Assembly (NCBI GenBank): GCA_025058215.1
Contig: JANXEO010000001.1
Location: 124,001 to 188,000, forward strand
DNA length: 64,000 nucleotides
From: Candidatus Methanomethylicia archaeon
GTDB lineage: Archaea; Thermoproteota; Methanomethylicia; Culexarchaeales; Culexarchaeaceae
Reading direction: 5' to 3'
The position numbers and the translations under genes were made by a program. The notes beneath the pieces are model-generated. The model saw only the letters and a list, made by a program, of their open reading frames with translations. It did no database searches and was not told where the DNA came from. Each line of letters opens with the position of its first letter. Position 1 is the stretch's first letter. Shown here piece by piece: positions 1 through 64,000 of the stretch.

Positions 1-219
1 CAAGCACATGTAAGTTTTGATGAAGGAAGACAAGCAATAATAGTAAAGGGTAAAAATAGAGGGATATATGGGGTAATAAAAGGTATTGAAGGACCAGTAC
101 AAAGAGATTTTAAAACTGTATTAATAGAGGATAGTTATGGGAATATTTACAGAACAAGCATCAATTACGTATTTGTAATTGGAGATACAGAACCATTAAT
201 AACATTGCCAAAAAGGTGA
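1..219 (+). CDS. rps4e: Ribosomal protein S4e, C-terminal part
   Basis: The last 72 codons of a gene entering from the left edge, open in frame 1 and ending in TGA. The stretch NYVFVIGDTEPLITLP is the typical C-terminal signature of archaeal/eukaryotic small-subunit protein S4e, and the KOW-like segment before it fits. In Archaea S4e lies between L24 and L5 in the spc operon, and L5 follows here directly. The 5' end and promoter are outside the window. The stop lies just before the L5 start and its bases overlap the L5 Shine-Dalgarno sequence, so translation is probably coupled. Confidence 0.93.
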   Translation, partial: QAHVSFDEGRQAIIVKGKNRGIYGVIKGIEGPVQRDFKTVLIEDSYGNIYRTSINYVFVIGDTEPLITLPKR

Positions 220-224
220 TTACT

Positions 225-746
225 ATGGAGGCTAACATAATGCAAAGAATTAAAATAGGAAAAGTTGTTGTCAATATTTGTACGGGTCCAGGGGAAAAAT
301 TGGAAAAAGCGGTAAAAGTACTTGAAGAATTGACGGGACAGAAACCATGTAGAAGAAGAGCTAAAAAGACAATAAGAGAATTTGGAATAAGAAGAGGAGA
401 AGACATATCTTGCATGGTAACATTAAGAAGAGAGAGAGCAGAAGAATTTTTACAAAGAGCATTAGCAGCTAAAGGGAATACTATAAAGAGGAGTAGTTTT
501 GATAAAAGTGGAAATTTATCATTTGGAATAAAAGAGCATTTAGATATGCCTAGAACAAAGTATGATCCAAGTATAGGAATTTTTGGAATGGATGTAACAG
601 TGGTATTTGAAAAGCCGGGATATAGAGTAGCTAGAAGGAGGAGAAGGAGGAGTAAAGTGGGTAAAGAACAGAAAGTTAAAATTACAGAGGCTATTGAATA
701 CCTTAAAAATAAATTTGGAGTAAAAGTGGTGGAGGAAAATGGGTAA
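225..746 (+). CDS. rpl5: Ribosomal protein L5
   Basis: Large-subunit protein L5, which binds 5S rRNA at the central protuberance. The N-terminal [20 protein letters not shown] and the TGQKP segment are classic archaeal L5 features, and 173 aa is a normal length. I chose ATG 225 because GGTGA at 215-219 sits at good spacing; GTG 216 in the same frame would overlap the S4e stop and leaves no room for a ribosome-binding site. The gene overlaps the next gene, S14, by 8 bp. Confidence 0.95.
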
Positions 747-903
747 AAACAAACCTCCAAAAGAAAGAAAGTTTGGTAAAGGTAGTAGACCATGTATTAG
801 ATGTGGACATCAAGGACCTATAATAAGACAGTATGGATTAAACTTATGTAGACAATGTTTTAGGGAAGTAGCTGAAAATATGGGATTTAAAAAGTATATG
901 TGA
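739..903 (+). CDS. rps14: Ribosomal protein S14, zinc-binding type
   Basis: A 54-residue small-subunit protein. Two CxxC pairs (CIRCGH and CRQC) form the zinc knuckle of the archaeal S14/S29e type, and the C-terminal GFKKYM tail is typical. It starts inside the last codons of L5, with GGTGGAGG at 728-735 as ribosome-binding site. Its position between L5 and S8 is the canonical spc order. It is short enough to be missed by length-filtered gene callers. Confidence 0.94.
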
Positions 904-913
904 GGTGAAGACC

Positions 914-1306
914 ATGACTATGGTTGATCCACTTTCAAATGCATTATCAAATATATGGAATTGTGAAATGAGAAATAAAGATGAATGTATAATAGCACCA
1001 GCTTCAAAACTTATTTTAAATGTTTTAAGAATAATGCAGAAGCATGGGTATCTCGGGGAAATCGATGTAATAGATGATGGAAGATCGGGAAAAATAAAAG
1101 TTCAATTGTTGGGGAAAATAAATAAATGTGGAGCTATAAGGCCCAGAATTAGTGTTGGGTATAGGAGACTAATAGAATGGGAAAAGAAATTCCTACCTTC
1201 AAGGGATATTGGAATGATAATATTATCAACATCTAAAGGTATTATGACTAGTAAAGAAGCTATTGAAAATAAGATGGGAGGAGTATTATTGGCGTACGTG
1301 TATTGA
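914..1306 (+). CDS. rps8: Ribosomal protein S8
   Basis: A 130-aa primary 16S rRNA-binding protein of the small subunit. It begins MTMVDPLSNALSNIWN, the conserved archaeal S8 N-terminus, and keeps the ASKLILNVLRIMQ segment. ATG 914 is preferred over the in-frame GTG 905 because GAGGTGA at 903-909 is correctly spaced; ATG 920 is also possible. It lies between S14 and L6, as in other archaeal spc operons, with only a few bases on either side. Confidence 0.95.
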   Translation: MTMVDPLSNALSNIWNCEMRNKDECIIAPASKLILNVLRIMQKHGYLGEIDVIDDGRSGKIKVQLLGKINKCGAIRPRISVGYRRLIEWEKKFLPSRDIGMIILSTSKGIMTSKEAIENKMGGVLLAYVY

Positions 1307-1316
1307 GGAGATTAAA

Positions 1317-1856
1317 ATGGTGAAAAGATATTTAGCAAAAGAAGAAATAGAAATTCCAGATAATGTTAATGTCACTGTTAATGGATTAATAATTAAAGTT
1401 TCTGGTCAAAAGGGAGAGTTAGTAAAAGATTTTAAACATGCAAAAAATATATTGATAAGAGTAGAAGATAAAAAGGTAATAATAGAAAAATATTTTCCAT
1501 CAAAAAAAGAAGAAGCTTTAATTGGTACATTAGCTGGAAAAATCAAAAATATGATTAAAGGGGTAAGTAAAGGATTTAAATATAAAATGAAAATAATCTA
1601 TGCACATTTTCCCATATCAATTAAAGTTAAGGGGAATTATGTTTACATAGAAAATTTTATGGGTGAAAAATTTCCTAGGAAAGCTAAAATAGTTGGAAAT
1701 GTTAAAGTAAGCGTATCTGGAGGAGAAATACTAATTGAAGGTATAGATGTTGAAGAAGTTAGTCAAACAGCTGCAAATATTGAACAAGTAACCAAAATTG
1801 CTTATAGAGATCCAAGAGTGTATTTAGATGGAATATACGTTTACGAAAAGGAGTGA
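1317..1856 (+). CDS. rpl6: Ribosomal protein L6
   Basis: A 179-aa large-subunit protein with the duplicated L6 fold. The first half carries VTVNGLIIKVSGQKGEL and the second half GNYVYIENFMGEKFPRKAKI; the C-terminal YRDPRVYLDGIYVYEK is characteristic of archaeal L6. ATG 1317 follows GAGGAG at 1305-1310. An in-frame upstream start would lie inside S8 and is unlikely. The 3' end abuts L32e. Confidence 0.95.
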   Translation: MVKRYLAKEEIEIPDNVNVTVNGLIIKVSGQKGELVKDFKHAKNILIRVEDKKVIIEKYFPSKKEEALIGTLAGKIKNMIKGVSKGFKYKMKIIYAHFPISIKVKGNYVYIENFMGEKFPRKAKIVGNVKVSVSGGEILIEGIDVEEVSQTAANIEQVTKIAYRDPRVYLDGIYVYEKE

Positions 1857-1861
1857 TGAAA

Positions 1862-2269
1862 ATGACTGAAGTAAATGAGATAGATAAAGAGAGATTGAAA
1901 ATGATGATGACAAAAGTGAGGAAGAAGAAAATTGAATTTATAAGACCATGGAGTTTCAAGTTGAAAAGATTAGGCGAAAGTTGGAGGAAACCTAAAGGTA
2001 AAGATGATAAATATAGATTACAAAAGAAGGGTTATGGATCAATAGTTAAAATAGGATATAGAAGCCCAAAAATTATAAGAGGTTTACATCCATCAGGGTA
2101 CATTGAAAAAGTTATTCATAGACCTGAAGATTTAGAAGATCTAGATCCTCAAAAACATGCAGTAAAAATAGCTCATACTGTTGGAATGAAAAAGAGATTG
2201 GAAATAATGAAAAAAGCTAAAGAATTGAAGATAAAAATACTAAATCCAATACCTATAGAAGAAACTTGA
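1862..2269 (+). CDS. rpl32e: Ribosomal protein L32e
   Basis: A 135-aa archaeal/eukaryotic-specific large-subunit protein. The basic FIRPWSFKLKRLGESWRKPKG segment (written here only as RPWSFK...SWRKPKG) and the C-terminal HTVGMKKR motif are diagnostic. Three starts lie close together: GTG 1853, ATG 1856 and ATG 1862. ATG 1862 has the best spacing from GGAG at 1850-1853. Its place between L6 and L19e is the expected order. Confidence 0.93.
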   Translation: MTEVNEIDKERLKMMMTKVRKKKIEFIRPWSFKLKRLGESWRKPKGKDDKYRLQKKGYGSIVKIGYRSPKIIRGLHPSGYIEKVIHRPEDLEDLDPQKHAVKIAHTVGMKKRLEIMKKAKELKIKILNPIPIEET

Positions 2270-2285
2270 GAAATGAGGTGGAAGA

Positions 2286-2708
2286 ATGCCAAATACATTA
2301 AGAAATGTAAGGAGAATGGCTGCTGAAATACTTAAAGTTGGTGAAAATAGAGTATGGATAGATCCGGAAAACATTAATAGAGCACTTGATGCAATAACAA
2401 GAGAAGATGTAAAAGCTTTAATTAAAGAGAAGATAATAAAAAAGAAACCTGAAAAGGGAATAAGTAGAAGAAAGAAGAAGGGGAAGAGAGGTCCTGGAAG
2501 TCGTAAGGGAAGTAGAATAAGTGATAAAAGAAAATGGATTATGAAAGTTAGAGCTCAGAGGAAATTTATAAAGTTGCTTAGGAAAAAGAAGATAATAACT
2601 AAATCAACTTATAGAATGCTGTATAGAATGATAAAGGGTAGTGCATTTGCAAGTGTTGCCCAAATAAAATCTTATATAATTGAAAAGAACTTAGCGAGGA
2701 GGAGATAG
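2286..2708 (+). CDS. rpl19e: Ribosomal protein L19e
   Basis: A 140-aa, strongly basic large-subunit protein of the archaeal/eukaryotic type. The N-terminal [20 protein letters not shown] and the basic [15 protein letters not shown] stretch are typical. GAGGTGGA at 2275-2282 precedes ATG 2286. It is followed after one base by L18, indicating a compact operon. Confidence 0.95.
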
Positions 2709-2709
2709 A

Positions 2710-3309
2710 ATGATTAAGAAGCCACAATACAAAGTACCCTTTAGAAGAAGAAGGGAAGGATTAACTGATTATAGAAGGAGACTTAAACTTGTTATATCTG
2801 GGAGACCTAGATTAGTAGTTAGAAAAACGAATAGGTATGTTATTGCACAAATAATTGAAGCTAAAATTGGTGGTGATAAAACAATAGTTTCAGCTTGTAC
2901 AAAAGAACTTGAAAAGTATGGTTGGAAATATTCATTTAAAAATATACCTGCATGTTATCTACTTGGATTAGTTGTAGGGTATAGAGCAATTAAAGCAGGT
3001 TTAAGAGAAGCAATATTGGATTTAGGTTTACATAGACCAACAAAAGGCTCAAAAGTATTTGCTGTAGCTAAGGGAGCTTTAGATGCTGGATTAAAGGTGC
3101 CAATTTCAATTGACATTATTCCAGATAATGATAGAATATCTGGTAAACATATAAAGGAATATATGGATAAAATTATTTCTGAATCATGGAAAAATCAATT
3201 TTCAAATTATATTAAAAGAGAAATAAAACCTGAAGATATAGTGAAAGATTTTGAAAAAATTAAAAATAAGATCAAGGTGGAGGTGAAAGATGTTGGAAGG
3301 TGGAAGTAG
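2710..3309 (+). CDS. rpl18: Ribosomal protein L18
   Basis: A 199-aa protein of the archaeal L18/eukaryotic L5 family, the partner of 5S rRNA. It begins [20 protein letters not shown], with [15 protein letters not shown] and [12 protein letters not shown] as conserved blocks. GGAGGAGA at 2698-2705 lies just before the ATG. The last 20 bp overlap the start of S5 in another frame. Confidence 0.95.
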
Positions 3310-3922
3310 TAAGATTGATGAATGGATTCCAAGAACAATGGTTGGTAAAATGGTCAAAGAAGGTAATGTAACTTCAATACATCAAATATACAGTATGAAT
3401 TTACCAATATTAGAACCAGAAATAGTTGATATATTAGTACCAAATATAAAACATGAGGTTGCATATGTAAGTATAATACAAAAACAAACTGATGCAGGTG
3501 AACAAAGTAGATTTAAAGCACTTGTTGTTGTGGGAAATGAAGATGGACTTATAGGGGTTGGAGCAGGTAAAGATAAACAACTTAGATTTGCAATAGATAA
3601 AGCAATAGAGGATGCTAAATTAAAATTAATACCAGTGAATAGAGGTTGTGGTAGTTGGGAATGTTCATGTACAAGACCACATAGTATACCATTTAAAGTT
3701 TCTGGGAAAAGTGGAAGCATAGAAATGACATTGAAGCCAGCTCCAAGGGGCGTTGGGCTAGTTGCAGGGGACCCTGTAAAAGTAGTTCTTAGACTTGCTG
3801 GAATACAAGATATATGGTCATTTACAAAAGGGGAAACAAGAACCACTGTAAACTTCATATTAGCTACATATGATGCATTAAAGAATACAAATAGAATTAG
3901 ATGGAGAGGTGTTAGAAGGTAA
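3290..3922 (+). CDS. rps5: Ribosomal protein S5
   Basis: A 210-aa small-subunit protein involved in decoding accuracy. The N-terminal dsRBD-like domain and the C-terminal domain with [11 protein letters not shown] and [14 protein letters not shown] match archaeal S5 (eukaryotic S2). ATG 3290 lies inside the L18 gene (20-bp overlap), preceded by GGAGGTGA at 3278-3285. The TAA stop overlaps the L30 ATG by one base, so L18, S5 and L30 are probably translationally coupled. Confidence 0.95.
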
Positions 3923-4395
3923 TGAACAAATTAATTGCAGTTATTAGGATTAGAGGAACAGTTAATGTTCCAAAAGCTTATGAAGATACATTAAAGATGC
4001 TTAGATTACATAAACCAAATCATATGAGGATAATCAAAGCAACCTCAACCATAATTGGAATGATTAAAAAAGTTGAAAGCTATATTACTTGGGGGGAGAT
4101 AGACTTAGATGTATTAGAACAAGTGTTCACAAAAAGAGGGGAAGTAATTGGAGGAAAGAAATTAACGAATGAAATTGTAAAAGAGAAATTAGGTTTAAGT
4201 GGTATAAGGGAATTTGCAGAAAAGGTGTTTAATGGGGAAATTGATGTAAATAAGATAAAGTGGTTTAAACCAGTATTTAGATTAACGCCTCCTAGCGGAG
4301 GATTTAAGAAATCAGTAAAATCGTTTTATTCATCAAATGGAGAATTAGGTTATAGAGGGAGGGAAATAAACAAGTTAATTGTTAGAATGATATGA
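3922..4395 (+). CDS. rpl30: Ribosomal protein L30
   Basis: A 157-aa archaeal-type L30 (eukaryotic L7 family), longer than bacterial L30. Conserved segments are AVIRIRGTVNVPKAYEDTL, LRLHKPNHMRI and, near the C-terminus, RLTPPSGGFKKSVK. The ATG overlaps the S5 stop (TAATG), so translation probably depends on S5. Its end lies 14 bp before the L15 start. Confidence 0.95.
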   Translation: MNKLIAVIRIRGTVNVPKAYEDTLKMLRLHKPNHMRIIKATSTIIGMIKKVESYITWGEIDLDVLEQVFTKRGEVIGGKKLTNEIVKEKLGLSGIREFAEKVFNGEIDVNKIKWFKPVFRLTPPSGGFKKSVKSFYSSNGELGYRGREINKLIVRMI

Positions 4396-4409
4396 GGTGT
4401 TATAAATAT

Positions 4410-4850
4410 ATGGTTGTTAGAAGAAGGAAGAAAAGTAGGAAGCTTAGGGGAAGTAGGTATATGGGTTATGGAATAGCTCAACATAGAGGTAGTGGGCGAA
4501 GAGGCGGATTTGGAAGAGCTGGAATGCATAAACATAAATGGTCATACTTATTAAAATATGAAAGAGACTATTTGGGAAAACATGGTTTTCAACCACCAAA
4601 AAGCAATAGAAAGATTGATGTGCCTATAAATCTTTGGAAATTGGATTTACTTGTTGAAGAACAATCTAAACTCGGTAGGAAATTTGAAGAAAAAAATGGA
4701 AAGATAGTAATTGATGTTACTGAATTTGGTTATACTAAGGTTCTAGGTGAAGGGAAATTAACTAAACCATTAATTGTGAAAACTAAGAAAATTACTAAAA
4801 AAGCTGTAGATAAAATAACAGCTATAGGTGGAGAGGTTATAAAAATTTAA
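4410..4850 (+). CDS. rpl15: Ribosomal protein L15
   Basis: A 146-aa large-subunit protein. It begins MVVRRRKKSRKLRGSR and has the GSGRRGGFGRAGMHKHKW block of archaeal L15 (eukaryotic L27a). An ATG at 4392 in the same frame overlaps the L30 stop, but GAGGTG at 4394-4399 and the family N-terminus favour ATG 4410. This is the last ribosomal gene before a 95-bp gap carrying a new TATA box. Confidence 0.94.
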   Translation: MVVRRRKKSRKLRGSRYMGYGIAQHRGSGRRGGFGRAGMHKHKWSYLLKYERDYLGKHGFQPPKSNRKIDVPINLWKLDLLVEEQSKLGRKFEEKNGKIVIDVTEFGYTKVLGEGKLTKPLIVKTKKITKKAVDKITAIGGEVIKI

Positions 4851-4864
4851 AATTTAAATTGGAA

Positions 4865-4872
4865 TTTATATA
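4865..4872 (+). promoter_or_regulatory. TATA box upstream of secY
   Basis: TTTATATA in the 95-bp gap between L15 and secY, about 75 bp before the secY start. It suggests secY also has its own promoter, with transcription starting near 4895. A second, similar box (TTTATAAT, 6379-6386) precedes the EMC3-like gene. These are pattern matches only. Confidence 0.45.
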
Positions 4873-4945
4873 TCCATCGTTTTGATAACTAAATTAAACA
4901 TAATTAATTTAAGTTTTTAGATAGTAATTTAAATGTGAAAAGGAA

Positions 4946-6358
4946 ATGGCAAGGGTACTTGAGATTCTAGAGCCAATATTAAGATTCATGCCTGAAGTGG
5001 AAAAACCGAAGCAAAAGTTACCATTGAGAAATAGATTGATATGGACTATTATTATATTAACTATATATTTCATAATGTGTGAAATACCATTATATGGAAT
5101 TATAGGTGCACTTGGTTATGATCCATTTATTTATATGAGGTGGCTTTTTGCATCAAGAAGAGGGACTTTGATGGAACTTGGAATAGGCCCAATAGTTACT
5201 GCAGGATTAATAATGCAGCTTCTCGTTGGATCAAGATTAATAGAAGTTGATCTTGCAAATCCAAGGGATAGAGCTTTATTTACAGCTACTCAAAAATTTA
5301 TGGCAATAATTTGGGCTGCTATACAATCAATTTCATATATACTTGGAGGTGCATTTGGACAATTAAATATGCAAGTGGCACTGCTAGTCTTCACACAATT
5401 GATGATTGCAACATTGATACTAATGTTACTTGATGAAACAGTTCAAAAAGGATGGGGTATTGGTAGTGGTGTAAGCTTATTTATAGCTGCTGGAATAGCT
5501 CAACAAATATTTTGGGAAACATTTTCACCAATAGTGGGAGGTGATGGTAAATCTGTTGGAGTAATACCATACACTATACAAACATTACTTGGAGGAGGAG
5601 GAATTAGTGAATTATTTATAAGGCAATATGATTTGCCAAGTTTAACTGGATTAATAGCAACAATACTCATACTATTACTCATAGTTTACATGGAGGGCAC
5701 TAGAATAGAAATTCCAATATCAATTGCAAAGTATAGAGGGATAAGAACAAAATTACCATTAAAACTATTATATGTATCAAATATACCGATATTATTTACA
5801 TCAATGCTATTTGTAGATGTACAAATAATTTCATTATTGATATGGAGGCAATTTAACCCAGAAAATAGTAACATACTCTTAAATTTGATTGGAACATTCA
5901 ATGCCACAACAAATACTCCAATAGGAGGGTTAGCATATTATACTAAACCTCCATCTGGATTAACATCATTAGTTAATGATCCACTACACGTACTAATATA
6001 TTCGATACTGCTAATAGTATCATCAGTATTTTTTGCAATAATATGGGTTCAAGCTTCTGGATTAAGTCCAAAAGAACAAGCAGAACAATTAGTTAAATCT
6101 GGATTTCAGATACCTGGATTCCGTGGGTCGCCCAAGGTAATTGAAGAAGTACTTGAAAGGTATATACCAACATTAACCGTATTGAGTGGTTTAATAGTAG
6201 GAGTAATATCGATGGTTGCAGATATTTTTGGAGCTATAGGATCAGGTATGGGCATATTACTGGTTGTTGGTATAATATATCAATATTGGAGTATGTTAAT
6301 GCGAGAGCAAATGATGGAGTTCTATCCATTATTAAAAAGGATTGTAGGTGAAAAATAA
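4946..6358 (+). CDS. secY: Protein translocase subunit SecY
   Basis: The 470-aa channel subunit of the Sec translocon (Sec61-alpha homologue) in the cytoplasmic membrane. About ten hydrophobic segments are visible. The N-terminal PIVTAGLIMQLLVGSRLI, the plug region, PLYGIIGAL, and the loop LPLKLLYVSNIPILFTSML are typical. The cytosolic loop ASGLSPKEQAEQLVKSGFQI near residue 370 is diagnostic of archaeal SecY. ATG 4946 follows AAAAGG. In many archaea adk follows secY; here the EMC3-like gene does. Confidence 0.96.
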   Translation: MARVLEILEPILRFMPEVEKPKQKLPLRNRLIWTIIILTIYFIMCEIPLYGIIGALGYDPFIYMRWLFASRRGTLMELGIGPIVTAGLIMQLLVGSRLIEVDLANPRDRALFTATQKFMAIIWAAIQSISYILGGAFGQLNMQVALLVFTQLMIATLILMLLDETVQKGWGIGSGVSLFIAAGIAQQIFWETFSPIVGGDGKSVGVIPYTIQTLLGGGGISELFIRQYDLPSLTGLIATILILLLIVYMEGTRIEIPISIAKYRGIRTKLPLKLLYVSNIPILFTSMLFVDVQIISLLIWRQFNPENSNILLNLIGTFNATTNTPIGGLAYYTKPPSGLTSLVNDPLHVLIYSILLIVSSVFFAIIWVQASGLSPKEQAEQLVKSGFQIPGFRGSPKVIEEVLERYIPTLTVLSGLIVGVISMVADIFGAIGSGMGILLVVGIIYQYWSMLMREQMMEFYPLLKRIVGEK

Positions 6359-6435
6359 CACTGAAGGTTTTGAAAAAATTTATAATTTAAAATCATAAAA
6401 CATACCTACAAGTGTTTAATGAAAGGTGAAATGAC

Positions 6436-6933
6436 TTGTTCGATTGGATAGTGGATTCATTAATAAAACTATTTGGACCATACAGAGATCCACCACTATC
6501 ATCATTAACAATAATTGGTATAAGCATAATGGTATGTTTAATAACTATGTTTGCAAATTACATATTGTTAGATATTGATGAATTAAAGAAGAAGACTATG
6601 GAAATAAATGAGTGGAGACTTCAAATGAGGAAAGCTATAATTAGTAATGATAGAAAACAGGTAATGAAGTTAAAGAAAAGAGAGGCATATATAAAGAGTT
6701 TAGAAGCTGAGGTTATGGCTGAAAGAATGAAACCTACTTTGATTTTCATAATACCATTATGGATTTTCTTCATAATATTTGCAGCTGTATTTAATAATCC
6801 AGAATATGGTTATGTTGTTGTAACACCATTCCCAATACCATTTGCTGGAAATAAATTGGGGTTTGGATCTTGGTACATAATATGCTCAATACTAATACTT
6901 CCGATACTACAAAAAATATTCAAGTTAACATGA
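6436..6933 (+). CDS. EMC3/TMCO1-like (DUF106) membrane protein
   Basis: A 165-aa membrane protein of the archaeal DUF106 family, related to EMC3/TMCO1 and the YidC/Oxa1/Get1 insertase superfamily. It has an N-terminal membrane segment (residues 20-38), a charged coiled-coil hairpin (about 45-95) and two C-terminal membrane segments. The location next to secY is the usual one and supports a role in membrane protein insertion. The start is TTG 6436: ATG 6431 in another frame stops at once, and GGTGA at 6425-6429 fits the TTG. Confidence 0.85.
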   Translation: MFDWIVDSLIKLFGPYRDPPLSSLTIIGISIMVCLITMFANYILLDIDELKKKTMEINEWRLQMRKAIISNDRKQVMKLKKREAYIKSLEAEVMAERMKPTLIFIIPLWIFFIIFAAVFNNPEYGYVVVTPFPIPFAGNKLGFGSWYIICSILILPILQKIFKLT

Positions 6934-6942
6934 GGTGAAAAA

Positions 6943-7230
6943 ATGAAGATAAAAACCAGATCTAAAAGAATGGTATTTAGGAAGACCCCCGGAGGTAGAG
7001 TTGTAATACATTATGAAGATAGAAGACCAAATTTAGCTAAATGTGCAATATGTAAGTTACCATTGAGGGGAGTTCCAAATTTACGCCCAATTGAACTTAG
7101 AAAACTACCCAAAAGTTCTAGAAGACCAACGAGGACATATGGAGGAATGTTAGACCATAAATGTTTAGAAGAACTTATAAAGAAAGCAGTTAGAGGGATA
7201 AGCAATGGGCAAAGTAGTAATAACGGTTAG
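6943..7230 (+). CDS. rpl34e: Ribosomal protein L34e
   Basis: A 95-aa archaeal/eukaryotic-specific large-subunit protein. The CAIC pair followed by LDHKC forms the zinc site, and the RSKRMVFRKTPGGRVV N-terminus and RRPTRTYGG block are typical. GAGGTGAAAA precedes ATG 6943. Its 3' end overlaps the cytidylate kinase start by 26 bp in another frame, so the last residues (GISNGQSSNNG) are a low-complexity extension. Confidence 0.93.
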   Translation: MKIKTRSKRMVFRKTPGGRVVIHYEDRRPNLAKCAICKLPLRGVPNLRPIELRKLPKSSRRPTRTYGGMLDHKCLEELIKKAVRGISNGQSSNNG

Positions 7231-7753
7231 TGGTCCACCAGGTTCTGGTAAAAGTACACAAGCTTTTAAAATTGCTAGGAAAATGAATTTAAGGTATTTC
7301 TCCATTGGAAAGTGTTTTAGGGAAATAGCTGAAAGGATGAATATAGGATTTGAAGAGTTACATAAATTAGCTGAAAATGACCCAAAATATGACTATGAAG
7401 TAGATAAGAGAACACTTATAGAAGCTGATATTGGAAACGTTGTAATAGATGGACATTTAACTGGGTGGATTGCAAAGGATAAAGCGGATATAAAAATATA
7501 CTTAACAGCACCACTAGAAGAAAGAGTTAGGAGAATAGCTAAAAGAGATGGGAAAAATATTATGGAAGCACTAATTGAAGTGAAAAAGAGAGAAGAAAGT
7601 AATTCTATTAGATATAAAAATTACTATGGAATAGACATAAATGATTTGAGCGTATATGATATTGTAATAAATACTGATAAATGGAAGGAGGAGGAAGTAA
7701 CAGAAGTACTCATATATTTAATACAAAAGTATATAGAGAAGAAACAAAGTTAA
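7205..7753 (+). CDS. cmk: Cytidylate kinase, archaeal type
   Basis: A 182-aa P-loop kinase that phosphorylates CMP/dCMP. The Walker A GPPGSGKST lies at residues 10-18, and the lid region carries RRIAKRDGKN. It sits between L34e and L14e, the usual place for archaeal cmk. ATG 7205 starts inside L34e. Adenylate kinase is the main alternative, but the VVIDGHLTGW segment and the locus fit Cmk. Confidence 0.9.
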   Translation: MGKVVITVSGPPGSGKSTQAFKIARKMNLRYFSIGKCFREIAERMNIGFEELHKLAENDPKYDYEVDKRTLIEADIGNVVIDGHLTGWIAKDKADIKIYLTAPLEERVRRIAKRDGKNIMEALIEVKKREESNSIRYKNYYGIDINDLSVYDIVINTDKWKEEEVTEVLIYLIQKYIEKKQS

Positions 7754-7780
7754 TTCACATGTAATTACTGAGGTGAAGTT

Positions 7781-8065
7781 ATGCCGGCAATAGAAGTAGG
7801 AAGAATATGTGTTAAAACTAGAGGTAGGGAAGCAGGAAGAAAATGTGTAATAGTAAGCATATTAGATGATAAATTTGTAATTGTAACTGGACCTATGGAA
7901 GTAAGTGGCATTAAAAGAAGGAGAAGTAATATAAAACATCTAGAACCAACAGAATTTAAAATAAATATTAAAACTGGAGCTTCAGATAGTGAAGTTATGG
8001 AAGCATTAACAAAAAGCAATTTGTTGGAGATTATGAAACAAAAAGTGAAAATAAAATTACCGTAA
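7781..8065 (+). CDS. rpl14e: Ribosomal protein L14e
   Basis: A 94-aa KOW-fold large-subunit protein. The IEVGRICVKTRGREAGRKCV start and the TGPMEVSGIKRRRSNIKHLEP block are typical of archaeal L14e. GAGGTGAAG at 7771-7779 precedes ATG 7781. It lies directly upstream of cbf5, the usual archaeal gene pair. Confidence 0.94.
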   Translation: MPAIEVGRICVKTRGREAGRKCVIVSILDDKFVIVTGPMEVSGIKRRRSNIKHLEPTEFKINIKTGASDSEVMEALTKSNLLEIMKQKVKIKLP

Positions 8066-8086
8066 ATACATAATTGGAGGATGATT

Positions 8087-9086
8087 ATGGAGAAAATCTA
8101 TCAAAAAGGTGAAATACTTGTAAAGGATGAAGAACCATTAAATCCAGAGTATGGTATAAATCCATATGAAAGACCTATACCAACATTAATAAAGTATGGG
8201 GTAATAAATTTAGATAAATCCCCTGGACCAACAAGTCATGAAGTAACAGCATGGGTTAAGAGAATATTAAATATTAAGAGGGCAGGGCATGCTGGGACCC
8301 TAGAGCCCTGAGGGGCGGGGAAACCCAAGGGTTTCAGGAATATTACCAATAGCATTAGAAAACTCTACAAAAGCAATGATATTAATGGCAAAAGCACCTA
8401 AAGAATACATATGTGTAATGCGATTACATAAGGAAGTTTATGAAGAAGATATAAAGAATGTATGTAAAGAATTTATTGGCCAAATTTATCAAAGACCTCC
8501 ACTTAAATCATCTGTAAAAAGGGTTGTAAGAATTAGAACTATTTATTCAATTGAAGTCCTTGAAGTAATTAAAAAAGATGTTCTTATGAAAATTGAATGT
8601 GAAGCTGGAACATATATAAGGAAATTATGTCATGACATTGGAATAGTTTTAGGTATTAGAGCGCATATGCAAGAATTGAGGAGGATTAAGAGTGGAATAT
8701 TTAAAGAAGATGAAACGCTAACAACACTTCATAGACTTAAAGATGCTTACGATGAATGGAAGGAAAGTGGAATAGAAAATGAATTAAGAAAAATAATACA
8801 ACCAGTAGAGAAAATTGTTGAAAATGTTCCAAAAATAATAGTAAGAGATAGTGCAGTTGATGCGATATGTCATGGAGCAAATTTAGCAGCACCAGGAGTT
8901 TTAACTCTTGAAAGTACAATAAAACGTGGGAGCTTAGTTGCAATAATGACTAAGAAAGGGGAGATAGTAGCCATTGGAAGAGCTCAGAAAAATAGTGAAG
9001 AAATATTAAATGATGATAGAGGTATTGTGGCAGATATAGAAAGAGTTATAATGGAAAGAGGAACTTATCCAAAAATGTGGAAATAA
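8087..9086 (+). CDS. cbf5: tRNA/rRNA pseudouridine synthase Cbf5 (dyskerin), interrupted by a short intron
   Basis: The catalytic subunit of H/ACA RNPs, also able to make tRNA psi55. Reading is blocked at TGA 8309-8311, exactly inside the catalytic motif GHAGTLDPxVxG. Removing 19 nt (8305-8323) joins ..CTA GA to C CCA AGG GTT.. and gives GTLDPRVSGILPIAL, restoring the catalytic Asp (residue 73) and the normal motif length. The joined protein is 326 aa, with the TruB-type domain and a C-terminal PUA domain (from about residue 255: KIIVRDSAVDAICHGA). ATG 8087 is preferred to ATG 8081 because TTGGAGG ends right before 8081. BHB introns in cbf5 are established in crenarchaea. Confidence 0.93.
8305..8323 (+). 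other. Predicted 19-nt pre-mRNA intron in cbf5
   Basis: A GC-rich insert in an AT-rich gene, containing an in-frame TGA and shifting the frame by one. The exon edges can pair: 8299-8309 with 8328-8338 (11 positions, one mismatch, two G-U pairs). The insert region can form a GGG-GAAA-CCC hairpin (8317-8326). The junction is set by requiring Asp in the catalytic motif; because both sides have an A, cutting after 8303 or 8304 gives the same mRNA. I could not fit a textbook bulge-helix-bulge, so the exact cut sites are inferred. Confidence 0.7.
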
Positions 9087-9119
9087 ATTATTTAGGATTA
9101 ACTTTAGTAAATATAGATA

Positions 9120-9204
9120 GCCGGGGTAGCCTAGCGGTAAGGCGCAGGCCTGGAGAGCCTGTGTCCCTTTAGGGGACTCGCGGGTTCAAATCCCGCCCCC
9201 GGCG
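9120..9204 (+). tRNA. tRNA-Ser (GGA)
   Basis: A class II tRNA with acceptor stem GCCGGGG/CCCCGGC, anticodon stem CAGGC/GCCTG and loop CTGGAGA (anticodon GGA). It has a long variable arm (TGTCCCTTTAGGGGAC region) and T arm GCGGG-TTCAAAT-CCCGC. The discriminator is G (9204) and CCA is encoded at 9205-9207. No intron is seen. It lies 33 bp downstream of cbf5. Confidence 0.96.
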
Positions 9205-9244
9205 CCACAATTTTAATAAGTATCTATGTGGAAGGGATAGGGAA

Positions 9245-11155
9245 ATGAATAAGGTTAAAATTGGTGTTATAGGGTGTGGAAGTGTTCTTAGAATTTTTCA
9301 TCTTCCAGCAATACAAGGTATTGAAAATATTGAAATTAAAGCATTAGCTGATATAAATGAAAATCAAATAACTAAAACCATTAAGAAATTCAACCTTAAA
9401 AATGTTGAAACATATAATGATCATCTCAAACTCTTGAAAAATGCTGATATAGATGCTACGTGGGTTTTAACACCACCAAAATCTCATGCTAAAATCATTG
9501 TAGATTCATTAGAGTATGAAAAACATGTTTTATGTGAAAAACCTATAGTTACATGTATTGAAGAAGTTAAATGGGTTGAGGAAGTTTTTAGAAGAAAATC
9601 TAAAGAGGGTAATTTAATTCTCATGCCAGCCCACAATTACATTTTTACTCCATGTTTTGAAGGAGTCGTTAAGTGCATTAAGGAAAATTTGATAGGTGAA
9701 ATAAAAGAGATCTATGGAAAAATGACCACAAATCTACTATTGTATAGAGCAGCTACAGATTATCGTATGTACTCCTATGTAGGAGTTATTGAAGATGTTT
9801 TACCACACTTAATTTATTTATCTCAAGATGTATGTGGCCCAGTAAAAGAAGTAGATTACATAAAAACACATTTAAACAATAGAACTGTAATAGATAGAGT
9901 TGAAGTTCATGTTAAATTTGAAAATGAAGTAAAAGGAGTCTTTTTTACAGCTTGGAATAAAAGTTTTCCAAAACTTAAATTTGAAGTTAAAGGTGATAAA
10001 GGAACAATATCAACTAATATGCTTTCATTCCCATATAATTTAACAATTAAAAGTAAAGAGGGAAAGAAGACTATAAATTATGGTAGTAAATTTAAGCAAT
10101 TGTTTAGTTTGAAACATCCATCATTTATAAATGAACACATACACTTCATTAATACAATAAATGGACTTACCAAACAGAGAGTAACACCTGAAGATGGATT
10201 TGCAGTTGTTAAAACTTTGGATTTGATAATGAGAGCACATAAAGGAGAGATTTCAATTACTAAAACATATCATGATAATAGGGTTTCTATAGTGAAATCT
10301 AATGAGAATGTAAAGAACGCTATAAAAAATGCTATTGAGCTATTAGGTGGATTAAATATACCTAAAAACTCCAAAGTTATAATTAAGCCGAATATTTGTC
10401 ATTGGAAGAATACTTATGGAATGATTATAACTGATCCTCGAGTACTAGAAGCAACTATAGAGATAGTGAAAGAACGTACAGATAAAATAATTGTAGTAGA
10501 ATCAGATAATAATTCTGGAACAGCTGACAAAAGAATGAAGAAGAGTGGTGTAATGGATATAATAGAAAAACAGGAAGTAGAATTTATAAATTTGAGTAAA
10601 GATGATGTTGAAGAACATGAAGTTGCAGGTTTTAAAATACATATACCTAAAACTATTTTAAATTCTGAATATTTTATAAACATACCAAAAGTAAAAACAT
10701 GTGCTGTTAAAAACTTAATTGTATCAATAGCAATGAAAAATATGTTTGGAATATTAGCAGATAAAAAGAAAATGGAATTTCACAAAAAGCTAATGGAAAT
10801 AATACTTTACATAAACAAAATTGTTAAACAAGATTTAATAGTTGTTGATGGGATAATTGGTATGGAGGGTTTAGGACCTGTTCTCGGAAAACCTGTAAAC
10901 CTCAACTTAATAATTGCAGGTTTAAATCCTGTAACCACTGATTCAGTATGTTGTAAACTTATGGGTATAAATCCATACGCTGTTGAAACACTATGGAAAG
11001 CTTACAAAATGAATTTAGGTGAAATAGATATTGAAAAAATAGAAATTTTAGGGGAAAAAATAGAAAGCGTTGAAAGAAAATTTTCAAAACCAATATTTAT
11101 AAAGGATAATATAATTGGAGCTGTAAGAGCTGCATTAAAAACATATATAGGTTGA
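9245..11155 (+). CDS. Fusion: Gfo/Idh/MocA-type oxidoreductase + DUF362 domain
   Basis: A 636-aa two-domain protein. Residues 1-340 are a Gfo/Idh/MocA-type NAD(P)-dependent oxidoreductase: Rossmann motif GVIGCGSV near residue 6, CEKPI near 97 and a C-terminal alpha/beta domain. Residues 345-636 are a DUF362 domain: VIIKPNICHW, FINIPKVKTCAVKNLIVSIAMKN and a C-terminal PVTTDSVCCKLMGINP. No ferredoxin-type CxxCxxC cluster is seen, although several DUF362 proteins carry one. The frame is uninterrupted and there is no internal ribosome-binding site, so this is a real fusion. ATG 9245 is preceded by AGGGATAGGG. The substrate is unknown. Confidence 0.85.
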   Translation: MNKVKIGVIGCGSVLRIFHLPAIQGIENIEIKALADINENQITKTIKKFNLKNVETYNDHLKLLKNADIDATWVLTPPKSHAKIIVDSLEYEKHVLCEKPIVTCIEEVKWVEEVFRRKSKEGNLILMPAHNYIFTPCFEGVVKCIKENLIGEIKEIYGKMTTNLLLYRAATDYRMYSYVGVIEDVLPHLIYLSQDVCGPVKEVDYIKTHLNNRTVIDRVEVHVKFENEVKGVFFTAWNKSFPKLKFEVKGDKGTISTNMLSFPYNLTIKSKEGKKTINYGSKFKQLFSLKHPSFINEHIHFINTINGLTKQRVTPEDGFAVVKTLDLIMRAHKGEISITKTYHDNRVSIVKSNENVKNAIKNAIELLGGLNIPKNSKVIIKPNICHWKNTYGMIITDPRVLEATIEIVKERTDKIIVVESDNNSGTADKRMKKSGVMDIIEKQEVEFINLSKDDVEEHEVAGFKIHIPKTILNSEYFINIPKVKTCAVKNLIVSIAMKNMFGILADKKKMEFHKKLMEIILYINKIVKQDLIVVDGIIGMEGLGPVLGKPVNLNLIIAGLNPVTTDSVCCKLMGINPYAVETLWKAYKMNLGEIDIEKIEILGEKIESVERKFSKPIFIKDNIIGAVRAALKTYIG

Positions 11156-11381
11156 AAATTTAAGCATTATAATATTCAGTAAGTTACTAATATTTCCCTT
11201 CTAACACATTAATATGATTTTAGAACATATAGATTGACTCAATTATGCAAACACAACTATATATACGAAAATTAAGTTAAAAACATTAGAAAAAGTAATT
11301 CATGTAAAAAGATAACACCATATTAGTGATTAAAACATTAAGAAGAAAATTATATAGATATGAGCATTTAACTATATTATA

Positions 11382-11455
11382 GCCGGGGTAGCTCAGACTG
11401 GGAGAGCATCCGGCTGAAGACCGGACCGCCGTGGGTTCAAATCCCACCCCCGGCA
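11382..11455 (+). tRNA. tRNA-Phe (GAA)
   Basis: Acceptor stem GCCGGGG/CCCCGGC, anticodon stem TCCGG/CCGGA and loop CTGAAGA (anticodon GAA), T arm GTGGG-TTCAAAT-CCCAC, discriminator A at 11455. CCA is not encoded. A TATA-like TTATATAG at 11350-11357 lies about 28 bp upstream of the 5' end, the right distance for its own promoter. Confidence 0.96.
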
Positions 11456-11884
11456 CTCAGATGAATACATAACCTAATATTCATTTTATATGGATGTATT
11501 GACAAATATTACTGTTTGACTTGTTTATCTTTTCTGTTATTGAATTTTGATGGATTTTCATAATTATTGAAAACCATGGTTATAGAAAATATTTAAACAT
11601 AAAACTAGTGGGAGAGACTATTACATTAAATGTAAGTGATTGAATATTGCTTAAACAAAATTATTGAGATTGAAGGGGATGAAAATAGGCTAGTTTGTTA
11701 TTACTGATATGAGTTGAGATGTTAATGGATGTGCTTATTCAATTAATTGAGATAATATAAGAGAAATGTTGAAGGAAAGAAATATCTTAAGCCATAGCTA
11801 GTTACAGGAAATAGATTAATGAACTTCAAATTTTATAATGTGATAATTGCGTGAAAAAATTGGAGTTATGTTTTGTTTATAATC
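11456..11884. other. Intergenic region, no gene recognised
   Basis: 429 bp between tRNA-Phe and the small zinc-ribbon gene. It is AT-rich, with frequent stops in all frames. I see no convincing start/ribosome-binding-site pair, tRNA, or complete C/D box pattern. A partial match (GATGAAA...CTGA...GAGATG) near 11680-11740 was judged too weak. It may hold the transcript ends of the flanking genes. Confidence 0.4.
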
Positions 11885-12028
11885 TTACAATTTGCCTATT
11901 CTATATAGTGTTGTTCCACATACTGAGCATTTTCCACGTACAGCAGGTCTACCATTCTTCAGAGTCACTTGTTCTGTGCTTACCATTGTTCTCTTCGCTT
12001 TACATTTTACACAGTATGCTTCTGCCAA
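11885..12028 (-). CDS. Small zinc-ribbon protein (DUF5679-like)
   Basis: A 47-aa protein with two CxxC pairs (CVKC near residue 6 and CSVC near residue 34) and the core VTLKNGRPAVRGKCSVCGT. This matches the small zinc-ribbon DUF5679 family (EAYCVKC..., R-A-KG-C..CGTK). No ATG is available; the TTG codon directly before AEAYCVKC fits the family N-terminus. A TTTAAA about 20-27 bp upstream on the minus strand suggests leaderless transcription from this point. GTG 12040 is an alternative start. Function unknown; a nucleic-acid or protein-binding role is only inferred from the fold. Confidence 0.8.
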   Translation of the reverse strand: MAEAYCVKCKAKRTMVSTEQVTLKNGRPAVRGKCSVCGTTLYRIGKL

Positions 12029-12140
12029 ACAAACCACTAATAGGAAATGTTTAAAGTTAATTTAAAAGGCTTATGTTTCAAAAATTTAATAAATTTCGAA
12101 ATTAAAGATGACTAAAGAAAATATTAAAATTTTATCTTAT

Positions 12141-14189
12141 TTATGTTACTAATAAGAGGATTAGTGGTGCAAATACCTCTGCAACCAATGACATTACTGT
12201 TATCATGGTATTTAGTGAGGGGCCTGCTGTATCCTTAAATGGATCTCCGACAGTATCTCCAATTACCGCAGCTTTATGAGCTTCTGATCCTTTACCACCA
12301 TATTTTCCAGACTCTATGTATTTTTTTGCATTATCCCAAAGACCGCCGGAATTTGCCATTAACAATGCAAATATGATTCCAGTTATTATGCTTCCAGCAA
12401 GAAAACTTGCAAGAGCTTCCTTCCCAAGTAATACTAATGTTAAAATAGGTGTAGTAATTGCTAGAGAACATGGTAACATTAATTCTTTAAGAGCTCCTTT
12501 TGTTGCTATGTCTACACATTTTGCATAATCTGGTTTAGCTTTACCTTCAATAAGACCAGGTACTTCTCTAAATTGACGTCTAATTTCTTCAATCATCCTC
12601 TCAGAATTCCTCCCAACAGCGAGAATAAGGAGAGCAGAGAGTAAAGGTGGCATCATACCACCAGAGAATAAGCCAATAAGAATTTCCGGTTTCATTAAAT
12701 TGAGAATTTTAATATCAACTGAATGTGCATAAGCTGAAAATAAAGCTAAAACTGTTAACGCTGCAGCACCAATGGCAAATCCTTTTGTTATAGCTTTTGT
12801 AGTATTTCCAGCAGCATCTAATCTATCTAAAATTTCAATTATATTTTCTCCAAGTCCAGATTGTTCAGCTATTCCCTTTGAATTATCTGATATTGGACCA
12901 TAAGCATCGGCAGATATAGTCATACCAACTGTTGAAAGCATTCCTACAGCAGATATAGCTATTCCATAAAATGGATTTACATTAAATGTAAGTGAAAGAT
13001 ACCATGCGGAAATTGTTGCTATACAAATTCCAATAATTGGTGGAGCTATACTTATTAATCCATATGAAAAACCAGTTAAAATATTTATAGCAGCACCTGT
13101 AGTAGATGCTTTAGCAACACTTTTAGTGGGATTTCTATCAATTGAAGTAAAATAATCTGATGTTAATCCAATAACAACACCAGCCATCAATCCAGCAAAT
13201 GTTGATAAAAAGATTCCAAGCCATCTACCACCAATTCCATAGTGATATACTGTAATTAATAGAAGTAGTGTGAAAAGTATCCATGTAGTAAAAGAACCTC
13301 TATTTAAAGCTACACCTGGATTACCCTTAATACTAAATCTAACTATAATAACTCCAATTAAAGATGAAATTAAACCTATTGCAGCTATAATTAACGGTAG
13401 AAAAACTAAAGAATCATCACCAAGTTCAGCGCCAATAATCATAGTTGCAATTATACTTGCAATATATGAATCTATTAAATCAGCACCCATACCAGCAACA
13501 TCACCAACATTATCACCAACATTATCAGCAATAACTGCTGGATTACGTGGGTCATCTTCAGGAATACCAAGTTCAACTTTACCAACAAGATCAGCACTTA
13601 TATCTGCAGTTTTAGTATATATTCCACCACCAGCTTTGGCAAATAATGCAAGAGCACTTGCACCAAAACTAAAACCTAAAGCTATAATTGAAGATTTAAG
13701 ACTATCCCAACCAAGTACTATATGATAAATATAGAAAAGTACATTTATACCAATTAAAGCTAATCCTACAACAAATAATCCCATTATAGCTCCACCATAA
13801 AAAGCTATTGGAAAAGCTTTTCTTATACCATGTTTAGCAGCATTAGTAGTTCGAACATTAGCTTCTACGGCAGCTTTCATACCAAAATAAGCTGCAAATG
13901 TTGTACATATGGATCCAAATACATAAGCTAAAGATATACTTAAACCGTAAATTATACTCTTATGGGACATGGAATAAACTATTCCTAGGATTATTGCCAT
14001 TACAATTACAAAGAAAGCTAAAGTTTTATTTTGTCTTTTAAGATATGCTTCAGCACCTTCTTTAATGGCATCAGCAATAAATTTCATTCTTTCAGTACCG
14101 CGATCCTCTCTTAAGATGAGAGTATATAAGTATATGGATAAAGAAACCGAGAGTAAACCAACAATGATAGGTACAAATAAAGTCAACAT
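12141..14189 (-). CDS. hppA: Membrane-bound proton-translocating pyrophosphatase
   Basis: A 682-aa integral membrane enzyme that hydrolyses PPi and pumps ions, with about 15-16 hydrophobic segments. The substrate-binding motifs [19 protein letters not shown] and, near the C-terminus, [17 protein letters not shown] are present. The segment [10 protein letters not shown] carries Lys and Thr at the two positions that mark K+-independent (H+-pumping) enzymes; K+-dependent ones have Ala there. ATG 14189 follows GGGG and is preferred to TTG 14201. It is monocistronic, with AT-rich DNA on both sides. Confidence 0.96.
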
Positions 14190-14391
14190 ATTGAACCCCA
14201 ATTTACACTATTTTTAATACTTGTTCTTGATGTGAAATATATTTATTTAGGTATATATTAACTTTATTAAATCTGTACTGTAAATATTCTAAAATAACAT
14301 AATAAATACATCTTAGAAAATGTTAATCTATCAAGCTTATTTACTGAAAACTAGAAATTAAATAATTGAGGTTTATATAAATTATTAAAAA

Positions 14392-14733
14392 TTATTCAGC
14401 TCCATAAAATCCATATAGTAAAAGAAGTACACCTACACCAACTACAATCATGGAATTAATTAATGATAAATCACCTACAACATATATAAAGGTGATTATT
14501 ATCCCAATTAAAGCACCTGAAAATACCATTAAAAATTTACTAATTGCAGTTTTATACCTAATAGCATAAAAGAAAACTATGACTGAAAGTCCTGAAAGAA
14601 ATCCAAAAATTAATTGTAACTGAAAATTGGGTGTGAAGAAAATTATTGAAGAAAACCATATAGATAAAACGAAAGAACCTAAGAAAACTAGAAAACTACT
14701 TATTTTATCCCCTTTACTTAAAATATTCAACAC
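14392..14733 (-). CDS. Small four-helix membrane protein, unknown
   Basis: A 113-aa protein with four hydrophobic segments (about residues 13-31, 38-56, 66-84 and 92-109) joined by short charged loops. It has no motif I recognise. The start is GTG 14733, or TTG 14730 next to it; no ATG is available. It stands alone between hppA and a tRNA region, with its own AT-rich upstream DNA. Codon use resembles the neighbours, so it is probably a real gene. Confidence 0.6.
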   Translation of the reverse strand: MLNILSKGDKISSFLVFLGSFVLSIWFSSIIFFTPNFQLQLIFGFLSGLSVIVFFYAIRYKTAISKFLMVFSGALIGIIITFIYVVGDLSLINSMIVVGVGVLLLLYGFYGAE

Positions 14734-14879
14734 ATTAACTAATTTAAGTTTAAGAAAATATAATTGTTTTCCTTAAATTAATTAAGAAAATAAAGGATAA
14801 ATCAACTTAAATTATTTTTATATAGCGAAGAAAATTTATTAAATTAAAGTTTAAAAGGGTGTCGTTAAATAAGTATATT

Positions 14880-14944
14880 GGGCGATGACTGATCAGAGTT
14901 AAATTGAAATAAATGATCTAAAGGCATTAGGAGGAGCCCACATT
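14880..14944 (+). ncRNA. Candidate small structured RNA upstream of tRNA-Gly
   Basis: About 65 nt with a closing stem TGGGC (14879-14883)/GCCCA (14936-14940), an inner stem GATCA (14891-14895)/TGATC (14914-14918) and an ACA triplet right after the closing stem. A TTTAAAA box lies about 28 bp upstream of 14880. The layout resembles an H/ACA-like RNA, but the distance from the inner stem to ACA (21 nt) is longer than the usual 14-16, and no kink-turn is clear. It may instead be the leader of the tRNA-Gly transcript. Confidence 0.3.
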
Positions 14945-14948
14945 AAAT

Positions 14949-15024
14949 GCGGCGGTCGTCTAGCCTGGTCTAGGACCCGAGTCTCCCAAGCTCGTGATCC
15001 CGGGTTCAAATCCCGGCCGCCGCA
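14949..15024 (+). tRNA. tRNA-Gly (CCC)
   Basis: Acceptor stem GCGGCGG/CCGCCGC, anticodon stem CGAGT/GCTCG (one G-U pair) with loop CTCCCAA (anticodon CCC), five-base variable loop, T arm CCGGG-TTCAAAT-CCCGG and discriminator A. CCA is not encoded. No TATA box is evident 25 bp upstream, so it may be transcribed with the structured RNA candidate just before it. Confidence 0.95.
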
Positions 15025-15099
15025 TCAACAATTTATACAAATAAAATATATACATGCATACTAACCTAATTATAATGAATAGTAAATGTGGTGGGATAA

Positions 15100-15522
15100 T
15101 TGTACGAAGATAGTAGTAAAGAAAGATTTACAAAAAAATTATTAAAACTTAAAAATTCATTGATAAAAGTGCAATTAGTTGATGGTAATGTTGTAACAGG
15201 TAAACTTATAGAAATAGATCCAGATTATTTAAACTTGATAATTGAAGAACCATTGGATAGTGGAACTAATACTCAAGAATTTACGTTGATTCCAGGTTCT
15301 TCAGTAAGTTATATAAAATGGATTAAGAGTAAGAAAAATAAGAGGGATTTAGAGGGGAGTATATTAAAACTTTTAAAAGATGAACCAAATATTACAAAAG
15401 AAGAAATAGCAAAAATATTGAATATAGATATAAAAAATGTGGATAAAATAATTAGGGGTTTAAGAAAACGGGGATTACTAGATCAAATTCAACAAGATAA
15501 TGTAAGTAATAAAAAGAATTAA
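15100..15522 (+). CDS. LSm (Sm-like) domain + winged-helix protein
   Basis: A 140-aa protein. Residues 15-75 look like an Sm fold: LKNSLIKVQLVDGNVVTGKL (Sm1) and then GSSVSYIKW (Sm2-like). Residues 85-130 form a helix-turn-helix: EEIAKILNIDIKNVDKIIRG followed by LRKRGLLD. Sm domains bind RNA; the added winged helix would allow DNA binding or dimerisation. The start TTG 15100 follows GGTGGG at 15089-15094. Both halves are in one uninterrupted frame. An RNA- or DNA-linked regulatory role is inference. Confidence 0.72.
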   Translation: MYEDSSKERFTKKLLKLKNSLIKVQLVDGNVVTGKLIEIDPDYLNLIIEEPLDSGTNTQEFTLIPGSSVSYIKWIKSKKNKRDLEGSILKLLKDEPNITKEEIAKILNIDIKNVDKIIRGLRKRGLLDQIQQDNVSNKKN

Positions 15523-15692
15523 TTTCAAATAATTTATCTTTTGTTCTTCTGTATATCATCTTGATTAAATATTAATTTGTAATTGGAGTTTTCGCATTAC
15601 TAAATTAAATTAAGTATCTTTGTTTAAAGTATAATTGCTAGTATATGTGTTGACGTAGTTTAAATATAAACATGAACTTTAAAAATGAAGAT

Positions 15693-16757
15693 TTATATTG
15701 AATTACGTCCATTTTCAAATATTATTTTGATATTCTTTCTTTCAAAATAGACATTTATGTTGAGAACTGTTGAAATCTTATCTTTATGTTCAGAATAAAA
15801 TACTGTTTCTGAATCATTTTCAAATACGAATCTATATGCATATCCACGTTTTTCATGATCTTTATCATCTAATATCCTGATAACTAAAACTTCTAAAGCA
15901 ATGTTTTTACCTTCATATAGTTTTATGAGTGCATTATGGAAACCATGAGGAGTCAATATATCGAAAAAATAATCTTTTCTTTTACTATCTCCACTAGTTT
16001 TCTCTAAAATCTTCTTTTTCTCATCTACATGTACTTCTAAATTATTTAGTTTAATAATATCACCTTGAGATATACATGATAATTTGAAATTATTTTTGTT
16101 TTTCATCTCAAGTATTACAACTATAGATTTACCAATAACTTCCCCTATGTTATTTTCAATTTTTAATGCAGTTTTTTCATCAATTCCAATACCAAGTTTA
16201 ACTCCGGTTTTCAACATAGCTTCAAAAAGTCTTGGAAATCTACCTCTTTGAATAAAATGTTGATCTACAATTAATTTTCCATCCATTAATAATCCTAGAC
16301 CAACGCCAATCTTCACATTCATATCCATTCCCTCATATATCATTGGATTACTCATTATTGCTGCACCAGCACTAGAGCCAGCAATCAACTTTCCACTTAA
16401 ATATAACTTCTTTATAGCTGTTAGTACTGGTGTTTCTTTTCCATTAACTATTAATCCTTCAATAATCCTTTCTTGAACACCACCCGTAAAGAAAATTCCA
16501 TCTAGATTTGATATTAAATTTACAATTTCATTTGAAAATGAGTTAATTCTATAGTTTTCAGATGTTATATCTATAAGTATTGGGTTGGCATTAAAACGTT
16601 TAAAACAATTTTTATGATTCTCCCAACTTTCATATGGAGAACCACTAGCTAAAGGTATGATTCCCAGTTTACAATTATGACCTCCAGAAAGTTCAACAAT
16701 GCTTTTAATTATTTCATCAACTTCTAGAATAGCGCCACCAGCAATTAGAAGTTTCAT
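15693..16757 (-). CDS. Cyanophycinase-like serine peptidase (S51 family)
   Basis: A 354-aa protein. The N-terminal LLIAGGAILE, FFTGGVQER near residue 105 and the nucleophile elbow GSSAGAA near residue 140 are typical of cyanophycinase-type S51 peptidases; QHFIQRGRFPRL and GIGIDEKTAL complete the core. Family members cleave cyanophycin or beta-aspartyl peptides. The C-terminal 110 residues are an extra segment without a recognised motif. I chose ATG 16757 because the upstream in-frame start (16790) lies too near a TATA-like TTTAATTTTA that is about 26 bp from 16757, suggesting a leaderless mRNA. The substrate here is unknown. Confidence 0.8.
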   Translation of the reverse strand: MKLLIAGGAILEVDEIIKSIVELSGGHNCKLGIIPLASGSPYESWENHKNCFKRFNANPILIDITSENYRINSFSNEIVNLISNLDGIFFTGGVQERIIEGLIVNGKETPVLTAIKKLYLSGKLIAGSSAGAAIMSNPMIYEGMDMNVKIGVGLGLLMDGKLIVDQHFIQRGRFPRLFEAMLKTGVKLGIGIDEKTALKIENNIGEVIGKSIVVILEMKNKNNFKLSCISQGDIIKLNNLEVHVDEKKKILEKTSGDSKRKDYFFDILTPHGFHNALIKLYEGKNIALEVLVIRILDDKDHEKRGYAYRFVFENDSETVFYSEHKDKISTVLNINVYFERKNIKIIFENGRNSI

Positions 16758-16860
16758 ACATAAGATGATGAATTCACTAAAATTAAACATTTACTTAATG
16801 TTATAGTACAAGTTATGGAAACTAATTTGTAAATAAATTTTGTTAATGAATTTAAAATTG

Positions 16861-16914
16861 GTTCAGCACTCAAGATCCCAATCATCAAATCATCAGGGCT
16901 AGAGTCATCATCCC
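16861..16914 (-). ncRNA. C/D box guide RNA (candidate)
   Basis: On the minus strand, in order: box C ATGATGA (16905-16911), box D' CTGA (16893-16896), box C' TTGATGA (16882-16888) and box D CTGA (16863-16866). The D guide is 15 nt (TTGGGATCTTGAGTG) and the D' guide only 8 nt, shorter than usual. The D'-C' spacer is short, as in archaea. A TATA-like element at 16936-16947 lies 25-30 bp upstream. It would direct 2'-O-methylation of an RNA containing CACTCAAGATCC; the target is not identified. Confidence 0.72.
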
Positions 16915-16975
16915 ATTATAACATCGTAATTTCAACTTATATTTTTAATTTTTGAATTTAATTTAATAAGTGAAG

Positions 16976-17521
16976 ATGAACATTAAACCTGTGGCTTTAG
17001 CAATAGTAAGTGTATCACATGAAACAGATGTTGAATTAGAAATTTTAGATTGCATATTACCATACGATTTAGATTCAAGGGTTGTTAAAACGGGAATTCC
17101 AGGTGTTATTATAATTGAATCAAGGTTAGATGGAAGATATATTATTGATATTTTGAAGAAGTGTTTTATTAGTAAGGCCAGAAGAATTATGCCAATAGAT
17201 AAAATTGTGAAAACTGATATTAATGAAATAGTGGATAATGTAATTTCACTTTCAAATATTATTGCAGACCCTTGCAAAAACTTTAGAGTTGATTTGAAAA
17301 ACTATGGTAAGAAGAAAATTAACAAAGATAAATATATAGTGGATAAAATTGCTAGGAGGTTAAAAGAGGAAAAAGGTTGGATTATTAATCTTAAAAATCC
17401 AGAAATAATAGTTTTTGTATGTATTTTAAATGAAATAACTTTATTATCATTACTTAAACGAAATGATATATGGAATGTAAAAAATTATATAAATTCACTT
17501 TCAGTCACCACTCTACTATAA
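16976..17521 (+). CDS. THUMP-domain protein (Tan1-like)
   Basis: A 181-aa protein with no catalytic domain. The segments LAIVSVSHETDVELEILDCI, VIIIESRLDGRYIIDILKK and the C-terminal KNPEIIVFVCILNEITLLSL resemble a THUMP RNA-binding domain with its ferredoxin-like N-terminal part. In eukaryotes Tan1 is the THUMP adaptor for tRNA cytidine acetylation; a similar role here is inference. The start could be GTG 16970, but ATG 16976 gives the cleaner N-terminus. It is divergent from the C/D guide RNA. Confidence 0.62.
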   Translation: MNIKPVALAIVSVSHETDVELEILDCILPYDLDSRVVKTGIPGVIIIESRLDGRYIIDILKKCFISKARRIMPIDKIVKTDINEIVDNVISLSNIIADPCKNFRVDLKNYGKKKINKDKYIVDKIARRLKEEKGWIINLKNPEIIVFVCILNEITLLSLLKRNDIWNVKNYINSLSVTTLL

Positions 17522-17580
17522 ATTAGTTTAAATGAACGAAATACATAAATTTATGGAGGAGAAATAACTTTTGATATATC

Positions 17581-18780
17581 TTGTCCAAAATAATTGAAGA
17601 AGAATTATTTAAGAGAACAAAAAGGATAATTAAAGATGAAAGTAAATTATCGCCAGATTACGTACCACAAAATCTAGTTCATAGAGAAAACGAAATAAGA
17701 CAATTATCAAATTATTTTAGGCACGTGATTGACGTACCAGGGAAAGTTTCACAAAAGGTTTTAATTATAGGACCTGTAGGTACCGGTAAAACTGCTACAT
17801 CAAAACTTTTTGGTTTAACACTTTCAGATATTGTTAAGAGAACAGGAATAAAACTTAGGTATGTACATGTGAATTGCCATAAGAATAGAACATTGTTTTT
17901 TATTTTGACCAGAATAGCTAAAAGTTTGATTGAAGGATTCCCAGATAGAGGATTATCAACACAAGAACTTTTAAACATAATATATGATAAACTTGAAGAA
18001 GAAGATGAATACTTGTTATTGACATTAGATGAAATTGATTACTTAATAAAGGTTGGATGTGAAAGTTCATTTTACGACCTTTTAAGAATATCAGATGAAT
18101 ATGTAAATAGACCTCAAAGGATGAACTTCATTTTAATTGCTAGAGATCAATCGTTCCTACCACTATTAGATCACAGTACTCAAAGTGTTTTAATGAAAAA
18201 TATAATAAGATTTAAACCTTATATAGCAGAACAATTGAGAGATATATTGATTGAAAGAGTTAAAGAATCATTTCATGAGAATACTATAAGTCATGAAGTT
18301 ATATGGAATATAGCTGAAATAGCTGCTAAAAGGGGAGATGCAAGATATGCACTAGAAATTTTATGGAGGGCAGCTAAAATAGCTGAAATGGAGGGTAAGA
18401 ATACAGTAAGCTTTGAAAATGTTAGAATGGCGGCTTCAATGACTTACTTAGGTATATGTAATGAAGAAATAGATAGCCTATCGGACCATGAAAAACTACT
18501 GTTATTATCAATAGTAAAGTGTTTAAAGAAATGTGAGCAAGAATATGTCAACATTGGGGAAGTGGAAAAAACATACAAACTACTTTGTGAAGAATATAAT
18601 GTTGAACCAAGAGGTCACACAAAGGTATGGGAGTATATACAGAACTTGAAGAATATAGGATTAATAGCAACTAGAGTTTGCACTATTGAACCTAAAGGTA
18701 GAACAACTCAAATATCATTAATGGAAATACCTGCAGAAATACTTGAAAAAGAATTAATTAAAAGGATTTTGGTGAAGTGA
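17581..18780 (+). CDS. cdc6: Orc1/Cdc6 replication initiator
   Basis: A 399-aa AAA+ ATPase that marks archaeal origins and loads MCM. Walker A GPVGTGKTAT lies near residue 63 and Walker B LLTLDEIDYL near 147; the R-G-DARYALEILWRAA block is sensor 2, and a winged helix fills the last 100 residues. The start is TTG 17581, because a stop lies just upstream in frame. GGAGGAG at 17555-17561 is 20 bp away, farther than normal, so the mRNA may start close to the TTG. An HTH gene follows directly, as is common for archaeal cdc6. Confidence 0.93.
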   Translation: MSKIIEEELFKRTKRIIKDESKLSPDYVPQNLVHRENEIRQLSNYFRHVIDVPGKVSQKVLIIGPVGTGKTATSKLFGLTLSDIVKRTGIKLRYVHVNCHKNRTLFFILTRIAKSLIEGFPDRGLSTQELLNIIYDKLEEEDEYLLLTLDEIDYLIKVGCESSFYDLLRISDEYVNRPQRMNFILIARDQSFLPLLDHSTQSVLMKNIIRFKPYIAEQLRDILIERVKESFHENTISHEVIWNIAEIAAKRGDARYALEILWRAAKIAEMEGKNTVSFENVRMAASMTYLGICNEEIDSLSDHEKLLLLSIVKCLKKCEQEYVNIGEVEKTYKLLCEEYNVEPRGHTKVWEYIQNLKNIGLIATRVCTIEPKGRTTQISLMEIPAEILEKELIKRILVK

Positions 18781-18781
18781 A

Positions 18782-19036
18782 ATGGAGATAGAAGAGATTT
18801 TAACATCAAAAGGTAGAATAAAGATCCTTAAATTATTAACTATGGAGAGAGAACTTAATATATCGGAAATTATGAAGCAGACAGGGTTAAGTTATGCTTC
18901 AGTTAATAGACATCTAGAAGAATTAAAGAGGGGCAATATAATTATTGAAAAAAAATTTGGTAGAATAAGGATATTTAGAATAAATGATAAAAGTGTTATT
19001 GTGAAAGCTTTAGAGGAATTTTTAATGAAGGTGTAA
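18782..19036 (+). CDS. Winged-helix transcriptional regulator
   Basis: An 84-aa single-domain protein. SKGRIKILKLLTMERELNIS is helix 1-2, and LSYASVNRHLEELKRGNII is the recognition helix and wing of an ArsR/MarR-like winged helix. The ATG lies one base after the cdc6 stop, and moaC follows after two bases, so it is in the same operon. Small winged-helix genes often travel with archaeal cdc6. Target unknown. Confidence 0.82.
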   Translation: MEIEEILTSKGRIKILKLLTMERELNISEIMKQTGLSYASVNRHLEELKRGNIIIEKKFGRIRIFRINDKSVIVKALEEFLMKV

Positions 19037-19038
19037 TT

Positions 19039-19482
19039 ATGATTGATGTTAAAATGATTGATATAACTGGAAAAGAAGTTTCCACAAGAACAGCCATTGC
19101 ATGTGGAAGAATAAAATTGAAACCTGAAACTATAAGTAAGATATTAAAAGGTGAAATAGAAAAGGGAGATGTTATCTCTACAGCTAAAATATCAGCTATA
19201 ATGGCTGCGAAAAAAACTTCATATATAATACCTTTATGTCATCAAATACCTATCACAAATGTTAATGTTGATGTGAAAGTGGTGGATGAAAGAACCATAG
19301 AAGTTGAAACTATGGTAAAAACAGAGGCAAAAACTGGCGTAGAAATGGAGGCATTAACTTCTACAGCTATTGCATTAATAACCATATGGGATATGGTAAA
19401 GAAATATGAGAAAAATGAGGATGGAGGATATCCAGAAACTAAAATTGAAAATATTGAAGTTAAACTTAAATTAAAAGAATAA
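19039..19482 (+). CDS. moaC: Cyclic pyranopterin monophosphate synthase MoaC
   Basis: A 147-aa enzyme of molybdenum/tungsten cofactor biosynthesis, converting the MoaA product to cPMP. IPLCHQIPITNVNVDV and TGVEMEALTSTAIALITIWDM are hallmark motifs, with the catalytic Lys region (DMVKKYEK). ATG 19039 starts two bases after the winged-helix gene. It precedes moaA, so the first two pathway steps are encoded together. Confidence 0.95.
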   Translation: MIDVKMIDITGKEVSTRTAIACGRIKLKPETISKILKGEIEKGDVISTAKISAIMAAKKTSYIIPLCHQIPITNVNVDVKVVDERTIEVETMVKTEAKTGVEMEALTSTAIALITIWDMVKKYEKNEDGGYPETKIENIEVKLKLKE

Positions 19483-19514
19483 ATAGTAAAATGGAAGTTC
19501 AATAGTGAAAATAC

Positions 19515-20495
19515 ATGCCATTGATTGATAGATATGGCAGACCAGTAAATTATCTTAGAATAACATTAACCCACAGATGTAACTATAATTGTATTTATTG
19601 CCATATGGAAGGAGAGAAGTTAAATTATAGTCATGAATTAACTCCAGATGAAATAGAAGTTATTGTGAAAGCAGCTGTCAAAATTGGTATAAATAAAGTG
19701 AAGTTTACTGGTGGTGAACCATTAATCAGGGATGATCTATTAGAGATAATGAATAGAATAGCTAATATAAAAGGTATAAGCGATATATCGATTACTACAA
19801 ATGGTTCAATACTGTCTGAAATTATAAAAGATCTCATTAAAACAGGATTAAAGAGAATGAATGTAAATTTACCATCTATAAGGGAAGAAACTTATAGGAA
19901 GATAACAAACAGCAAGTATACTCCAGAAAAGATAATAGATGGAATAAATGAAGCAAAAAGATGTGGAATGAAAATTATAAAAGTAAATATGGTTGTTTTA
20001 AAGGGGATTAATGATGATGAAATAAATGAATTAATTGAATTCACAAAGAAGAATGGATTAATTTTACAATTAATCGAATTAGAAAATGTAGGAATAAAAG
20101 AAGAAGTATTCTTAAGATATCATTTAGATCTTTCAACTATTGAAGATGAATTAAAGAAGAAGACTGAAAAAATTATAGTGAGGAAAAATATGCAAAATAG
20201 ACGTAAATACATTCTTAGGGAAGGAGGAGAAGTAGAAGTTATTAGACCTTATGAAAATGGAAGTTTTTGTAAAGCATGTACGAGAATTAGATTAACAGTT
20301 GATGGAATGTTAAAACCTTGTTTAATGAGAAATGATAACTTAATAAATTTAAGAGAAGCTGTGGAAAAAAAACTAGGAGTAAAGGAAATTATGAATTACT
20401 TTATGAAAGCTATTGAGGTGAGGGAACCATATTGGAGGGTAGTAAATACGCCTTTAAAGTGTTTTACCTTGGATACAATTACTATGGATTTGTAA
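19515..20495 (+). CDS. moaA: GTP 3',8-cyclase MoaA
   Basis: A 326-aa radical-SAM enzyme for the first step of molybdopterin synthesis. The [4Fe-4S]/SAM motif CNYNCIYC lies near residue 22, KFTGGEPLIR near 66, and the second cluster uses FCKACTRIR...KPC near residue 250. The C-terminus ends ITMDL and lacks the Gly-Gly tail found in many MoaA proteins. The last 64 bp overlap truA in another frame, so the unusual tail may be shaped by the overlap. ATG 19515 is the first start. Confidence 0.93.
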   Translation: MPLIDRYGRPVNYLRITLTHRCNYNCIYCHMEGEKLNYSHELTPDEIEVIVKAAVKIGINKVKFTGGEPLIRDDLLEIMNRIANIKGISDISITTNGSILSEIIKDLIKTGLKRMNVNLPSIREETYRKITNSKYTPEKIIDGINEAKRCGMKIIKVNMVVLKGINDDEINELIEFTKKNGLILQLIELENVGIKEEVFLRYHLDLSTIEDELKKKTEKIIVRKNMQNRRKYILREGGEVEVIRPYENGSFCKACTRIRLTVDGMLKPCLMRNDNLINLREAVEKKLGVKEIMNYFMKAIEVREPYWRVVNTPLKCFTLDTITMDL

Positions 20496-21241
20496 TGCAA
20501 AAAGGTAAACCAACAATAGAAGGATTATTAAGAGAAGTATTTAAAGGTAGGATTTGTAATGGGAGAATGCATGTAACATATGCTAGTAGAACTGATAGAC
20601 AGGTGCATGCAATTGGACAAACAATAACAATAAACGTAAGAAATGTAGATGTAGATGAAGTAAATAGTGAATTGCCAGAGGATATATCAATATGGGCTCA
20701 TTGTATAGCTCCAAATAATTTCGATGCAAGAAGGAGTACTATATATAGACATTATAAATATGTTATTCCTGATAAAAATCTAAATGTAGATTATATAAGG
20801 AAATCATTAAAGGAAATCGTAGGAATACATAATTTCAAAAAGTTTTGTTATAAAGTTAATCAACCATCAGTTATAAGGAGAATATATTTTGCTAAAATAG
20901 AAGAAAAAGATGAATACATAACATTAGAATTTATAGCTTCAAAATTTGCAAGAGGTCTTGTAAGAAATTTAGTGAGTATGTTAATTCATGTTGGTAGAAG
21001 AGAAGTGGGAAGTATTGATAATATATGGAATTATCATGAAAAACTACAAATGGCACCTCCAGAAAATCTTTATCTTATCAATGCATATTACCCATTACCA
21101 TATGAAGTAAACAATAAAGGTATTGAAAAAGTAGTAAAAATATTAACTAGGGGGATTCATGAACAAGCAGTAAGTAAAAACTATTTGTTTAAGGAAATGT
21201 TAGAAGACTTCAGGAAAATGTTAATGGAAATAAAGAATTAA
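20432..21241 (+). CDS. truA: tRNA pseudouridine synthase TruA
   Basis: A 269-aa enzyme for psi38-40 in tRNA. The catalytic Asp is in YASRTDRQVHAIGQ near residue 51, and the N-terminal FKVFYLGYNYYGF is family-typical. TTG 20432 lies inside moaA (64-bp overlap), and the next starts would remove the conserved first strand. GAGGTGAGGG at 20415-20424 is a good ribosome-binding site. It completes a cdc6-HTH-moaC-moaA-truA string. Confidence 0.9.
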   Translation: MEGSKYAFKVFYLGYNYYGFVMQKGKPTIEGLLREVFKGRICNGRMHVTYASRTDRQVHAIGQTITINVRNVDVDEVNSELPEDISIWAHCIAPNNFDARRSTIYRHYKYVIPDKNLNVDYIRKSLKEIVGIHNFKKFCYKVNQPSVIRRIYFAKIEEKDEYITLEFIASKFARGLVRNLVSMLIHVGRREVGSIDNIWNYHEKLQMAPPENLYLINAYYPLPYEVNNKGIEKVVKILTRGIHEQAVSKNYLFKEMLEDFRKMLMEIKN

Positions 21242-21251
21242 ACATATTTAA

Positions 21252-22520
21252 TTAACGTTTAATTAAAGATTTTATTTTCTCACTTTTATCAGGAGATTCC
21301 GCTAGAAAAGCTATCATATCATCATCTAAATCAAGCCATTTTGCTATTCCAGCTGCCATTTCAACATTATTATTAAATATTATTTTAAGTATGGGAATGT
21401 AATCAGCAATTGCAGTTTTAGATGATACATGACAATTCTTAGCTATTGATTTTGCAATATTATTCATAATTTCACGAGTCTTCATAGTTTTCTGGAGTAC
21501 TCTTATTCTATCTGGAAAAGTATACTTCACAAATTTGTATTTCTCCCTTTTAGCTAAAGCTACACCAGCAGTCATCATATCCATGGCATAGCTTAACAAA
21601 GACCAATCTTGAGAACTTTTTATTCTACCAATATAAACATCAGCCCTGGATAAAGCATTGTAAGCATCTACAAGTTCATGTACATTACTGTATTGTATAG
21701 GTATATTTTCATTGAGCCATAAAATTAATTCATCATATGAAAGTTCAGATGTTAAAGTGTATCTTCTCGCAGAATTCGATGTTTTAGAAGCAAATATTCC
21801 CCTTAATACATTGAAGGCCGGTATAAGTCTATCTCTATATGTGAGCCATTTAACATCATCTAATTTAAGGGTCTTTTTCCCAGCAGCACAAAGCTGTAAA
21901 TCATTTATTGCAGATCTAACATCACCATCACATCTATCAGCAATAAACTTTAATGCTTCACGATCACAAGATATCCCCTCAACACGACAAATCTTTTCTA
22001 AGAATGATATTATGGAGGTACTTCTAACTTTTGAATATTCTATCATTAAACATAAATCTCTTAAGGGTTTAAATTGCGGATCCCATGGGTCATTAGCAAT
22101 AAATATTACTGGAAAATTTGATATTTCAATAAGCTCTATAAGAGCATTTAATCCTCCTTTATCCTCATTTACAAAAATTCCATCAATTTCATCTACAAGT
22201 ATTATCTTTCTATTACTTGTAAAGCTAGCATGTTTAGATGTTGAAATAGCTATCCGTTTGACAATATCATAACTTCTATGGTCGCTAGCATTCATCTGAA
22301 TTAATTCAGCATTATACTCTATTGCTGCAACTTCAACAGTAAGTGTTTTTCCAACTCCAGGAGGACCCCAAAGTAATACAGCTTTTTGTTTAATTTCCCC
22401 TTTAAAGAAGTTCTCAATCCAATTCCTAAATATGGATATAGCTTCTTTATTACCAATTATTTCATCAAAATTTTTAGGTTTATACTTGTTTATCCAGAGA
22501 AGTTTTTCAGCAGTACTCAT
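21252..22520 (-). CDS. rfcL: Replication factor C large subunit
   Basis: A 422-aa AAA+ subunit of the clamp loader. It begins with [19 protein letters not shown]; Walker A is [10 protein letters not shown] near residue 51, Walker [11 protein letters not shown] near residue 106. It is encoded leftward, with ATG 22520 overlapping the small-subunit stop by 4 bp (ATGA), so the two subunits are co-translated. It ends 10 bp from truA, convergently. No PIP-box-like extension is obvious at the C-terminus (ends [12 protein letters not shown]). Confidence 0.95.
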
Positions 22521-23491
22521 TTACTACCCCTCATTTCTTCACCATACATTGAGAAACAGGCTAGTAGATAGCTTAATTGAATTTCTTCATCAGCTCCTTC
22601 AATCATTCTAAAATTAACTTCTCCAATTTTATCTGCCAAAACCACTTTAATTTTCTCAGGTATATCTAAAGTGAATATTTCTTTATGTATTTGTTTAATT
22701 ATGTCGATTCCAGATAATCCATAATTAATCATTAATTCTCTAAGTTTTCCTCTTGCTCCAACAAAATCACCTTTTAAAGCCATAAACATCATTTCTCTAA
22801 TTTCCAAAGGATTAGCTTTGCCAACAACTCTATAAACAGTAGATTCATCAACAACCCCTAACGCTGCAGCAGCTTGTAAAGTATTTATTGCTTTCCTCAT
22901 ATCCCCTTCAGCCACGTAAAGTATAGCTTCAAGACCACCGGAAATCAATTTAATATTCTCTCTTTCAGCAATATATTTTAATCTATTAGCAATATCTTCA
23001 TCAGATAACGGTTGAAATCTGAAGATTGCACATCTAGATTGTATTGGTTCAATTATTTTACTGGAATAGTTGGCTATTAGAATAAATCTACAAGTTCTAG
23101 TGTAAAGCTCCATTATACGTCTCATGGCCTGTTGAGCATCTGCAGTCATATTGTCAGCTTCATCTAAAACGATTATTTTAAATGGAACATCACCAATAGG
23201 TATTGTTCTAGCATAATCCTTAATTCTTTCTCTTACAGTTTGAATACCACGTTCATCTGATGCATTAAGTTCAAGAATGTTCTGCCTCCAATTAACACCA
23301 TATAAATCATAAGCTAATGCTAATGCAACTGTGGTTTTACCACAACCAGGTGGACCAGCAAATAACATATGTGGAATATTCTTGTTTTGAACAAAATTAA
23401 TTAATCTAGATATTATCTCTTTTTGATTTACGACTTCACTTAAAGTTTTGGGTCTATATTTCTCAGTCCACAGCATAATTTCAGAAATCAT
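22517..23491 (-). CDS. rfcS: Replication factor C small subunit
   Basis: A 324-aa AAA+ subunit of the PCNA loader. Walker [13 protein letters not shown], Walker [10 protein letters not shown] and the arginine-finger motif QSRCAIFRF are clear. The N-terminal [15 protein letters not shown] is the RFC box. ATG 23491 fits GTGGGG upstream on the minus strand better than the extreme 5' GTG 23503. No intein is present, although archaeal rfcS often carries one. It shares a 105-bp divergent promoter region with the GINS gene. Confidence 0.95.
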
Positions 23492-23608
23492 AAAATACCC
23501 CACATCATAAAATACTACAAGGAAAATATTAACTTAACATACATGTGTTAAATTACATTAAAAGAAAATAATTAATAAATGAAATGCCAAAAAGATGTGG
23601 GGTAAATT

Positions 23609-24154
23609 TTGAATATTGAATTTTTGAATAAAGTATCAAAATTAATGTTTGAAATAGATGTAGTTAAAGCATCCGTAAAACGTGCAACGTTGCCAATTGA
23701 AATCGGTAAATATAAAGTTGATCTGGATGTTGAAGGAACAGAAATAGAAATCCCAAGATGGGCTTCAGATAAATTAGTAAATAAGGGGATAATAGAATTA
23801 AAAATAGAGGAATTAAGTTTAAAAGACATAAGGAAAATACTGTGGAAGGAATCTAGAGAATCCAATTTAACAAAAATAGATCCACAATTTTATGTAAAAG
23901 CAAAACAAAAAATACAAAAAATAATAAATGAAATTCAAAAGGAACCTACCCCTGAGAAAATACAAGAAAAAAGAGGCTACGAAAGTACATTTATGGATAT
24001 AATCAATTGTAGAATTCAAAAAATATTGCAATTAGCTATGGTGGAAACTGTGCCCCCAAACATATTGGAAAACATGACTATAGAGGAAAAAATGTTATTA
24101 ACTGAGATAAAGCAAGTTATACTTACGTGGAAAGAACAACTAAGAGGTGAATAA
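23609..24154 (+). CDS. GINS complex subunit
   Basis: A 181-aa protein consistent with archaeal GINS (Gins51/Gins23-like): an N-terminal beta domain with VDLDVEGTEIEIPRW and a helical domain with YESTFMDIINCRIQKILQLAM. In Archaea, GINS activates MCM with Cdc45/GAN. It lies immediately upstream of mcm and in the same operon (1-bp spacing), which strongly supports the call. The start is TTG 23609, preceded by GTGGGG at 23596-23601. Confidence 0.85.
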   Translation: MNIEFLNKVSKLMFEIDVVKASVKRATLPIEIGKYKVDLDVEGTEIEIPRWASDKLVNKGIIELKIEELSLKDIRKILWKESRESNLTKIDPQFYVKAKQKIQKIINEIQKEPTPEKIQEKRGYESTFMDIINCRIQKILQLAMVETVPPNILENMTIEEKMLLTEIKQVILTWKEQLRGE

Positions 24155-24155
24155 A

Positions 24156-26189
24156 ATGAGCCTAGAATTATTAGAAGCAGATATAAGAGAAAAAATGGTT
24201 GAATTCTTTAACACATTTAAAAATCAATATTATAGGAAAGCTATAAGTCAAATGGCTATAACTGGACAAAAACATTTAGTAATAAATTTTGAAGACTTAC
24301 TTGAATACGATCCAAAGTTAGCAGAGGAACTAATAGAGTACCCCTCTAAAACAATAGCAGCAGCTTCAGCAGCAATATATGATGTTATGAGTACAGTAAA
24401 CATATCATATGCAAGGAAAGTTAAAAGATTTTCAGCTAGATTTAAGAAGTTACCTGAAGTTACACCCATAAGGAAAATAAGGTCTGAACATGCTGGAAAA
24501 TTAATAATGATAGAAGGTATATTAACTAGAGTTTCATCAATAAAACAACGAATTATAAAAGCTGCATATAGATGTGATAGATGTTCTGAATTAACATATG
24601 TTGAAGCAGCTGATGTAGATGATAGAATAAATCCACCTGAAAGGTGTACACATTGTGGTGGAAGAATTTTTAAATTAATTATAGAAGAATCTGAATTCAT
24701 AGATTGGCAAAGGTTAACCATTCAAGAAAGACCAGAAGAACTTCCACCAGCACAACTTCCAAGATCCATAGAAGCTATAGCGAGAGGGGATTTAGTTGAT
24801 ATAGCAAAACCTGGGGATAGAGTAGTGGTTACAGGTATTTTAAAGGCTGTTAAAGAACGTGGAAGTATAATGACCTTTATACCAGAAATAGAGGTTAATT
24901 ACATTGAACCATCAGAAAAGGGTATGGAAGAAATAGAGATAACACCTGAAGATGAAGAAAAAATAAAGAAGCTTGCTAAAGATCCAATGATACATGAAAA
25001 AATATTACAGTCAATAGCACCATCAATATATGGATATAGGGAAATAAAAGAAGGAATAGCATACCTCTTATTTGGTGGTATACCTAAAGTTTTACCGGAT
25101 GGTGTTAGAATAAGAGGTGATATAAACATATTGTTGGTTGGAGATCCTGGAACAGCTAAAAGCCAATTATTACAATATGTTGCAAGAATAGCGCCAAGAG
25201 GAATATACACTTCAGGTAAGGGATCAACAGCAGCTGGATTAACAGCAGCTGTGGTAAAAGATAGAACTACTGGAGACTGGTATTTAGAAGCTGGAGCATT
25301 AATTTTAGCTGATGGTGGTGTAGCATGTATAGATGAAATAGACAAAATGAGAAGTGAAGATAGAGTGGCAATACATGAAGCTATGGAACAACAAACTGTA
25401 AGTATAGCAAAAGCAGGTATAGTAGCAACATTAAATGCTAGAACATCAATACTTGCTTCAGCAAATCCAACTTTGGGAAGATTTGTTGAACAAAAACCGA
25501 TAACCGAGAATGTGAATTTACCAATAACGATTTTATCGAGATTTGATTTAATATTTCCAATAAAAGATGAACCAGATGAGGAAAGAGACTTAAAGATGAG
25601 TGAACATATACTAAGATTACATCAAACAAGAGGTTACACTTCAATACCACCAATAGAGCCAGAATTATTAAAGAAATATGTTGCATATATGAGAAGAAAT
25701 GTTAAAACAAAATTATCTGATGAAGCTATGGAGAAAATAAAGAAGTATTATGTGGAGATGCGTAGACGTGGCAAAGAGGGAAGTATACCAATAACGCCAA
25801 GACAATTAGAAGCTCTTGTAAGAATGACCGAAGCTAGAGCTAAAATGGCTTTAAGAGAAATAGCTACTGAAGAGGATGCTGATGCTGCAATAAGGTTAAT
25901 GAATTACGTGCTTGAAAGAACAGCATATGATGTAGAAACTGAAAGCTTGGATATAGATATGCTATTAACTGGAAAACCGAAATCTCAAAGGGATAAAATG
26001 AATGTAATAATGGATTACATTAAAAGTAAAGTTAAAGAGGTTGGAGGTCCCATTAAAAAGGATTATGTAGCAGATGGAATAGAAAAAGATCATGGAATAC
26101 CTAAAACAACAGTTATTGAAATAATTGAGAAACTATTAAAGGAAGGTATATTATTCGAAGCTAGACCGGGATATATAATGCCAACTTAG
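24156..26189 (+). CDS. mcm: Replicative helicase MCM
   Basis: A 677-aa AAA+ hexameric helicase. The N-terminal domain carries a zinc site (CDRC near residue 137, then CTHC near 160); Walker A GDPGTAKSQLL is near residue 330, Walker B CIDEIDKM near 388, and the arginine-finger motif LSRFDLIF near 450. A winged helix ends the protein. ATG 24156 is preferred to GTG 24147, with GAGGTGA upstream. No intein is seen. It directly follows GINS and precedes Hel308. Confidence 0.96.
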   Translation: MSLELLEADIREKMVEFFNTFKNQYYRKAISQMAITGQKHLVINFEDLLEYDPKLAEELIEYPSKTIAAASAAIYDVMSTVNISYARKVKRFSARFKKLPEVTPIRKIRSEHAGKLIMIEGILTRVSSIKQRIIKAAYRCDRCSELTYVEAADVDDRINPPERCTHCGGRIFKLIIEESEFIDWQRLTIQERPEELPPAQLPRSIEAIARGDLVDIAKPGDRVVVTGILKAVKERGSIMTFIPEIEVNYIEPSEKGMEEIEITPEDEEKIKKLAKDPMIHEKILQSIAPSIYGYREIKEGIAYLLFGGIPKVLPDGVRIRGDINILLVGDPGTAKSQLLQYVARIAPRGIYTSGKGSTAAGLTAAVVKDRTTGDWYLEAGALILADGGVACIDEIDKMRSEDRVAIHEAMEQQTVSIAKAGIVATLNARTSILASANPTLGRFVEQKPITENVNLPITILSRFDLIFPIKDEPDEERDLKMSEHILRLHQTRGYTSIPPIEPELLKKYVAYMRRNVKTKLSDEAMEKIKKYYVEMRRRGKEGSIPITPRQLEALVRMTEARAKMALREIATEEDADAAIRLMNYVLERTAYDVETESLDIDMLLTGKPKSQRDKMNVIMDYIKSKVKEVGGPIKKDYVADGIEKDHGIPKTTVIEIIEKLLKEGILFEARPGYIMPT

Positions 26190-26198
26190 GGGGTAAGA

Positions 26199-28349
26199 AT
26201 ATTAAAAATATGGGAATTACCAATACCTGAATCAATCAAGAAAGTATTAAATAGAGATGGTATAGTAGATTTATATCCACCACAAGTACAAGCAATAAAA
26301 AGTGGTTTACTTAAAGGTGAAAATATAATTGCAGCAATACCTACAGCGTCAGGGAAGACATTAATTGCAGAACTTGCCATGACAAAAAGATTAATTGAGG
26401 AAGGAGGAAAAGCAATTTATTTAACCCCATTAAAAGCTTTAGCATCAGAAAAATATAATGATTTTAAAAAGTATAATGAAATTGGATTAAAAATTGCGAT
26501 AAGTACAGGAGATTATGATAATCCAGAGCCTCAATTAAAAAATTATGATATAATTGTAATGACAAATGAAAAAGCAGATAGTGTTTTAAGGAGTAATCCC
26601 CCTTGGATTAATGAAGTAAAAATTGTAGTTGCAGATGAAATACACTTATTAAATGATAGAGATAGAGGACCAACTTTAGAAGTTGTTTTAGCGAAAATGC
26701 AATTAATAAAGAAAGATGTACAAATAATAGGTTTAAGCGCTACGATAATGAATGCAGAAAAAATAGCTGAATGGTTAAATGCTAAATTGATAAAAAGTGA
26801 TTGGAGACCAGTACCATTAAGAAAGGGTGTATATATAAATGGTGATATAATATATGAAGATGGAAGCATATTAGAAGTGACCAAAGAGAAAATGGAACCT
26901 TATATAGCATTAACTAAACAGGTATTAGAAGGAGAAGGACAAGTATTAGTATTTACTAATACTAGAAGTAATTCTAAAGAAGTAGCTTTTAAACTAATAC
27001 CATTGGTATCAAGGTACATTAAAACTAATGATAAAAAAGTTTTAATGGAGATAGCAAACGAAGTATTAACATCAGAAGAAACAACAAGATTAAGTGAAGA
27101 ATTAGCAACATGTCTAAGAAGTGGAGTAGCATTTCATCATGCAGGATTATCAGTATTTCAAAGGGAAATAGTTGAAAAAGCTTTTAGAGAATTTAAATTA
27201 AAAGTGATATGTTCAACGCCGACATTAGCTGCAGGAGTAAATTTACCTGCAAGAAGAGTAATAATTAAAAATTATTATAGGTATGACCCCGAGATAGGTT
27301 ATCAAGTAATACCAGTTTTAGAATACCATCAAATGGCTGGAAGAGCTGGAAGGCCAAAATATGATGAAAGTGGAGATGCAATATTAATAGCTAAAAAATT
27401 AGATGAGGGAGATTTCTTAATGGAAAACTATGTAAAAGCACCGCCAGAAAGAATATGGTCTAAATTAGCTTCTGAATCAGCATTAAGGTCTCATGTACTT
27501 GCAATAATAGCAACAAATTTTGCAAAAACTGAAGAAGAAATAATGAATTTCATTAGGAAGACATTCTACTACAATCAATATGGTGAAGAAAGAGAGATAG
27601 GAAGAATAGTTAGCAGAATTTTGAAGTTTCTAATTGAAGGCGATATGGTGAGAACATATGGTGAAAATCTTATTGTAACAAAACTTGGAGTTAGAGTATC
27701 ACAACTATATATAGATCCACTTTCAGCAGTACGAATAATCGTTAATTTAAATAACGTTAAGAAAGCCGATGAAATTGTTTATTTACATATAATATCAATG
27801 ACACCAGATATGCCAAAACTCTATGTTACAAAAAAGGAGGAAAAAGGATTAATGGTTACATTAAAGGAATTGGAAGATAAATTACCATTAAATTTAAATG
27901 AAATAATAATTGATTATGATAAAAGAGAAATCTTAAAATCTTTAAAAACAGCTATTATGTTAAACAATTGGATAAATGAAGAAAAAGAGGACGAAATAAT
28001 AGGAAAATATGATATTGGATCGGGGGACATATACTCATTAGCTATGACTGCCCAATGGTTAGCATATTCAGCAGCAGAAATATGTAAACTTTTAGGTTTA
28101 ACAAGTCATATATCTAAATTTGAGGAATTAACTAAAAGGTTAGAATATGGATGTAGATCGGAATTACTTGAATTAATACAATTAGAAGGTATAGGAAGAG
28201 TACGTGCAAGATTATTATATAGAGCTGGATATAAATCAATAGAAGATTTAAGAAAAGCTAGGGTTGAAGATTTAAAGAAAATACCATTAATTGGGAATGG
28301 AATCATAAGAAAGATAAAGGAACAGATAGAGGAAATGTATAAAAGTTAA
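26199..28349 (+). CDS. hel308: Hel308-like DNA helicase (Ski2 family), non-standard start
   Basis: An SF2 helicase for replication restart and recombination, 716 aa from the proposed start. Motifs: PTASGKT (I) near residue 48, VVADEIHLLND (II), GLSATI (III), FHHAGLS (IV/V region) and QMAGRAGRP (VI). A helix-hairpin-helix pair (LEGIGRVRARLLYRAG, IPLIGNGI) ends it. The first ATG (26379) lies after motif I and would destroy it. The frame is open back to the MCM stop but has no ATG, GTG or TTG. ATA 26199 lies 5 bp after GGGGG (26189-26193) and fits the family N-terminus ELPIPE, so an AUA start is proposed. Confidence 0.85.
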   Translation: MLKIWELPIPESIKKVLNRDGIVDLYPPQVQAIKSGLLKGENIIAAIPTASGKTLIAELAMTKRLIEEGGKAIYLTPLKALASEKYNDFKKYNEIGLKIAISTGDYDNPEPQLKNYDIIVMTNEKADSVLRSNPPWINEVKIVVADEIHLLNDRDRGPTLEVVLAKMQLIKKDVQIIGLSATIMNAEKIAEWLNAKLIKSDWRPVPLRKGVYINGDIIYEDGSILEVTKEKMEPYIALTKQVLEGEGQVLVFTNTRSNSKEVAFKLIPLVSRYIKTNDKKVLMEIANEVLTSEETTRLSEELATCLRSGVAFHHAGLSVFQREIVEKAFREFKLKVICSTPTLAAGVNLPARRVIIKNYYRYDPEIGYQVIPVLEYHQMAGRAGRPKYDESGDAILIAKKLDEGDFLMENYVKAPPERIWSKLASESALRSHVLAIIATNFAKTEEEIMNFIRKTFYYNQYGEEREIGRIVSRILKFLIEGDMVRTYGENLIVTKLGVRVSQLYIDPLSAVRIIVNLNNVKKADEIVYLHIISMTPDMPKLYVTKKEEKGLMVTLKELEDKLPLNLNEIIIDYDKREILKSLKTAIMLNNWINEEKEDEIIGKYDIGSGDIYSLAMTAQWLAYSAAEICKLLGLTSHISKFEELTKRLEYGCRSELLELIQLEGIGRVRARLLYRAGYKSIEDLRKARVEDLKKIPLIGNGIIRKIKEQIEEMYKS

Positions 28350-28378
28350 ATTGGTTATTTAAACAAACTTGATTAATG

Positions 28379-28798
28379 TTATTTTATATAAATGTAAATT
28401 TTACCATTAACATTATGAAAGAAAATGTATATTTCACTTCTTGAGATTCTGTATAAAGAAACAACATATAAAACATTTGAAAACATTGGAAGTTTTGTAT
28501 TAATAATAAACTTCCCCGAAGGATCATGAAATGATAGTTCATAATTTGATATTAAAATTAAAGATCCAATAAATTTGTTTGGAATTTCTAATTTTAACCT
28601 TACAATAGATCCAATACCTAATTCTTCAGATAAGGTAATACCATAAAAAATTACTTCTTTAATATTAAACATTAGTGAATAATAGGGATAATTGCTATTT
28701 ATGATATTTTGACACAGAATGCTTATTGAGGATAATTGCAACATCAATGAGGTTAATAAACCAAAAGTCAACACATAGTGAGTAAGAACATTTTTCAA
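28379..28798 (-). CDS. Small membrane-anchored pilus-operon protein (last gene)
   Basis: A 139-aa protein with one N-terminal hydrophobic segment (about residues 5-27) followed by a beta-rich, presumably extracellular, domain. It has no motif I recognise. It is the last gene of a leftward nine-gene pilus-type operon. TTG 28798 is favoured over GTG 28807 because of the AGGTGG just upstream. Because the other small proteins here are pilin-like, it may be a minor pilin, but no clear prepilin cleavage motif is visible. Confidence 0.55.
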   Translation of the reverse strand: MKNVLTHYVLTFGLLTSLMLQLSSISILCQNIINSNYPYYSLMFNIKEVIFYGITLSEELGIGSIVRLKLEIPNKFIGSLILISNYELSFHDPSGKFIINTKLPMFSNVLYVVSLYRISRSEIYIFFHNVNGKIYIYIK

Positions 28799-28799
28799 A

Positions 28800-29468
28800 T
28801 TAACCACCTAAAACTTTTACTAAAATTAATGTACAGCTAAGTGCTATAGGAAAATTTTGAGAAACATTAAAACCATATCTATACGAGTGCTTAGAATAAA
28901 TCAAATGTATATTTAATGGTTTGAAGAAATTGTAAATACGATTAACTACGTTGACTATTGGCTTAAATAGATACTTTCCATTAACTATTTTCATGGATGA
29001 AGTAATATCAAATATGACTGCACCAATAAACAAACTATTATTCTTCATAGTTAGAACTGGACGTAGGTATAACGTTAAACAATTACCATTACCGATAATT
29101 AGATAACTAAAGTATGTATAATTACCATGTTCAATTATAGTATCAAAATATGGGTATATAGTGTAATAACAAACATACCTTAAGATTATCATGAAATTTG
29201 AGAAAATAGTTTCATTTGCAATAGTTAATGCTTGAAATCCATCCACCGTAAATTCTAAAACTCCATAACGAAATGAAAATATTCTTGAAATAGTATTACC
29301 TAAATAAATAGTATTCACCAATTCTTTGAAAAATGATTTAATTTCATTAACTTCGGTAAATACCATTAATGTGCTATGGTAATATGTGTATATATGTAAA
29401 CATGTATACCCAGTAATCAATATTAATGCAATTAAAATTGTTGAAGGAAAGATTTCCGATGAGCTCAT
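28800..29468 (-). CDS. Membrane-anchored pilin-like protein
   Basis: A 222-aa protein with one N-terminal hydrophobic helix (residues 8-25, IFPSTILIALILITGYTCLH) and a large outward domain rich in Asn, Tyr and Ser. Several N-x-S/T sequons fit a glycosylated surface protein. ATG 29468 overlaps the previous gene by 4 bp (ATGA). It has no known family. By context, a minor subunit of the pilus-like machine. Confidence 0.6.
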   Translation of the reverse strand: MSSSEIFPSTILIALILITGYTCLHIYTYYHSTLMVFTEVNEIKSFFKELVNTIYLGNTISRIFSFRYGVLEFTVDGFQALTIANETIFSNFMIILRYVCYYTIYPYFDTIIEHGNYTYFSYLIIGNGNCLTLYLRPVLTMKNNSLFIGAVIFDITSSMKIVNGKYLFKPIVNVVNRIYNFFKPLNIHLIYSKHSYRYGFNVSQNFPIALSCTLILVKVLGG

Positions 29469-30145
29469 AAGGGTTTGACCCCCACATAAATAATTTCAAA
29501 AATAAGTTTTGCAATTCTATTTACATTAATAGTCTCTGAGACACTGCAGATTTCAGATACATATGAAAAGTTAAAGCCATACTGAGAAAATAAACCAGTA
29601 TAATATAATTTGGTTATGGAATTTATTATGAAGACGAAATTACCATTATAGTTATTTATTGAACCATTGAAAATAATACATTTAACATAAAAGATATCAT
29701 TAATACTGGATATGGAGATTGAAGGTATAAGACAAAGATTTTTGTTATATAAAAATATAGATCCACAAGACCCATTAAATCTAATAACATTATCATGAAG
29801 TATTCTATGATGACTATTACTAATTGAGATCATTATAGTTGTGAGACTAAATTCTCCTAAACAATGATTATTAATAAATATTTTAAATGAACATAAACTT
29901 CTTACTTTAATAATGTATCCTGGATTGTAAATAAGCTTAGAATCCATTGTAAAGGTTAATTTATTTAATTCTGACTTTAAGTACATTAAGAAATCAATTG
30001 TTTCTTCGAATCTTACGTTAGAATCTAAAAGTTTTTGATAATTTAAACCTATTTGGAAAGAAATCAAAGACATAGATAGGAAAACTAAACACACTATGAC
30101 GTATGACGTTAAATTTGATAAACCTCTAGAATTTAAAATAAACAT
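29465..30145 (-). CDS. Membrane-anchored pilin-like protein
   Basis: A 226-aa protein. The N-terminal MFILNSRGLSNLTSYVIVCL has a short polar leader, Gly at residue 8, and then a hydrophobic helix (about 12-33), which resembles a prepilin with cleavage near SRG. The rest is beta-rich with sequons. I set the start at ATG 30145, behind GGAGAGGGG, rather than the longer frame from 30196. It overlaps the upstream gene by 20 bp. Confidence 0.6.
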   Translation of the reverse strand: MFILNSRGLSNLTSYVIVCLVFLSMSLISFQIGLNYQKLLDSNVRFEETIDFLMYLKSELNKLTFTMDSKLIYNPGYIIKVRSLCSFKIFINNHCLGEFSLTTIMISISNSHHRILHDNVIRFNGSCGSIFLYNKNLCLIPSISISSINDIFYVKCIIFNGSINNYNGNFVFIINSITKLYYTGLFSQYGFNFSYVSEICSVSETINVNRIAKLIFEIIYVGVKPL

Positions 30146-30800
30146 CACATTTAACCCCTCTCCAATCGACAACAGTGATTGTGAAATTATGTACATTTAT
30201 TGGTAACAAAAAAAGTATATCGTAATACCCAACAACATCTAATGATCGAACCTGTGGATTAAAAACAATATTATTGCCGTTATAGGAGAAGGATATAGTA
30301 AATGATGGCGGCTTTTTAATGGAATCTTCATCTCCATTAACTCTTAAAATAACGTTTATTTCATTAAAAGCAGGTGAATATGCACGTGAAATAGTTAAAT
30401 TCACAATTTCCAAATGAATATTGCATGAATATTCAAAAATATAGTTAGAGTAGAATTTGAAATCACGTACATTTAGATTTACATAAGCTTCTACAAATCC
30501 ATTTCTAATAGTCACTTTGTAATATGATATATTTATCATTAATGGATAAAACCTGCAAATTTCATTCAAATTTGAATTTAAACAATCAAGGAAATTATCA
30601 CCATTAATATGACTTGTCAATGCACTTGATACTGACCTTTTAATCATTAAATTAATTAATTTAATGTAACTTCCAGGATTCTCGATGTTGATGCCCCTAT
30701 CAAATGCAAAGTTAAATAAGATATATAGTAATGTGATATACAATATAGAAAAAATTAATATTACTTGACCTTTATTTTTATTTCCATACCTGTAGGACAA
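30126..30800 (-). CDS. Prepilin-like protein
   Basis: A 224-aa protein with a good class III (type IV pilin) signal: MSYRYGNKNKG then QVILIFSILYITLLYILF, with likely cleavage after Gly 11 and a hydrophobic helix directly after. The remainder is a beta-rich extracellular domain. The start is TTG 30800, behind GAGG; no ATG fits. It overlaps both neighbours, so the operon is tightly coupled. A prepilin peptidase is not encoded in this window. Confidence 0.68.
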   Translation of the reverse strand: MSYRYGNKNKGQVILIFSILYITLLYILFNFAFDRGINIENPGSYIKLINLMIKRSVSSALTSHINGDNFLDCLNSNLNEICRFYPLMINISYYKVTIRNGFVEAYVNLNVRDFKFYSNYIFEYSCNIHLEIVNLTISRAYSPAFNEINVILRVNGDEDSIKKPPSFTISFSYNGNNIVFNPQVRSLDVVGYYDILFLLPINVHNFTITVVDWRGVKCDVYFKF

Positions 30801-31170
30801 TTATCCTCACCATCCCCCTAAACCATAATGTGAAAGGTATTGATACTAAACGAATAAAGGAATTTGGTTGAACGCCATAGGAAAAAATCATATGGTATTG
30901 TTCATCATAAACAATTACTCTAAAATTTAAATTGTTAGGTAGTACATTTTTAATGTATTTCACTAGCAGAGGCCAATTTCCACTATATACTAAATAACTT
31001 AAATCTCCATTTTCCTCTAATACATATAAAGTATTAAAGACAATATCATATAAATTGGCATCATCACCATTAGTACTGTAATGAAGTAATACAAGTATAT
31101 TCATAGATGAAGATATTATTATGATGGCAAGAAGTAATTCGATAATTCTTGAAAAACCATAATTACTCAT
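30778..31170 (-). CDS. Small pilin-like membrane protein
   Basis: A 130-aa protein beginning MSNYGFSRIIELLLAIIIIS: a short leader with Gly 5, and Glu at residue 11 within the hydrophobic run, which recalls the Glu of type IV pilins near +5 of the mature protein. ATG 31170 follows AGGTGA, 7 bp after the end of the upstream gene; a longer frame from 31260 overlaps that gene and is unlikely. Confidence 0.66.
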   Translation of the reverse strand: MSNYGFSRIIELLLAIIIISSSMNILVLLHYSTNGDDANLYDIVFNTLYVLEENGDLSYLVYSGNWPLLVKYIKNVLPNNLNFRVIVYDEQYHMIFSYGVQPNSFIRLVSIPFTLWFRGMVRIIVLQVWK

Positions 31171-31177
31171 GTAACAA

Positions 31178-32491
31178 TCACCTAAAAAAGCATATGTTGA
31201 AAAGATTCGAAGTAAAAAATGTCCGTTGAATCGTAATTTTACAGAGTAAGTAATAACCATAGAAGTTAATGAATCTATATGTTAGAAAACTATTAGTGTT
31301 TTCATATCCAATGGATACCTCCAATGACGGCAGAAATACTACGTGAAAACTACCATTACAATTATAGACTAAAATTGATGGTGCTATAATTTTGCTTATT
31401 TCGCAAGTTTTCATATATTTATCAAACCAAATTAACCAAAAAACATTTATTGAAGATAAATCGATACTATACACTATTAAATTTTTCGAGAATATTGGAA
31501 TATTGCTTTTTAATGCAAATTTTGATGGATAATTCCAATCACCAAAGTACAAGAGTATAGGATTTATGGAAGAAATATTTAGGAGAAGTCTGCCAATTCT
31601 ACTATGAAAACTGGTTTTGATGGGTATGTTAAATGTATATTCTTTAATTTCATTAGAAGCAATTTTACATGAAGTACCTGCTAAAAATATTGAACTGTTA
31701 TTATTCAAATCATATAAATAAAATTTCACATATAGATCTCCAAAACCTTTAGCAAAAAGTGTAACATTTAAATTGCCATTAAAAATTGTAATTTCATTTA
31801 AAATTCTTGTTTGAAAGACTATGTGACTATTGTTGAGTAGTATAATGGATTGTTTACCAATGATGCCATCAAATGCATAATACATGTCATTAATCCTAAT
31901 GCTCGATAAATATAGTGCTCCAGGAGGATAAAGACCTATATTTACGTTGAATTGACCATAAAAACCAATTCCAAATAGGGATAAACTTTTAACGAAAACA
32001 ATTACAAAGATAGGTTTAAATCCCAATTTAATCTTGCCAAATCCATTGTCCAGATATATTCTGTTTAATAACTTTAACCCATTGTTACTGAATAAATATA
32101 CTATAGCTTCATCACCACAAGGTTTCATATACCTATTATCAAATGAACTTATAATCAGAGAATCATCAATAAAATCAACATTAACTTTAAGTGATGGAGA
32201 AATGTGTATGGAAAATATGTAATTGTTAAGCATTATTAACTCCTTAATGTCATCATAATTCCAACAATACTTAGTAAAGATAAAATAATTTGACGATAAA
32301 GCCTGAAGTGTAAATACATTGAGTTTATTATTTGGAGCTAACAAATCAATTATGTAATCTGCCACCATATTTGGTGGTATATTAAACATGTGATCATAAC
32401 GATGAGATAATTGTTCAATAAACATTAAACTTGAAGATAATATGATAAATACCATAAATCCAACAAAAACATGTTCTATAACAGTTTCCAT
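31178..32491 (-). CDS. Large membrane-anchored surface protein of the pilus operon
   Basis: A 437-aa protein with one N-terminal hydrophobic helix (residues 8-25) and a long beta-rich extracellular part with many N-x-S/T sequons. It has no recognised family. ATG 32491 overlaps the 3' end of the giant secreted protein by 16 bp. A large pilin-like or tip component is possible; this is inference from the operon. Confidence 0.6.
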   Translation of the reverse strand: METVIEHVFVGFMVFIILSSSLMFIEQLSHRYDHMFNIPPNMVADYIIDLLAPNNKLNVFTLQALSSNYFIFTKYCWNYDDIKELIMLNNYIFSIHISPSLKVNVDFIDDSLIISSFDNRYMKPCGDEAIVYLFSNNGLKLLNRIYLDNGFGKIKLGFKPIFVIVFVKSLSLFGIGFYGQFNVNIGLYPPGALYLSSIRINDMYYAFDGIIGKQSIILLNNSHIVFQTRILNEITIFNGNLNVTLFAKGFGDLYVKFYLYDLNNNSSIFLAGTSCKIASNEIKEYTFNIPIKTSFHSRIGRLLLNISSINPILLYFGDWNYPSKFALKSNIPIFSKNLIVYSIDLSSINVFWLIWFDKYMKTCEISKIIAPSILVYNCNGSFHVVFLPSLEVSIGYENTNSFLTYRFINFYGYYLLCKITIQRTFFTSNLFNICFFR

Positions 32492-35400
32492 ATGTATTCA
32501 CCATTAACCCATAAACCTTCAAAAACTCTGTATCCCTCTACACTTATCGTAAAAACTATTCTATGTATCCTTCTTTCAAAACGTGTAAACAGATAACACT
32601 TAATTGAACCATGTTCTAAGAATATAGGTACTGAAGATGAGAAAAATAGAGAATCAGACTCATCATAAAACATTACATGTAAATAACAATGGAAATCCAT
32701 AAACCTAGTAGTTGGAATGAAGGTGAAGTTCACATATTTATTGTTAACATGTACATATGATAATACATAAACATTCTCATGCCAATACAAATTGTAATAT
32801 CTATCAATTCTAGAAACCCATTTATTACTAATATCACTACAAAGCAATTTGAATATAGCATTTTTAAAGAATGAGGTATTAAAGTTTATTAGAATAGTTC
32901 CATCATTATTGGTTGTATAATTGAAGATTTTTATTTCATTATTATAATAAGCTAATAACATCAACTTTAAAATTGCAGGTTCGTTATCAGAGTAATAGAA
33001 TCTTATATAAAAATTGAATTTGAAGTCTTTTGATGATATATTCAAGATTTCATAAAGTATTCTCCTGTATTTAATACATATGATTAAGGGATTTGAATCT
33101 ATAGATTTAATTTTGAATGGAGAATTTGAATAGTGAATGAAGAAAATTAAATTATCGTTGAAATCTATATTTGGAACTTCGAAAATTGCAATTCCAATAT
33201 CGTTAACAAAACACCCTCTCCATAAACCTAAAGATGAATTTAAAACTAATTCAAGAGTTCCACCTCTAAACTTAATACTTTCATTACTGTAATTCCAAAC
33301 TAGATGGAATGATATTTTATTAGAACTATATTCATTTAAAACATGGTAGTATACTTTAAGACTATCTACACGTATATTACATTTACCAATAACATTACCA
33401 TACTCATCTAAAACTAGAATTTCATGAGTACCAAATGTGCAATTTAAACCATTCAAAGTTAAAACTAATCTATATGAACCATCACTACTAGTTGTGAAGT
33501 TTACTAATTGCTTATGGAATTCACTAAATATAGTTTTTGGTAAATAAACTGAAACCTTCTTTAAAGGTTCATAATTTATTAAAAGTCCAATGGCTTCATA
33601 CGGTAGAAATGTATTTTCTAAATGCCAAGAATTATTATGCCAATTAACATAATATGATTTAACTAATGCTAAAAATTTAATTTCAATAGAAAAATCACAT
33701 GTTTCAAAAAATTCATTTGAATGAGCTAGTAATGTAAAATTAAATGTACCGCGTATATTAGATGTAGATGAAAGATGTAATTTCACAATCTTAGTGGTAT
33801 TAGGTATTAAAAGATGTACAGGATTTTCAGAGAAGTTATATTTGAAGTAATTAAGACTATTATCATAACATGAAACTTCTAAATTTATACTACCAACAAA
33901 ATTATTATATGAAATTAAAGTAACATAGAAAGTAGCAGTTTCATTAACGAAGATCGATGAAGACGTTGGATATATGGAAACTTTAAAGTATGGACGTTTT
34001 TTAACATACAATTTAAATGGGTTACTGTATATTGTTAAACCATTATCATCAACTCCCTTAACAATAAAATCATATATTCCCTCATTAATCGATGAAGATA
34101 CGTAAATTGCTAATTTAACACTTCGTTCAATAGATTGCAAATAAACTGGATTTAATGAAAAAGTTGATGTAAAATTAAATCCACTACCCTCAAGAAATAA
34201 GTTGATGTTGCCAGCATAACCATTTATAGATGTTAAGGTAACATTGTAATATGCATATGAGTTTTTAAAGACTTCATTTAAATTGGGGCTAACTGTAATG
34301 GAAAATGTCGAATCATCATAGCATTCAATATTTAACATTATTATTTTAGATTGACCGTCAGAACCTACTGCTAGAATTGTAATAGTACATTCACCTATCT
34401 CTCTAGCTATAAAATATGCATGAAATTGAAATGGTGGAATTGAAGGTTTATAATCTACAATACCATACTCCAACCATTCAGGAACATTTTTAATATCAAT
34501 TTCAACTGAAAGATCATAACCGTAAATACTATTAACATAGATCTCTATCCATCTAATAGAATTCTTTGAAATTCTAATACCATAATGAGATGCACTTAAT
34601 GAAAATGATGGAATAACAACATTGAAATCTTTAAAAGAGGGAAGGTAATTATCATTACCATCAAAAACAACTTTGAATACTTTTATACTTGGTTGAATAT
34701 TAACTGGTACTAGAAATTTAAATGAAAAATAACCACTGTTATCTGTGTATGTTGATGCAAATGCAATAGAATCTACATATAAAGATAGAGGGACATTAGA
34801 AATTGGACGATCGCGACTACTAAGTAGGTATCCTGATATCATGATGGTATCACCAGCATAAGCTTTTTGAGAATTAATAGATGCAAGAATACGAGATTCT
34901 TCAATATACTCAATATACAATCCTATTCGTAAACCATAATCACTACTACTGAAATCAGCAAACGAATATGAATAATCTTCAAGAGCGCCAGTAGATACGC
35001 TTTTAATATGAAATATAACAGCAAAATGTACACTTTCACCTCTAGAAACCTTCAAATTTAAATTTTGATAAACAGTTTTAGAAATATCATTGAAGAAATA
35101 TTGATCTTCACCAGAGTAATATAAATTTAATTCCTTTGAAGCTAAGTTAATCCTTAAATTCATTATATCAATATAAACACCAACTTTGGCGAATGCAGAA
35201 AATGTATTTGGTAAACAAATGGATTTAACATACAATAGACCCTTCAAAGTATATCTTATTATCAATCTGTTAATAACTCCAGAAAATGGTGAAATAATAT
35301 ACCCCTTAAGTATGAGAGTTAAATCAGCTTCATCCAACAGTGACCCAATATTCTTTGTTGCACTACAAACTCCCTTTAAAACACCTCTGTTTAGATCATA

Positions 35401-35568
35401 CATATACCAAAAACTTCCAGTACCACGAGTATAGTGGAAGTATTGGAATTCCCTATATGGTGGTGCTAAAGAGTAATATTGAACTCCTTGAATTGTAGGG
35501 GTTAAAATTATTGATATCAATAATGTTATGAGAATGGTGATAATGAAAAATGAAAATTTCTTCACCAT
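32476..35568 (-). CDS. Giant secreted Ig-like surface protein (1030 aa)
   Basis: An N-terminal signal peptide (basic MVKK, then a hydrophobic run to about residue 27) leads to a 230-residue N-domain. Next is an Ig/transthyretin-like module (AGDTIMISGYLLSSRDRPIS...TYTDNSGYFSFKF, about 235-315). At least three similar modules of about 100 residues follow (about 320-640), each with a Y-x-G-x-I-x-L core and S-x-x-P-V repeat. The C-terminal 390 residues are beta-rich with no membrane anchor. Sequons are abundant. It sits between the secretion platform and the small pilins, so it may be an exported adhesin or pilus-tip protein. Confidence 0.72.
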   Translation of the reverse strand: MVKKFSFFIITILITLLISIILTPTIQGVQYYSLAPPYREFQYFHYTRGTGSFWYMYDLNRGVLKGVCSATKNIGSLLDEADLTLILKGYIISPFSGVINRLIIRYTLKGLLYVKSICLPNTFSAFAKVGVYIDIMNLRINLASKELNLYYSGEDQYFFNDISKTVYQNLNLKVSRGESVHFAVIFHIKSVSTGALEDYSYSFADFSSSDYGLRIGLYIEYIEESRILASINSQKAYAGDTIMISGYLLSSRDRPISNVPLSLYVDSIAFASTYTDNSGYFSFKFLVPVNIQPSIKVFKVVFDGNDNYLPSFKDFNVVIPSFSLSASHYGIRISKNSIRWIEIYVNSIYGYDLSVEIDIKNVPEWLEYGIVDYKPSIPPFQFHAYFIAREIGECTITILAVGSDGQSKIIMLNIECYDDSTFSITVSPNLNEVFKNSYAYYNVTLTSINGYAGNINLFLEGSGFNFTSTFSLNPVYLQSIERSVKLAIYVSSSINEGIYDFIVKGVDDNGLTIYSNPFKLYVKKRPYFKVSIYPTSSSIFVNETATFYVTLISYNNFVGSINLEVSCYDNSLNYFKYNFSENPVHLLIPNTTKIVKLHLSSTSNIRGTFNFTLLAHSNEFFETCDFSIEIKFLALVKSYYVNWHNNSWHLENTFLPYEAIGLLINYEPLKKVSVYLPKTIFSEFHKQLVNFTTSSDGSYRLVLTLNGLNCTFGTHEILVLDEYGNVIGKCNIRVDSLKVYYHVLNEYSSNKISFHLVWNYSNESIKFRGGTLELVLNSSLGLWRGCFVNDIGIAIFEVPNIDFNDNLIFFIHYSNSPFKIKSIDSNPLIICIKYRRILYEILNISSKDFKFNFYIRFYYSDNEPAILKLMLLAYYNNEIKIFNYTTNNDGTILINFNTSFFKNAIFKLLCSDISNKWVSRIDRYYNLYWHENVYVLSYVHVNNKYVNFTFIPTTRFMDFHCYLHVMFYDESDSLFFSSSVPIFLEHGSIKCYLFTRFERRIHRIVFTISVEGYRVFEGLWVNGEYIWKLL

Positions 35569-35570
35569 AT

Positions 35571-37253
35571 TTACACACCACTAAAATGAATACTTAATAA
35601 TGAAATGTAGCATGAAATTAGAGAGTGTTTAAATCCACTAAGTATACTTCCACCAGAAATTTTCCCAACAAGTAAACCTGTTAACAACGATATTATTAAA
35701 ATAACTAAATGTAAAGTGCTAGTTAAATCTGGTATTAGATCTGAAGGAATAAACATGAAATTAAAGTTGTAATTAATAAAATTGTGTTTACTAAAGAAAT
35801 TTAGAAATGAAATTAATTGCGAAGAAGTGAAAATAAGGATAAATGAAGAAAAATATCCAATTAAACTATAAATTCTTAATTCAGATGTAATTCTACGTTT
35901 AAATTCATAATAATCCCAACAAAATTTTGAAAGATATGAAAAAACTTCAGCTCTACCACCACCGGCAATTATAGCCTCACTGAAAAGCCAAAAAATTGTT
36001 TTTGTAAACCAAGAATTAACTTTTGAAATTAGCTCACTAAATATGTCGCTAATTGACTTTATAGAAAAGGAAAGAGCACGATTAATGTAGATTATAATTT
36101 TGTCAAGATCTCTCCCATAAGAACTAGTAGATACAACTGAAAGAGCATTTTCAACATTTAACCCAATTTTTATATGCTCAGATATATCTCTAATGAACCT
36201 CGGAAGATTATATTCTAAATTTCTACAAGTCAACATGTTAAGTTCATACATAATACTTACTGGAAGGAGAATTATAGTTAAAGAAAATACAAAAGCATGA
36301 GAAAAGTTCACTTTAAAAATCATTAACAATATGAAAATTAATATTGAAATTGGAGTAATTAATAACATCATTCGCTTATAATACTTAAAATCTAATGGAA
36401 ACTTAAATTGATTTGAGTCAATGAATACAAACATTAAAAGTGCCAATATGGGGGAAAGTATTAAACCGTATAATTTCAATAACAAGATTGCATTTATTGG
36501 ATTTAAAATTAGTAGGAAACTAATTAAACCCAAAGGTAAGAATACAAACAATGTTATTATGAGGTCTCCGAGAATACTTGCATCATTAGAAAAACGTTTG
36601 AGTTGATATGATAGACGTTCACCAAGTTTTAAGTTATAATCTATCAAGAATGATGCTGGATGCCCTCCACATTCAATAGATCTAATATATGAATCTAAGT
36701 AATCCTTAAATTCTTTACATGGATGCTGATTAGATAAGTTTTTCAATGATATCAATGGATCTTTGCTAAAGAATATGTAATCTATCAGAAAAAGTTTACT
36801 TTCAAGTTTAAACCATGGAAAAACATTTTGTGAAGATAATCTTTCAAATCCTTTATAAACTGGAATATTGGATAAAGCAAGTATACTGAAATATGTGGAT
36901 AAAAATGGTAATTCTGATAGAACACCATTAGCACGCATAGAAGCTTTTATTCTAGGATAGAAATAAAATAAGACTATTGGAAAAATCAAAGAAAATGTGA
37001 AAAATATAATGGAAATGAAGAGATTATGGATAAGTGCATAGAGTATAAATAAGGAAGTTATGGATATAGGTAAAATTACAAAAAATAATGTGAAGAGAAA
37101 GAAGACAGAATACCGCTGAGGACTTATTCTTAAACCAGATTGAATTAGTATATCATCCAAACCAAACCATTTGGAAATTGACCATACAAAATTCCCGAAA
37201 AGTTTAGTAACTAAATTTGTGGAAAAAGGGAATATCCTATCTTTCAATAACAA
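35571..37253 (-). CDS. Pilus assembly membrane platform protein (TadC/GspF-like)
   Basis: A 560-aa polytopic protein with two T2SSF-type halves: one around residues 130-280 and one around 330-500, each followed by hydrophobic segments, as in archaeal TadC/FlaJ-type platforms. The start is TTG 37253, behind GGTGATGG, overlapping the ATPase gene by 17 bp. The overlap and order (ATPase then platform) are standard for archaeal type IV pilus and archaellum loci. The mirrored halves suggest an internal duplication. Confidence 0.82.
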   Translation of the reverse strand: MLLKDRIFPFSTNLVTKLFGNFVWSISKWFGLDDILIQSGLRISPQRYSVFFLFTLFFVILPISITSLFILYALIHNLFISIIFFTFSLIFPIVLFYFYPRIKASMRANGVLSELPFLSTYFSILALSNIPVYKGFERLSSQNVFPWFKLESKLFLIDYIFFSKDPLISLKNLSNQHPCKEFKDYLDSYIRSIECGGHPASFLIDYNLKLGERLSYQLKRFSNDASILGDLIITLFVFLPLGLISFLLILNPINAILLLKLYGLILSPILALLMFVFIDSNQFKFPLDFKYYKRMMLLITPISILIFILLMIFKVNFSHAFVFSLTIILLPVSIMYELNMLTCRNLEYNLPRFIRDISEHIKIGLNVENALSVVSTSSYGRDLDKIIIYINRALSFSIKSISDIFSELISKVNSWFTKTIFWLFSEAIIAGGGRAEVFSYLSKFCWDYYEFKRRITSELRIYSLIGYFSSFILIFTSSQLISFLNFFSKHNFINYNFNFMFIPSDLIPDLTSTLHLVILIISLLTGLLVGKISGGSILSGFKHSLISCYISLLSIHFSGV

Positions 37254-38796
37254 ATTCCATCACCTTTGAATTTTTTGAATAATAAAATAATCTAAGATTA
37301 GATACAAAATCATCGTATTCAAAAATACCACGAGTATTTAAATTTTCGAAAAAAGATAATCTACAATTTATTTCCCGTATTAAATCCTTCGTAGTCCATC
37401 CACGTTCTTCAGCTATCTGCTTTAATAGAAAATTTGAAGAAACTAATGAATCAACACTAGATGGAATAAAGGTATCATGGAGAGAATTCCACTTAAATAC
37501 TTCAATGTAATTATCATGAGATTTTATTTCATAAACATTTACAATTCTCCTTTTAACACTTTCATTATGATCAATTTTCTTCAAAACAACAGCGCAATTC
37601 ATTAATGGAATATACGTTGGAGAAACATTCATTGGTGGAGATGATAAACGTTTTATAGCGGCTTCAAGAGAATCAGCATGCATAGTACACATACATCCAT
37701 GACCAATTGCAGCTGCTTGGAAAAGCACATAAGCTTCTTCACCACGAACTTCTCCAACCACTATATAGTCTGGGCGTTTACGAATTGCCACTTTAACTAA
37801 ATCGAAAAGTGAAACTTCAAATTGCTTACCATCTATAGAAAAAGAATGTCTAGAAATTAAAGGCTCCCAACCTTTGACTGGAATTTTAAGTTCCGGAACA
37901 TCTTCTATTGAATCTACAGACCAATTAGGTTTAAATAGTGCACTTAAAGCACAAAGGAAAGTTGTTTTACCAGTAGCTGTACCACCTAAAATAAAAATGT
38001 TCTTTTTATTTTCAATTAGAAGCCAAAAGTAGCATGCCATAAGTGGACTTAATGTTGAGAAATTATAAATCAAATGCATTATTGTATATGGCTTCTCTCT
38101 AAATTTCCTAATACATATATTCGTTGAACGTGCACTAACCTCCTTTCCATAACATATTGAAAGTCTATGTTTATCAGGTAAAATTGCATCTAAAATTGGA
38201 AATGCGATAGAAATATGTTTACCACAAATATGAGAAAGTTTAAAAGCTAATGAATTCAATTCATATTCATTCAAAACAATATTTGTAGAAAGCCAATCTA
38301 AATATCCAAATCTTCTATGCCAAACTAAGAAGGAGGTACATGCACCAACACATTTAATATCTTCTATATCTGGATCTCGAAGTAAAGGTTCAATATACCC
38401 ATAACCTAAATCTCTAGAAATGTAATATGCAATCCTATCTAAACTCAACTCATATAAATCTTTAAATCCATAATCGTCAGCTATTCTATAAATACTTTCG
38501 CGAACAAATTTAAACAAATCAATATTGTGAAAGTCTCTGGGAAGTTCAATTTCAAACTTTAATATATTAGACAGTTTTTTGTAAAGTTCAATCTCTATAT
38601 CCATTAATTCAGGTTCTGAAATCATATAAAAGCCTTCACCATTATATTCAGCTATGATTACATGAACCTGATTATTACAAATCTTATATGATGCAAGAAT
38701 GGATGAATTAATAGGTAATTTTGCTCTAAAAAATTTAAAGTTAAATGGTTCTTCAGAATTATGCCTATTTCTAAATGATAATTTCTTTAAAAACAT
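37237..38796 (-). CDS. Type II/IV secretion ATPase (TadA/GspE family)
   Basis: A 519-aa hexameric assembly ATPase of the archaeal pilus/archaellum (FlaI/TadA) class. Walker A GGTATGKTTF lies near residue 273; the Asp box (SIEDVPEL), Walker B region DYIVVGEVRGEEAY and His box GHGCMCTMHADS follow. ATG 38796 is chosen over TTG 38811 because GGAGG sits 6-8 bp upstream. It is the first gene of the leftward operon and defines it as a pilus-like secretion system. Confidence 0.92.
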   Translation of the reverse strand: MFLKKLSFRNRHNSEEPFNFKFFRAKLPINSSILASYKICNNQVHVIIAEYNGEGFYMISEPELMDIEIELYKKLSNILKFEIELPRDFHNIDLFKFVRESIYRIADDYGFKDLYELSLDRIAYYISRDLGYGYIEPLLRDPDIEDIKCVGACTSFLVWHRRFGYLDWLSTNIVLNEYELNSLAFKLSHICGKHISIAFPILDAILPDKHRLSICYGKEVSARSTNICIRKFREKPYTIMHLIYNFSTLSPLMACYFWLLIENKKNIFILGGTATGKTTFLCALSALFKPNWSVDSIEDVPELKIPVKGWEPLISRHSFSIDGKQFEVSLFDLVKVAIRKRPDYIVVGEVRGEEAYVLFQAAAIGHGCMCTMHADSLEAAIKRLSSPPMNVSPTYIPLMNCAVVLKKIDHNESVKRRIVNVYEIKSHDNYIEVFKWNSLHDTFIPSSVDSLVSSNFLLKQIAEERGWTTKDLIREINCRLSFFENLNTRGIFEYDDFVSNLRLFYYSKNSKVMEFVIER

Positions 38797-38837
38797 TAAA
38801 TAATCCTCCAAACCCCAATTTTAATGATAAACAAAAG

Positions 38838-38876
38838 TATTTAAAACCGATAAGTTGAAGCGAACACTTTAAATAT
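38838..38876. promoter_or_regulatory. Divergent promoter pair of the pilus region
   Basis: Two TATA-like elements in the gap between the leftward ATPase operon and the rightward coiled-coil gene. Leftward: TTTTAAATA on the minus strand at 38838-38846, with a start site expected near 38815. Rightward: TTTAAATA at 38869-38876, about 27 bp from ATG 38901, which suggests a leaderless mRNA. The arrangement implies the two groups can be co-regulated. Confidence 0.45.
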
Positions 38877-38900
38877 CAACATAAATAGCAAAAAAGTGAG

Positions 38901-39869
38901 ATGTTTAGATCAAATGTAAAAGATTTTTCAGATAAGATAGATTGGATCACGCAAATGCTCAATGAAATAAATATGAAAATAAATGATAATGTGGCTAGAG
39001 TTATGAAAATAGAAGCAGAACTAGAGAAAATTAGAATAAGTGAAATAAAAGATAAAATAAAGGTAATAATTGAAGGAGCAGAAAAAATTGAAAAATTAAC
39101 ACAAGGAATAGATAAAATAATCATAAATTCAAATTTTAAAGAAGAATTAATAAATAACATAAAAAGTATGAAGGATATTTTAAAGGAGATAATACAAAGT
39201 ACATCATGTATTAAGCAGAAAATAGATTCAAGTATTATGACCATTGTTGAAAAGACCACTAACATTGAAAAAGTACATAATGAAGTTATGAAAAATATAA
39301 TCAATGTAAAAGATCTAGAAGTAGAGGTCGTTAAGAATATTTCAAATATAACTTCAATGCAAAAAGAAGTCGAGATTATGGAAAATGAAATAAGGAAAAT
39401 TCTAGAAGAATATAAGCTTTTAATAGACAAATTAATGTTAGAGAAATATGAATTAAATAAATTACTGGAAAATGCTAAGAAAAACGAAGGAGAGTATAGA
39501 AGAAGATTTGAAGAATTATTAATGTATGAAGAGAAATTGAATAAGAGGGAAGATGAATTAAATGAAAGGGAAAGAATAATTACGAAAATTATTGAAACAT
39601 TATCAAATAAAATAAAGGATTATGAAGAAATAATGAAATTAACCAATTTAAGGATAACATATTTGAAAACTCTGGAAGATAAAAGTAAAGAAATGGAAAA
39701 AGAAGTAGAAACGTTAAAATCAGAAAGAGAAAAATTACAAAATGAAATAAACATACTAACTAAGAGGAAAAGCTATTTAGAAGAGGAAATATATAAACTT
39801 ACCAACATATTAGGGAGTATGAAAATAAGCAATGTAAAAGACATTGTGGTGAGCATGAAAATTGAATAA
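38901..39869 (+). CDS. Long coiled-coil protein
   Basis: A 322-aa, highly charged protein, almost all Lys/Glu/Ile/Leu/Asn heptads. Long coiled coils run from about residue 10 to 310, with EEKLNKREDELNERERI as a typical stretch. No signal peptide, membrane helix or enzyme motif is seen, so it is likely cytoplasmic. It is divergent from the pilus ATPase and overlaps a winged-helix gene. A scaffold or sensory role, loosely like FlaC/FlaX of archaella, is speculation. Confidence 0.68.
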   Translation: MFRSNVKDFSDKIDWITQMLNEINMKINDNVARVMKIEAELEKIRISEIKDKIKVIIEGAEKIEKLTQGIDKIIINSNFKEELINNIKSMKDILKEIIQSTSCIKQKIDSSIMTIVEKTTNIEKVHNEVMKNIINVKDLEVEVVKNISNITSMQKEVEIMENEIRKILEEYKLLIDKLMLEKYELNKLLENAKKNEGEYRRRFEELLMYEEKLNKREDELNERERIITKIIETLSNKIKDYEEIMKLTNLRITYLKTLEDKSKEMEKEVETLKSEREKLQNEINILTKRKSYLEEEIYKLTNILGSMKISNVKDIVVSMKIE

Positions 39870-40593
39870 ACATCCAGAACTATCATATGAAATACTAAAA
39901 CATCTAGAAAGGAAAATTAAAGAAACAAAAGATGAATATTATAAATTTACGTTAAAGGGGCTATCTAGAGATATAGGGGAAGGGTATAATATAAAGAGAA
40001 TTAACACTATAATTAAAGACTTGATTAACAGAGAGATCGTAAAGAGCTATTCAAAAGGTAAGTATTACTTGATGTCAGAGGATGTACAAAAATTAAATGA
40101 ATGTATTAAGGAGTTAGAAAATACACTTATGTTATCATATCATGAGCCTATGAGGAGGATGGAGCCTCCAATTAATATATATAAGATAATTAATGGAGAG
40201 AAAAGATTAATAGCACAAGCATTACGGAAAAGCATACTAAAGGCCATATACCATGTGAAAGAAGAAGATGGCGAAGTAAAGTACAAAATAATTTTTAAAA
40301 CATATAAATTTACAGGATTCACAATAATTAAAGAAAATGAAAAGATTTTTGAAGCTTATAGAAAAGGATTCATGAAGCCGATAGAATCAGTATATAACGG
40401 TATGAAAATGTTGATAAAAAGAAGGTGGGGAAGGGAAATTCTAGTACTAAATGACATGAATGATTGGATTGGATGTATGAAAGGATGTGGTATTGAAAAA
40501 GCAATTTTCATATATAAAAATGAAATTAAAGAGATAAGTTTACCTTTATCTACAGCATTATTTGCAATAAAACAATTTGATGTAATAATATAA
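39862..40593 (+). CDS. Winged-helix protein with unknown C-terminal domain
   Basis: A 243-aa protein. Residues 5-75 look like a winged helix: KFTLKGLSRDIGEGYNIKRI and then LINREIVKSYSKGKYYLMS, the wing. The remaining 150 residues have no known motif. TTG 39862 overlaps the coiled-coil gene by 8 bp, so they form one operon. Regulation of the pilus genes is a plausible but unproven role. Confidence 0.65.
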   Translation: MNKHPELSYEILKHLERKIKETKDEYYKFTLKGLSRDIGEGYNIKRINTIIKDLINREIVKSYSKGKYYLMSEDVQKLNECIKELENTLMLSYHEPMRRMEPPINIYKIINGEKRLIAQALRKSILKAIYHVKEEDGEVKYKIIFKTYKFTGFTIIKENEKIFEAYRKGFMKPIESVYNGMKMLIKRRWGREILVLNDMNDWIGCMKGCGIEKAIFIYKNEIKEISLPLSTALFAIKQFDVII

Positions 40594-40600
40594 AAAAAGA

Positions 40601-40609
40601 TTATATAAA
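40601..40609 (+). promoter_or_regulatory. TATA box for the prepilin gene
   Basis: TTATATAAA in the gap after the winged-helix gene. The expected start site is near 40630, leaving about 45 nt of leader with GAAGGGA (40663-40669) before ATG 40674. A strong separate promoter is consistent with a major pilin that must be made in large amounts. Confidence 0.55.
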
Positions 40610-40673
40610 TATTAACTGCATAAAGGAGTCTAAGCAACTTATAATTCAGCAAACTATTATATGAAGGGATTAT

Positions 40674-41183
40674 ATGAATAAAGCTGGTATAAGTGCAGTA
40701 ATGGTTTCACTAATAATTTTAGCAGTCTCACTTGGAATGGCATTAGCATATGCTTCAACTATGATGGGATGGTTTAGTAGTGCAATTAACATTATTAAAA
40801 TAGATGCATCTGAATCAAAGATAATTCTAAACCCATCAAACAATAATGTAAGATTGCAAATAGTGCTTAAAAACATGGGAACTGCAACTGTAAAAGTAAG
40901 TGTAATAGAAATAGATGCAGAAATAGTAGGAAGGGTAAATGTAACATTTGAAGGACAAAAAGTGAAAATAAGTGTTGATGGAGGAAAATATGGGCAATTG
41001 TATAAATCATCAAATGATGTACTAATAACAGATAATAAGTTACTAATACCACAAGGTTGTATAGCAACCTTGTATTTTAATATTACAATAAATCAGCCAA
41101 TATGGAAAATAGGAGCAACATATAGAGCAATAGTATTCTATGAAGGAGGACTCACAGATTTCAAAATAAGTGTGATCTATTGA
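40674..41183 (+). CDS. Type IV prepilin / archaellin-like protein
   Basis: A 169-aa protein with a class III signal: MNKAG then ISAVMVSLIILAVSLGMALA, with cleavage expected after Gly 5. The hydrophobic helix is followed by a beta-sandwich-like region with VRLQIVLKNMGTATVKVSVI, a pattern found in archaeal pilins and archaellins. It has its own TATA box. The best candidate in the window for the major subunit of the adjacent pilus-like machine. Confidence 0.78.
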   Translation: MNKAGISAVMVSLIILAVSLGMALAYASTMMGWFSSAINIIKIDASESKIILNPSNNNVRLQIVLKNMGTATVKVSVIEIDAEIVGRVNVTFEGQKVKISVDGGKYGQLYKSSNDVLITDNKLLIPQGCIATLYFNITINQPIWKIGATYRAIVFYEGGLTDFKISVIY

Positions 41184-41202
41184 AAAATAACTGACTTTAA
41201 AA

Positions 41203-41436
41203 TCATTCCCCTTTTTTATAATATAGGATATTCAATATCTCATTTAATAATAATTTGACTTCATTTATAGAGGTATGCATTATAACATCCCTTTGTATCA
41301 ATTCACTTTTAATGTTATTTGATGTTATATATCCCATAATCTTTTCAAGTGAATTCTTTATATAAAAGATTTCAATTTTAATTTCTTCAATTAAACTTTC
41401 AATTTTTGATACTTTTGCTATGAGATTTTTATCCAT
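41203..41436 (-). CDS. Small coiled-coil protein, unknown
   Basis: A 77-aa protein of Ile/Glu/Lys heptads from about residue 3 to 40 and again from 50 to 72, with no motif. It is convergent with the prepilin gene, 19 bp away. ATG 41436 has no clear ribosome-binding site. Likely a small oligomeric protein; function unknown. Coding potential is moderate. Confidence 0.5.
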   Translation of the reverse strand: MDKNLIAKVSKIESLIEEIKIEIFYIKNSLEKIMGYITSNNIKSELIQRDVIMHTSINEVKLLLNEILNILYYKKGE

Positions 41437-41534
41437 TGTGAATCCACAATATAAGGTTTAAAATAGTATTTTAAACCTGCAAAAGGAACATTGAAACATA
41501 GATTTAAATTTGAAAATATATGTGAAGGGATTAT

Positions 41535-42578
41535 GTGGAAAAAGTAGCATTAATTTATTCTGCAGATTATCTGAAGCATGATACTGGTAAACATCCTGAA
41601 AGTCCATTAAGATTAACGAAAACCATAAAACTTGTAGAAAAATCATGGCTTTACAGATCAGGATTTATTAAAGTTTTAAATCCTAGGAAGACATTGGAAG
41701 AAGAAATATTCAAAGTTCATTCAAAGGATTTACTTTTAAAGATGAAACGATTATCCGAGAGTGGTGGGGGGAACATAGCCCCAGAAACTAGAGTTTCAAA
41801 AAATTCTTTTGAAGTAGCTTTATTGGCAGCTGGAGGAGGTTTAAGGGCATTGGAATTAATGAATGATTTAAAGAAATTTTTCGTACTTTGTAGACCACCA
41901 GGACATCATGCAGAATATAATAGAGCTAAAGGGTTTTGTTTATTGAATAATGTTGCTATAACAGCTAAAAATGCTTTAGACAAGGGATTTAAAAGAATTT
42001 TCATATTTGATTGGGATGCACATCATGGTGATGGTACGCAGAAGATATTTAATGATGACCCTAATGTACTTTATGCATCAATACATCAAAATGGAAAAAC
42101 CCTGTATCCAAGGAGTGGATATATAGAAGATGTAGGTATCGGTGAAGGCGAAGGATATAAAGTTAATATTCCACTGCCACCAAACACTACAGGTAATGTA
42201 GCAATTAAATGTTTTAATGAGATAATAATTCCCATAATTGAGGAATTTAAACCGGAAGTAATATTGGTCTCAGCAGGTTACGATGGTCATTGGAGAGATA
42301 AATTATCAGATTTAAGATTTACAATTGAAACTTACTATTTCTTCACTAGAAAGATAGTTGAAATTTCAAGGGAAATTTGTAATGGTAGGATAGTAGCCAT
42401 GCTTGAAGGGGGATACGATTTGAAGTACACACCTCAATCTATATTAACAACTTTAGAAACTTTAAGTGGGTATATACATTATGATTTAAAGATAAAAATG
42501 AAACCTTCAGAAGAAAGGTTAGCAAAATTATTAATTAGGAAGATAAAAAACATTTTATCAAGATACTGGAGTATCTAA
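41535..42578 (+). CDS. Histone deacetylase / acetylpolyamine amidohydrolase family protein
   Basis: A 347-aa zinc-dependent hydrolase of the HDAC superfamily. Active-site features: RPPGHHAE (the His pair), FDWDAHHGDGTQ (zinc ligands Asp and His) and SAGYDGHWRD (the second zinc Asp). The N-terminal HPESPLRL is also typical. GTG 41535 follows GAAGGGA; the ATG two bases upstream is out of frame and stops. The substrate could be an acetylated protein, polyamine or other amide; the sequence does not decide. Confidence 0.9.
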   Translation: MEKVALIYSADYLKHDTGKHPESPLRLTKTIKLVEKSWLYRSGFIKVLNPRKTLEEEIFKVHSKDLLLKMKRLSESGGGNIAPETRVSKNSFEVALLAAGGGLRALELMNDLKKFFVLCRPPGHHAEYNRAKGFCLLNNVAITAKNALDKGFKRIFIFDWDAHHGDGTQKIFNDDPNVLYASIHQNGKTLYPRSGYIEDVGIGEGEGYKVNIPLPPNTTGNVAIKCFNEIIIPIIEEFKPEVILVSAGYDGHWRDKLSDLRFTIETYYFFTRKIVEISREICNGRIVAMLEGGYDLKYTPQSILTTLETLSGYIHYDLKIKMKPSEERLAKLLIRKIKNILSRYWSI

Positions 42579-42592
42579 TTGGTGAAAAACAT

Positions 42593-43804
42593 ATGACAAA
42601 ATTTCATATGGCTACACCAGAAGAAATTAAGAAAGGTGAAACTGCAGATATATACTTTCATAGAACAATGGAAATTCTAAAGAATATGGGTTTAAGTAAA
42701 ACCTGGGTTGTTGCAGAAGTAACCACTGGAAGATTACCACATAATTGGGATTGGGGTGTCCTCTCTGGAATTGAAGAAGAATTGTATTTACTTGAAGGAC
42801 TTCCAGTAGATGTTTATGCTATGCCAGAAGGAAGTATTTTTTACCCGACAACATTTAATGGTGTTAAAGAACCAGTAATGGTAATTGAGGGAGAATATGA
42901 GGGTTTTGGTCATCTAGAGACAGCTATACTTGGATTATTATGTCAAGCTTCAGGTATTTCTACAACAACAGCACATATAAAAGTTGCCGCGGAATTTAAG
43001 CCAATATATTCATTTGGAATTAGAAGAATGCATCCAGCAATAGCACCAATGATAGATAGAGCTGCATATATTGGTGGAGCTGATGGCGTTTCAGGGATAA
43101 GTGGAGCAAGAATAATAGGAATAAAACCTGTTGGCACTATGCCACATGCTTTAATAATAATAATAAATGATCAAAGAGAAGCATGGAGGAAATTTGATGA
43201 AATAATGGATGAGAGTATTCCAAGAATAGCATTAGTAGATACATTTTACGATGAAAAAATTGAAGCCATAATGGCCGCTGAAACACTTAAAGAAAGACTT
43301 CATGGAGTAAGATTAGATACTCCAAGTTCTAGAAGAGGAAACATGATAGAAATAGTCAAGGAAGTTAGATGGGAACTTGATTTAAGAGGGTATAAACATG
43401 TTAAAATAATGGTTTCAGGAGGTTTAGATGAAGAAAGTGTAAGTGAATTAAGTAAAGCAGGGGTAGATATGTTTGGAATTGGTACACGAATATCAAATGC
43501 TAGAACAATAGATTTTGCGTTAGATATAGTTGAAGTTAATGGGAAACCAGTATCAAAAAGAGGGAAAAAAAGTGGTAAAAAACAAATTTGGAGATGCCAA
43601 AAATGTCTAATTGATGTAGCTACACCCGCAAATGAAAAAATAAATGAATGTATAAAATGTGGATGTAAAGAATTAAAACCTATGCTACAAAAAATCATTG
43701 AAAAAGGTAAAATAATTGTTGATATACCAAAACCAATTGAAATAAGAGAAAAATTACTGGAAGATTTAAAGAAATTTATAAACATAAGACAACAACTTAA
43801 ATAA
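42593..43804 (+). CDS. Nicotinate phosphoribosyltransferase with C-terminal zinc ribbon
   Basis: A 403-aa NAD salvage enzyme. The substrate-binding FHRTMEI and the C-terminal barrel motif VSGGLDEESVSELSKAGVDM followed by FGIGTRIS are typical of the archaeal NaPRTase-like family. Residues 326-370 form a zinc ribbon with CQKC and CIKCGC, an add-on found in some archaeal members. ATG 42593 lies 14 bp after the HDAC-like gene, so they may be co-transcribed. Nicotinamide phosphoribosyltransferase is a less likely alternative. Confidence 0.85.
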   Translation: MTKFHMATPEEIKKGETADIYFHRTMEILKNMGLSKTWVVAEVTTGRLPHNWDWGVLSGIEEELYLLEGLPVDVYAMPEGSIFYPTTFNGVKEPVMVIEGEYEGFGHLETAILGLLCQASGISTTTAHIKVAAEFKPIYSFGIRRMHPAIAPMIDRAAYIGGADGVSGISGARIIGIKPVGTMPHALIIIINDQREAWRKFDEIMDESIPRIALVDTFYDEKIEAIMAAETLKERLHGVRLDTPSSRRGNMIEIVKEVRWELDLRGYKHVKIMVSGGLDEESVSELSKAGVDMFGIGTRISNARTIDFALDIVEVNGKPVSKRGKKSGKKQIWRCQKCLIDVATPANEKINECIKCGCKELKPMLQKIIEKGKIIVDIPKPIEIREKLLEDLKKFINIRQQLK

Positions 43805-43828
43805 AATAAAGAGAACAAGTATATGTTA

Positions 43829-43904
43829 GGGGCCGTCGTCTAGCTTGGATTAGGATGCCAGCCTGGGGCGCTGGTGGTCCTGGGTTCAAATCCCAGCGGC
43901 CCCA
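43829..43904 (+). tRNA. tRNA-Pro (GGG)
   Basis: Acceptor stem GGGGCCG/CGGCCCC, anticodon stem CCAGC/GCTGG, loop CTGGGGC (anticodon GGG), T arm CTGGG-TTCAAAT-CCCAG and discriminator A. CCA is encoded at 43905-43907. A decayed integrase begins less than 100 bp downstream of its 3' end, so this is the probable attachment site of the following island. Confidence 0.96.
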
Positions 43905-43994
43905 CCACTAAATGGATTCATAACCTTTTATAGGAGCTGTTTACTTATATTAGTTGAATCTGCTTGAGCGACGAGTTTGCTAATCGCCATACAG

Positions 43995-44700
43995 GTATCT
44001 CCTAAAAGACAAGGACTTCAAGCGTTGGTTCAATAACGTGGGGCATGGTAGTGTGGCGATTGCTCATGAGTGTTTGAGGCATATGAGTTATATTTAAATA
44101 GGTTTGGGAAGAGCCCAGGGAGATAGTCTCGTTAGGGCCTAGGAATTCTATAAACTTCATCCCCGACGTAATAAGCATCCTTCAGGGCGAGGGTAGAAGC
44201 GTAAGCTAAATAGCGAACTACGTTAAACCTTTGAAGAGCTGGCTCAGCTTCAACGGGGTCCAGGTTCAGCAGAAGATCAAAATACCGCTCTAGGATGAGC
44301 TCGTTAGGTTCGGTGATGAGAGACCCGACGCTTGATGAACTTAGGGACATCCTCAACGTTGCAGATTTGAGGACTAAAGTAGCGTGCTCTCTCATGGCCT
44401 TTGCTAGACTTAGGAACGATAAACATAGGGGACCTTATAAGGAAGCCTATAAGGAGACTGTCTTCAAGCGGAGACCTTATGTGTTGAAGAAGTGCTTCAA
44501 CATGAGGATGATAAGGCTGAGAGCGAAGGTATCATAATTCGCGATTGACGAGTCTTCTGGATGGACCATAAAGGGATGTTGAGCACACCTATACCGTATA
44601 CCGTGGACAAAGGTTTGTTATTTGATGTGATCGAAAAATGCGTGAAACATACAAGAAGTGTGAACCATTTTTATCGAGCAAACGTATGTCATTATCGTAA
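43995..44700 (+). pseudogene. Tyrosine recombinase (archaeal integrase), shattered
   Basis: Integrase segments occur in order on the plus strand but in different frames. The N-terminal domain has DKDFKRWFNNVGHGSVAIAH (about 44010-44070). The linker has YVKPLKSWLSFNGVQVQQKI (about 44215-44275). The catalytic start has PTLDELRDIL and LMAFARLR (44330-44415). Then follow RPYVLKKCFNMRM (44475-44515) and, in another frame, RVFWMDHKG with a Tyr-containing tail (44550-44690). Several stops and frameshifts separate them, and parts of the catalytic domain are missing. Its GC content is higher than the flanks. It lies just 3' of tRNA-Pro, as expected for a tRNA-integrated element. Confidence 0.75.
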
Positions 44701-45138
44701 GAGTTTCCTTTAGAATACTCAATCAAATTTTATTCAATCTTCCGCATACCTGCAATAAAATTATCATCAAAGCCACATAGTTAAGCGATTTGATTTAAAG
44801 TATGGTTAATGTAAGCTGAATTTGTTTTGCTAAACCTTCCTAACCCAAAAACTCTCCTTCGTATAAATCAACTTTGAGAATAGGAGTGCTATAATGATTC
44901 ATGGTTAAGAAATTAATCCTCAACTTTGCATTCTAGGCCCAGTTTGTTTACAGATAATTCCTTTTGTTTTTAATTGTTTACTGATAACTTCGTAAGTCAT
45001 GAAAAGGGAACGTTGAAATGAAAGGATAGAATTAACTGAAGAACGATTTCTCGTAATTATGGTTCTAAAAATTCCTCTGGTTGCTCCTCAGTTAGGAAAT
45101 TTTATATTTGTAAAAAGCCAATTAAGTAGAGGCAAGGT
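44701..45138. other. Island DNA without a recognisable gene
   Basis: 438 bp between the integrase relic and the restriction endonuclease gene. All six frames are broken by stops and I see no motif, tRNA or repeat. Base composition is mixed and unlike the tight operons around it, consistent with decayed mobile DNA. Confidence 0.4.
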
Positions 45139-45876
45139 ATGAGGTAAGAAACTCGGGCTAAACTGAAGGAGGTTCTTCTGTTCTTTGTACAAAGCATAAT
45201 AGAGGTACCCTATAGCATTGAGGAGCTCAAGAGAGCTTATCCATTTCATGCATTATTATTTCCCGGAGAAGCCATAAAGGCGTTCAAAAAGCAACGAAAT
45301 ATAGTCACTAAAATGGTGCAGCAGCTTATACCCCAACTAGCTGAGATAATAGCTAAAGATCTTTACATAGAGGTATATCGTGATTACGAAATTGTAGGGC
45401 AGTTAGATGTAATGAAAATTGATATTATTGATAACATTATCAATGGATTAAGAATGGGAAGAAGAAAACCTGATCATCAAAAAGAAATTCAAGAAATCCT
45501 TGCTGCAAGAAGCGGTGAAACTAGAGAAGTTCGCGTAATAGCCGACTTGTTTGTTGGTGATTTCAAACCAGGTCCGCTCTTTTTCGAGATCAAAAGTCCA
45601 CTTCCTAATTTAGATGTTTGTGCAGAATCTAAAAAGAAGATGTTACTATTTCAAGCACTTTTCGAAAATAAGAACCCACAGGCATTCTTTGCTTTGTACT
45701 ATAATCCTCACTTTCCAGAAAAATACAAACATCCTTTTACAAGATGGATTATGGATTTGGATAGCGAAGTTTTGATTGGAGAAGAAATGTGGGATAAACT
45801 TGGTGGTAGAGGTACGTATGATGAATTGTTAAGTATAATAGAAGAAGTGGAAAAGTCTATATCAAAGACGAGTTAG
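45139..45876 (+). pseudogene. TdeIII-like type II restriction endonuclease, stop at codon 3
   Basis: A PD-(D/E)xK nuclease of the TdeIII type: ADLFVGDFKPGPLFFEIKSP provides Asp and the E-x-K pair, followed by LDVCAESKKKML. Family-like sequence (VPYSIEELKRAYPFHALLFP, IKAFKKQRNIVTKM) reads in frame upstream of the first intact ATG (45313) back to 45148. The only start for it is ATG 45139, which is followed by AGG and then TAA at 45145-45147. This looks like a nonsense mutation at codon 3. A truncated product could still start at 45313 (187 aa), but would lack about 55 residues. Confidence 0.68.
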
Positions 45877-46872
45877 ACAAAACTTGGATTATAGGGAAAT
45901 ATGTGGTAAAAGTGATTTGGGATAAAGGAATTCTTAAAAAGATTCAGCACTTCAATTCCGCATTTTAAAATTATTCATGAATTTTTCCTCTCCCATGATC
46001 CCGAATACACATTAATCGAGAAGAAGATTAGCTCAATATTGAACATTGATAAGTCATATTATACCGTATATTATGGTCAATATGGTGGGCAGATGATTCT
46101 TTCAGATATTTTTTTAACATGCTTTGGTGATTAAAGGTTATTTCCCCCAATGAGGGGACTGCATACATAAAGATTTATTTTATGTTGCGAATCAATCAAT
46201 GCTTCAAAGAACACAATTCGTAGTCAACAAGACAGAAAAAGTTATTTGATCATCTTGAAAGTTTCAGTAATCAACTTCCAGGCTTCTTTGAGGAGAAGGA
46301 CGTTGACCAACATGATAAATATGAGCGATGTAAAACTGCTCTAAAAAAGATGTTGTAGAAGCTAGGAAAAGGATGTACCGAGTAATGGACTCAGCACTGC
46401 CTAAATCTATGGGAAATACTACAGAACTTTTGACATTTGCTTACTTAGTGTTAAATTTGGATACGTTATTCCATTACTAAAAGTACAACAAGATCAAACC
46501 TAGACGATAAAATCAGAGTTGCGCTGCCAAGTTTTCTCGTGATCAAAGACCATAAAGTGTTTGAGTGTAACGTAGGTAAAATAAATCAATGTAATATTTT
46601 CATGGAAAAACAGGAATTCCAGTTATCACTGTGAACGTTAAATCCAACTGGTTAATGATGCATAATTGTACCGAATGTGACAAAATAATGTATTATGGTT
46701 CAATAAAGAAAGGGGAGGAGTACTACATTATCATTACAACTTTGTTCGTAATGAGGATTACGTTAAAGAAGTCGCTATGCAGAATTATAAGAAAATTTCA
46801 CCAGTTTATCTTGTAATAGAGGAATTAGAAAATAATCAGGGACTGCACTTTTTCAAAAAGATCAATTTATTC
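45877..46872 (+). pseudogene. Unknown decayed gene(s) in the island
   Basis: No intact gene. Protein-like segments appear on the plus strand in shifting frames, for example EFFLSHDPEYTLIEKKISSI (near 45990-46050), GIPVITVNVKSNWLMMHNCT (near 46610-46670) and MQNYKKISPVYLVIEELENN (near 46775-46835). Each is broken by stops or frameshifts. Together they suggest one or two former genes of several hundred codons, of unknown family, possibly part of the adjacent restriction-modification locus. Confidence 0.4.
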
Positions 46873-48937
46873 TTAACATTTTGACAAAGCGTAAGTTGCT
46901 GCCATAGTTAAAAGTTGTATTTCTTCTTCAGAGATAACTTCTCCCGGATAAAGTTTTGACTCAAGAATATAATTTTTAAATCTATTAAGAATTTCTGCTT
47001 GATCACGTTCTTTAACAGTTTCCTTCTTCCTTGCGACTAATATTAGGACGCGATTTATCCCTGTCTGCCCTCCCCTTGTTATACTTCTAGTAGGATGTTC
47101 TGAGGGAAGGGGTATTATAGCGGTTATAGAAAATCCAGCTTTTGCTAATGCTTCAACGGCAGCTTTCCAAGCATCCATACTCCTATGACTAAACCAGAAT
47201 ACTAAAAGTCCATAGTCTTTTAATGTTGCTCTCATTTCTTTCAACGCAGCCTCCAACTTTATTTCAAATGCTCTTTTATCCGATTTCCTTGATATTATTT
47301 CATTAGATTTTGGAACAGTCCAGCTGGTTGGACTCCAATCAATTAATATTCTTTTATAGAATAATAGAGATATAGCTGGTTCTAACATTGTTTTCAAAAG
47401 CGGCCAAAAGAATTCAGAAAAGTCACTATATACATGCTGATCATAATACGGAGGATCAACATTAATTACATCAGCTATGCTTTTAAAATTTCGTGATAAC
47501 TTCATTACGTCACACATATAGGTGTAAATCTGACAGTTTTTACCTTCCAGCTTCTCTGCTAACTCTTTTACTACTGGACATATTCCCCCAGCAGTTTTTT
47601 TATTGATCTCTGGCTCATATACCCAATTTAGAGTACGATATGGCACTATTGCTTCTGCATAAATCCCTTCAAGCCTAAATTTATAATAGGATCCAATACT
47701 ATCTCTTATTGTTAAAATATTATGATTCCATGTCGTAATTATTGAATTGAAATCTGCAACTCTATCAACTCCGAGAGCTAAGTATAATCCTAACGCTGCA
47801 CCGAATTCACCCTCTTTTTCTATAAGCTCCCTAATCTTACTTCTAGTATAAGAGATAAGAGTGTCTAATGCTAACGCTTGTCTTGGACTGAAGAGCATGT
47901 TATACTGTTCTATAGGGAATAAGTCTGAGAAAATTTCATCATCTTTCGGAATAGGTATGTTTGGAATAGAAATTAGGTTAGACTTAGAGATATAATCCAT
48001 GTATGCTTTTAATAAAAGTTCCTTATCTGAGTCGTCAACTAATCTGAAGCCTTTTTGTGTTTGAACTGCTATACATCTGTGAGTCAACTCATAAAGCTCT
48101 AAGTTTCCCCGCATTACGTCTATATGCTGTTTCATCCATATTTTGAGAAGTTCTCTTCTCGTAGTAAATTTCTTTTTACTCTTAGTTAAACTTAATGAAT
48201 CATCTCTCCTCACTTCAACACAGGTATCTTTAGAAAGAGGGTACTACTGATTGAATAGGTATGGGTTTACCATTTAGTTTCACTTGCCGGAGTATTATGT
48301 AACCTTCTATTTCAGCTTCATAATATGGTGAAAGCTCTCTTGATGCATAACTTAAAAGAGCTTTAACTTCATTTACTAAACGCTTAAAAAGTTCTAGACC
48401 ATATTTAGCCGGAAATTCTACGGTTGCTCGTAAGAGTAAATAAGAAAGTGGGTTATAGTCACAAGCAATAGTATTAATCCCCAATATCGCAGATTCTAAT
48501 GGTATTGAGTCTCCACCAGCCATTGGATCTAGGATTACGGCCTCCTTTGGAATAATAACTGAAGATAGGTTTGGTGAGAGATAGGATATAAGTGGCGGAT
48601 ATCCTTTAGAAGTTTCCTTAAGTAAATTTTGCCTACTGAAGCCTAAGTACATCATAAAATCATTAGTATTAGTATCATGAGGAAGTAGCGCGGCTAGGTT
48701 AAGAGCTCTTGACACGGATCTGGATCATCTAGCTAACCAGGGGTGAAGATTCTTTATCTTTGGATCATAGAAATCTCTTCCTTCACGTATTATCTTTAGC
48801 TCTTTACATCTTGCTATGTAATCCGGAGTAGGTTTAAAACTCATTTCTATGGCTGCATCTCGGCTTAGCTCTCGGATAGGAATCCATTCCTCTATTAATG
48901 ATTTTCTTGAAGAGAGATTCTTTGAAATATCAACCAT
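46873..48937 (-). pseudogene. DUF1156-type DNA methyltransferase, disrupted
   Basis: Three minus-strand segments together make one large methyltransferase. Segment 1 (48937-48728): SLIEEWIPIRELSRDAAIE and LHPWLAR. Segment 2 (48724-48230): SAM motif ILDPMAGGDSIPLESAIL and TVEFPAKYG. Segment 3 (48213-46873): catalytic VDPPYYD. The break at 48725-48727 is one TGA in frame, exactly where the family has Arg after WLAR (CGA to TGA). The second break, near 48243, is a one-base shift: dropping one C restores ..VVPLSKDTCVEVRRD... DPPY indicates N6-adenine or N4-cytosine methylation. Confidence 0.78.
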
Positions 48938-48982
48938 ATCTACTTCACCGTCTTCTTTTCTCTCTCATTACAAATTAGATAT

Positions 48983-49099
48983 TCAATAAAGCCTGAAAGA
49001 GAATGTATACCAGATATTTTCCGTTTTTTTAATTATGTTCTCAGCCCATTCCGCTAGCTCCTTGAGTATAGTTATGGTCTTTTTAATTTGCTTCATCAT
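48983..49099 (-). CDS. Short ORF upstream of the methyltransferase
   Basis: A 38-codon frame starting MMKQIKKTITILKELAEWAE, with an ATG and a preceding GGCGGAAATG. A one-base shift in its poly-A tract would continue into GFIEYLICNEREKEDGEVD and then into the methyltransferase frame. It may be the relic of a small protein or of an N-terminal extension. No family is recognised. Confidence 0.3.
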   Translation of the reverse strand: MMKQIKKTITILKELAEWAENIIKKTENIWYTFSFRLY

Positions 49100-50030
49100 T
49101 TCCGCCTTTTCATAATTTATACGACCTTTGTACTATTTAAATATTTGTCGGTCAAGAGCAGGAAGAGATATAAAAGAGTATTGCGAATAAAGCCAAGAAC
49201 GAAAAGAGCAACATATTTAAGTTTCCGCTCAGTTGTGAATGTAATATACGGTTGACCCAACTACCCAGTAAACGTTAAGATCCCGCAACTCTCTGTTCTA
49301 ATAGCTAGAGTTTTTTGGAAGGACTGTGTTTGTAGTAGGAGATGAATACCCTAATAGTATCGACTATCATGGTGAGCCTTACGTTATTATTTCTCCAGAG
49401 CTTCATTAAAAACTCTCGCAGTATGGTAAATTTACCTTATCCTTATATATTTGGATAATGGCAGTACGCTGAAGAGTTAATAAAAGAACATGAAGGTGCA
49501 AAATACCATTTAGATTTCATGATAAAGAGAGGAAACGGTAAATTAGAAAGCGTTAGATCACAATTAGAGAAAATCAAATGTTGGAAGCTAGAACTTAAAT
49601 AAAGAAAAGATCCTTTGTAAAAACTGGACGATTAAATTTAGTATATTTTTGGGCTTGAATTATGGAAGCACTAACTCATCTGTAATTTCCATTTTCTATT
49701 GCGCAAGTATACTTAACATAATCAATTTCAAGCGCAGTACCAACTTTATCTTTATTGCATTCAGTCCATTTTCCAAGGCTTGAAGCCAAAAAATAGTCAT
49801 TTGCTATCCTTAACAATAGAACGTGGAATACAACCATATGAAGACCTAATCCCCTTATTGATTTGAAATAAGATATGTGAACTCAAATGAGTTTACAACC
49901 CAGATGTCATACTATTATTTAATTATCATATCGTTGAGGTTCACTATATTAATCAAACAATTATAACAATAGTACTTTAATTAAGATATTAACATTTTCA
50001 GATAACATTACAATGTAATGCAAAAATATT
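49100..50030. other. Right part of the island: broken ORF fragments
   Basis: No intact plus-strand gene. Protein-like pieces are GRTVFVVGDEYPNSIDYHGE (near 49315-49375) and EELIKEHEGAKYHLDFMIKR (near 49470-49530), the latter ending in TAA near 49602. They are in different frames and families are not recognised. The last 150 bp before the queT promoter are plain AT-rich DNA. No copy of the tRNA-Pro 3' end that could be the distal attachment site was found. Confidence 0.35.
49676..49837 (-). CDS. Hypothetical small protein
   Basis: A 53-codon frame starting at ATG 49837, with a hydrophobic N-terminus (MVVFHVLLLRI) and a polar C-terminal part (LGKWTECNKDKVGTALEIDY). No motif or clear ribosome-binding site. 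It may be the remnant of a larger gene in the decayed island. Reported with low confidence because no other annotation covers this stretch. Confidence 0.25.
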   Translation of the reverse strand: MVVFHVLLLRIANDYFLASSLGKWTECNKDKVGTALEIDYVKYTCAIENGNYR

Positions 50031-50040
50031 AAAGAAAAAC

Positions 50041-50048
50041 TTTATATG
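50041..50048 (+). promoter_or_regulatory. TATA box for the queT-like gene
   Basis: TTTATATG about 26 bp upstream of position 50067, where the GC-rich leader begins. Gives an expected transcript start of about 50065-50070 and a leader of about 80 nt. Confidence 0.55.
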
Positions 50049-50066
50049 CTAGAAGACTGCTAATAC

Positions 50067-50145
50067 TGGAGTAAGAGGGCGGGTGAGTGGGACCTCCCAC
50101 CCGTTCCGCCGATGAATATAAACCCCGGTGTTGGGAGGTAGAAAA
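50067..50145 (+). promoter_or_regulatory. Structured 5' leader, riboswitch candidate
   Basis: A GC-rich leader in AT-rich DNA. CGGGTG (50080-50085) pairs with CACCCG (50098-50103), leaving a loop with ACCTCC. ACCTCCCA (50092-50099) is fully complementary to TGGGAGGT (50132-50139), which contains the Shine-Dalgarno sequence of the next gene. Alternatives are a GTGGG/CCCAC hairpin (50087-50091/50096-50100) and an outer GGCGG/CCGCC stem (50078-50082/50106-50110). Loop-to-SD pairing makes an H-type pseudoknot, the layout of known preQ1 riboswitches, which often precede queT genes in bacteria. Ligand binding is inference. Confidence 0.6.
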
Positions 50146-50646
50146 TTGAAAAAGAGTTTAGCTATTTCAATCACTTCATTTTTCGCAACTTTATATGCTG
50201 TTATAACAATTGTTGAGACTATTTTAGGGGGACCTTTAAGTTATGGTGTTATTCAAGTGAGAATTTCTGATGCTCTATTACCTCTGCCTATGGTTTTTGG
50301 ATTACCAGCAGCTTTTGGTTTATTCATTGGTTGTATAATAGCAAATGCATATTACATGCTCAGTCCATTGGATATAATGTTCGGTTCATTTGCTAATTTG
50401 ATTTCTGGTATACTTTCAGCAAAATTTAATGGAGGAAGTGCATTATTAGCAGCAGTATATCCAGTAATAGTGGTTACTTTAATTGTTGGATCATATTTAA
50501 CAATACTATTTCCAGAAGTACCTTTATGGCTTATTTACATCGGTGTTGGCACAGGTGAAATAATAGCATGCTTCATAATAGGCATTCCATTACTTAAAAC
50601 AGTTCAGAGATTATTTAAAGGAAGATATTTATTCAATATAATGTAA
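50146..50646 (+). CDS. QueT-type membrane transporter (ECF S-component-like)
   Basis: A 166-aa protein with five or six hydrophobic segments. VIQVRISDALLPLPMVFGLP and the following GLFIGCIIAN...DIMFGSFANL are the QueT/COG4708 signature. In bacteria QueT proteins import queuine precursors; archaea need preQ0 for archaeosine, so uptake of a 7-deazaguanine is a reasonable inference. TTG 50146 lies 7 bp after GGGAGG; GTG 50128 would put the SD inside the gene. It is the first intact core gene after the island. Confidence 0.82.
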   Translation: MKKSLAISITSFFATLYAVITIVETILGGPLSYGVIQVRISDALLPLPMVFGLPAAFGLFIGCIIANAYYMLSPLDIMFGSFANLISGILSAKFNGGSALLAAVYPVIVVTLIVGSYLTILFPEVPLWLIYIGVGTGEIIACFIIGIPLLKTVQRLFKGRYLFNIM

Positions 50647-50728
50647 CTTTAAAATCAATCATTTTATAACAACAATTTTCATAAGAAAATATTGTTTATG
50701 TTTTGACTTTAAATAAAATTTCCATTGA

Positions 50729-52141
50729 TTACATATCAATTTTAATTAACCAAGGGTAAAATGTCTTAAGGAAGTTTGTTAAGAAAATTGAGAAATCAAG
50801 ATTACTAGAGTATAAATCAATTATTTCTTCATTTTGTAGGATAATACATTTATTCTTTAAGGAGGATCTTATTAAGCTACCCAATTTAGCGCTAAAAATT
50901 TGCTCTAATAGTAACTGCTTAACATCAGTATATTTACGTTTAACATATACAACACAATTAGACCCCTCAATCTTTGGACCAGAGAAAATAGTTGGAGAAT
51001 GAACATATTTATTTAGAAACTTCTTAACTTCACTTTTGATGAAGATTGGAGGTCCTACATGTCTCTTTATTTTAGGAAGTTTAGCTGATTCAAGTTCAAA
51101 TATAAATATTGCTAGGTTCTCCTCATTAGACCAGACATCATAATTAATTACCTTGAAACCTGAATTAGATATTAAATTTTTTAAACCATCAACAGACTTG
51201 TGCAATTGCCCCCATAATATTTCACTATGAACTTTTGGACATTCTGTTATTATGAAAATCAAATCACTTCCTCTAGTTTTAATTTCTTCTGTAAGTTTAT
51301 CTTTAGATAAAGGTTCTACGGGTTTGGGGAAGAAAAATTCTAAATTTGGTGATTCCATAAATATCCTTGATGCTAATATGAATTTAGACATGGACTCAAT
51401 TGATAATGCTGCTGCAACATTTCTATTCTTATCAACTGGATCTATAACTATCAGTGGAGCATTAAATAACTTAATAGCTTCTCCAATATCATTATAATAA
51501 CCCTCAATATCAATGAAGGTATTGTATGGTTTCCATTCAATAGCATTCCGTACAACATTTATGAATGAACCATAATGCAATACGAGTAATTCACATAAAT
51601 AACCGGAAAAACCTCTAACTTTAATTTCAGCACCATAACAACCGATCCCTTTCATAAATCCTTTAAGTAACCTAATTTCATCTTTTAGATTATCAGTTAA
51701 GTTAGACTTAATGTACATAGTATGAAAAGGTGTTCTATCAACAGAACTTTTAGCTTCATTAACTGAAGATAATTTAAAACAAGGAACTAAATCTATTTTT
51801 AATCCATTATAATATAGTTCAACATATGGGTGTTCAGCATAAGCTTCAACAAAGTTATCTCCAACTACACATTTAGTTAAACTTAATATTATATTTTTAA
51901 AATCATCTTTATTAAATCGCTTAGGAAACAATACAAATACATCAATATCCTGTTCTTTAGAAAGCCATGTATCTTTAGCTATAGAACCCTCAATTTCAAC
52001 ATCTAAATTTAAATTCAAATTTTTTATGCAATTTCTCAATTTCTCTAAAAACTCATTCAATGAACTTTCAATTCGAACTCTTTCATCTAGGCTTGGTTTT
52101 AATAATTCTAATGCTTTAGGTAAAATTTCGATTACAGCCAT
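50729..52141 (-). CDS. cca: CCA-adding tRNA nucleotidyltransferase, archaeal class I
   Basis: A 470-aa enzyme that adds or repairs the 3' CCA of tRNA. The nucleotidyltransferase signature EGSIAKDTWLSKEQDIDVFV (GS and DxD) lies near residues 46-65. The VRGFSGYLCELLVLHYG segment is typical of archaeal CCA enzymes. This fits the window: tRNA-Phe and both tRNA-Gly genes lack an encoded CCA. It is two bases downstream of thpR, in one operon. Confidence 0.93.
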   Translation of the reverse strand: MAVIEILPKALELLKPSLDERVRIESSLNEFLEKLRNCIKNLNLNLDVEIEGSIAKDTWLSKEQDIDVFVLFPKRFNKDDFKNIILSLTKCVVGDNFVEAYAEHPYVELYYNGLKIDLVPCFKLSSVNEAKSSVDRTPFHTMYIKSNLTDNLKDEIRLLKGFMKGIGCYGAEIKVRGFSGYLCELLVLHYGSFINVVRNAIEWKPYNTFIDIEGYYNDIGEAIKLFNAPLIVIDPVDKNRNVAAALSIESMSKFILASRIFMESPNLEFFFPKPVEPLSKDKLTEEIKTRGSDLIFIITECPKVHSEILWGQLHKSVDGLKNLISNSGFKVINYDVWSNEENLAIFIFELESAKLPKIKRHVGPPIFIKSEVKKFLNKYVHSPTIFSGPKIEGSNCVVYVKRKYTDVKQLLLEQIFSAKLGSLIRSSLKNKCIILQNEEIIDLYSSNLDFSIFLTNFLKTFYPWLIKIDM

Positions 52142-52143
52142 AC

Positions 52144-52704
52144 TTACATCAACTCCATTTTGAATAAATCTGAATAAATTGGACCTCTAGGAGTTAATAC
52201 ACTCTTCTTTAAACACACAAAACCTACAGCAAATTTTCCAAAGGAGATATTTCTATAATCTTGTATAAAATTTGCAAGAAGATGAACATTTCTTCCGCTC
52301 TTAAATCTACCAAGAGTTATATGGGGAGTAAACTCTCCAACTTCAGATTTAAAATTCAATTTTTTAAGATTTGAATCTAAAAAATGGAATATTTCCACAA
52401 TATTTTGATAGCCTTCACTAACACCAGCCCATATAACTCTAGGTTTACTAATAAATGGGAAAACACCTAATCCTTTAACTTCTAAATAAAATTTAGGGAA
52501 ATACATATTCTTCATAACATTACATACTCTATTGATTTTCTCTTGAGGAATTTCTCCAAGGAATTTTAAGGTTAAATGAATATTTTCCCTCTCTACAAAT
52601 TTTATATCAAGATCTAACAATTTTAAACTCTCTTGAACTTTAATAAGTTCATATATAATCTCCTCGCTAACATCAATCGCTATAAAAGCTCTAATAAGAC
52701 TCAA
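52144..52704 (-). CDS. thpR: RNA 2',3'-cyclic phosphodiesterase ThpR (LigT-like)
   Basis: A 186-aa 2H phosphoesterase. The two H-x-T/S-x motifs are HLTLKF near residue 43 and HITLGRF near residue 128. The N-terminal RAFIAIDVSEE is typical. TTG 52704 follows AAGGTG. It is paired with cca, suggesting RNA-end repair, as in many archaea. The opposite-strand kinase gene starts 68 bp away. Confidence 0.9.
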   Translation of the reverse strand: MSLIRAFIAIDVSEEIIYELIKVQESLKLLDLDIKFVERENIHLTLKFLGEIPQEKINRVCNVMKNMYFPKFYLEVKGLGVFPFISKPRVIWAGVSEGYQNIVEIFHFLDSNLKKLNFKSEVGEFTPHITLGRFKSGRNVHLLANFIQDYRNISFGKFAVGFVCLKKSVLTPRGPIYSDLFKMELM

Positions 52705-52771
52705 TCACAACACCTTAATAAAGTAGTATTTAACATAAAATAAATAAACTTTAATTAGGAGAAGTGAGTCA

Positions 52772-53338
52772 ATGGGTAAAAACACTAAAACCATAATATG
52801 TATAACTGGAATGCCTGGAGCAGGTAAAACAACAGTAAATGAAATTATAAAGAAGAAGTTTAATTTACCAATCATAGTAATGGGTGATGTAATTAGAGAA
52901 GAAGCTAAAATAAGAGGTATACCTCAAACATCTGAAAATCTTAGTTTATTAATGCTAAAAATGAGGAAGGAAATGGGTGCAAATATTGTGGCACTAAAAT
53001 GTATAGAGACAATGAAAAATATAGAATCAGACTTTATAGTAATTGAAGGTGTAAGAAACCTAGAAGAAGTAGAAGAATTTAAAAAACTTGGTAAGGTAAT
53101 AGTGATAGTAGTTCATTCATCTCCTAGAACCAGGTTTCAAAGATTAACAAGTAGAGGAAGAAGTGATGATCCCAAAACATGGGAAGAATTCTGTTTAAGA
53201 GATCTAAGAGAACTAGATATTGGAATAGGTAAAGTAATAGCATTAGCAGACGAGGTTATAGTAAATGAGGAAAATATAGAAAATTTAGAGAAAGAAGCAA
53301 TAAAAGTAATAAGTAAAGTGATGGGTTATGGTTGTTAA
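52772..53338 (+). CDS. UPF0200-type P-loop kinase
   Basis: A 188-aa predicted nucleotide kinase. Walker A GMPGAGKTT lies near residue 13, and VMGDVIREEAKIRGIPQTSE is characteristic of the archaeal UPF0200 family; IEGVRNLEEVEEF and the lid RLTSRGRSDDP follow. Its substrate is not known to me. It overlaps the UPF0201 gene by 11 bp; these two families are usually neighbours in Archaea. ATG 52772 follows GGAG. Confidence 0.88.
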   Translation: MGKNTKTIICITGMPGAGKTTVNEIIKKKFNLPIIVMGDVIREEAKIRGIPQTSENLSLLMLKMRKEMGANIVALKCIETMKNIESDFIVIEGVRNLEEVEEFKKLGKVIVIVVHSSPRTRFQRLTSRGRSDDPKTWEEFCLRDLRELDIGIGKVIALADEVIVNEENIENLEKEAIKVISKVMGYGC

Positions 53339-53738
53339 GGTAATAGTATCAGTAGAAGTAAAACCCACTGAAAATGAAGAAAAGGTGAAGAAGACGTTAT
53401 TAAACATATTGAATGTTAATGTTGAAAAAATAAAACTTAGGGAAGATGATAAAGTGACATTAATAGTTGAAGGAGGAGGTTTTGAATTACTATTAAAATT
53501 CCGAGAAGTAATTAGAAGAAGAAGGATATTAAGTGCTGCTAAAGCAATACTAAAACAGTCTATAATTGATGGAAATAAAATAATATTTTACTTAAATAAA
53601 CAAGCAGCATACATGGGTCAAGTATCCTTCTGTCAGAGGGATGGAGAATCTCCACTAGGACCGATAACAATAGAGGTAATATGTGAAAATGAAAAAGAAG
53701 TAAATGAATTTATAAATTGGCTTACATCACAAAGCTAA
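53328..53738 (+). CDS. UPF0201 family protein
   Basis: A 136-aa archaeal protein of unknown function. VSVEVKPTENEEKVKKTLLN opens it, and GQVSFCQRDGESPLGPITIE closes the conserved core of UPF0201, which has a ribosomal L5-like fold in known structures. It overlaps the P-loop kinase start-to-end by 11 bp, and its 3' end overlaps rnz by 4 bp tail to tail. Confidence 0.88.
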   Translation: MVVKVIVSVEVKPTENEEKVKKTLLNILNVNVEKIKLREDDKVTLIVEGGGFELLLKFREVIRRRRILSAAKAILKQSIIDGNKIIFYLNKQAAYMGQVSFCQRDGESPLGPITIEVICENEKEVNEFINWLTSQS

Positions 53739-54676
53739 ATTAAACGATGAAAATCAATTCCATGAGAAGAGAAAAATATTTCAATAAAATCTTCTGCAAG
53801 AATAACATTACTGAATTTTTCTTTAGCTTGTTTTATTAATATATCAGACATAGTTTCGTATCTTGCGCTAATATGTGTTAAAACTAAAAGTTTTACACAA
53901 GCTTTTAAAGCTACTTCAGCAGCTTCACCAGCAGTTGAGTGCATATCTGAAATAGCTCTATCAATAAGAGAATCATCAAATGTTGAATCATGTATTAGAA
54001 TATCGGCGTCTTTACCTATATTCACTATATTTTCACAAGGACGTGTATCACCAGAATAAACTATTTTTACACCAGATCTAGGAGGATCTAAAACTTGTTC
54101 CGGATATATACGTTCACCAAAAATGTTAATAACTGGAAAACCTTCTTGAAGTTTCTTCCATAGTGGACCTTTAGGAACTCCAAGAGCTAAAGCTTTATCT
54201 GGATGAAATTTGCCAGGTTTAGTTTTTTCCTCAAAAGAAAATGCATAACTAGGTGAAAAATGCATAGATTCAATAGCTCTAACTAAATAATTTTTTTCCT
54301 CAATTATAACTCCAGAATTGATTTCATTTATATGCAAATTATACGATAAATGGAATCTAAGATTCTCTCTAACACAATGAATAAAATCTATAATTCCCCG
54401 TGGACCGTAAACATGTACATCGAAAGATCTATTAACTAATGAGAGTGTTTGAAGTAAACCTGGAAGTCCTAGAACATGATCTCCATGCATATGCGTTATG
54501 AAAATTTTTAAATTTTTAGGAAAACCTACTCCAGCTATAACCATATTTCTTTGAGCACCTTCACCGCAATCAAATATCAATAAGTCTCCATGATACTTAA
54601 TTGCAATACAAGATAAACCACGTTTTATAGTGGGCATACCGGCACCAGTTCCAAGAAAAATCACTCTAATACTCAA
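53735..54676 (-). CDS. rnz: Ribonuclease Z
   Basis: A 313-aa metallo-beta-lactamase-fold endonuclease that trims tRNA 3' trailers. The zinc motif THMHGDHVLG is at residues 62-71, with later His and Asp ligands in YSGDTRP and VLTHISARY. LGTGAGMPT at the N-terminus is characteristic. It is needed here before CCA addition; cca is 1.6 kb away. The operon continues upstream with trmG10 and prs. Confidence 0.95.
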   Translation of the reverse strand: MSIRVIFLGTGAGMPTIKRGLSCIAIKYHGDLLIFDCGEGAQRNMVIAGVGFPKNLKIFITHMHGDHVLGLPGLLQTLSLVNRSFDVHVYGPRGIIDFIHCVRENLRFHLSYNLHINEINSGVIIEEKNYLVRAIESMHFSPSYAFSFEEKTKPGKFHPDKALALGVPKGPLWKKLQEGFPVINIFGERIYPEQVLDPPRSGVKIVYSGDTRPCENIVNIGKDADILIHDSTFDDSLIDRAISDMHSTAGEAAEVALKACVKLLVLTHISARYETMSDILIKQAKEKFSNVILAEDFIEIFFSSHGIDFHRLI

Positions 54677-54681
54677 TTAAA

Positions 54682-55719
54682 TCACCTACATAAACTAAAA
54701 ACGCATATCTCCCTAATCAAATTTTTATGGACTTTCATGATGTGAGATTCAATTAATTTAAATCCTATACTAAACCCGACTTCGCTCAGACCAATATAAT
54801 TTGGGGTTGCCAAACATATATACCCATTTTCAGACAATAAAGTATATATTTCACTCAGGAAAACAAAAATTAAATTCTTTAAATTAACGCCTTTAGTAGA
54901 TGCAGTCCTCCCATATGGTGGATCAGTAGCTACATAATCAATACACTTAAATGGTAAATATCTTGCATCCCCCATTACCAAATCAAAATTGTTGAGATTG
55001 AAAAAACGCATATTATACATACATCCTCTTAACATTCTTTTATCTATATCTAAACCGATAACTCTGCACCCAATTAAAGCTGCCTCTATAAGAAAACCTC
55101 CAAATCCACAAAATGGATCGAAAAATATACCACCACTCCTAGCCCTACAAAGATTTACGAAAAGTCTAGAAATTATTGGGTCAAGAGAACTAGGATGAAT
55201 AAACGGTCTTATACCAGCCCATCTAGAAAAGAATTTCCCTCTATTAACTTCTCCCAAAAGAATTCCAAAAACAAATTTTCCACCACTTAAAACACCAATT
55301 AAAGTAACATCAGGATTATCTAAATTCACTTTAGAAGCACCATTTAGAGAATTTAATATTAATCTCCCGATTTCAGATTCAAGGGATTTCGTAGATAGAT
55401 TCATCGAAGAAGAAAAAATCCTTTTGACTCTAACACAAAAACTCTTAGTAAGAAGAAAAGACCAATCAATATCTCTACATAATCTAAAAATTAAATCTTC
55501 ATCAGCATCACAGAATAACAATTCCTTTGCTCCAAAGAAGACCATACTAGACCTATTGAGAATTCTGTTAACAAAATCTATTGGCATTGAAACTCGGAAA
55601 ATACATGGAGGAGAGTACAAAAATTTATGAGGAATACGTTCAGCCTCTAATATAGCCTTAACTTCAGCTGCAGGAAGAGATTCATGTTCACATGATAACC
55701 TAAAAAACATGTTTTCCAT
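54682..55719 (-). CDS. tRNA (guanine10-N2)-methyltransferase (TrmG10, THUMP)
   Basis: A 345-aa protein with an N-terminal THUMP-type RNA-binding region (about 1-150) and a SAM methyltransferase domain: GGIFFDPFCGFGGFLIEAAL as SAM motif I and catalytic TDPPYGRTAS near residue 268. This architecture is that of archaeal Trm11/TrmG10, which makes m2(2)G10 in tRNA. ATG 55719; the prs stop lies 6 bp upstream. Confidence 0.88.
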   Translation of the reverse strand: MENMFFRLSCEHESLPAAEVKAILEAERIPHKFLYSPPCIFRVSMPIDFVNRILNRSSMVFFGAKELLFCDADEDLIFRLCRDIDWSFLLTKSFCVRVKRIFSSSMNLSTKSLESEIGRLILNSLNGASKVNLDNPDVTLIGVLSGGKFVFGILLGEVNRGKFFSRWAGIRPFIHPSSLDPIISRLFVNLCRARSGGIFFDPFCGFGGFLIEAALIGCRVIGLDIDKRMLRGCMYNMRFFNLNNFDLVMGDARYLPFKCIDYVATDPPYGRTASTKGVNLKNLIFVFLSEIYTLLSENGYICLATPNYIGLSEVGFSIGFKLIESHIMKVHKNLIREICVFSLCR

Positions 55720-55725
55720 GGTCTA

Positions 55726-56604
55726 TCATTCAATTAAAGATTTTATTGCTTCAACTATTATCGGGGCTACAGAAACACGACTAAGATATGATTCAACGGT
55801 ATCAGTAGATATAATAAAATCAACACCTGCATTAAGCATACTATTAACGGCATTACCAATAAATAGACCATGGGTGCAACAAGCAAAAACTCTATTAGTA
55901 CCGTGAGCCTTCAAAGTTTTTGAAGCATTAACAATAGTTCCACCAGTAGTTATAATATCATCAGTTATAATAACATCTCTATTATAAACATCAAATTCCT
56001 TTAGTTCAGATGCAACAGCACCAGTCAATCTATCCCTCTTTTTAACTATGTAATCATATTCAGCATTAATCCTTTTAGCTACAATTTCAGCATACTTTAA
56101 AGCTTTTTGATCAGGAGCTAAAACAAGAGGATTTTTAAGATTATAATTAGCTAATAAATCTCCAATTAATGGAAATGCTGAAACTTCAATTACCTTCCCT
56201 CTGAAAAACTTTAGTACTTCATCACTATGAACATCTACAAATACATATTTACAAACCCCATAGTAATTTAATAGTTCGGCTAATACTTTTACACTTATTA
56301 TCTCACCATCCAAAAACTTCTTATCTTGTCGCATATAAGCTACATAAGGTAAAACTAATATCAAATCTTTACATCCATATTCACGTAAAAGTTTCAATAA
56401 GAAGAATAATTCCACAATTCTCTTATCTTGAGGTGGCGATAAAGAATGTACTAAAACTACATTATCATCAATTTTTGATAGAAGTCTAAAATAACTTTCA
56501 CCATCAGCAAATAATTTCCATTCTAAATTCAATATATCTATTGATAATATTCTTGAAATTGATAATCCAAGACCATATGAAGAAGGGCCTATCAATAACT
56601 TCAT
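55726..56604 (-). CDS. prs: Ribose-phosphate pyrophosphokinase (PRPP synthase)
   Basis: A 292-aa enzyme supplying PRPP for nucleotide, His and NAD synthesis. FVDVHSDEVLKFF (metal/ATP loop) and the PRPP motif VIITDDIITTGGTIVNA are present; VLVLPYVAYMRQDKKF is also typical. Length fits the archaeal class. ATG 56604 (MKLLIGPSSYG) is preferred to the in-frame start 15 bp upstream. PRPP also feeds the nicotinate phosphoribosyltransferase in this window. Confidence 0.95.
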   Translation of the reverse strand: MKLLIGPSSYGLGLSISRILSIDILNLEWKLFADGESYFRLLSKIDDNVVLVHSLSPPQDKRIVELFFLLKLLREYGCKDLILVLPYVAYMRQDKKFLDGEIISVKVLAELLNYYGVCKYVFVDVHSDEVLKFFRGKVIEVSAFPLIGDLLANYNLKNPLVLAPDQKALKYAEIVAKRINAEYDYIVKKRDRLTGAVASELKEFDVYNRDVIITDDIITTGGTIVNASKTLKAHGTNRVFACCTHGLFIGNAVNSMLNAGVDFIISTDTVESYLSRVSVAPIIVEAIKSLIE

Positions 56605-56654
56605 TGAAGTCACTAACAAAATATCAAATTAAGAAGCTAATAAAATTTCATTGA

Positions 56655-56747
56655 TGCGGCGGCCGGGATTTGAACCCGGGTTTCCTGTCTAAAGTAGATA
56701 ACAGGCTCGGCAAGCCTGTGTCCTAGTCCAGGCTAGACCACCGCCGC
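56655..56747 (-). tRNA. tRNA-Gly (GCC) with about 17 extra nt before the T arm
   Basis: Minus strand: acceptor GCGGCGG/CCGCCGC, anticodon stem CAGGC/GCCTG, loop TTGCCGA (anticodon GCC), T arm CCGGG-TTCAAAT-CCCGG and discriminator A. CCA is not encoded. Between the anticodon stem and T stem there are 22 nt (56680-56701) instead of about 5. CCTG and CAGG flanking it can pair around a TCTA-CTT-TAGA hairpin with a 3-nt bulge. This looks like a non-canonical intron in the variable region; a canonical position 37/38 intron does not fit. The exact mature form is not certain. Confidence 0.85.
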
Positions 56748-56841
56748 ACTATATATGTCGTTTACGTATAAAAATTAAAACTTTACCATACTAACTGAGA
56801 AACATTATATATTAAATCAATATATATTTATGTGAATTTTC

Positions 56842-57183
56842 ATGAACAAGGATGTAGAGATTCAATGCCCATGTGGAACTACAATAAGAAGTCCAAAGCA
56901 ATATAGGTTAATGTTTGTAAGAAAAGAGGCTCTGGAAATAGACATACTTTGTTCAAATGATCTATGTTACTTGAAAGAGTTAGGAGTAATAAAATTTGAA
57001 GTAGATAGTAATGGAAATTTGAAATTTAGTAAAGCAGAATTCCATACACCATTCGTAACTTGGAATACTAGTAGAATAGGTTATGAAGAAACACTAGGAA
57101 AATTAAAAGAACACCTTAAAAGAATAATTCTCGAAACAATAGATTGGAACGAAATAAAAAGGTCTTTAAGTGAGGGAAAGTAA
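56842..57183 (+). CDS. Conserved-looking hypothetical, Cys-rich N-terminus
   Basis: A 113-aa soluble protein. Cysteines at IQCPCGTT (residues 8-10) and ILCSNDLCYLKE (about 37-43) could bind zinc. The C-terminal half is helical and charged. No family is recognised. A TATA-like ATATATATTT at 56820-56829 is close to ATG 56842, suggesting a leaderless mRNA. It is followed, in the same direction, by the DUF1177 gene. Confidence 0.65.
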   Translation: MNKDVEIQCPCGTTIRSPKQYRLMFVRKEALEIDILCSNDLCYLKELGVIKFEVDSNGNLKFSKAEFHTPFVTWNTSRIGYEETLGKLKEHLKRIILETIDWNEIKRSLSEGK

Positions 57184-57230
57184 TTAACTAACAACTCTTA
57201 AAGTTTAAACTTTATATAAATAATCTTGGG

Positions 57231-58190
57231 GTGGGAAAAATCTCTTGCTTAAAACATGTAATGGAAGCTATAGAAATACTTGAAGATGCTAATGTGAATA
57301 GTTTAAAAGTTAAAAAAGAATTGGAAAAAAGAGGAGTAGATTTTGTGGAAGAAGAAACAATATACGGAGAAAGAGGTAAAACTGATTTTATAAAAATAGG
57401 TATAATTGGAAGAGAAGGGAAGATAAATAATGGTAATAAACCAACATTAGGGATCATTGGAAGGCTTGGAGGATTAAGTGCAAGACCACAAACTCTTGGT
57501 TTAGTTTCCGATGCTGATGGAGCAATAGTAGCAATAGCGTCAGCAATGAAATTAGCCGACTTAAAGAAAAAGGGGGATGTAATGCTGGGAGATGTAATAA
57601 TAACTACTCATATATGTCCCAATGCACCAACAAAACCCCATAAACCGGTACCATTTATGAGTACACCAGTGGAAATGTATACGTTAATTATGAGAGAAGT
57701 GGATGAAAAAATGGATGCCATACTTTCAGTAGATGCAACAAAAGGTAATAGAATTATAAAGGTTAATGGATTTGCAATAACACCAACTATTGTAAATGGT
57801 TGGATATTGAAGGTCAGCGATGATTTAATAAATATTTATGAAAGAGTTACAGGACATAGAGTTTACATAGTACCAATAACCATGCAAGATATAACACCTT
57901 ATGTAGAGGGAATCTACCATATAAATAGTATAGTTCAACCATGGATAGCAACAAGATCACCAGTTGTTGGAGTAGCAATTACAACCGAAGTACCTATAGC
58001 TGGTTGTGCAACTGGAGCAACATACATATGGGGTTTAGAGCAAGCTACCAGATTTTGCATAGAAGTTGCTAAGGATTACACAACAGGATTATGCAAATTC
58101 TATGATGAAGAAGAATATAAGAAACTCTTAGAGTTATATGGAGATATGGAGAGGTTACGAGGCAAATTCAGTTTTAAGAAAAAAACTTAA
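57231..58190 (+). CDS. DUF1177 family protein
   Basis: A 319-aa protein. IGRLGGLSARPQTLGLVSDA, DVIITTHICPNAPTKPHKPV and the final VAITTEVPIAGCATGATYIW are typical of DUF1177 proteins. Their function is not known to me; sequence context in some genomes suggests peptide or amino-acid metabolism, but this is weak. GTG 57231 has a TATA-like TTTATATAAAT only 12 bp before it, so the true start may be ATG 57261. The 3' end overlaps the opposite-strand TIM-barrel gene by 36 bp. Confidence 0.85.
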   Translation: MGKISCLKHVMEAIEILEDANVNSLKVKKELEKRGVDFVEEETIYGERGKTDFIKIGIIGREGKINNGNKPTLGIIGRLGGLSARPQTLGLVSDADGAIVAIASAMKLADLKKKGDVMLGDVIITTHICPNAPTKPHKPVPFMSTPVEMYTLIMREVDEKMDAILSVDATKGNRIIKVNGFAITPTIVNGWILKVSDDLINIYERVTGHRVYIVPITMQDITPYVEGIYHINSIVQPWIATRSPVVGVAITTEVPIAGCATGATYIWGLEQATRFCIEVAKDYTTGLCKFYDEEEYKKLLELYGDMERLRGKFSFKKKT

Positions 58191-58958
58191 TGTATACAGA
58201 CTTTTTAAAGCATCATTATAAGAAAGATTCTCTATAATCATGGGACATCTTAAACCTTCATTAAATATTTTTTTAAGGTATGATCTCCAATATTGAGAAC
58301 CAGTATGGAGAGACCAATGTCTATCAATTCTATCATCATTTCCACTAATATGCAAATATTTTATTCTATTGTGGAAATTTAATAGGTAATCATAGAAAAT
58401 ACCTGTTATATGAGCGTGAGAAATATCTAAAGCCATCATGAAATTTCTAGATTCATTAAAGAAACGTTTAAAATCATGTATTGACATTATAGTAGATCTA
58501 TCAGTAGCTAAGTTTTCTAGTAATGGGATTATACCGTAATCACTACATAGATCTCCCAATGATAAAAGGAAGTAGAAACCTTCGATTATCGGCTCATTTA
58601 AATCATTAAATAAATAAGTAAATGAATCAAGTAAGCCTGGATGAAATATTACATATTTGCATCCTAATTTATGAGCATGTTCAATTGATTCTAAATAAAG
58701 TTTCATGCTAAAGCGTCTAACAATATCATTAGATGCAGAAATATTTACTGATGTAAAAGGTGCATGGATACTTAATGTAATATTAGTATTTGATGTGATT
58801 TTAAGGAGATTCTTAATTTTATTATCATCGAGAAAATGTGGTCCATCATCTACTATTTCCCAGAAATAAATGTTAGAATCAACAATATGTTTCATGAAAA
58901 CATTGAAATTCTTGGATACAAAACATAAGGATGAAATACCGATGACCATAACGTTCAC
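58155..58958 (-). CDS. Sugar phosphate isomerase/epimerase-like TIM-barrel protein
   Basis: A 267-aa protein of the xylose-isomerase-like/AP endonuclease 2 fold. LSIHAPFTSVNIS, KYVIFHPGLLDSF, IIPLLENLATDRST, MALDISHAHI and KYLHISGNDDRIDRHWSLHTG hold the His, Glu and Asp residues expected to bind metals. It could be a sugar isomerase or endonuclease IV-like enzyme; the metal ligands support activity but not substrate. It is convergent with DUF1177, with a tail-to-tail overlap. Confidence 0.78.
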   Translation of the reverse strand: MNVMVIGISSLCFVSKNFNVFMKHIVDSNIYFWEIVDDGPHFLDDNKIKNLLKITSNTNITLSIHAPFTSVNISASNDIVRRFSMKLYLESIEHAHKLGCKYVIFHPGLLDSFTYLFNDLNEPIIEGFYFLLSLGDLCSDYGIIPLLENLATDRSTIMSIHDFKRFFNESRNFMMALDISHAHITGIFYDYLLNFHNRIKYLHISGNDDRIDRHWSLHTGSQYWRSYLKKIFNEGLRCPMIIENLSYNDALKSLYTLSFFLKTEFAS

Positions 58959-59086
58959 GTCTATTAAAATCTATTAAGTATTATTCAAATATATTTCTCA
59001 ATATAGTAACAAAGAGTGCACTAATTACCAATATAACAGAACATGTAAATTTAAAATATCGCTATTGTAGATAATAGATGTAACAA

Positions 59087-60163
59087 ATGAGGATTATAAA
59101 AATTGATGAGAAAAGTAAGGAATTACAGTTAAAGATAGAAGATGATGATGATTTATGGGTACTTCATAATATAATAGACGAAGGAGACGAATTATATGCA
59201 AAAACTACTAGAGAAATAAAAATAGGAGATGAAGGAGTAAGAAAGAGTATGTACATTGGTATAAAGGTGGAAAAAATAGAATTCCAACCTTTCACAAATA
59301 GATTAAGAGTAGGTGGACCAATAATATACCATCCAGAAAAATATGAAGAATATGGTTTTATGGGAGCCTATCACACTATAGGCATTAAAGCACAAGATGA
59401 AGTAAGAATTATAAAAAACAAATTGTTAAAATCGACATTAAAATATTTAGAAAGAGCATGTAAACTTAAAAGTGAAAAAATACTCATAGTGTCGATAGAT
59501 GATGAAGAAGTTGCTGCCGGAGTTATGAGAGAATATGGTATAGAAATTATATTCGAAATTCAAATGAAATTACCAGGAAAGAAAGAAGCTGAAATAAGAG
59601 AAGAAAAGGTAAAGGAGGTAATGAATGAAATAATCACAAAAATCTACGAAATAATTGAAGGTAGAAAAATTAAAACCATTATTATATCGGGAATAAGCTA
59701 CTTAAGGGAGAGATTAACAAAAGAAATCTTAAATAACAAAGAGAAGTTGAAAAATATTATACTCATAAGTGAAGATACGTCAAGTGGAGGGGTAAAAGGG
59801 ATAAATGAAATTCTAAAAAAGGATAGTATGACAAAAGCATTAAAAACATTAAAGATTATCGAAGATTCAAAGATTATGAGAGAATACTTAGAAATACTAT
59901 CAAAAAATACGCGTAAAGTAACTTGGGGTATTAGTGAAACTTATAAAGTTGCTAAAATTGGAGCAATAAAAACTCTAATTATATCAAATAGACTACTTAG
60001 AAGTTGTGGAGAAGTAGGAAGTAAAATTGAAGAAATAATAGAATACGTTGAGAAATACGGTGGAGAAATTAGGATAATATCGGAAATGAGTGAAGCAGGT
60101 AGAGAGCTTATATCACTTGGTGGGATAGTAGCAATATTAAGGTATGAAGTAAATTCTAAATGA
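59087..60163 (+). CDS. pelA: mRNA surveillance protein Pelota
   Basis: A 358-aa eRF1 homologue for rescue of stalled ribosomes, together with aEF1A/ABCE1. The N-terminal Sm-like domain contains DDDDLWVLHNIIDEGDELYA; the central domain has VSIDDEEVAAGVMREYG; the C-terminal domain ends with GGEIRIISEMSEAGRELISL. It lacks the GGQ motif of release factors, as expected. ATG 59087; TATA-like TTTAAAATA at 59050-59058. Confidence 0.93.
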   Translation: MRIIKIDEKSKELQLKIEDDDDLWVLHNIIDEGDELYAKTTREIKIGDEGVRKSMYIGIKVEKIEFQPFTNRLRVGGPIIYHPEKYEEYGFMGAYHTIGIKAQDEVRIIKNKLLKSTLKYLERACKLKSEKILIVSIDDEEVAAGVMREYGIEIIFEIQMKLPGKKEAEIREEKVKEVMNEIITKIYEIIEGRKIKTIIISGISYLRERLTKEILNNKEKLKNIILISEDTSSGGVKGINEILKKDSMTKALKTLKIIEDSKIMREYLEILSKNTRKVTWGISETYKVAKIGAIKTLIISNRLLRSCGEVGSKIEEIIEYVEKYGGEIRIISEMSEAGRELISLGGIVAILRYEVNSK

Positions 60164-60239
60164 AAGTTATTTAAAGTTAAAGATGATTAAATTGAATAAT
60201 TGAAAGAAAAACATAAAAGTAATGAAAGTGGTTTCTATA

Positions 60240-60297
60240 TGGCAATGATGATGCGTGTAAGGGCTGAAAAGTGAAGAGCCAACAGACTCTGAGCCTT
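60240..60297 (+). ncRNA. C/D box guide RNA
   Basis: Box C ATGATGA (60245-60251), 12-nt guide TGCGTGTAAGGG, box D' CTGA (60264-60267), 3-nt spacer, box C' GTGAAGA (60271-60277), 11-nt guide GCCAACAGACT and box D CTGA (60289-60292). GGC before C and GCC after D form a terminal stem. All spacings are textbook for archaeal sRNAs. The two guides would methylate RNAs containing CCCTTACACGCA and AGTCTGTTGGC; the targets were not identified. It lies between pelA and the Lrp-like gene. Confidence 0.85.
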
Positions 60298-60359
60298 TTA
60301 AAACAAATTAAAGGGAAAAACTTTAAAATATAAAATAAAAAATTAATAAATTGATTGTA

Positions 60360-61457
60360 ATGTTTGATTGGAGAGAAAGCCAAACATTCAGAAAGTATTC
60401 TAAAGCAATAGATAAAACTTGCAAGAAAATGATAAGTGTACTTCACGAAACTAAAACAAATAATTTATCATTGCTAGCAAAAAAAGCAAGCATGTCTCCT
60501 GCATTAGTCCACTACTACTATGATAAACTAACTAGTAGAAATATATTGAAGTTGAAGGTGAAAGTTAATGTGAGGAGCATAGGACTTCAACCAATTGAAG
60601 TTATTCTAAAGAATAGAGATGAGAAAAGTTATGTTAACATTGAGTCAAAATTAAGGAGTATAGAATATTGGAAGAATATTGGGAAATACTATGTGCAAAT
60701 GGAGACATATTGGTATGTATACTATAATATTCCAAAAGAGGCTATGAACAATTTTAATAGATTTATAAGATCATTAGAAAAAAATGATGTCGAAATAGTA
60801 TATATTAATTATAATCCAATAGAAATAAATACTAAGCCAAATATCGATTGGTTTAATGAAGAAGAAAGATTATGGGATTTCCAATGGGATAAATGGATAG
60901 ATGAGATCTTATTAGAAGAGGAGATGGAAATACCTACAACTAAAGTTGAAGAATACATAGTATTAGATAAACCAGATGTATTTATATTAAAGAAGCTAGA
61001 AGAAGATGCTGAAACATCATTTAAAGAAATAGCTAATGAAATGGGGGTCACTCCCCCAACCATTAGATATCACTATTACAAACATTTAATAAAATACGGC
61101 GTAATAGAAGGTTATGAAGCAGAATTAGCACTTTATCCAGATGAAATCTCATTACGTATTCTAAATTTAATACAGTTTAGTAGTAGGAAACATATGAGCA
61201 TCTTTCTAACTTCATTAGAGGGAAAGCCATTTTCAAATAAGGCTACAATAAACTTAGAAAATAATACGGCAATAATATATAGTTACGTACCATTTGATCA
61301 AATAACGGACTTTAATAAAACTTTAATAAAAATGAAGAAATTAGGTATTATAAAAGATTGCATATTTGGATTAACTGATAGAAAGTCTATTGAAGAAAAA
61401 CCATTGCCAATGAATTTATATGAAAAAGGAAAATGGATGACAAATTTTAACTTTTAA
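60360..61457 (+). CDS. Duplicated Lrp/AsnC-like winged-helix protein
   Basis: A 365-aa protein with two similar halves. Each begins with a helix-turn-helix: LSLLAKKASMSPALVHYYYD (about 38-57) and FKEIANEMGVTPPTIRYHYY (about 221-240). Each is followed by a beta-rich segment resembling a ligand-binding RAM domain. The HTHs end in the similar HYYYDKL and YHYYKHL. A fused regulator of this size could act like an Lrp dimer in one chain. TTG 60351 is an alternative start; ATG 60360 is favoured. The targets are unknown. Confidence 0.72.
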   Translation: MFDWRESQTFRKYSKAIDKTCKKMISVLHETKTNNLSLLAKKASMSPALVHYYYDKLTSRNILKLKVKVNVRSIGLQPIEVILKNRDEKSYVNIESKLRSIEYWKNIGKYYVQMETYWYVYYNIPKEAMNNFNRFIRSLEKNDVEIVYINYNPIEINTKPNIDWFNEEERLWDFQWDKWIDEILLEEEMEIPTTKVEEYIVLDKPDVFILKKLEEDAETSFKEIANEMGVTPPTIRYHYYKHLIKYGVIEGYEAELALYPDEISLRILNLIQFSSRKHMSIFLTSLEGKPFSNKATINLENNTAIIYSYVPFDQITDFNKTLIKMKKLGIIKDCIFGLTDRKSIEEKPLPMNLYEKGKWMTNFNF

Positions 61458-61459
61458 AT

Positions 61460-63673
61460 TTATGGAATTATAAAATCTTCTGCTTTTGGTACATTTGGTG
61501 GTAATCCTTTTCTCTTCCTAATTTGTTTAATCAATTCTTCAGCAAGTTGTTGAGGCACCGGATTCCAATGTGAAAATTCAGTACTCCAGAAACATCTACC
61601 TTGAGTTGTCCCTCTAATTTGATCAGATAGATCAAATGTTTCAGACACAGGTATATTACATTTAACGAACATTAACATTTTCTGTTGCTCCATATTCAAT
61701 ATTTTTCCTCTTTTAGAAGTAATTACTCGTAATAATCCGCTAAGGAATTCTTGTGGAACTTTAGCATCCATTTTAAGAATAGGTTCTAATAGTACAGGTG
61801 ATGCCGAAAGGAATGCTGCAAAAATGGCGTTTTTAGTTGCAGGCATTATTTGAGCAGGACCTCTATGTGCTGGATCTTCATGAATCATAGCATCTATAAG
61901 CTTAACTTTTACACCTCTAATAGGTTCTTGAGCTAATGGACCTGCTTCCATAGCCCATCTGAAAGCTGATATAAGAGTTTCCTTTATATCTCTCAAATAT
62001 TGAACACCTTTAGTTACATCAACAAATATACTCAAATGTTGATCGATAGCTATAATCCCTCTAGCTTCATCAGAATCCCATCCAGCTTCAGAACGTAAAA
62101 TTTTAGCTCTTGTACGCCAATCTTGATCTTCATAAACAGCTCCAGAACTCAATAGTTTTAATGTAGTTTCATCAAGAGGTTCGATACTAATGTATATACG
62201 ATTATGTCTATTTGGAGACTTACCCTCTATAGGACCAGCAGAACCTCTTATACTTTCTCTGTAAACCACTATTGGTGGTGATACTTCTACATCAATCCCA
62301 CCGGTTCTTTGCTGTAAATCCCATAATGCTATTTCTAAGTGTAATGTTCCCATTCCACTGATTAGGTATTCTCCGGTCTCTTCATTTATTTTAACATGAA
62401 GTGTGGGATCTTCTATTGCCATTTTTCTCAACGTATCTACTAAACGTGGAAGATCAGCACTTTTCCTAGGTTCAATTGATACAGTAACAACAGGTTCACT
62501 AATATACATTAATTTCTCAAATGGCGTCATTAGACCTTTACAACCAATACTAATAATGGTTTCTCCAGCTCTTGCATCATCTAAACCTAGCAATGCAACT
62601 ATATTTCCAGCAAGAATTCTATCAACAACCTCTCTATATGGACCCATATACAATCCCACTTGCTGTATTCTACTAGATCTTTTAGCCATCATTAAATACA
62701 CCTCATCACCACTCTTGCTAATACCACTAAATATTCTTCCAGTAGTTACGAGCCCAGCATGAGGATCAACTACTATTTTACTTGCACAAATTACCAATGG
62801 CCCTTTAGGATCACATTTAAGCATTGCTTGTCCTATTTCACTATCAATATCACCACGCCATATCTTTGGTATCCTATATTTTTGAGCCACCCTTGGACTG
62901 GGAACATGTTGAACAACCATATCTAAAATTGCTCTATAAAGTGGAAATTCATCTGCTAAATGGGCTACTTCTTCTACACCCTTCTCATATGCTTTAATAA
63001 TTTCACTAAATTTCGCACCAACTTTCTGAGCTATTGGTATTGTTAAACCCCACTTATGTAATGCGGATCCAAATGCCATTTGACCTTTTAATGGGTTAAT
63101 CCTCCAAGTATCTTTAAATTCTGGTTCAGCATATAATTCTATTAAATTGTTAAAGTCTTTAATGATGTCAAGTAATCTTTGTTGAATTTCTTCAGGGGTT
63201 AATTTAAGTTCTCTAATTAATCTATCAATTTTATTAACGTATAATAAGGGTCTAACACGTTCTTCTAAAGCTTGTCTAACAACGGTTTCAGTTTGAGTCA
63301 TAACACCTTCAACAGCATCTACAACAACTATTGCTCCATCCATAACCCTTAGAGATCTAGTTACATGACCTGTAAAATCTACATGCCCAGGAGTATCTAC
63401 AAGATTAATTAAATATGCTTCTCCATTATATTCGTGATAAAGAGATACATTTGCAGCTTTAACAGTCATCTGCCTCATTTGCTCTATCGGAACATAATCT
63501 AAAGCTAAAGCTTTTCCAGCAACTTTTGGCGATATTAATCCTGCGGCCATTAAAAGAGAATCAGATAAAGTTGTTTTACCATGATCTACATGAGCTAAAG
63601 TACCTATGTTTCTAACATTATCCAGTTTATCCATTATATTTAAGACGTGCTCAGTCGTCTTGTACTTAACCAT
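61460..63673 (-). CDS. fusA: Elongation factor 2
   Basis: A 737-aa translational GTPase for translocation. G1 is AHVDHGKTTL near residue 27, G3 VDTPGHVDFTG and G4 VNKIDR. Domain IV contains DPAHRGPAQIMPAT, whose His is the diphthamide site. Length and order match archaeal EF-2 (aEF2). It is convergent with the Lrp-like gene (2-bp gap). An upstream AT-rich region of about 150 bp is shared with the divergent nucleotidyltransferase gene. Confidence 0.97.
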   Translation of the reverse strand: MVKYKTTEHVLNIMDKLDNVRNIGTLAHVDHGKTTLSDSLLMAAGLISPKVAGKALALDYVPIEQMRQMTVKAANVSLYHEYNGEAYLINLVDTPGHVDFTGHVTRSLRVMDGAIVVVDAVEGVMTQTETVVRQALEERVRPLLYVNKIDRLIRELKLTPEEIQQRLLDIIKDFNNLIELYAEPEFKDTWRINPLKGQMAFGSALHKWGLTIPIAQKVGAKFSEIIKAYEKGVEEVAHLADEFPLYRAILDMVVQHVPSPRVAQKYRIPKIWRGDIDSEIGQAMLKCDPKGPLVICASKIVVDPHAGLVTTGRIFSGISKSGDEVYLMMAKRSSRIQQVGLYMGPYREVVDRILAGNIVALLGLDDARAGETIISIGCKGLMTPFEKLMYISEPVVTVSIEPRKSADLPRLVDTLRKMAIEDPTLHVKINEETGEYLISGMGTLHLEIALWDLQQRTGGIDVEVSPPIVVYRESIRGSAGPIEGKSPNRHNRIYISIEPLDETTLKLLSSGAVYEDQDWRTRAKILRSEAGWDSDEARGIIAIDQHLSIFVDVTKGVQYLRDIKETLISAFRWAMEAGPLAQEPIRGVKVKLIDAMIHEDPAHRGPAQIMPATKNAIFAAFLSASPVLLEPILKMDAKVPQEFLSGLLRVITSKRGKILNMEQQKMLMFVKCNIPVSETFDLSDQIRGTTQGRCFWSTEFSHWNPVPQQLAEELIKQIRKRKGLPPNVPKAEDFIIP

Positions 63674-63819
63674 TCATCAACACCTCTTCAAATTAATTTA
63701 AAATTAAGAGAGAATATATAAATCTCCTTCTTAAATCTTATCACACATTAACATAACCTTCCATTAACATAGAAAAATTCAAGTTTAAACATAACAAGGA
63801 TTATGTGAAGGGGGATACT

Positions 63820-64000
63820 ATGAAGATAATTAACGAATTAATTCATGAAGCTGAAAAAACTCAAGTGATTATGCTTGCAGGTGGTAAAGCTAAGAGAATG
63901 GGATTAACGAATGTGAGTAAAGCATTAATAAAAGTTGCAGGTAAAACACTTCTTGAGAGAGAAATAGAATTATACAGAAACTGTGGATTTAAAAAGTATA
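63820..64000 (+). CDS. NTP-transferase family protein, N-terminal part
   Basis: The first 60 codons of a gene running off the right edge. VIMLAGGKAKRMG is the nucleotide-binding signature of sugar-phosphate/molybdenum-cofactor-type nucleotidyltransferases, followed by the typical SKALIKVAGKTLLEREI. ATG 63820 is preceded by GAAGGGGGA. Could be a sugar-1-phosphate nucleotidyltransferase or a MobA/adenosylcobinamide-phosphate guanylyltransferase-like enzyme; the rest is needed to tell. Confidence 0.8.
   Translation, partial: MKIINELIHEAEKTQVIMLAGGKAKRMGLTNVSKALIKVAGKTLLEREIELYRNCGFKKY

Follow-up and report, generated by a model that had tools for sequence, protein, structure and literature searches.

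Does the short GC-rich leader in front of a queT-type gene in an archaeal genome encode a regulatory RNA, and if it does, what might that RNA sense? The question comes from a window of 64,000 nucleotides (the whole stretch of DNA analysed) of a Candidatus Methanomethylicia archaeon whose genome is 46% complete. In this window ACCTCCCA at 50092-50099 is, by direct reading, perfectly complementary to TGGGAGGT at 50132-50139, the Shine-Dalgarno (SD) region of a gene with a TTG start at 50146. The earlier note had pointed to this eight-base match, to the GC-richness of the leader and to a QueT-type gene downstream, and all three claims held. GC content is 63% in 50078-50139 versus 30% for the whole window, and the gene (50146-50646, + strand) encodes a QueT-type ECF S-component (PF06177, E 1.3e-31). 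The start, 6 nt after the SD, was picked by SD spacing and by the aligned start in locus L004; the mechanical open reading frame begins at GTG 50128 and not at TTG 50146.

The same note had begun the leader at 50041, and this had to be corrected, as that position lies within the TATA box (CTTTATATGC, with A-rich sequence before it; 50040-50049, + strand, direct reading). In 135 upstream regions, TATA-like heptamers are concentrated 29-37 nt before the first helix, P1. The spacing between TATA box and start site in archaea is generally known, and from it we infer that transcription begins near 50070, a few bases before P1. Given the fixed TATA position and the usual spacing, the queT mRNA should therefore begin with the leader element, which is about 62 nt long. 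The single-sequence minimum free energy fold of a 108-nt stretch was set aside, because one of its helices uses 50057-50070, upstream of or at the predicted start.

Taken alone, the 8-bp match is modestly unlikely by chance and is not decisive: when 50070-50148 was put through 400 dinucleotide shuffles, 14 of them had a Watson-Crick helix of 8 bp or longer. The folding-energy z-score was -2.0 for the 108-nt stretch and -0.9 for 50072-50160. These single-sequence statistics are weak, and the observation was accepted as real because the leader is conserved in relatives. QueT is present in 22 of the 40 genomes of the host's class, and an almost identical leader was found at 14 of these 22 queT loci. 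A covariance model (R1) built from the 14 leaders gave 78 strong matches (defined as E<1e-7; observed range 3e-24 to 9e-8); these lie in 75 genomes of a phylum-wide sample of 398, and the next best match has E 1.3e-3. A second model, R2, matched 186 of the 257 genomes of one class, including 98 of its 120 high-quality genomes. Thus the covariance search that had been suggested as a check shows that hundreds of related archaea have conserved the leader. In the phylum sample, about 110 genomes with queT are without the motif, and the RNA is therefore dispensable for QueT function. No match to the motif pattern was found in IMG/VR, no QueT relatives were found in viral contigs, and a plasmid search gave no match; a search of genome contigs returned only two bacterial QueT loci, both without the motif.

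The collected sequences share the consensus GGCGG-GU-GAGUGG-n(0-8)-CCUCC(C)-AC-CCGUU-CCGCC-n(5-16)-AAnCCCGG-nGUn-GG(G)AGG. In the window (all features on the + strand) the 5' arm of P1, GGCGG at 50078-50082, pairs with CCGCC at 50106-50110. Changes on both sides were seen in three of the five P1 pairs, with compensated variants GGCGC/GCGCC (18 distinct sequences), AGCGG/CCGCU, UGCGG/CCGCA, GACGG/CCGUC and CGCGG/CCGCG. P1 is extended by GU at 50083-50084 pairing with AC at 50099-50100; the column tally finds 98% of cells paired in this extension, with changes on one side only. The second helix, P2, is a pseudoknot between the anti-SD ACCUCCC at 50092-50098 and the SD GGGAGGU at 50133-50139. It comprises 7 bp here, since A50099 belongs to the P1 extension in the consensus. 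Over six counted column pairs P2 is 93% paired, and four of the six show both-side changes. Its sequence varies widely across loci while complementarity is kept, as in L021 (TTGCCTCC/GGGGGCAA in DNA letters, UUGCCUCC/GGGGGCAA in RNA form) and L215 (GCTCCG/CGGAGC, or GCUCCG/CGGAGC as RNA). The anti-SD also pairs better with its own tail (6.28) than with permuted tails (5.76+/-0.07, maximum 6.04, 300 permutations).

Over 74 distinct sequences, P1, its extension and P2 have 96.4% of cells paired and 35 cells double-changed. None of 500 shuffles was as good as the real alignment, and pairing fell to 49-64% when the partner was slid by one to three columns. The shuffle control ignores sequence relatedness; the slide control allows for it. 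Two helices, P1 and the pseudoknot P2, are thus supported by covariation, and the overlap of P2 with the SD is shown as well. The idea that an H-type pseudoknot sequesters the SD is thereby supported. The 6-bp stem that had been proposed to close the loop, CGGGTG 50080-50085 with CACCCG 50098-50103, held only in part: the complement is literally present in the leader, and the conserved stem is instead P1 with its GU/AC extension. The proposed stem uses bases of P1 as well as of P2 and shows no double changes; all six of its pairs are kept in just 91 of 131 sequences, and C stands opposite C at the third pair in 20 of the 131.

One rival explanation is that the element is a DNA operator for a transcription factor and that the complementarity at the RNA level is incidental. 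It is true that the element begins about 30 nt past the TATA box. However, P1 and P2 change in a compensatory way and P2 overlaps the SD, which makes this reading very improbable.

The predicted strength of the P2 duplex (-13.6 kcal/mol) exceeds that of the assumed 16S anti-SD tail UCACCUCCU on the same SD (-11.3 kcal/mol). In the fold predicted without P2, P1 is kept, the anti-SD is taken up in a GUGGG/CCCAC hairpin and most of the SD is open; this modelled fold is a plausible ON state. A second rival follows from the strength of P2, namely that the fold occludes the SD constitutively, or in a temperature-sensitive manner, without any ligand. A thermometer requires helices only, whereas here the unpaired CCGUU, GUGAG and AAnCCCGG elements are the most conserved portion of the leader and the letters of P2 drift freely. 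We therefore regard a ligand-free fold as very unlikely.

These unpaired elements were tallied over 125 distinct sequences. Loop 1 is GAGUGGG at 50085-50091, and the overlapping positions 50083-50087, read as GUGAG, GUAGG or GUAAG, are nearly invariant. A bulge, CCGUU at 50101-50105, lies on the 3' side of P1 and is present (as CCGTT) in 121 of the 125 sequences; it is an inferred candidate for the ligand pocket. The AAnCCCGG core at 50121-50128, in the loop before the SD, reads AA[C/A/T]CCCGG in 123 of the 125; L119 and L215 have AACCCCAA instead. It is likely, though inferred and without binding data, that CCGUU, GUGAG and AAnCCCGG together form a ligand pocket. Contacts between these residues cannot be tested by covariation because the residues hardly vary. 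A CCG/CGG contact between the bulge and the core is plausible, yet it is almost invariant and is broken in L119 and L215, and it is left unclaimed. In these two divergent members (L119 501-561, + strand; L215 1974-2040, - strand) AAACCCCAAAA replaces AAACCCCGG, and the GUGGUUUG loop is shortened.

The leader does not belong to a described family as far as Rfam can tell. A search of the window leader against Rfam 15 at E<=10, the second check that had been suggested, gave no family apart from a chance mir-320 alignment (E 5.4), and at E<=1 no match fell in the leader at 19 related archaeal loci. The same scan reported a sub-threshold PreQ1 match (30.8 bits, E 0.027) before a Clostridia-type, bacterial queT in L002, so the test is able to see the preQ1-I family. 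The claim that the leader is unlike preQ1-I, II and III is thus supported.

Each of the three classes nevertheless resembles the leader in some respect. Like it, preQ1-I (RF00522, types I-III) is a small H-type pseudoknot with the SD in or beside the pseudoknot (PMC11625349), and the leader does have an H-type pseudoknot with covarying P1 and P2 and the SD within P2. PreQ1-I RNAs control queT and queCDEF genes, exist in translational forms and have been reported from bacterial phyla (PMC11625349). In contrast to them, the leader gives no covariance-model match, has a different P1 and core sequence and carries the CCGUU bulge. A further rule of preQ1-I, UC or AC directly before the P1 3' strand (PMC11625349), is not met either, since that place is taken by CCGUU in all but four of the distinct sequences. 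PreQ1-II (RF01054, COG4708 RNA) precedes the same COG4708/queT family and occludes the SD with its P3, but it has helices P1-P4 and is limited to Bacillota; the leader does not match its model and supports only the extended P1 and P2. PreQ1-III (RF02680) also lies upstream of queT and forms a pseudoknot with an aSD-SD helix. It is about 100 nt long, however, with five pairing regions and an expression platform away from the pocket, and its model likewise fails to match the shorter leader.

The genes under the RNA point to the likely ligand. Of the 138 loci, 121 begin with queT, three with queC and 12 with a member of an unnamed membrane family, while in two a contig end makes the first gene unreadable; all 136 readable loci therefore begin with one of these three. 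The three queC-first loci have the order queC then queT. In 50 of the 138 loci the apparent operon includes a queC, on the strand of the RNA and downstream of it; leaving aside the three queC-first loci, queC comes after queT in most of these. This meets the gene association expected of a 7-deazaguanine riboswitch. QueC converts CDG to preQ0 (PMC13329287), and the assignment is firm in L096 (TIGR00364, 195 bits, above the equivalog cut-off of 150). Archaeosine is made from preQ0, which archaeosine tRNA-guanine transglycosylase (arc-TGT) uses as its substrate. This enzyme (TIGR00432) was matched in all 40 class genomes, including that of the window (521 bits), with 37 of the matches above cut-off.

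The unnamed membrane family (A7; about 230 aa; loci L073, L098, L105, L143, L155, L172, L173 and L176-L180) is followed by a small zinc-ribbon-like protein in 11 of its 12 loci (66 aa in L073), and in L105 its gene precedes a queC gene. By sequence the family matches nothing in Pfam, NCBIfam or PDB, and it aligns weakly with the QueT profile. Its structure model is of low confidence (mean pLDDT 60), and the best PDB matches, the ECF S-components RibU and BioY, are non-significant. The family is present in G331 and G391, both without a QueT match. We infer that it is probably a stand-in importer of 7-deazaguanines, and the association with the RNA is what points to this unrecognised family.

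QueD was matched in only four of the 40 class genomes, with none in the other 36, and queT-queC occurs in at least 11 of the 40. Since QueD matches are few though queT-queC is common, QueT may import CDG or preQ0. The occurrence of queT-queC without a QueD match suggests salvage of CDG instead of de novo preQ0 synthesis, which raises the question of whether archaea with QueC and no QueD live on imported CDG. Nine class genomes (G010, G017, G020, G021 and G023-G027) have queT-queC operons and arc-TGT and show no QueD match.

The missing QueD, together with the many queT-queC genomes in which imported CDG could feed QueC, also speaks for a third rival: a riboswitch for another ligand, such as CDG, guanine or archaeosine base, which incidentally controls preQ0 import and synthesis. 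This remains a possibility. Against it, both controlled genes converge on preQ0, and end-product feedback is the usual logic. Furthermore, G033 (95% complete) has the RNA before queT but no good QueC match, and the shared ligand should therefore be preQ0-like. We prefer preQ0 as the ligand because import and synthesis (QueT, QueC) and use by arc-TGT meet at this compound; CDG and preQ1 are ranked behind it, an inferred order for which there are no binding data.

A fourth rival keeps the conserved RNA regulator and replaces the small molecule by a protein, for example arc-TGT or another tRNA-modification protein, which would bind the pseudoknot and repress translation. Compact conserved RNAs may serve as protein sites, and arc-TGT is an RNA-binding enzyme matched throughout the class. 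However, conservation is centred on the bulge and loops within an SD-containing pseudoknot, as in the small-molecule preQ1 riboswitches, and the distribution of arc-TGT does not follow that of the RNA, because the enzyme is also present in the 25 class genomes that have no strong match to the motif. A protein effector therefore seems unlikely.

The reading we favour is that the leader is a riboswitch of the translational-OFF type that senses a 7-deazaguanine, with preQ0 as the most likely one. This is likely, although ligand binding is inferred and there are no binding or expression data. In this model the leader would act in cis as a compact RNA with which the queT mRNA begins; P1, lengthened by GU/AC, bears the CCGUU bulge, and its hairpin loop pairs with the downstream SD to form the pseudoknot that buries it. 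The bulge, GUGAG and AAnCCCGG would probably make the pocket. Plentiful ligand would stabilise the pseudoknot and turn off translation of the QueT importer and the QueC preQ0 synthase; when ligand is scarce, the anti-SD may fold into the local GUGGG/CCCAC hairpin and leave the SD free. That binding of the end product favours P2 and turns translation off is proposed by analogy with preQ1 riboswitches (PMC11625349), and the direction is inferred.

The earlier note's suggestion of a new archaeal 7-deazaguanine riboswitch is supported by conservation and by the association with QueT and QueC, both of which are shown. It remains an inference because there are no ligand-binding data. With that reservation, the leader probably belongs to a known functional kind but represents a new structural class, one so far seen in archaea alone. 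A bolder reading, which we also consider likely, is an archaea-specific preQ0/7-deazaguanine riboswitch class, structurally unrelated to preQ1-I/II/III, that controls import and QueC-dependent synthesis for archaeosine. No precedent for an archaeal or preQ0 riboswitch was found in the open PMC literature; priority is not proven, because this search left out most subscription journals. Only a few classes of riboswitch are known from archaea, and descriptions of the preQ1 classes come from bacteria. An SD-burying RNA that is conserved, covaries and stands before queT or queC in hundreds of archaeal genomes is a directly testable candidate for a preQ0 sensor, and, if it is one, the supply of the archaeosine precursor in archaea is regulated by RNA.

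A different leader, about 115-140 nt long, precedes queT in G358, G378, G035 and G219 (L192 1325-1438, +; L193 439-554, +; L006 2017-2132, -; L219 ~1500-1640, -). It is rarer than the first leader: its model, R3, found no others in the 398 genomes, and each of the four stands immediately ahead of queT. The conserved sequence is GGCGGACGAGG..CCGCCGUUACUC..GAGGAGAAAUUCUCCCUCCC, and the helices vary with compensation, for example in P1 of L219. Possible pairing partners of its CUCCCUCCC are the SD and the 5' GAGGGAGG. Rfam gave no match for L006 or for L012 (G008), which may be a shortened relative. If this unrelated leader is likewise a sensor, there would be two independent archaeal solutions.

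Some minor observations concern the surroundings of queT. At L007 (28-571) a motif-less queT gene directly follows a CRISPR array, whose repeat resembles Rfam CRISPR-DR45 below threshold. In the window, the minus-strand neighbour of queT encodes an archaeal CCA-adding enzyme (TIGR03671, 455 bits; cut-off 281), which together with the arc-TGT match identifies the host as an archaeon. Three successive ORFs at 46873-48937 (- strand) resemble pieces of one DUF1156-type, anti-phage-associated methyltransferase gene, and they may represent a broken gene.
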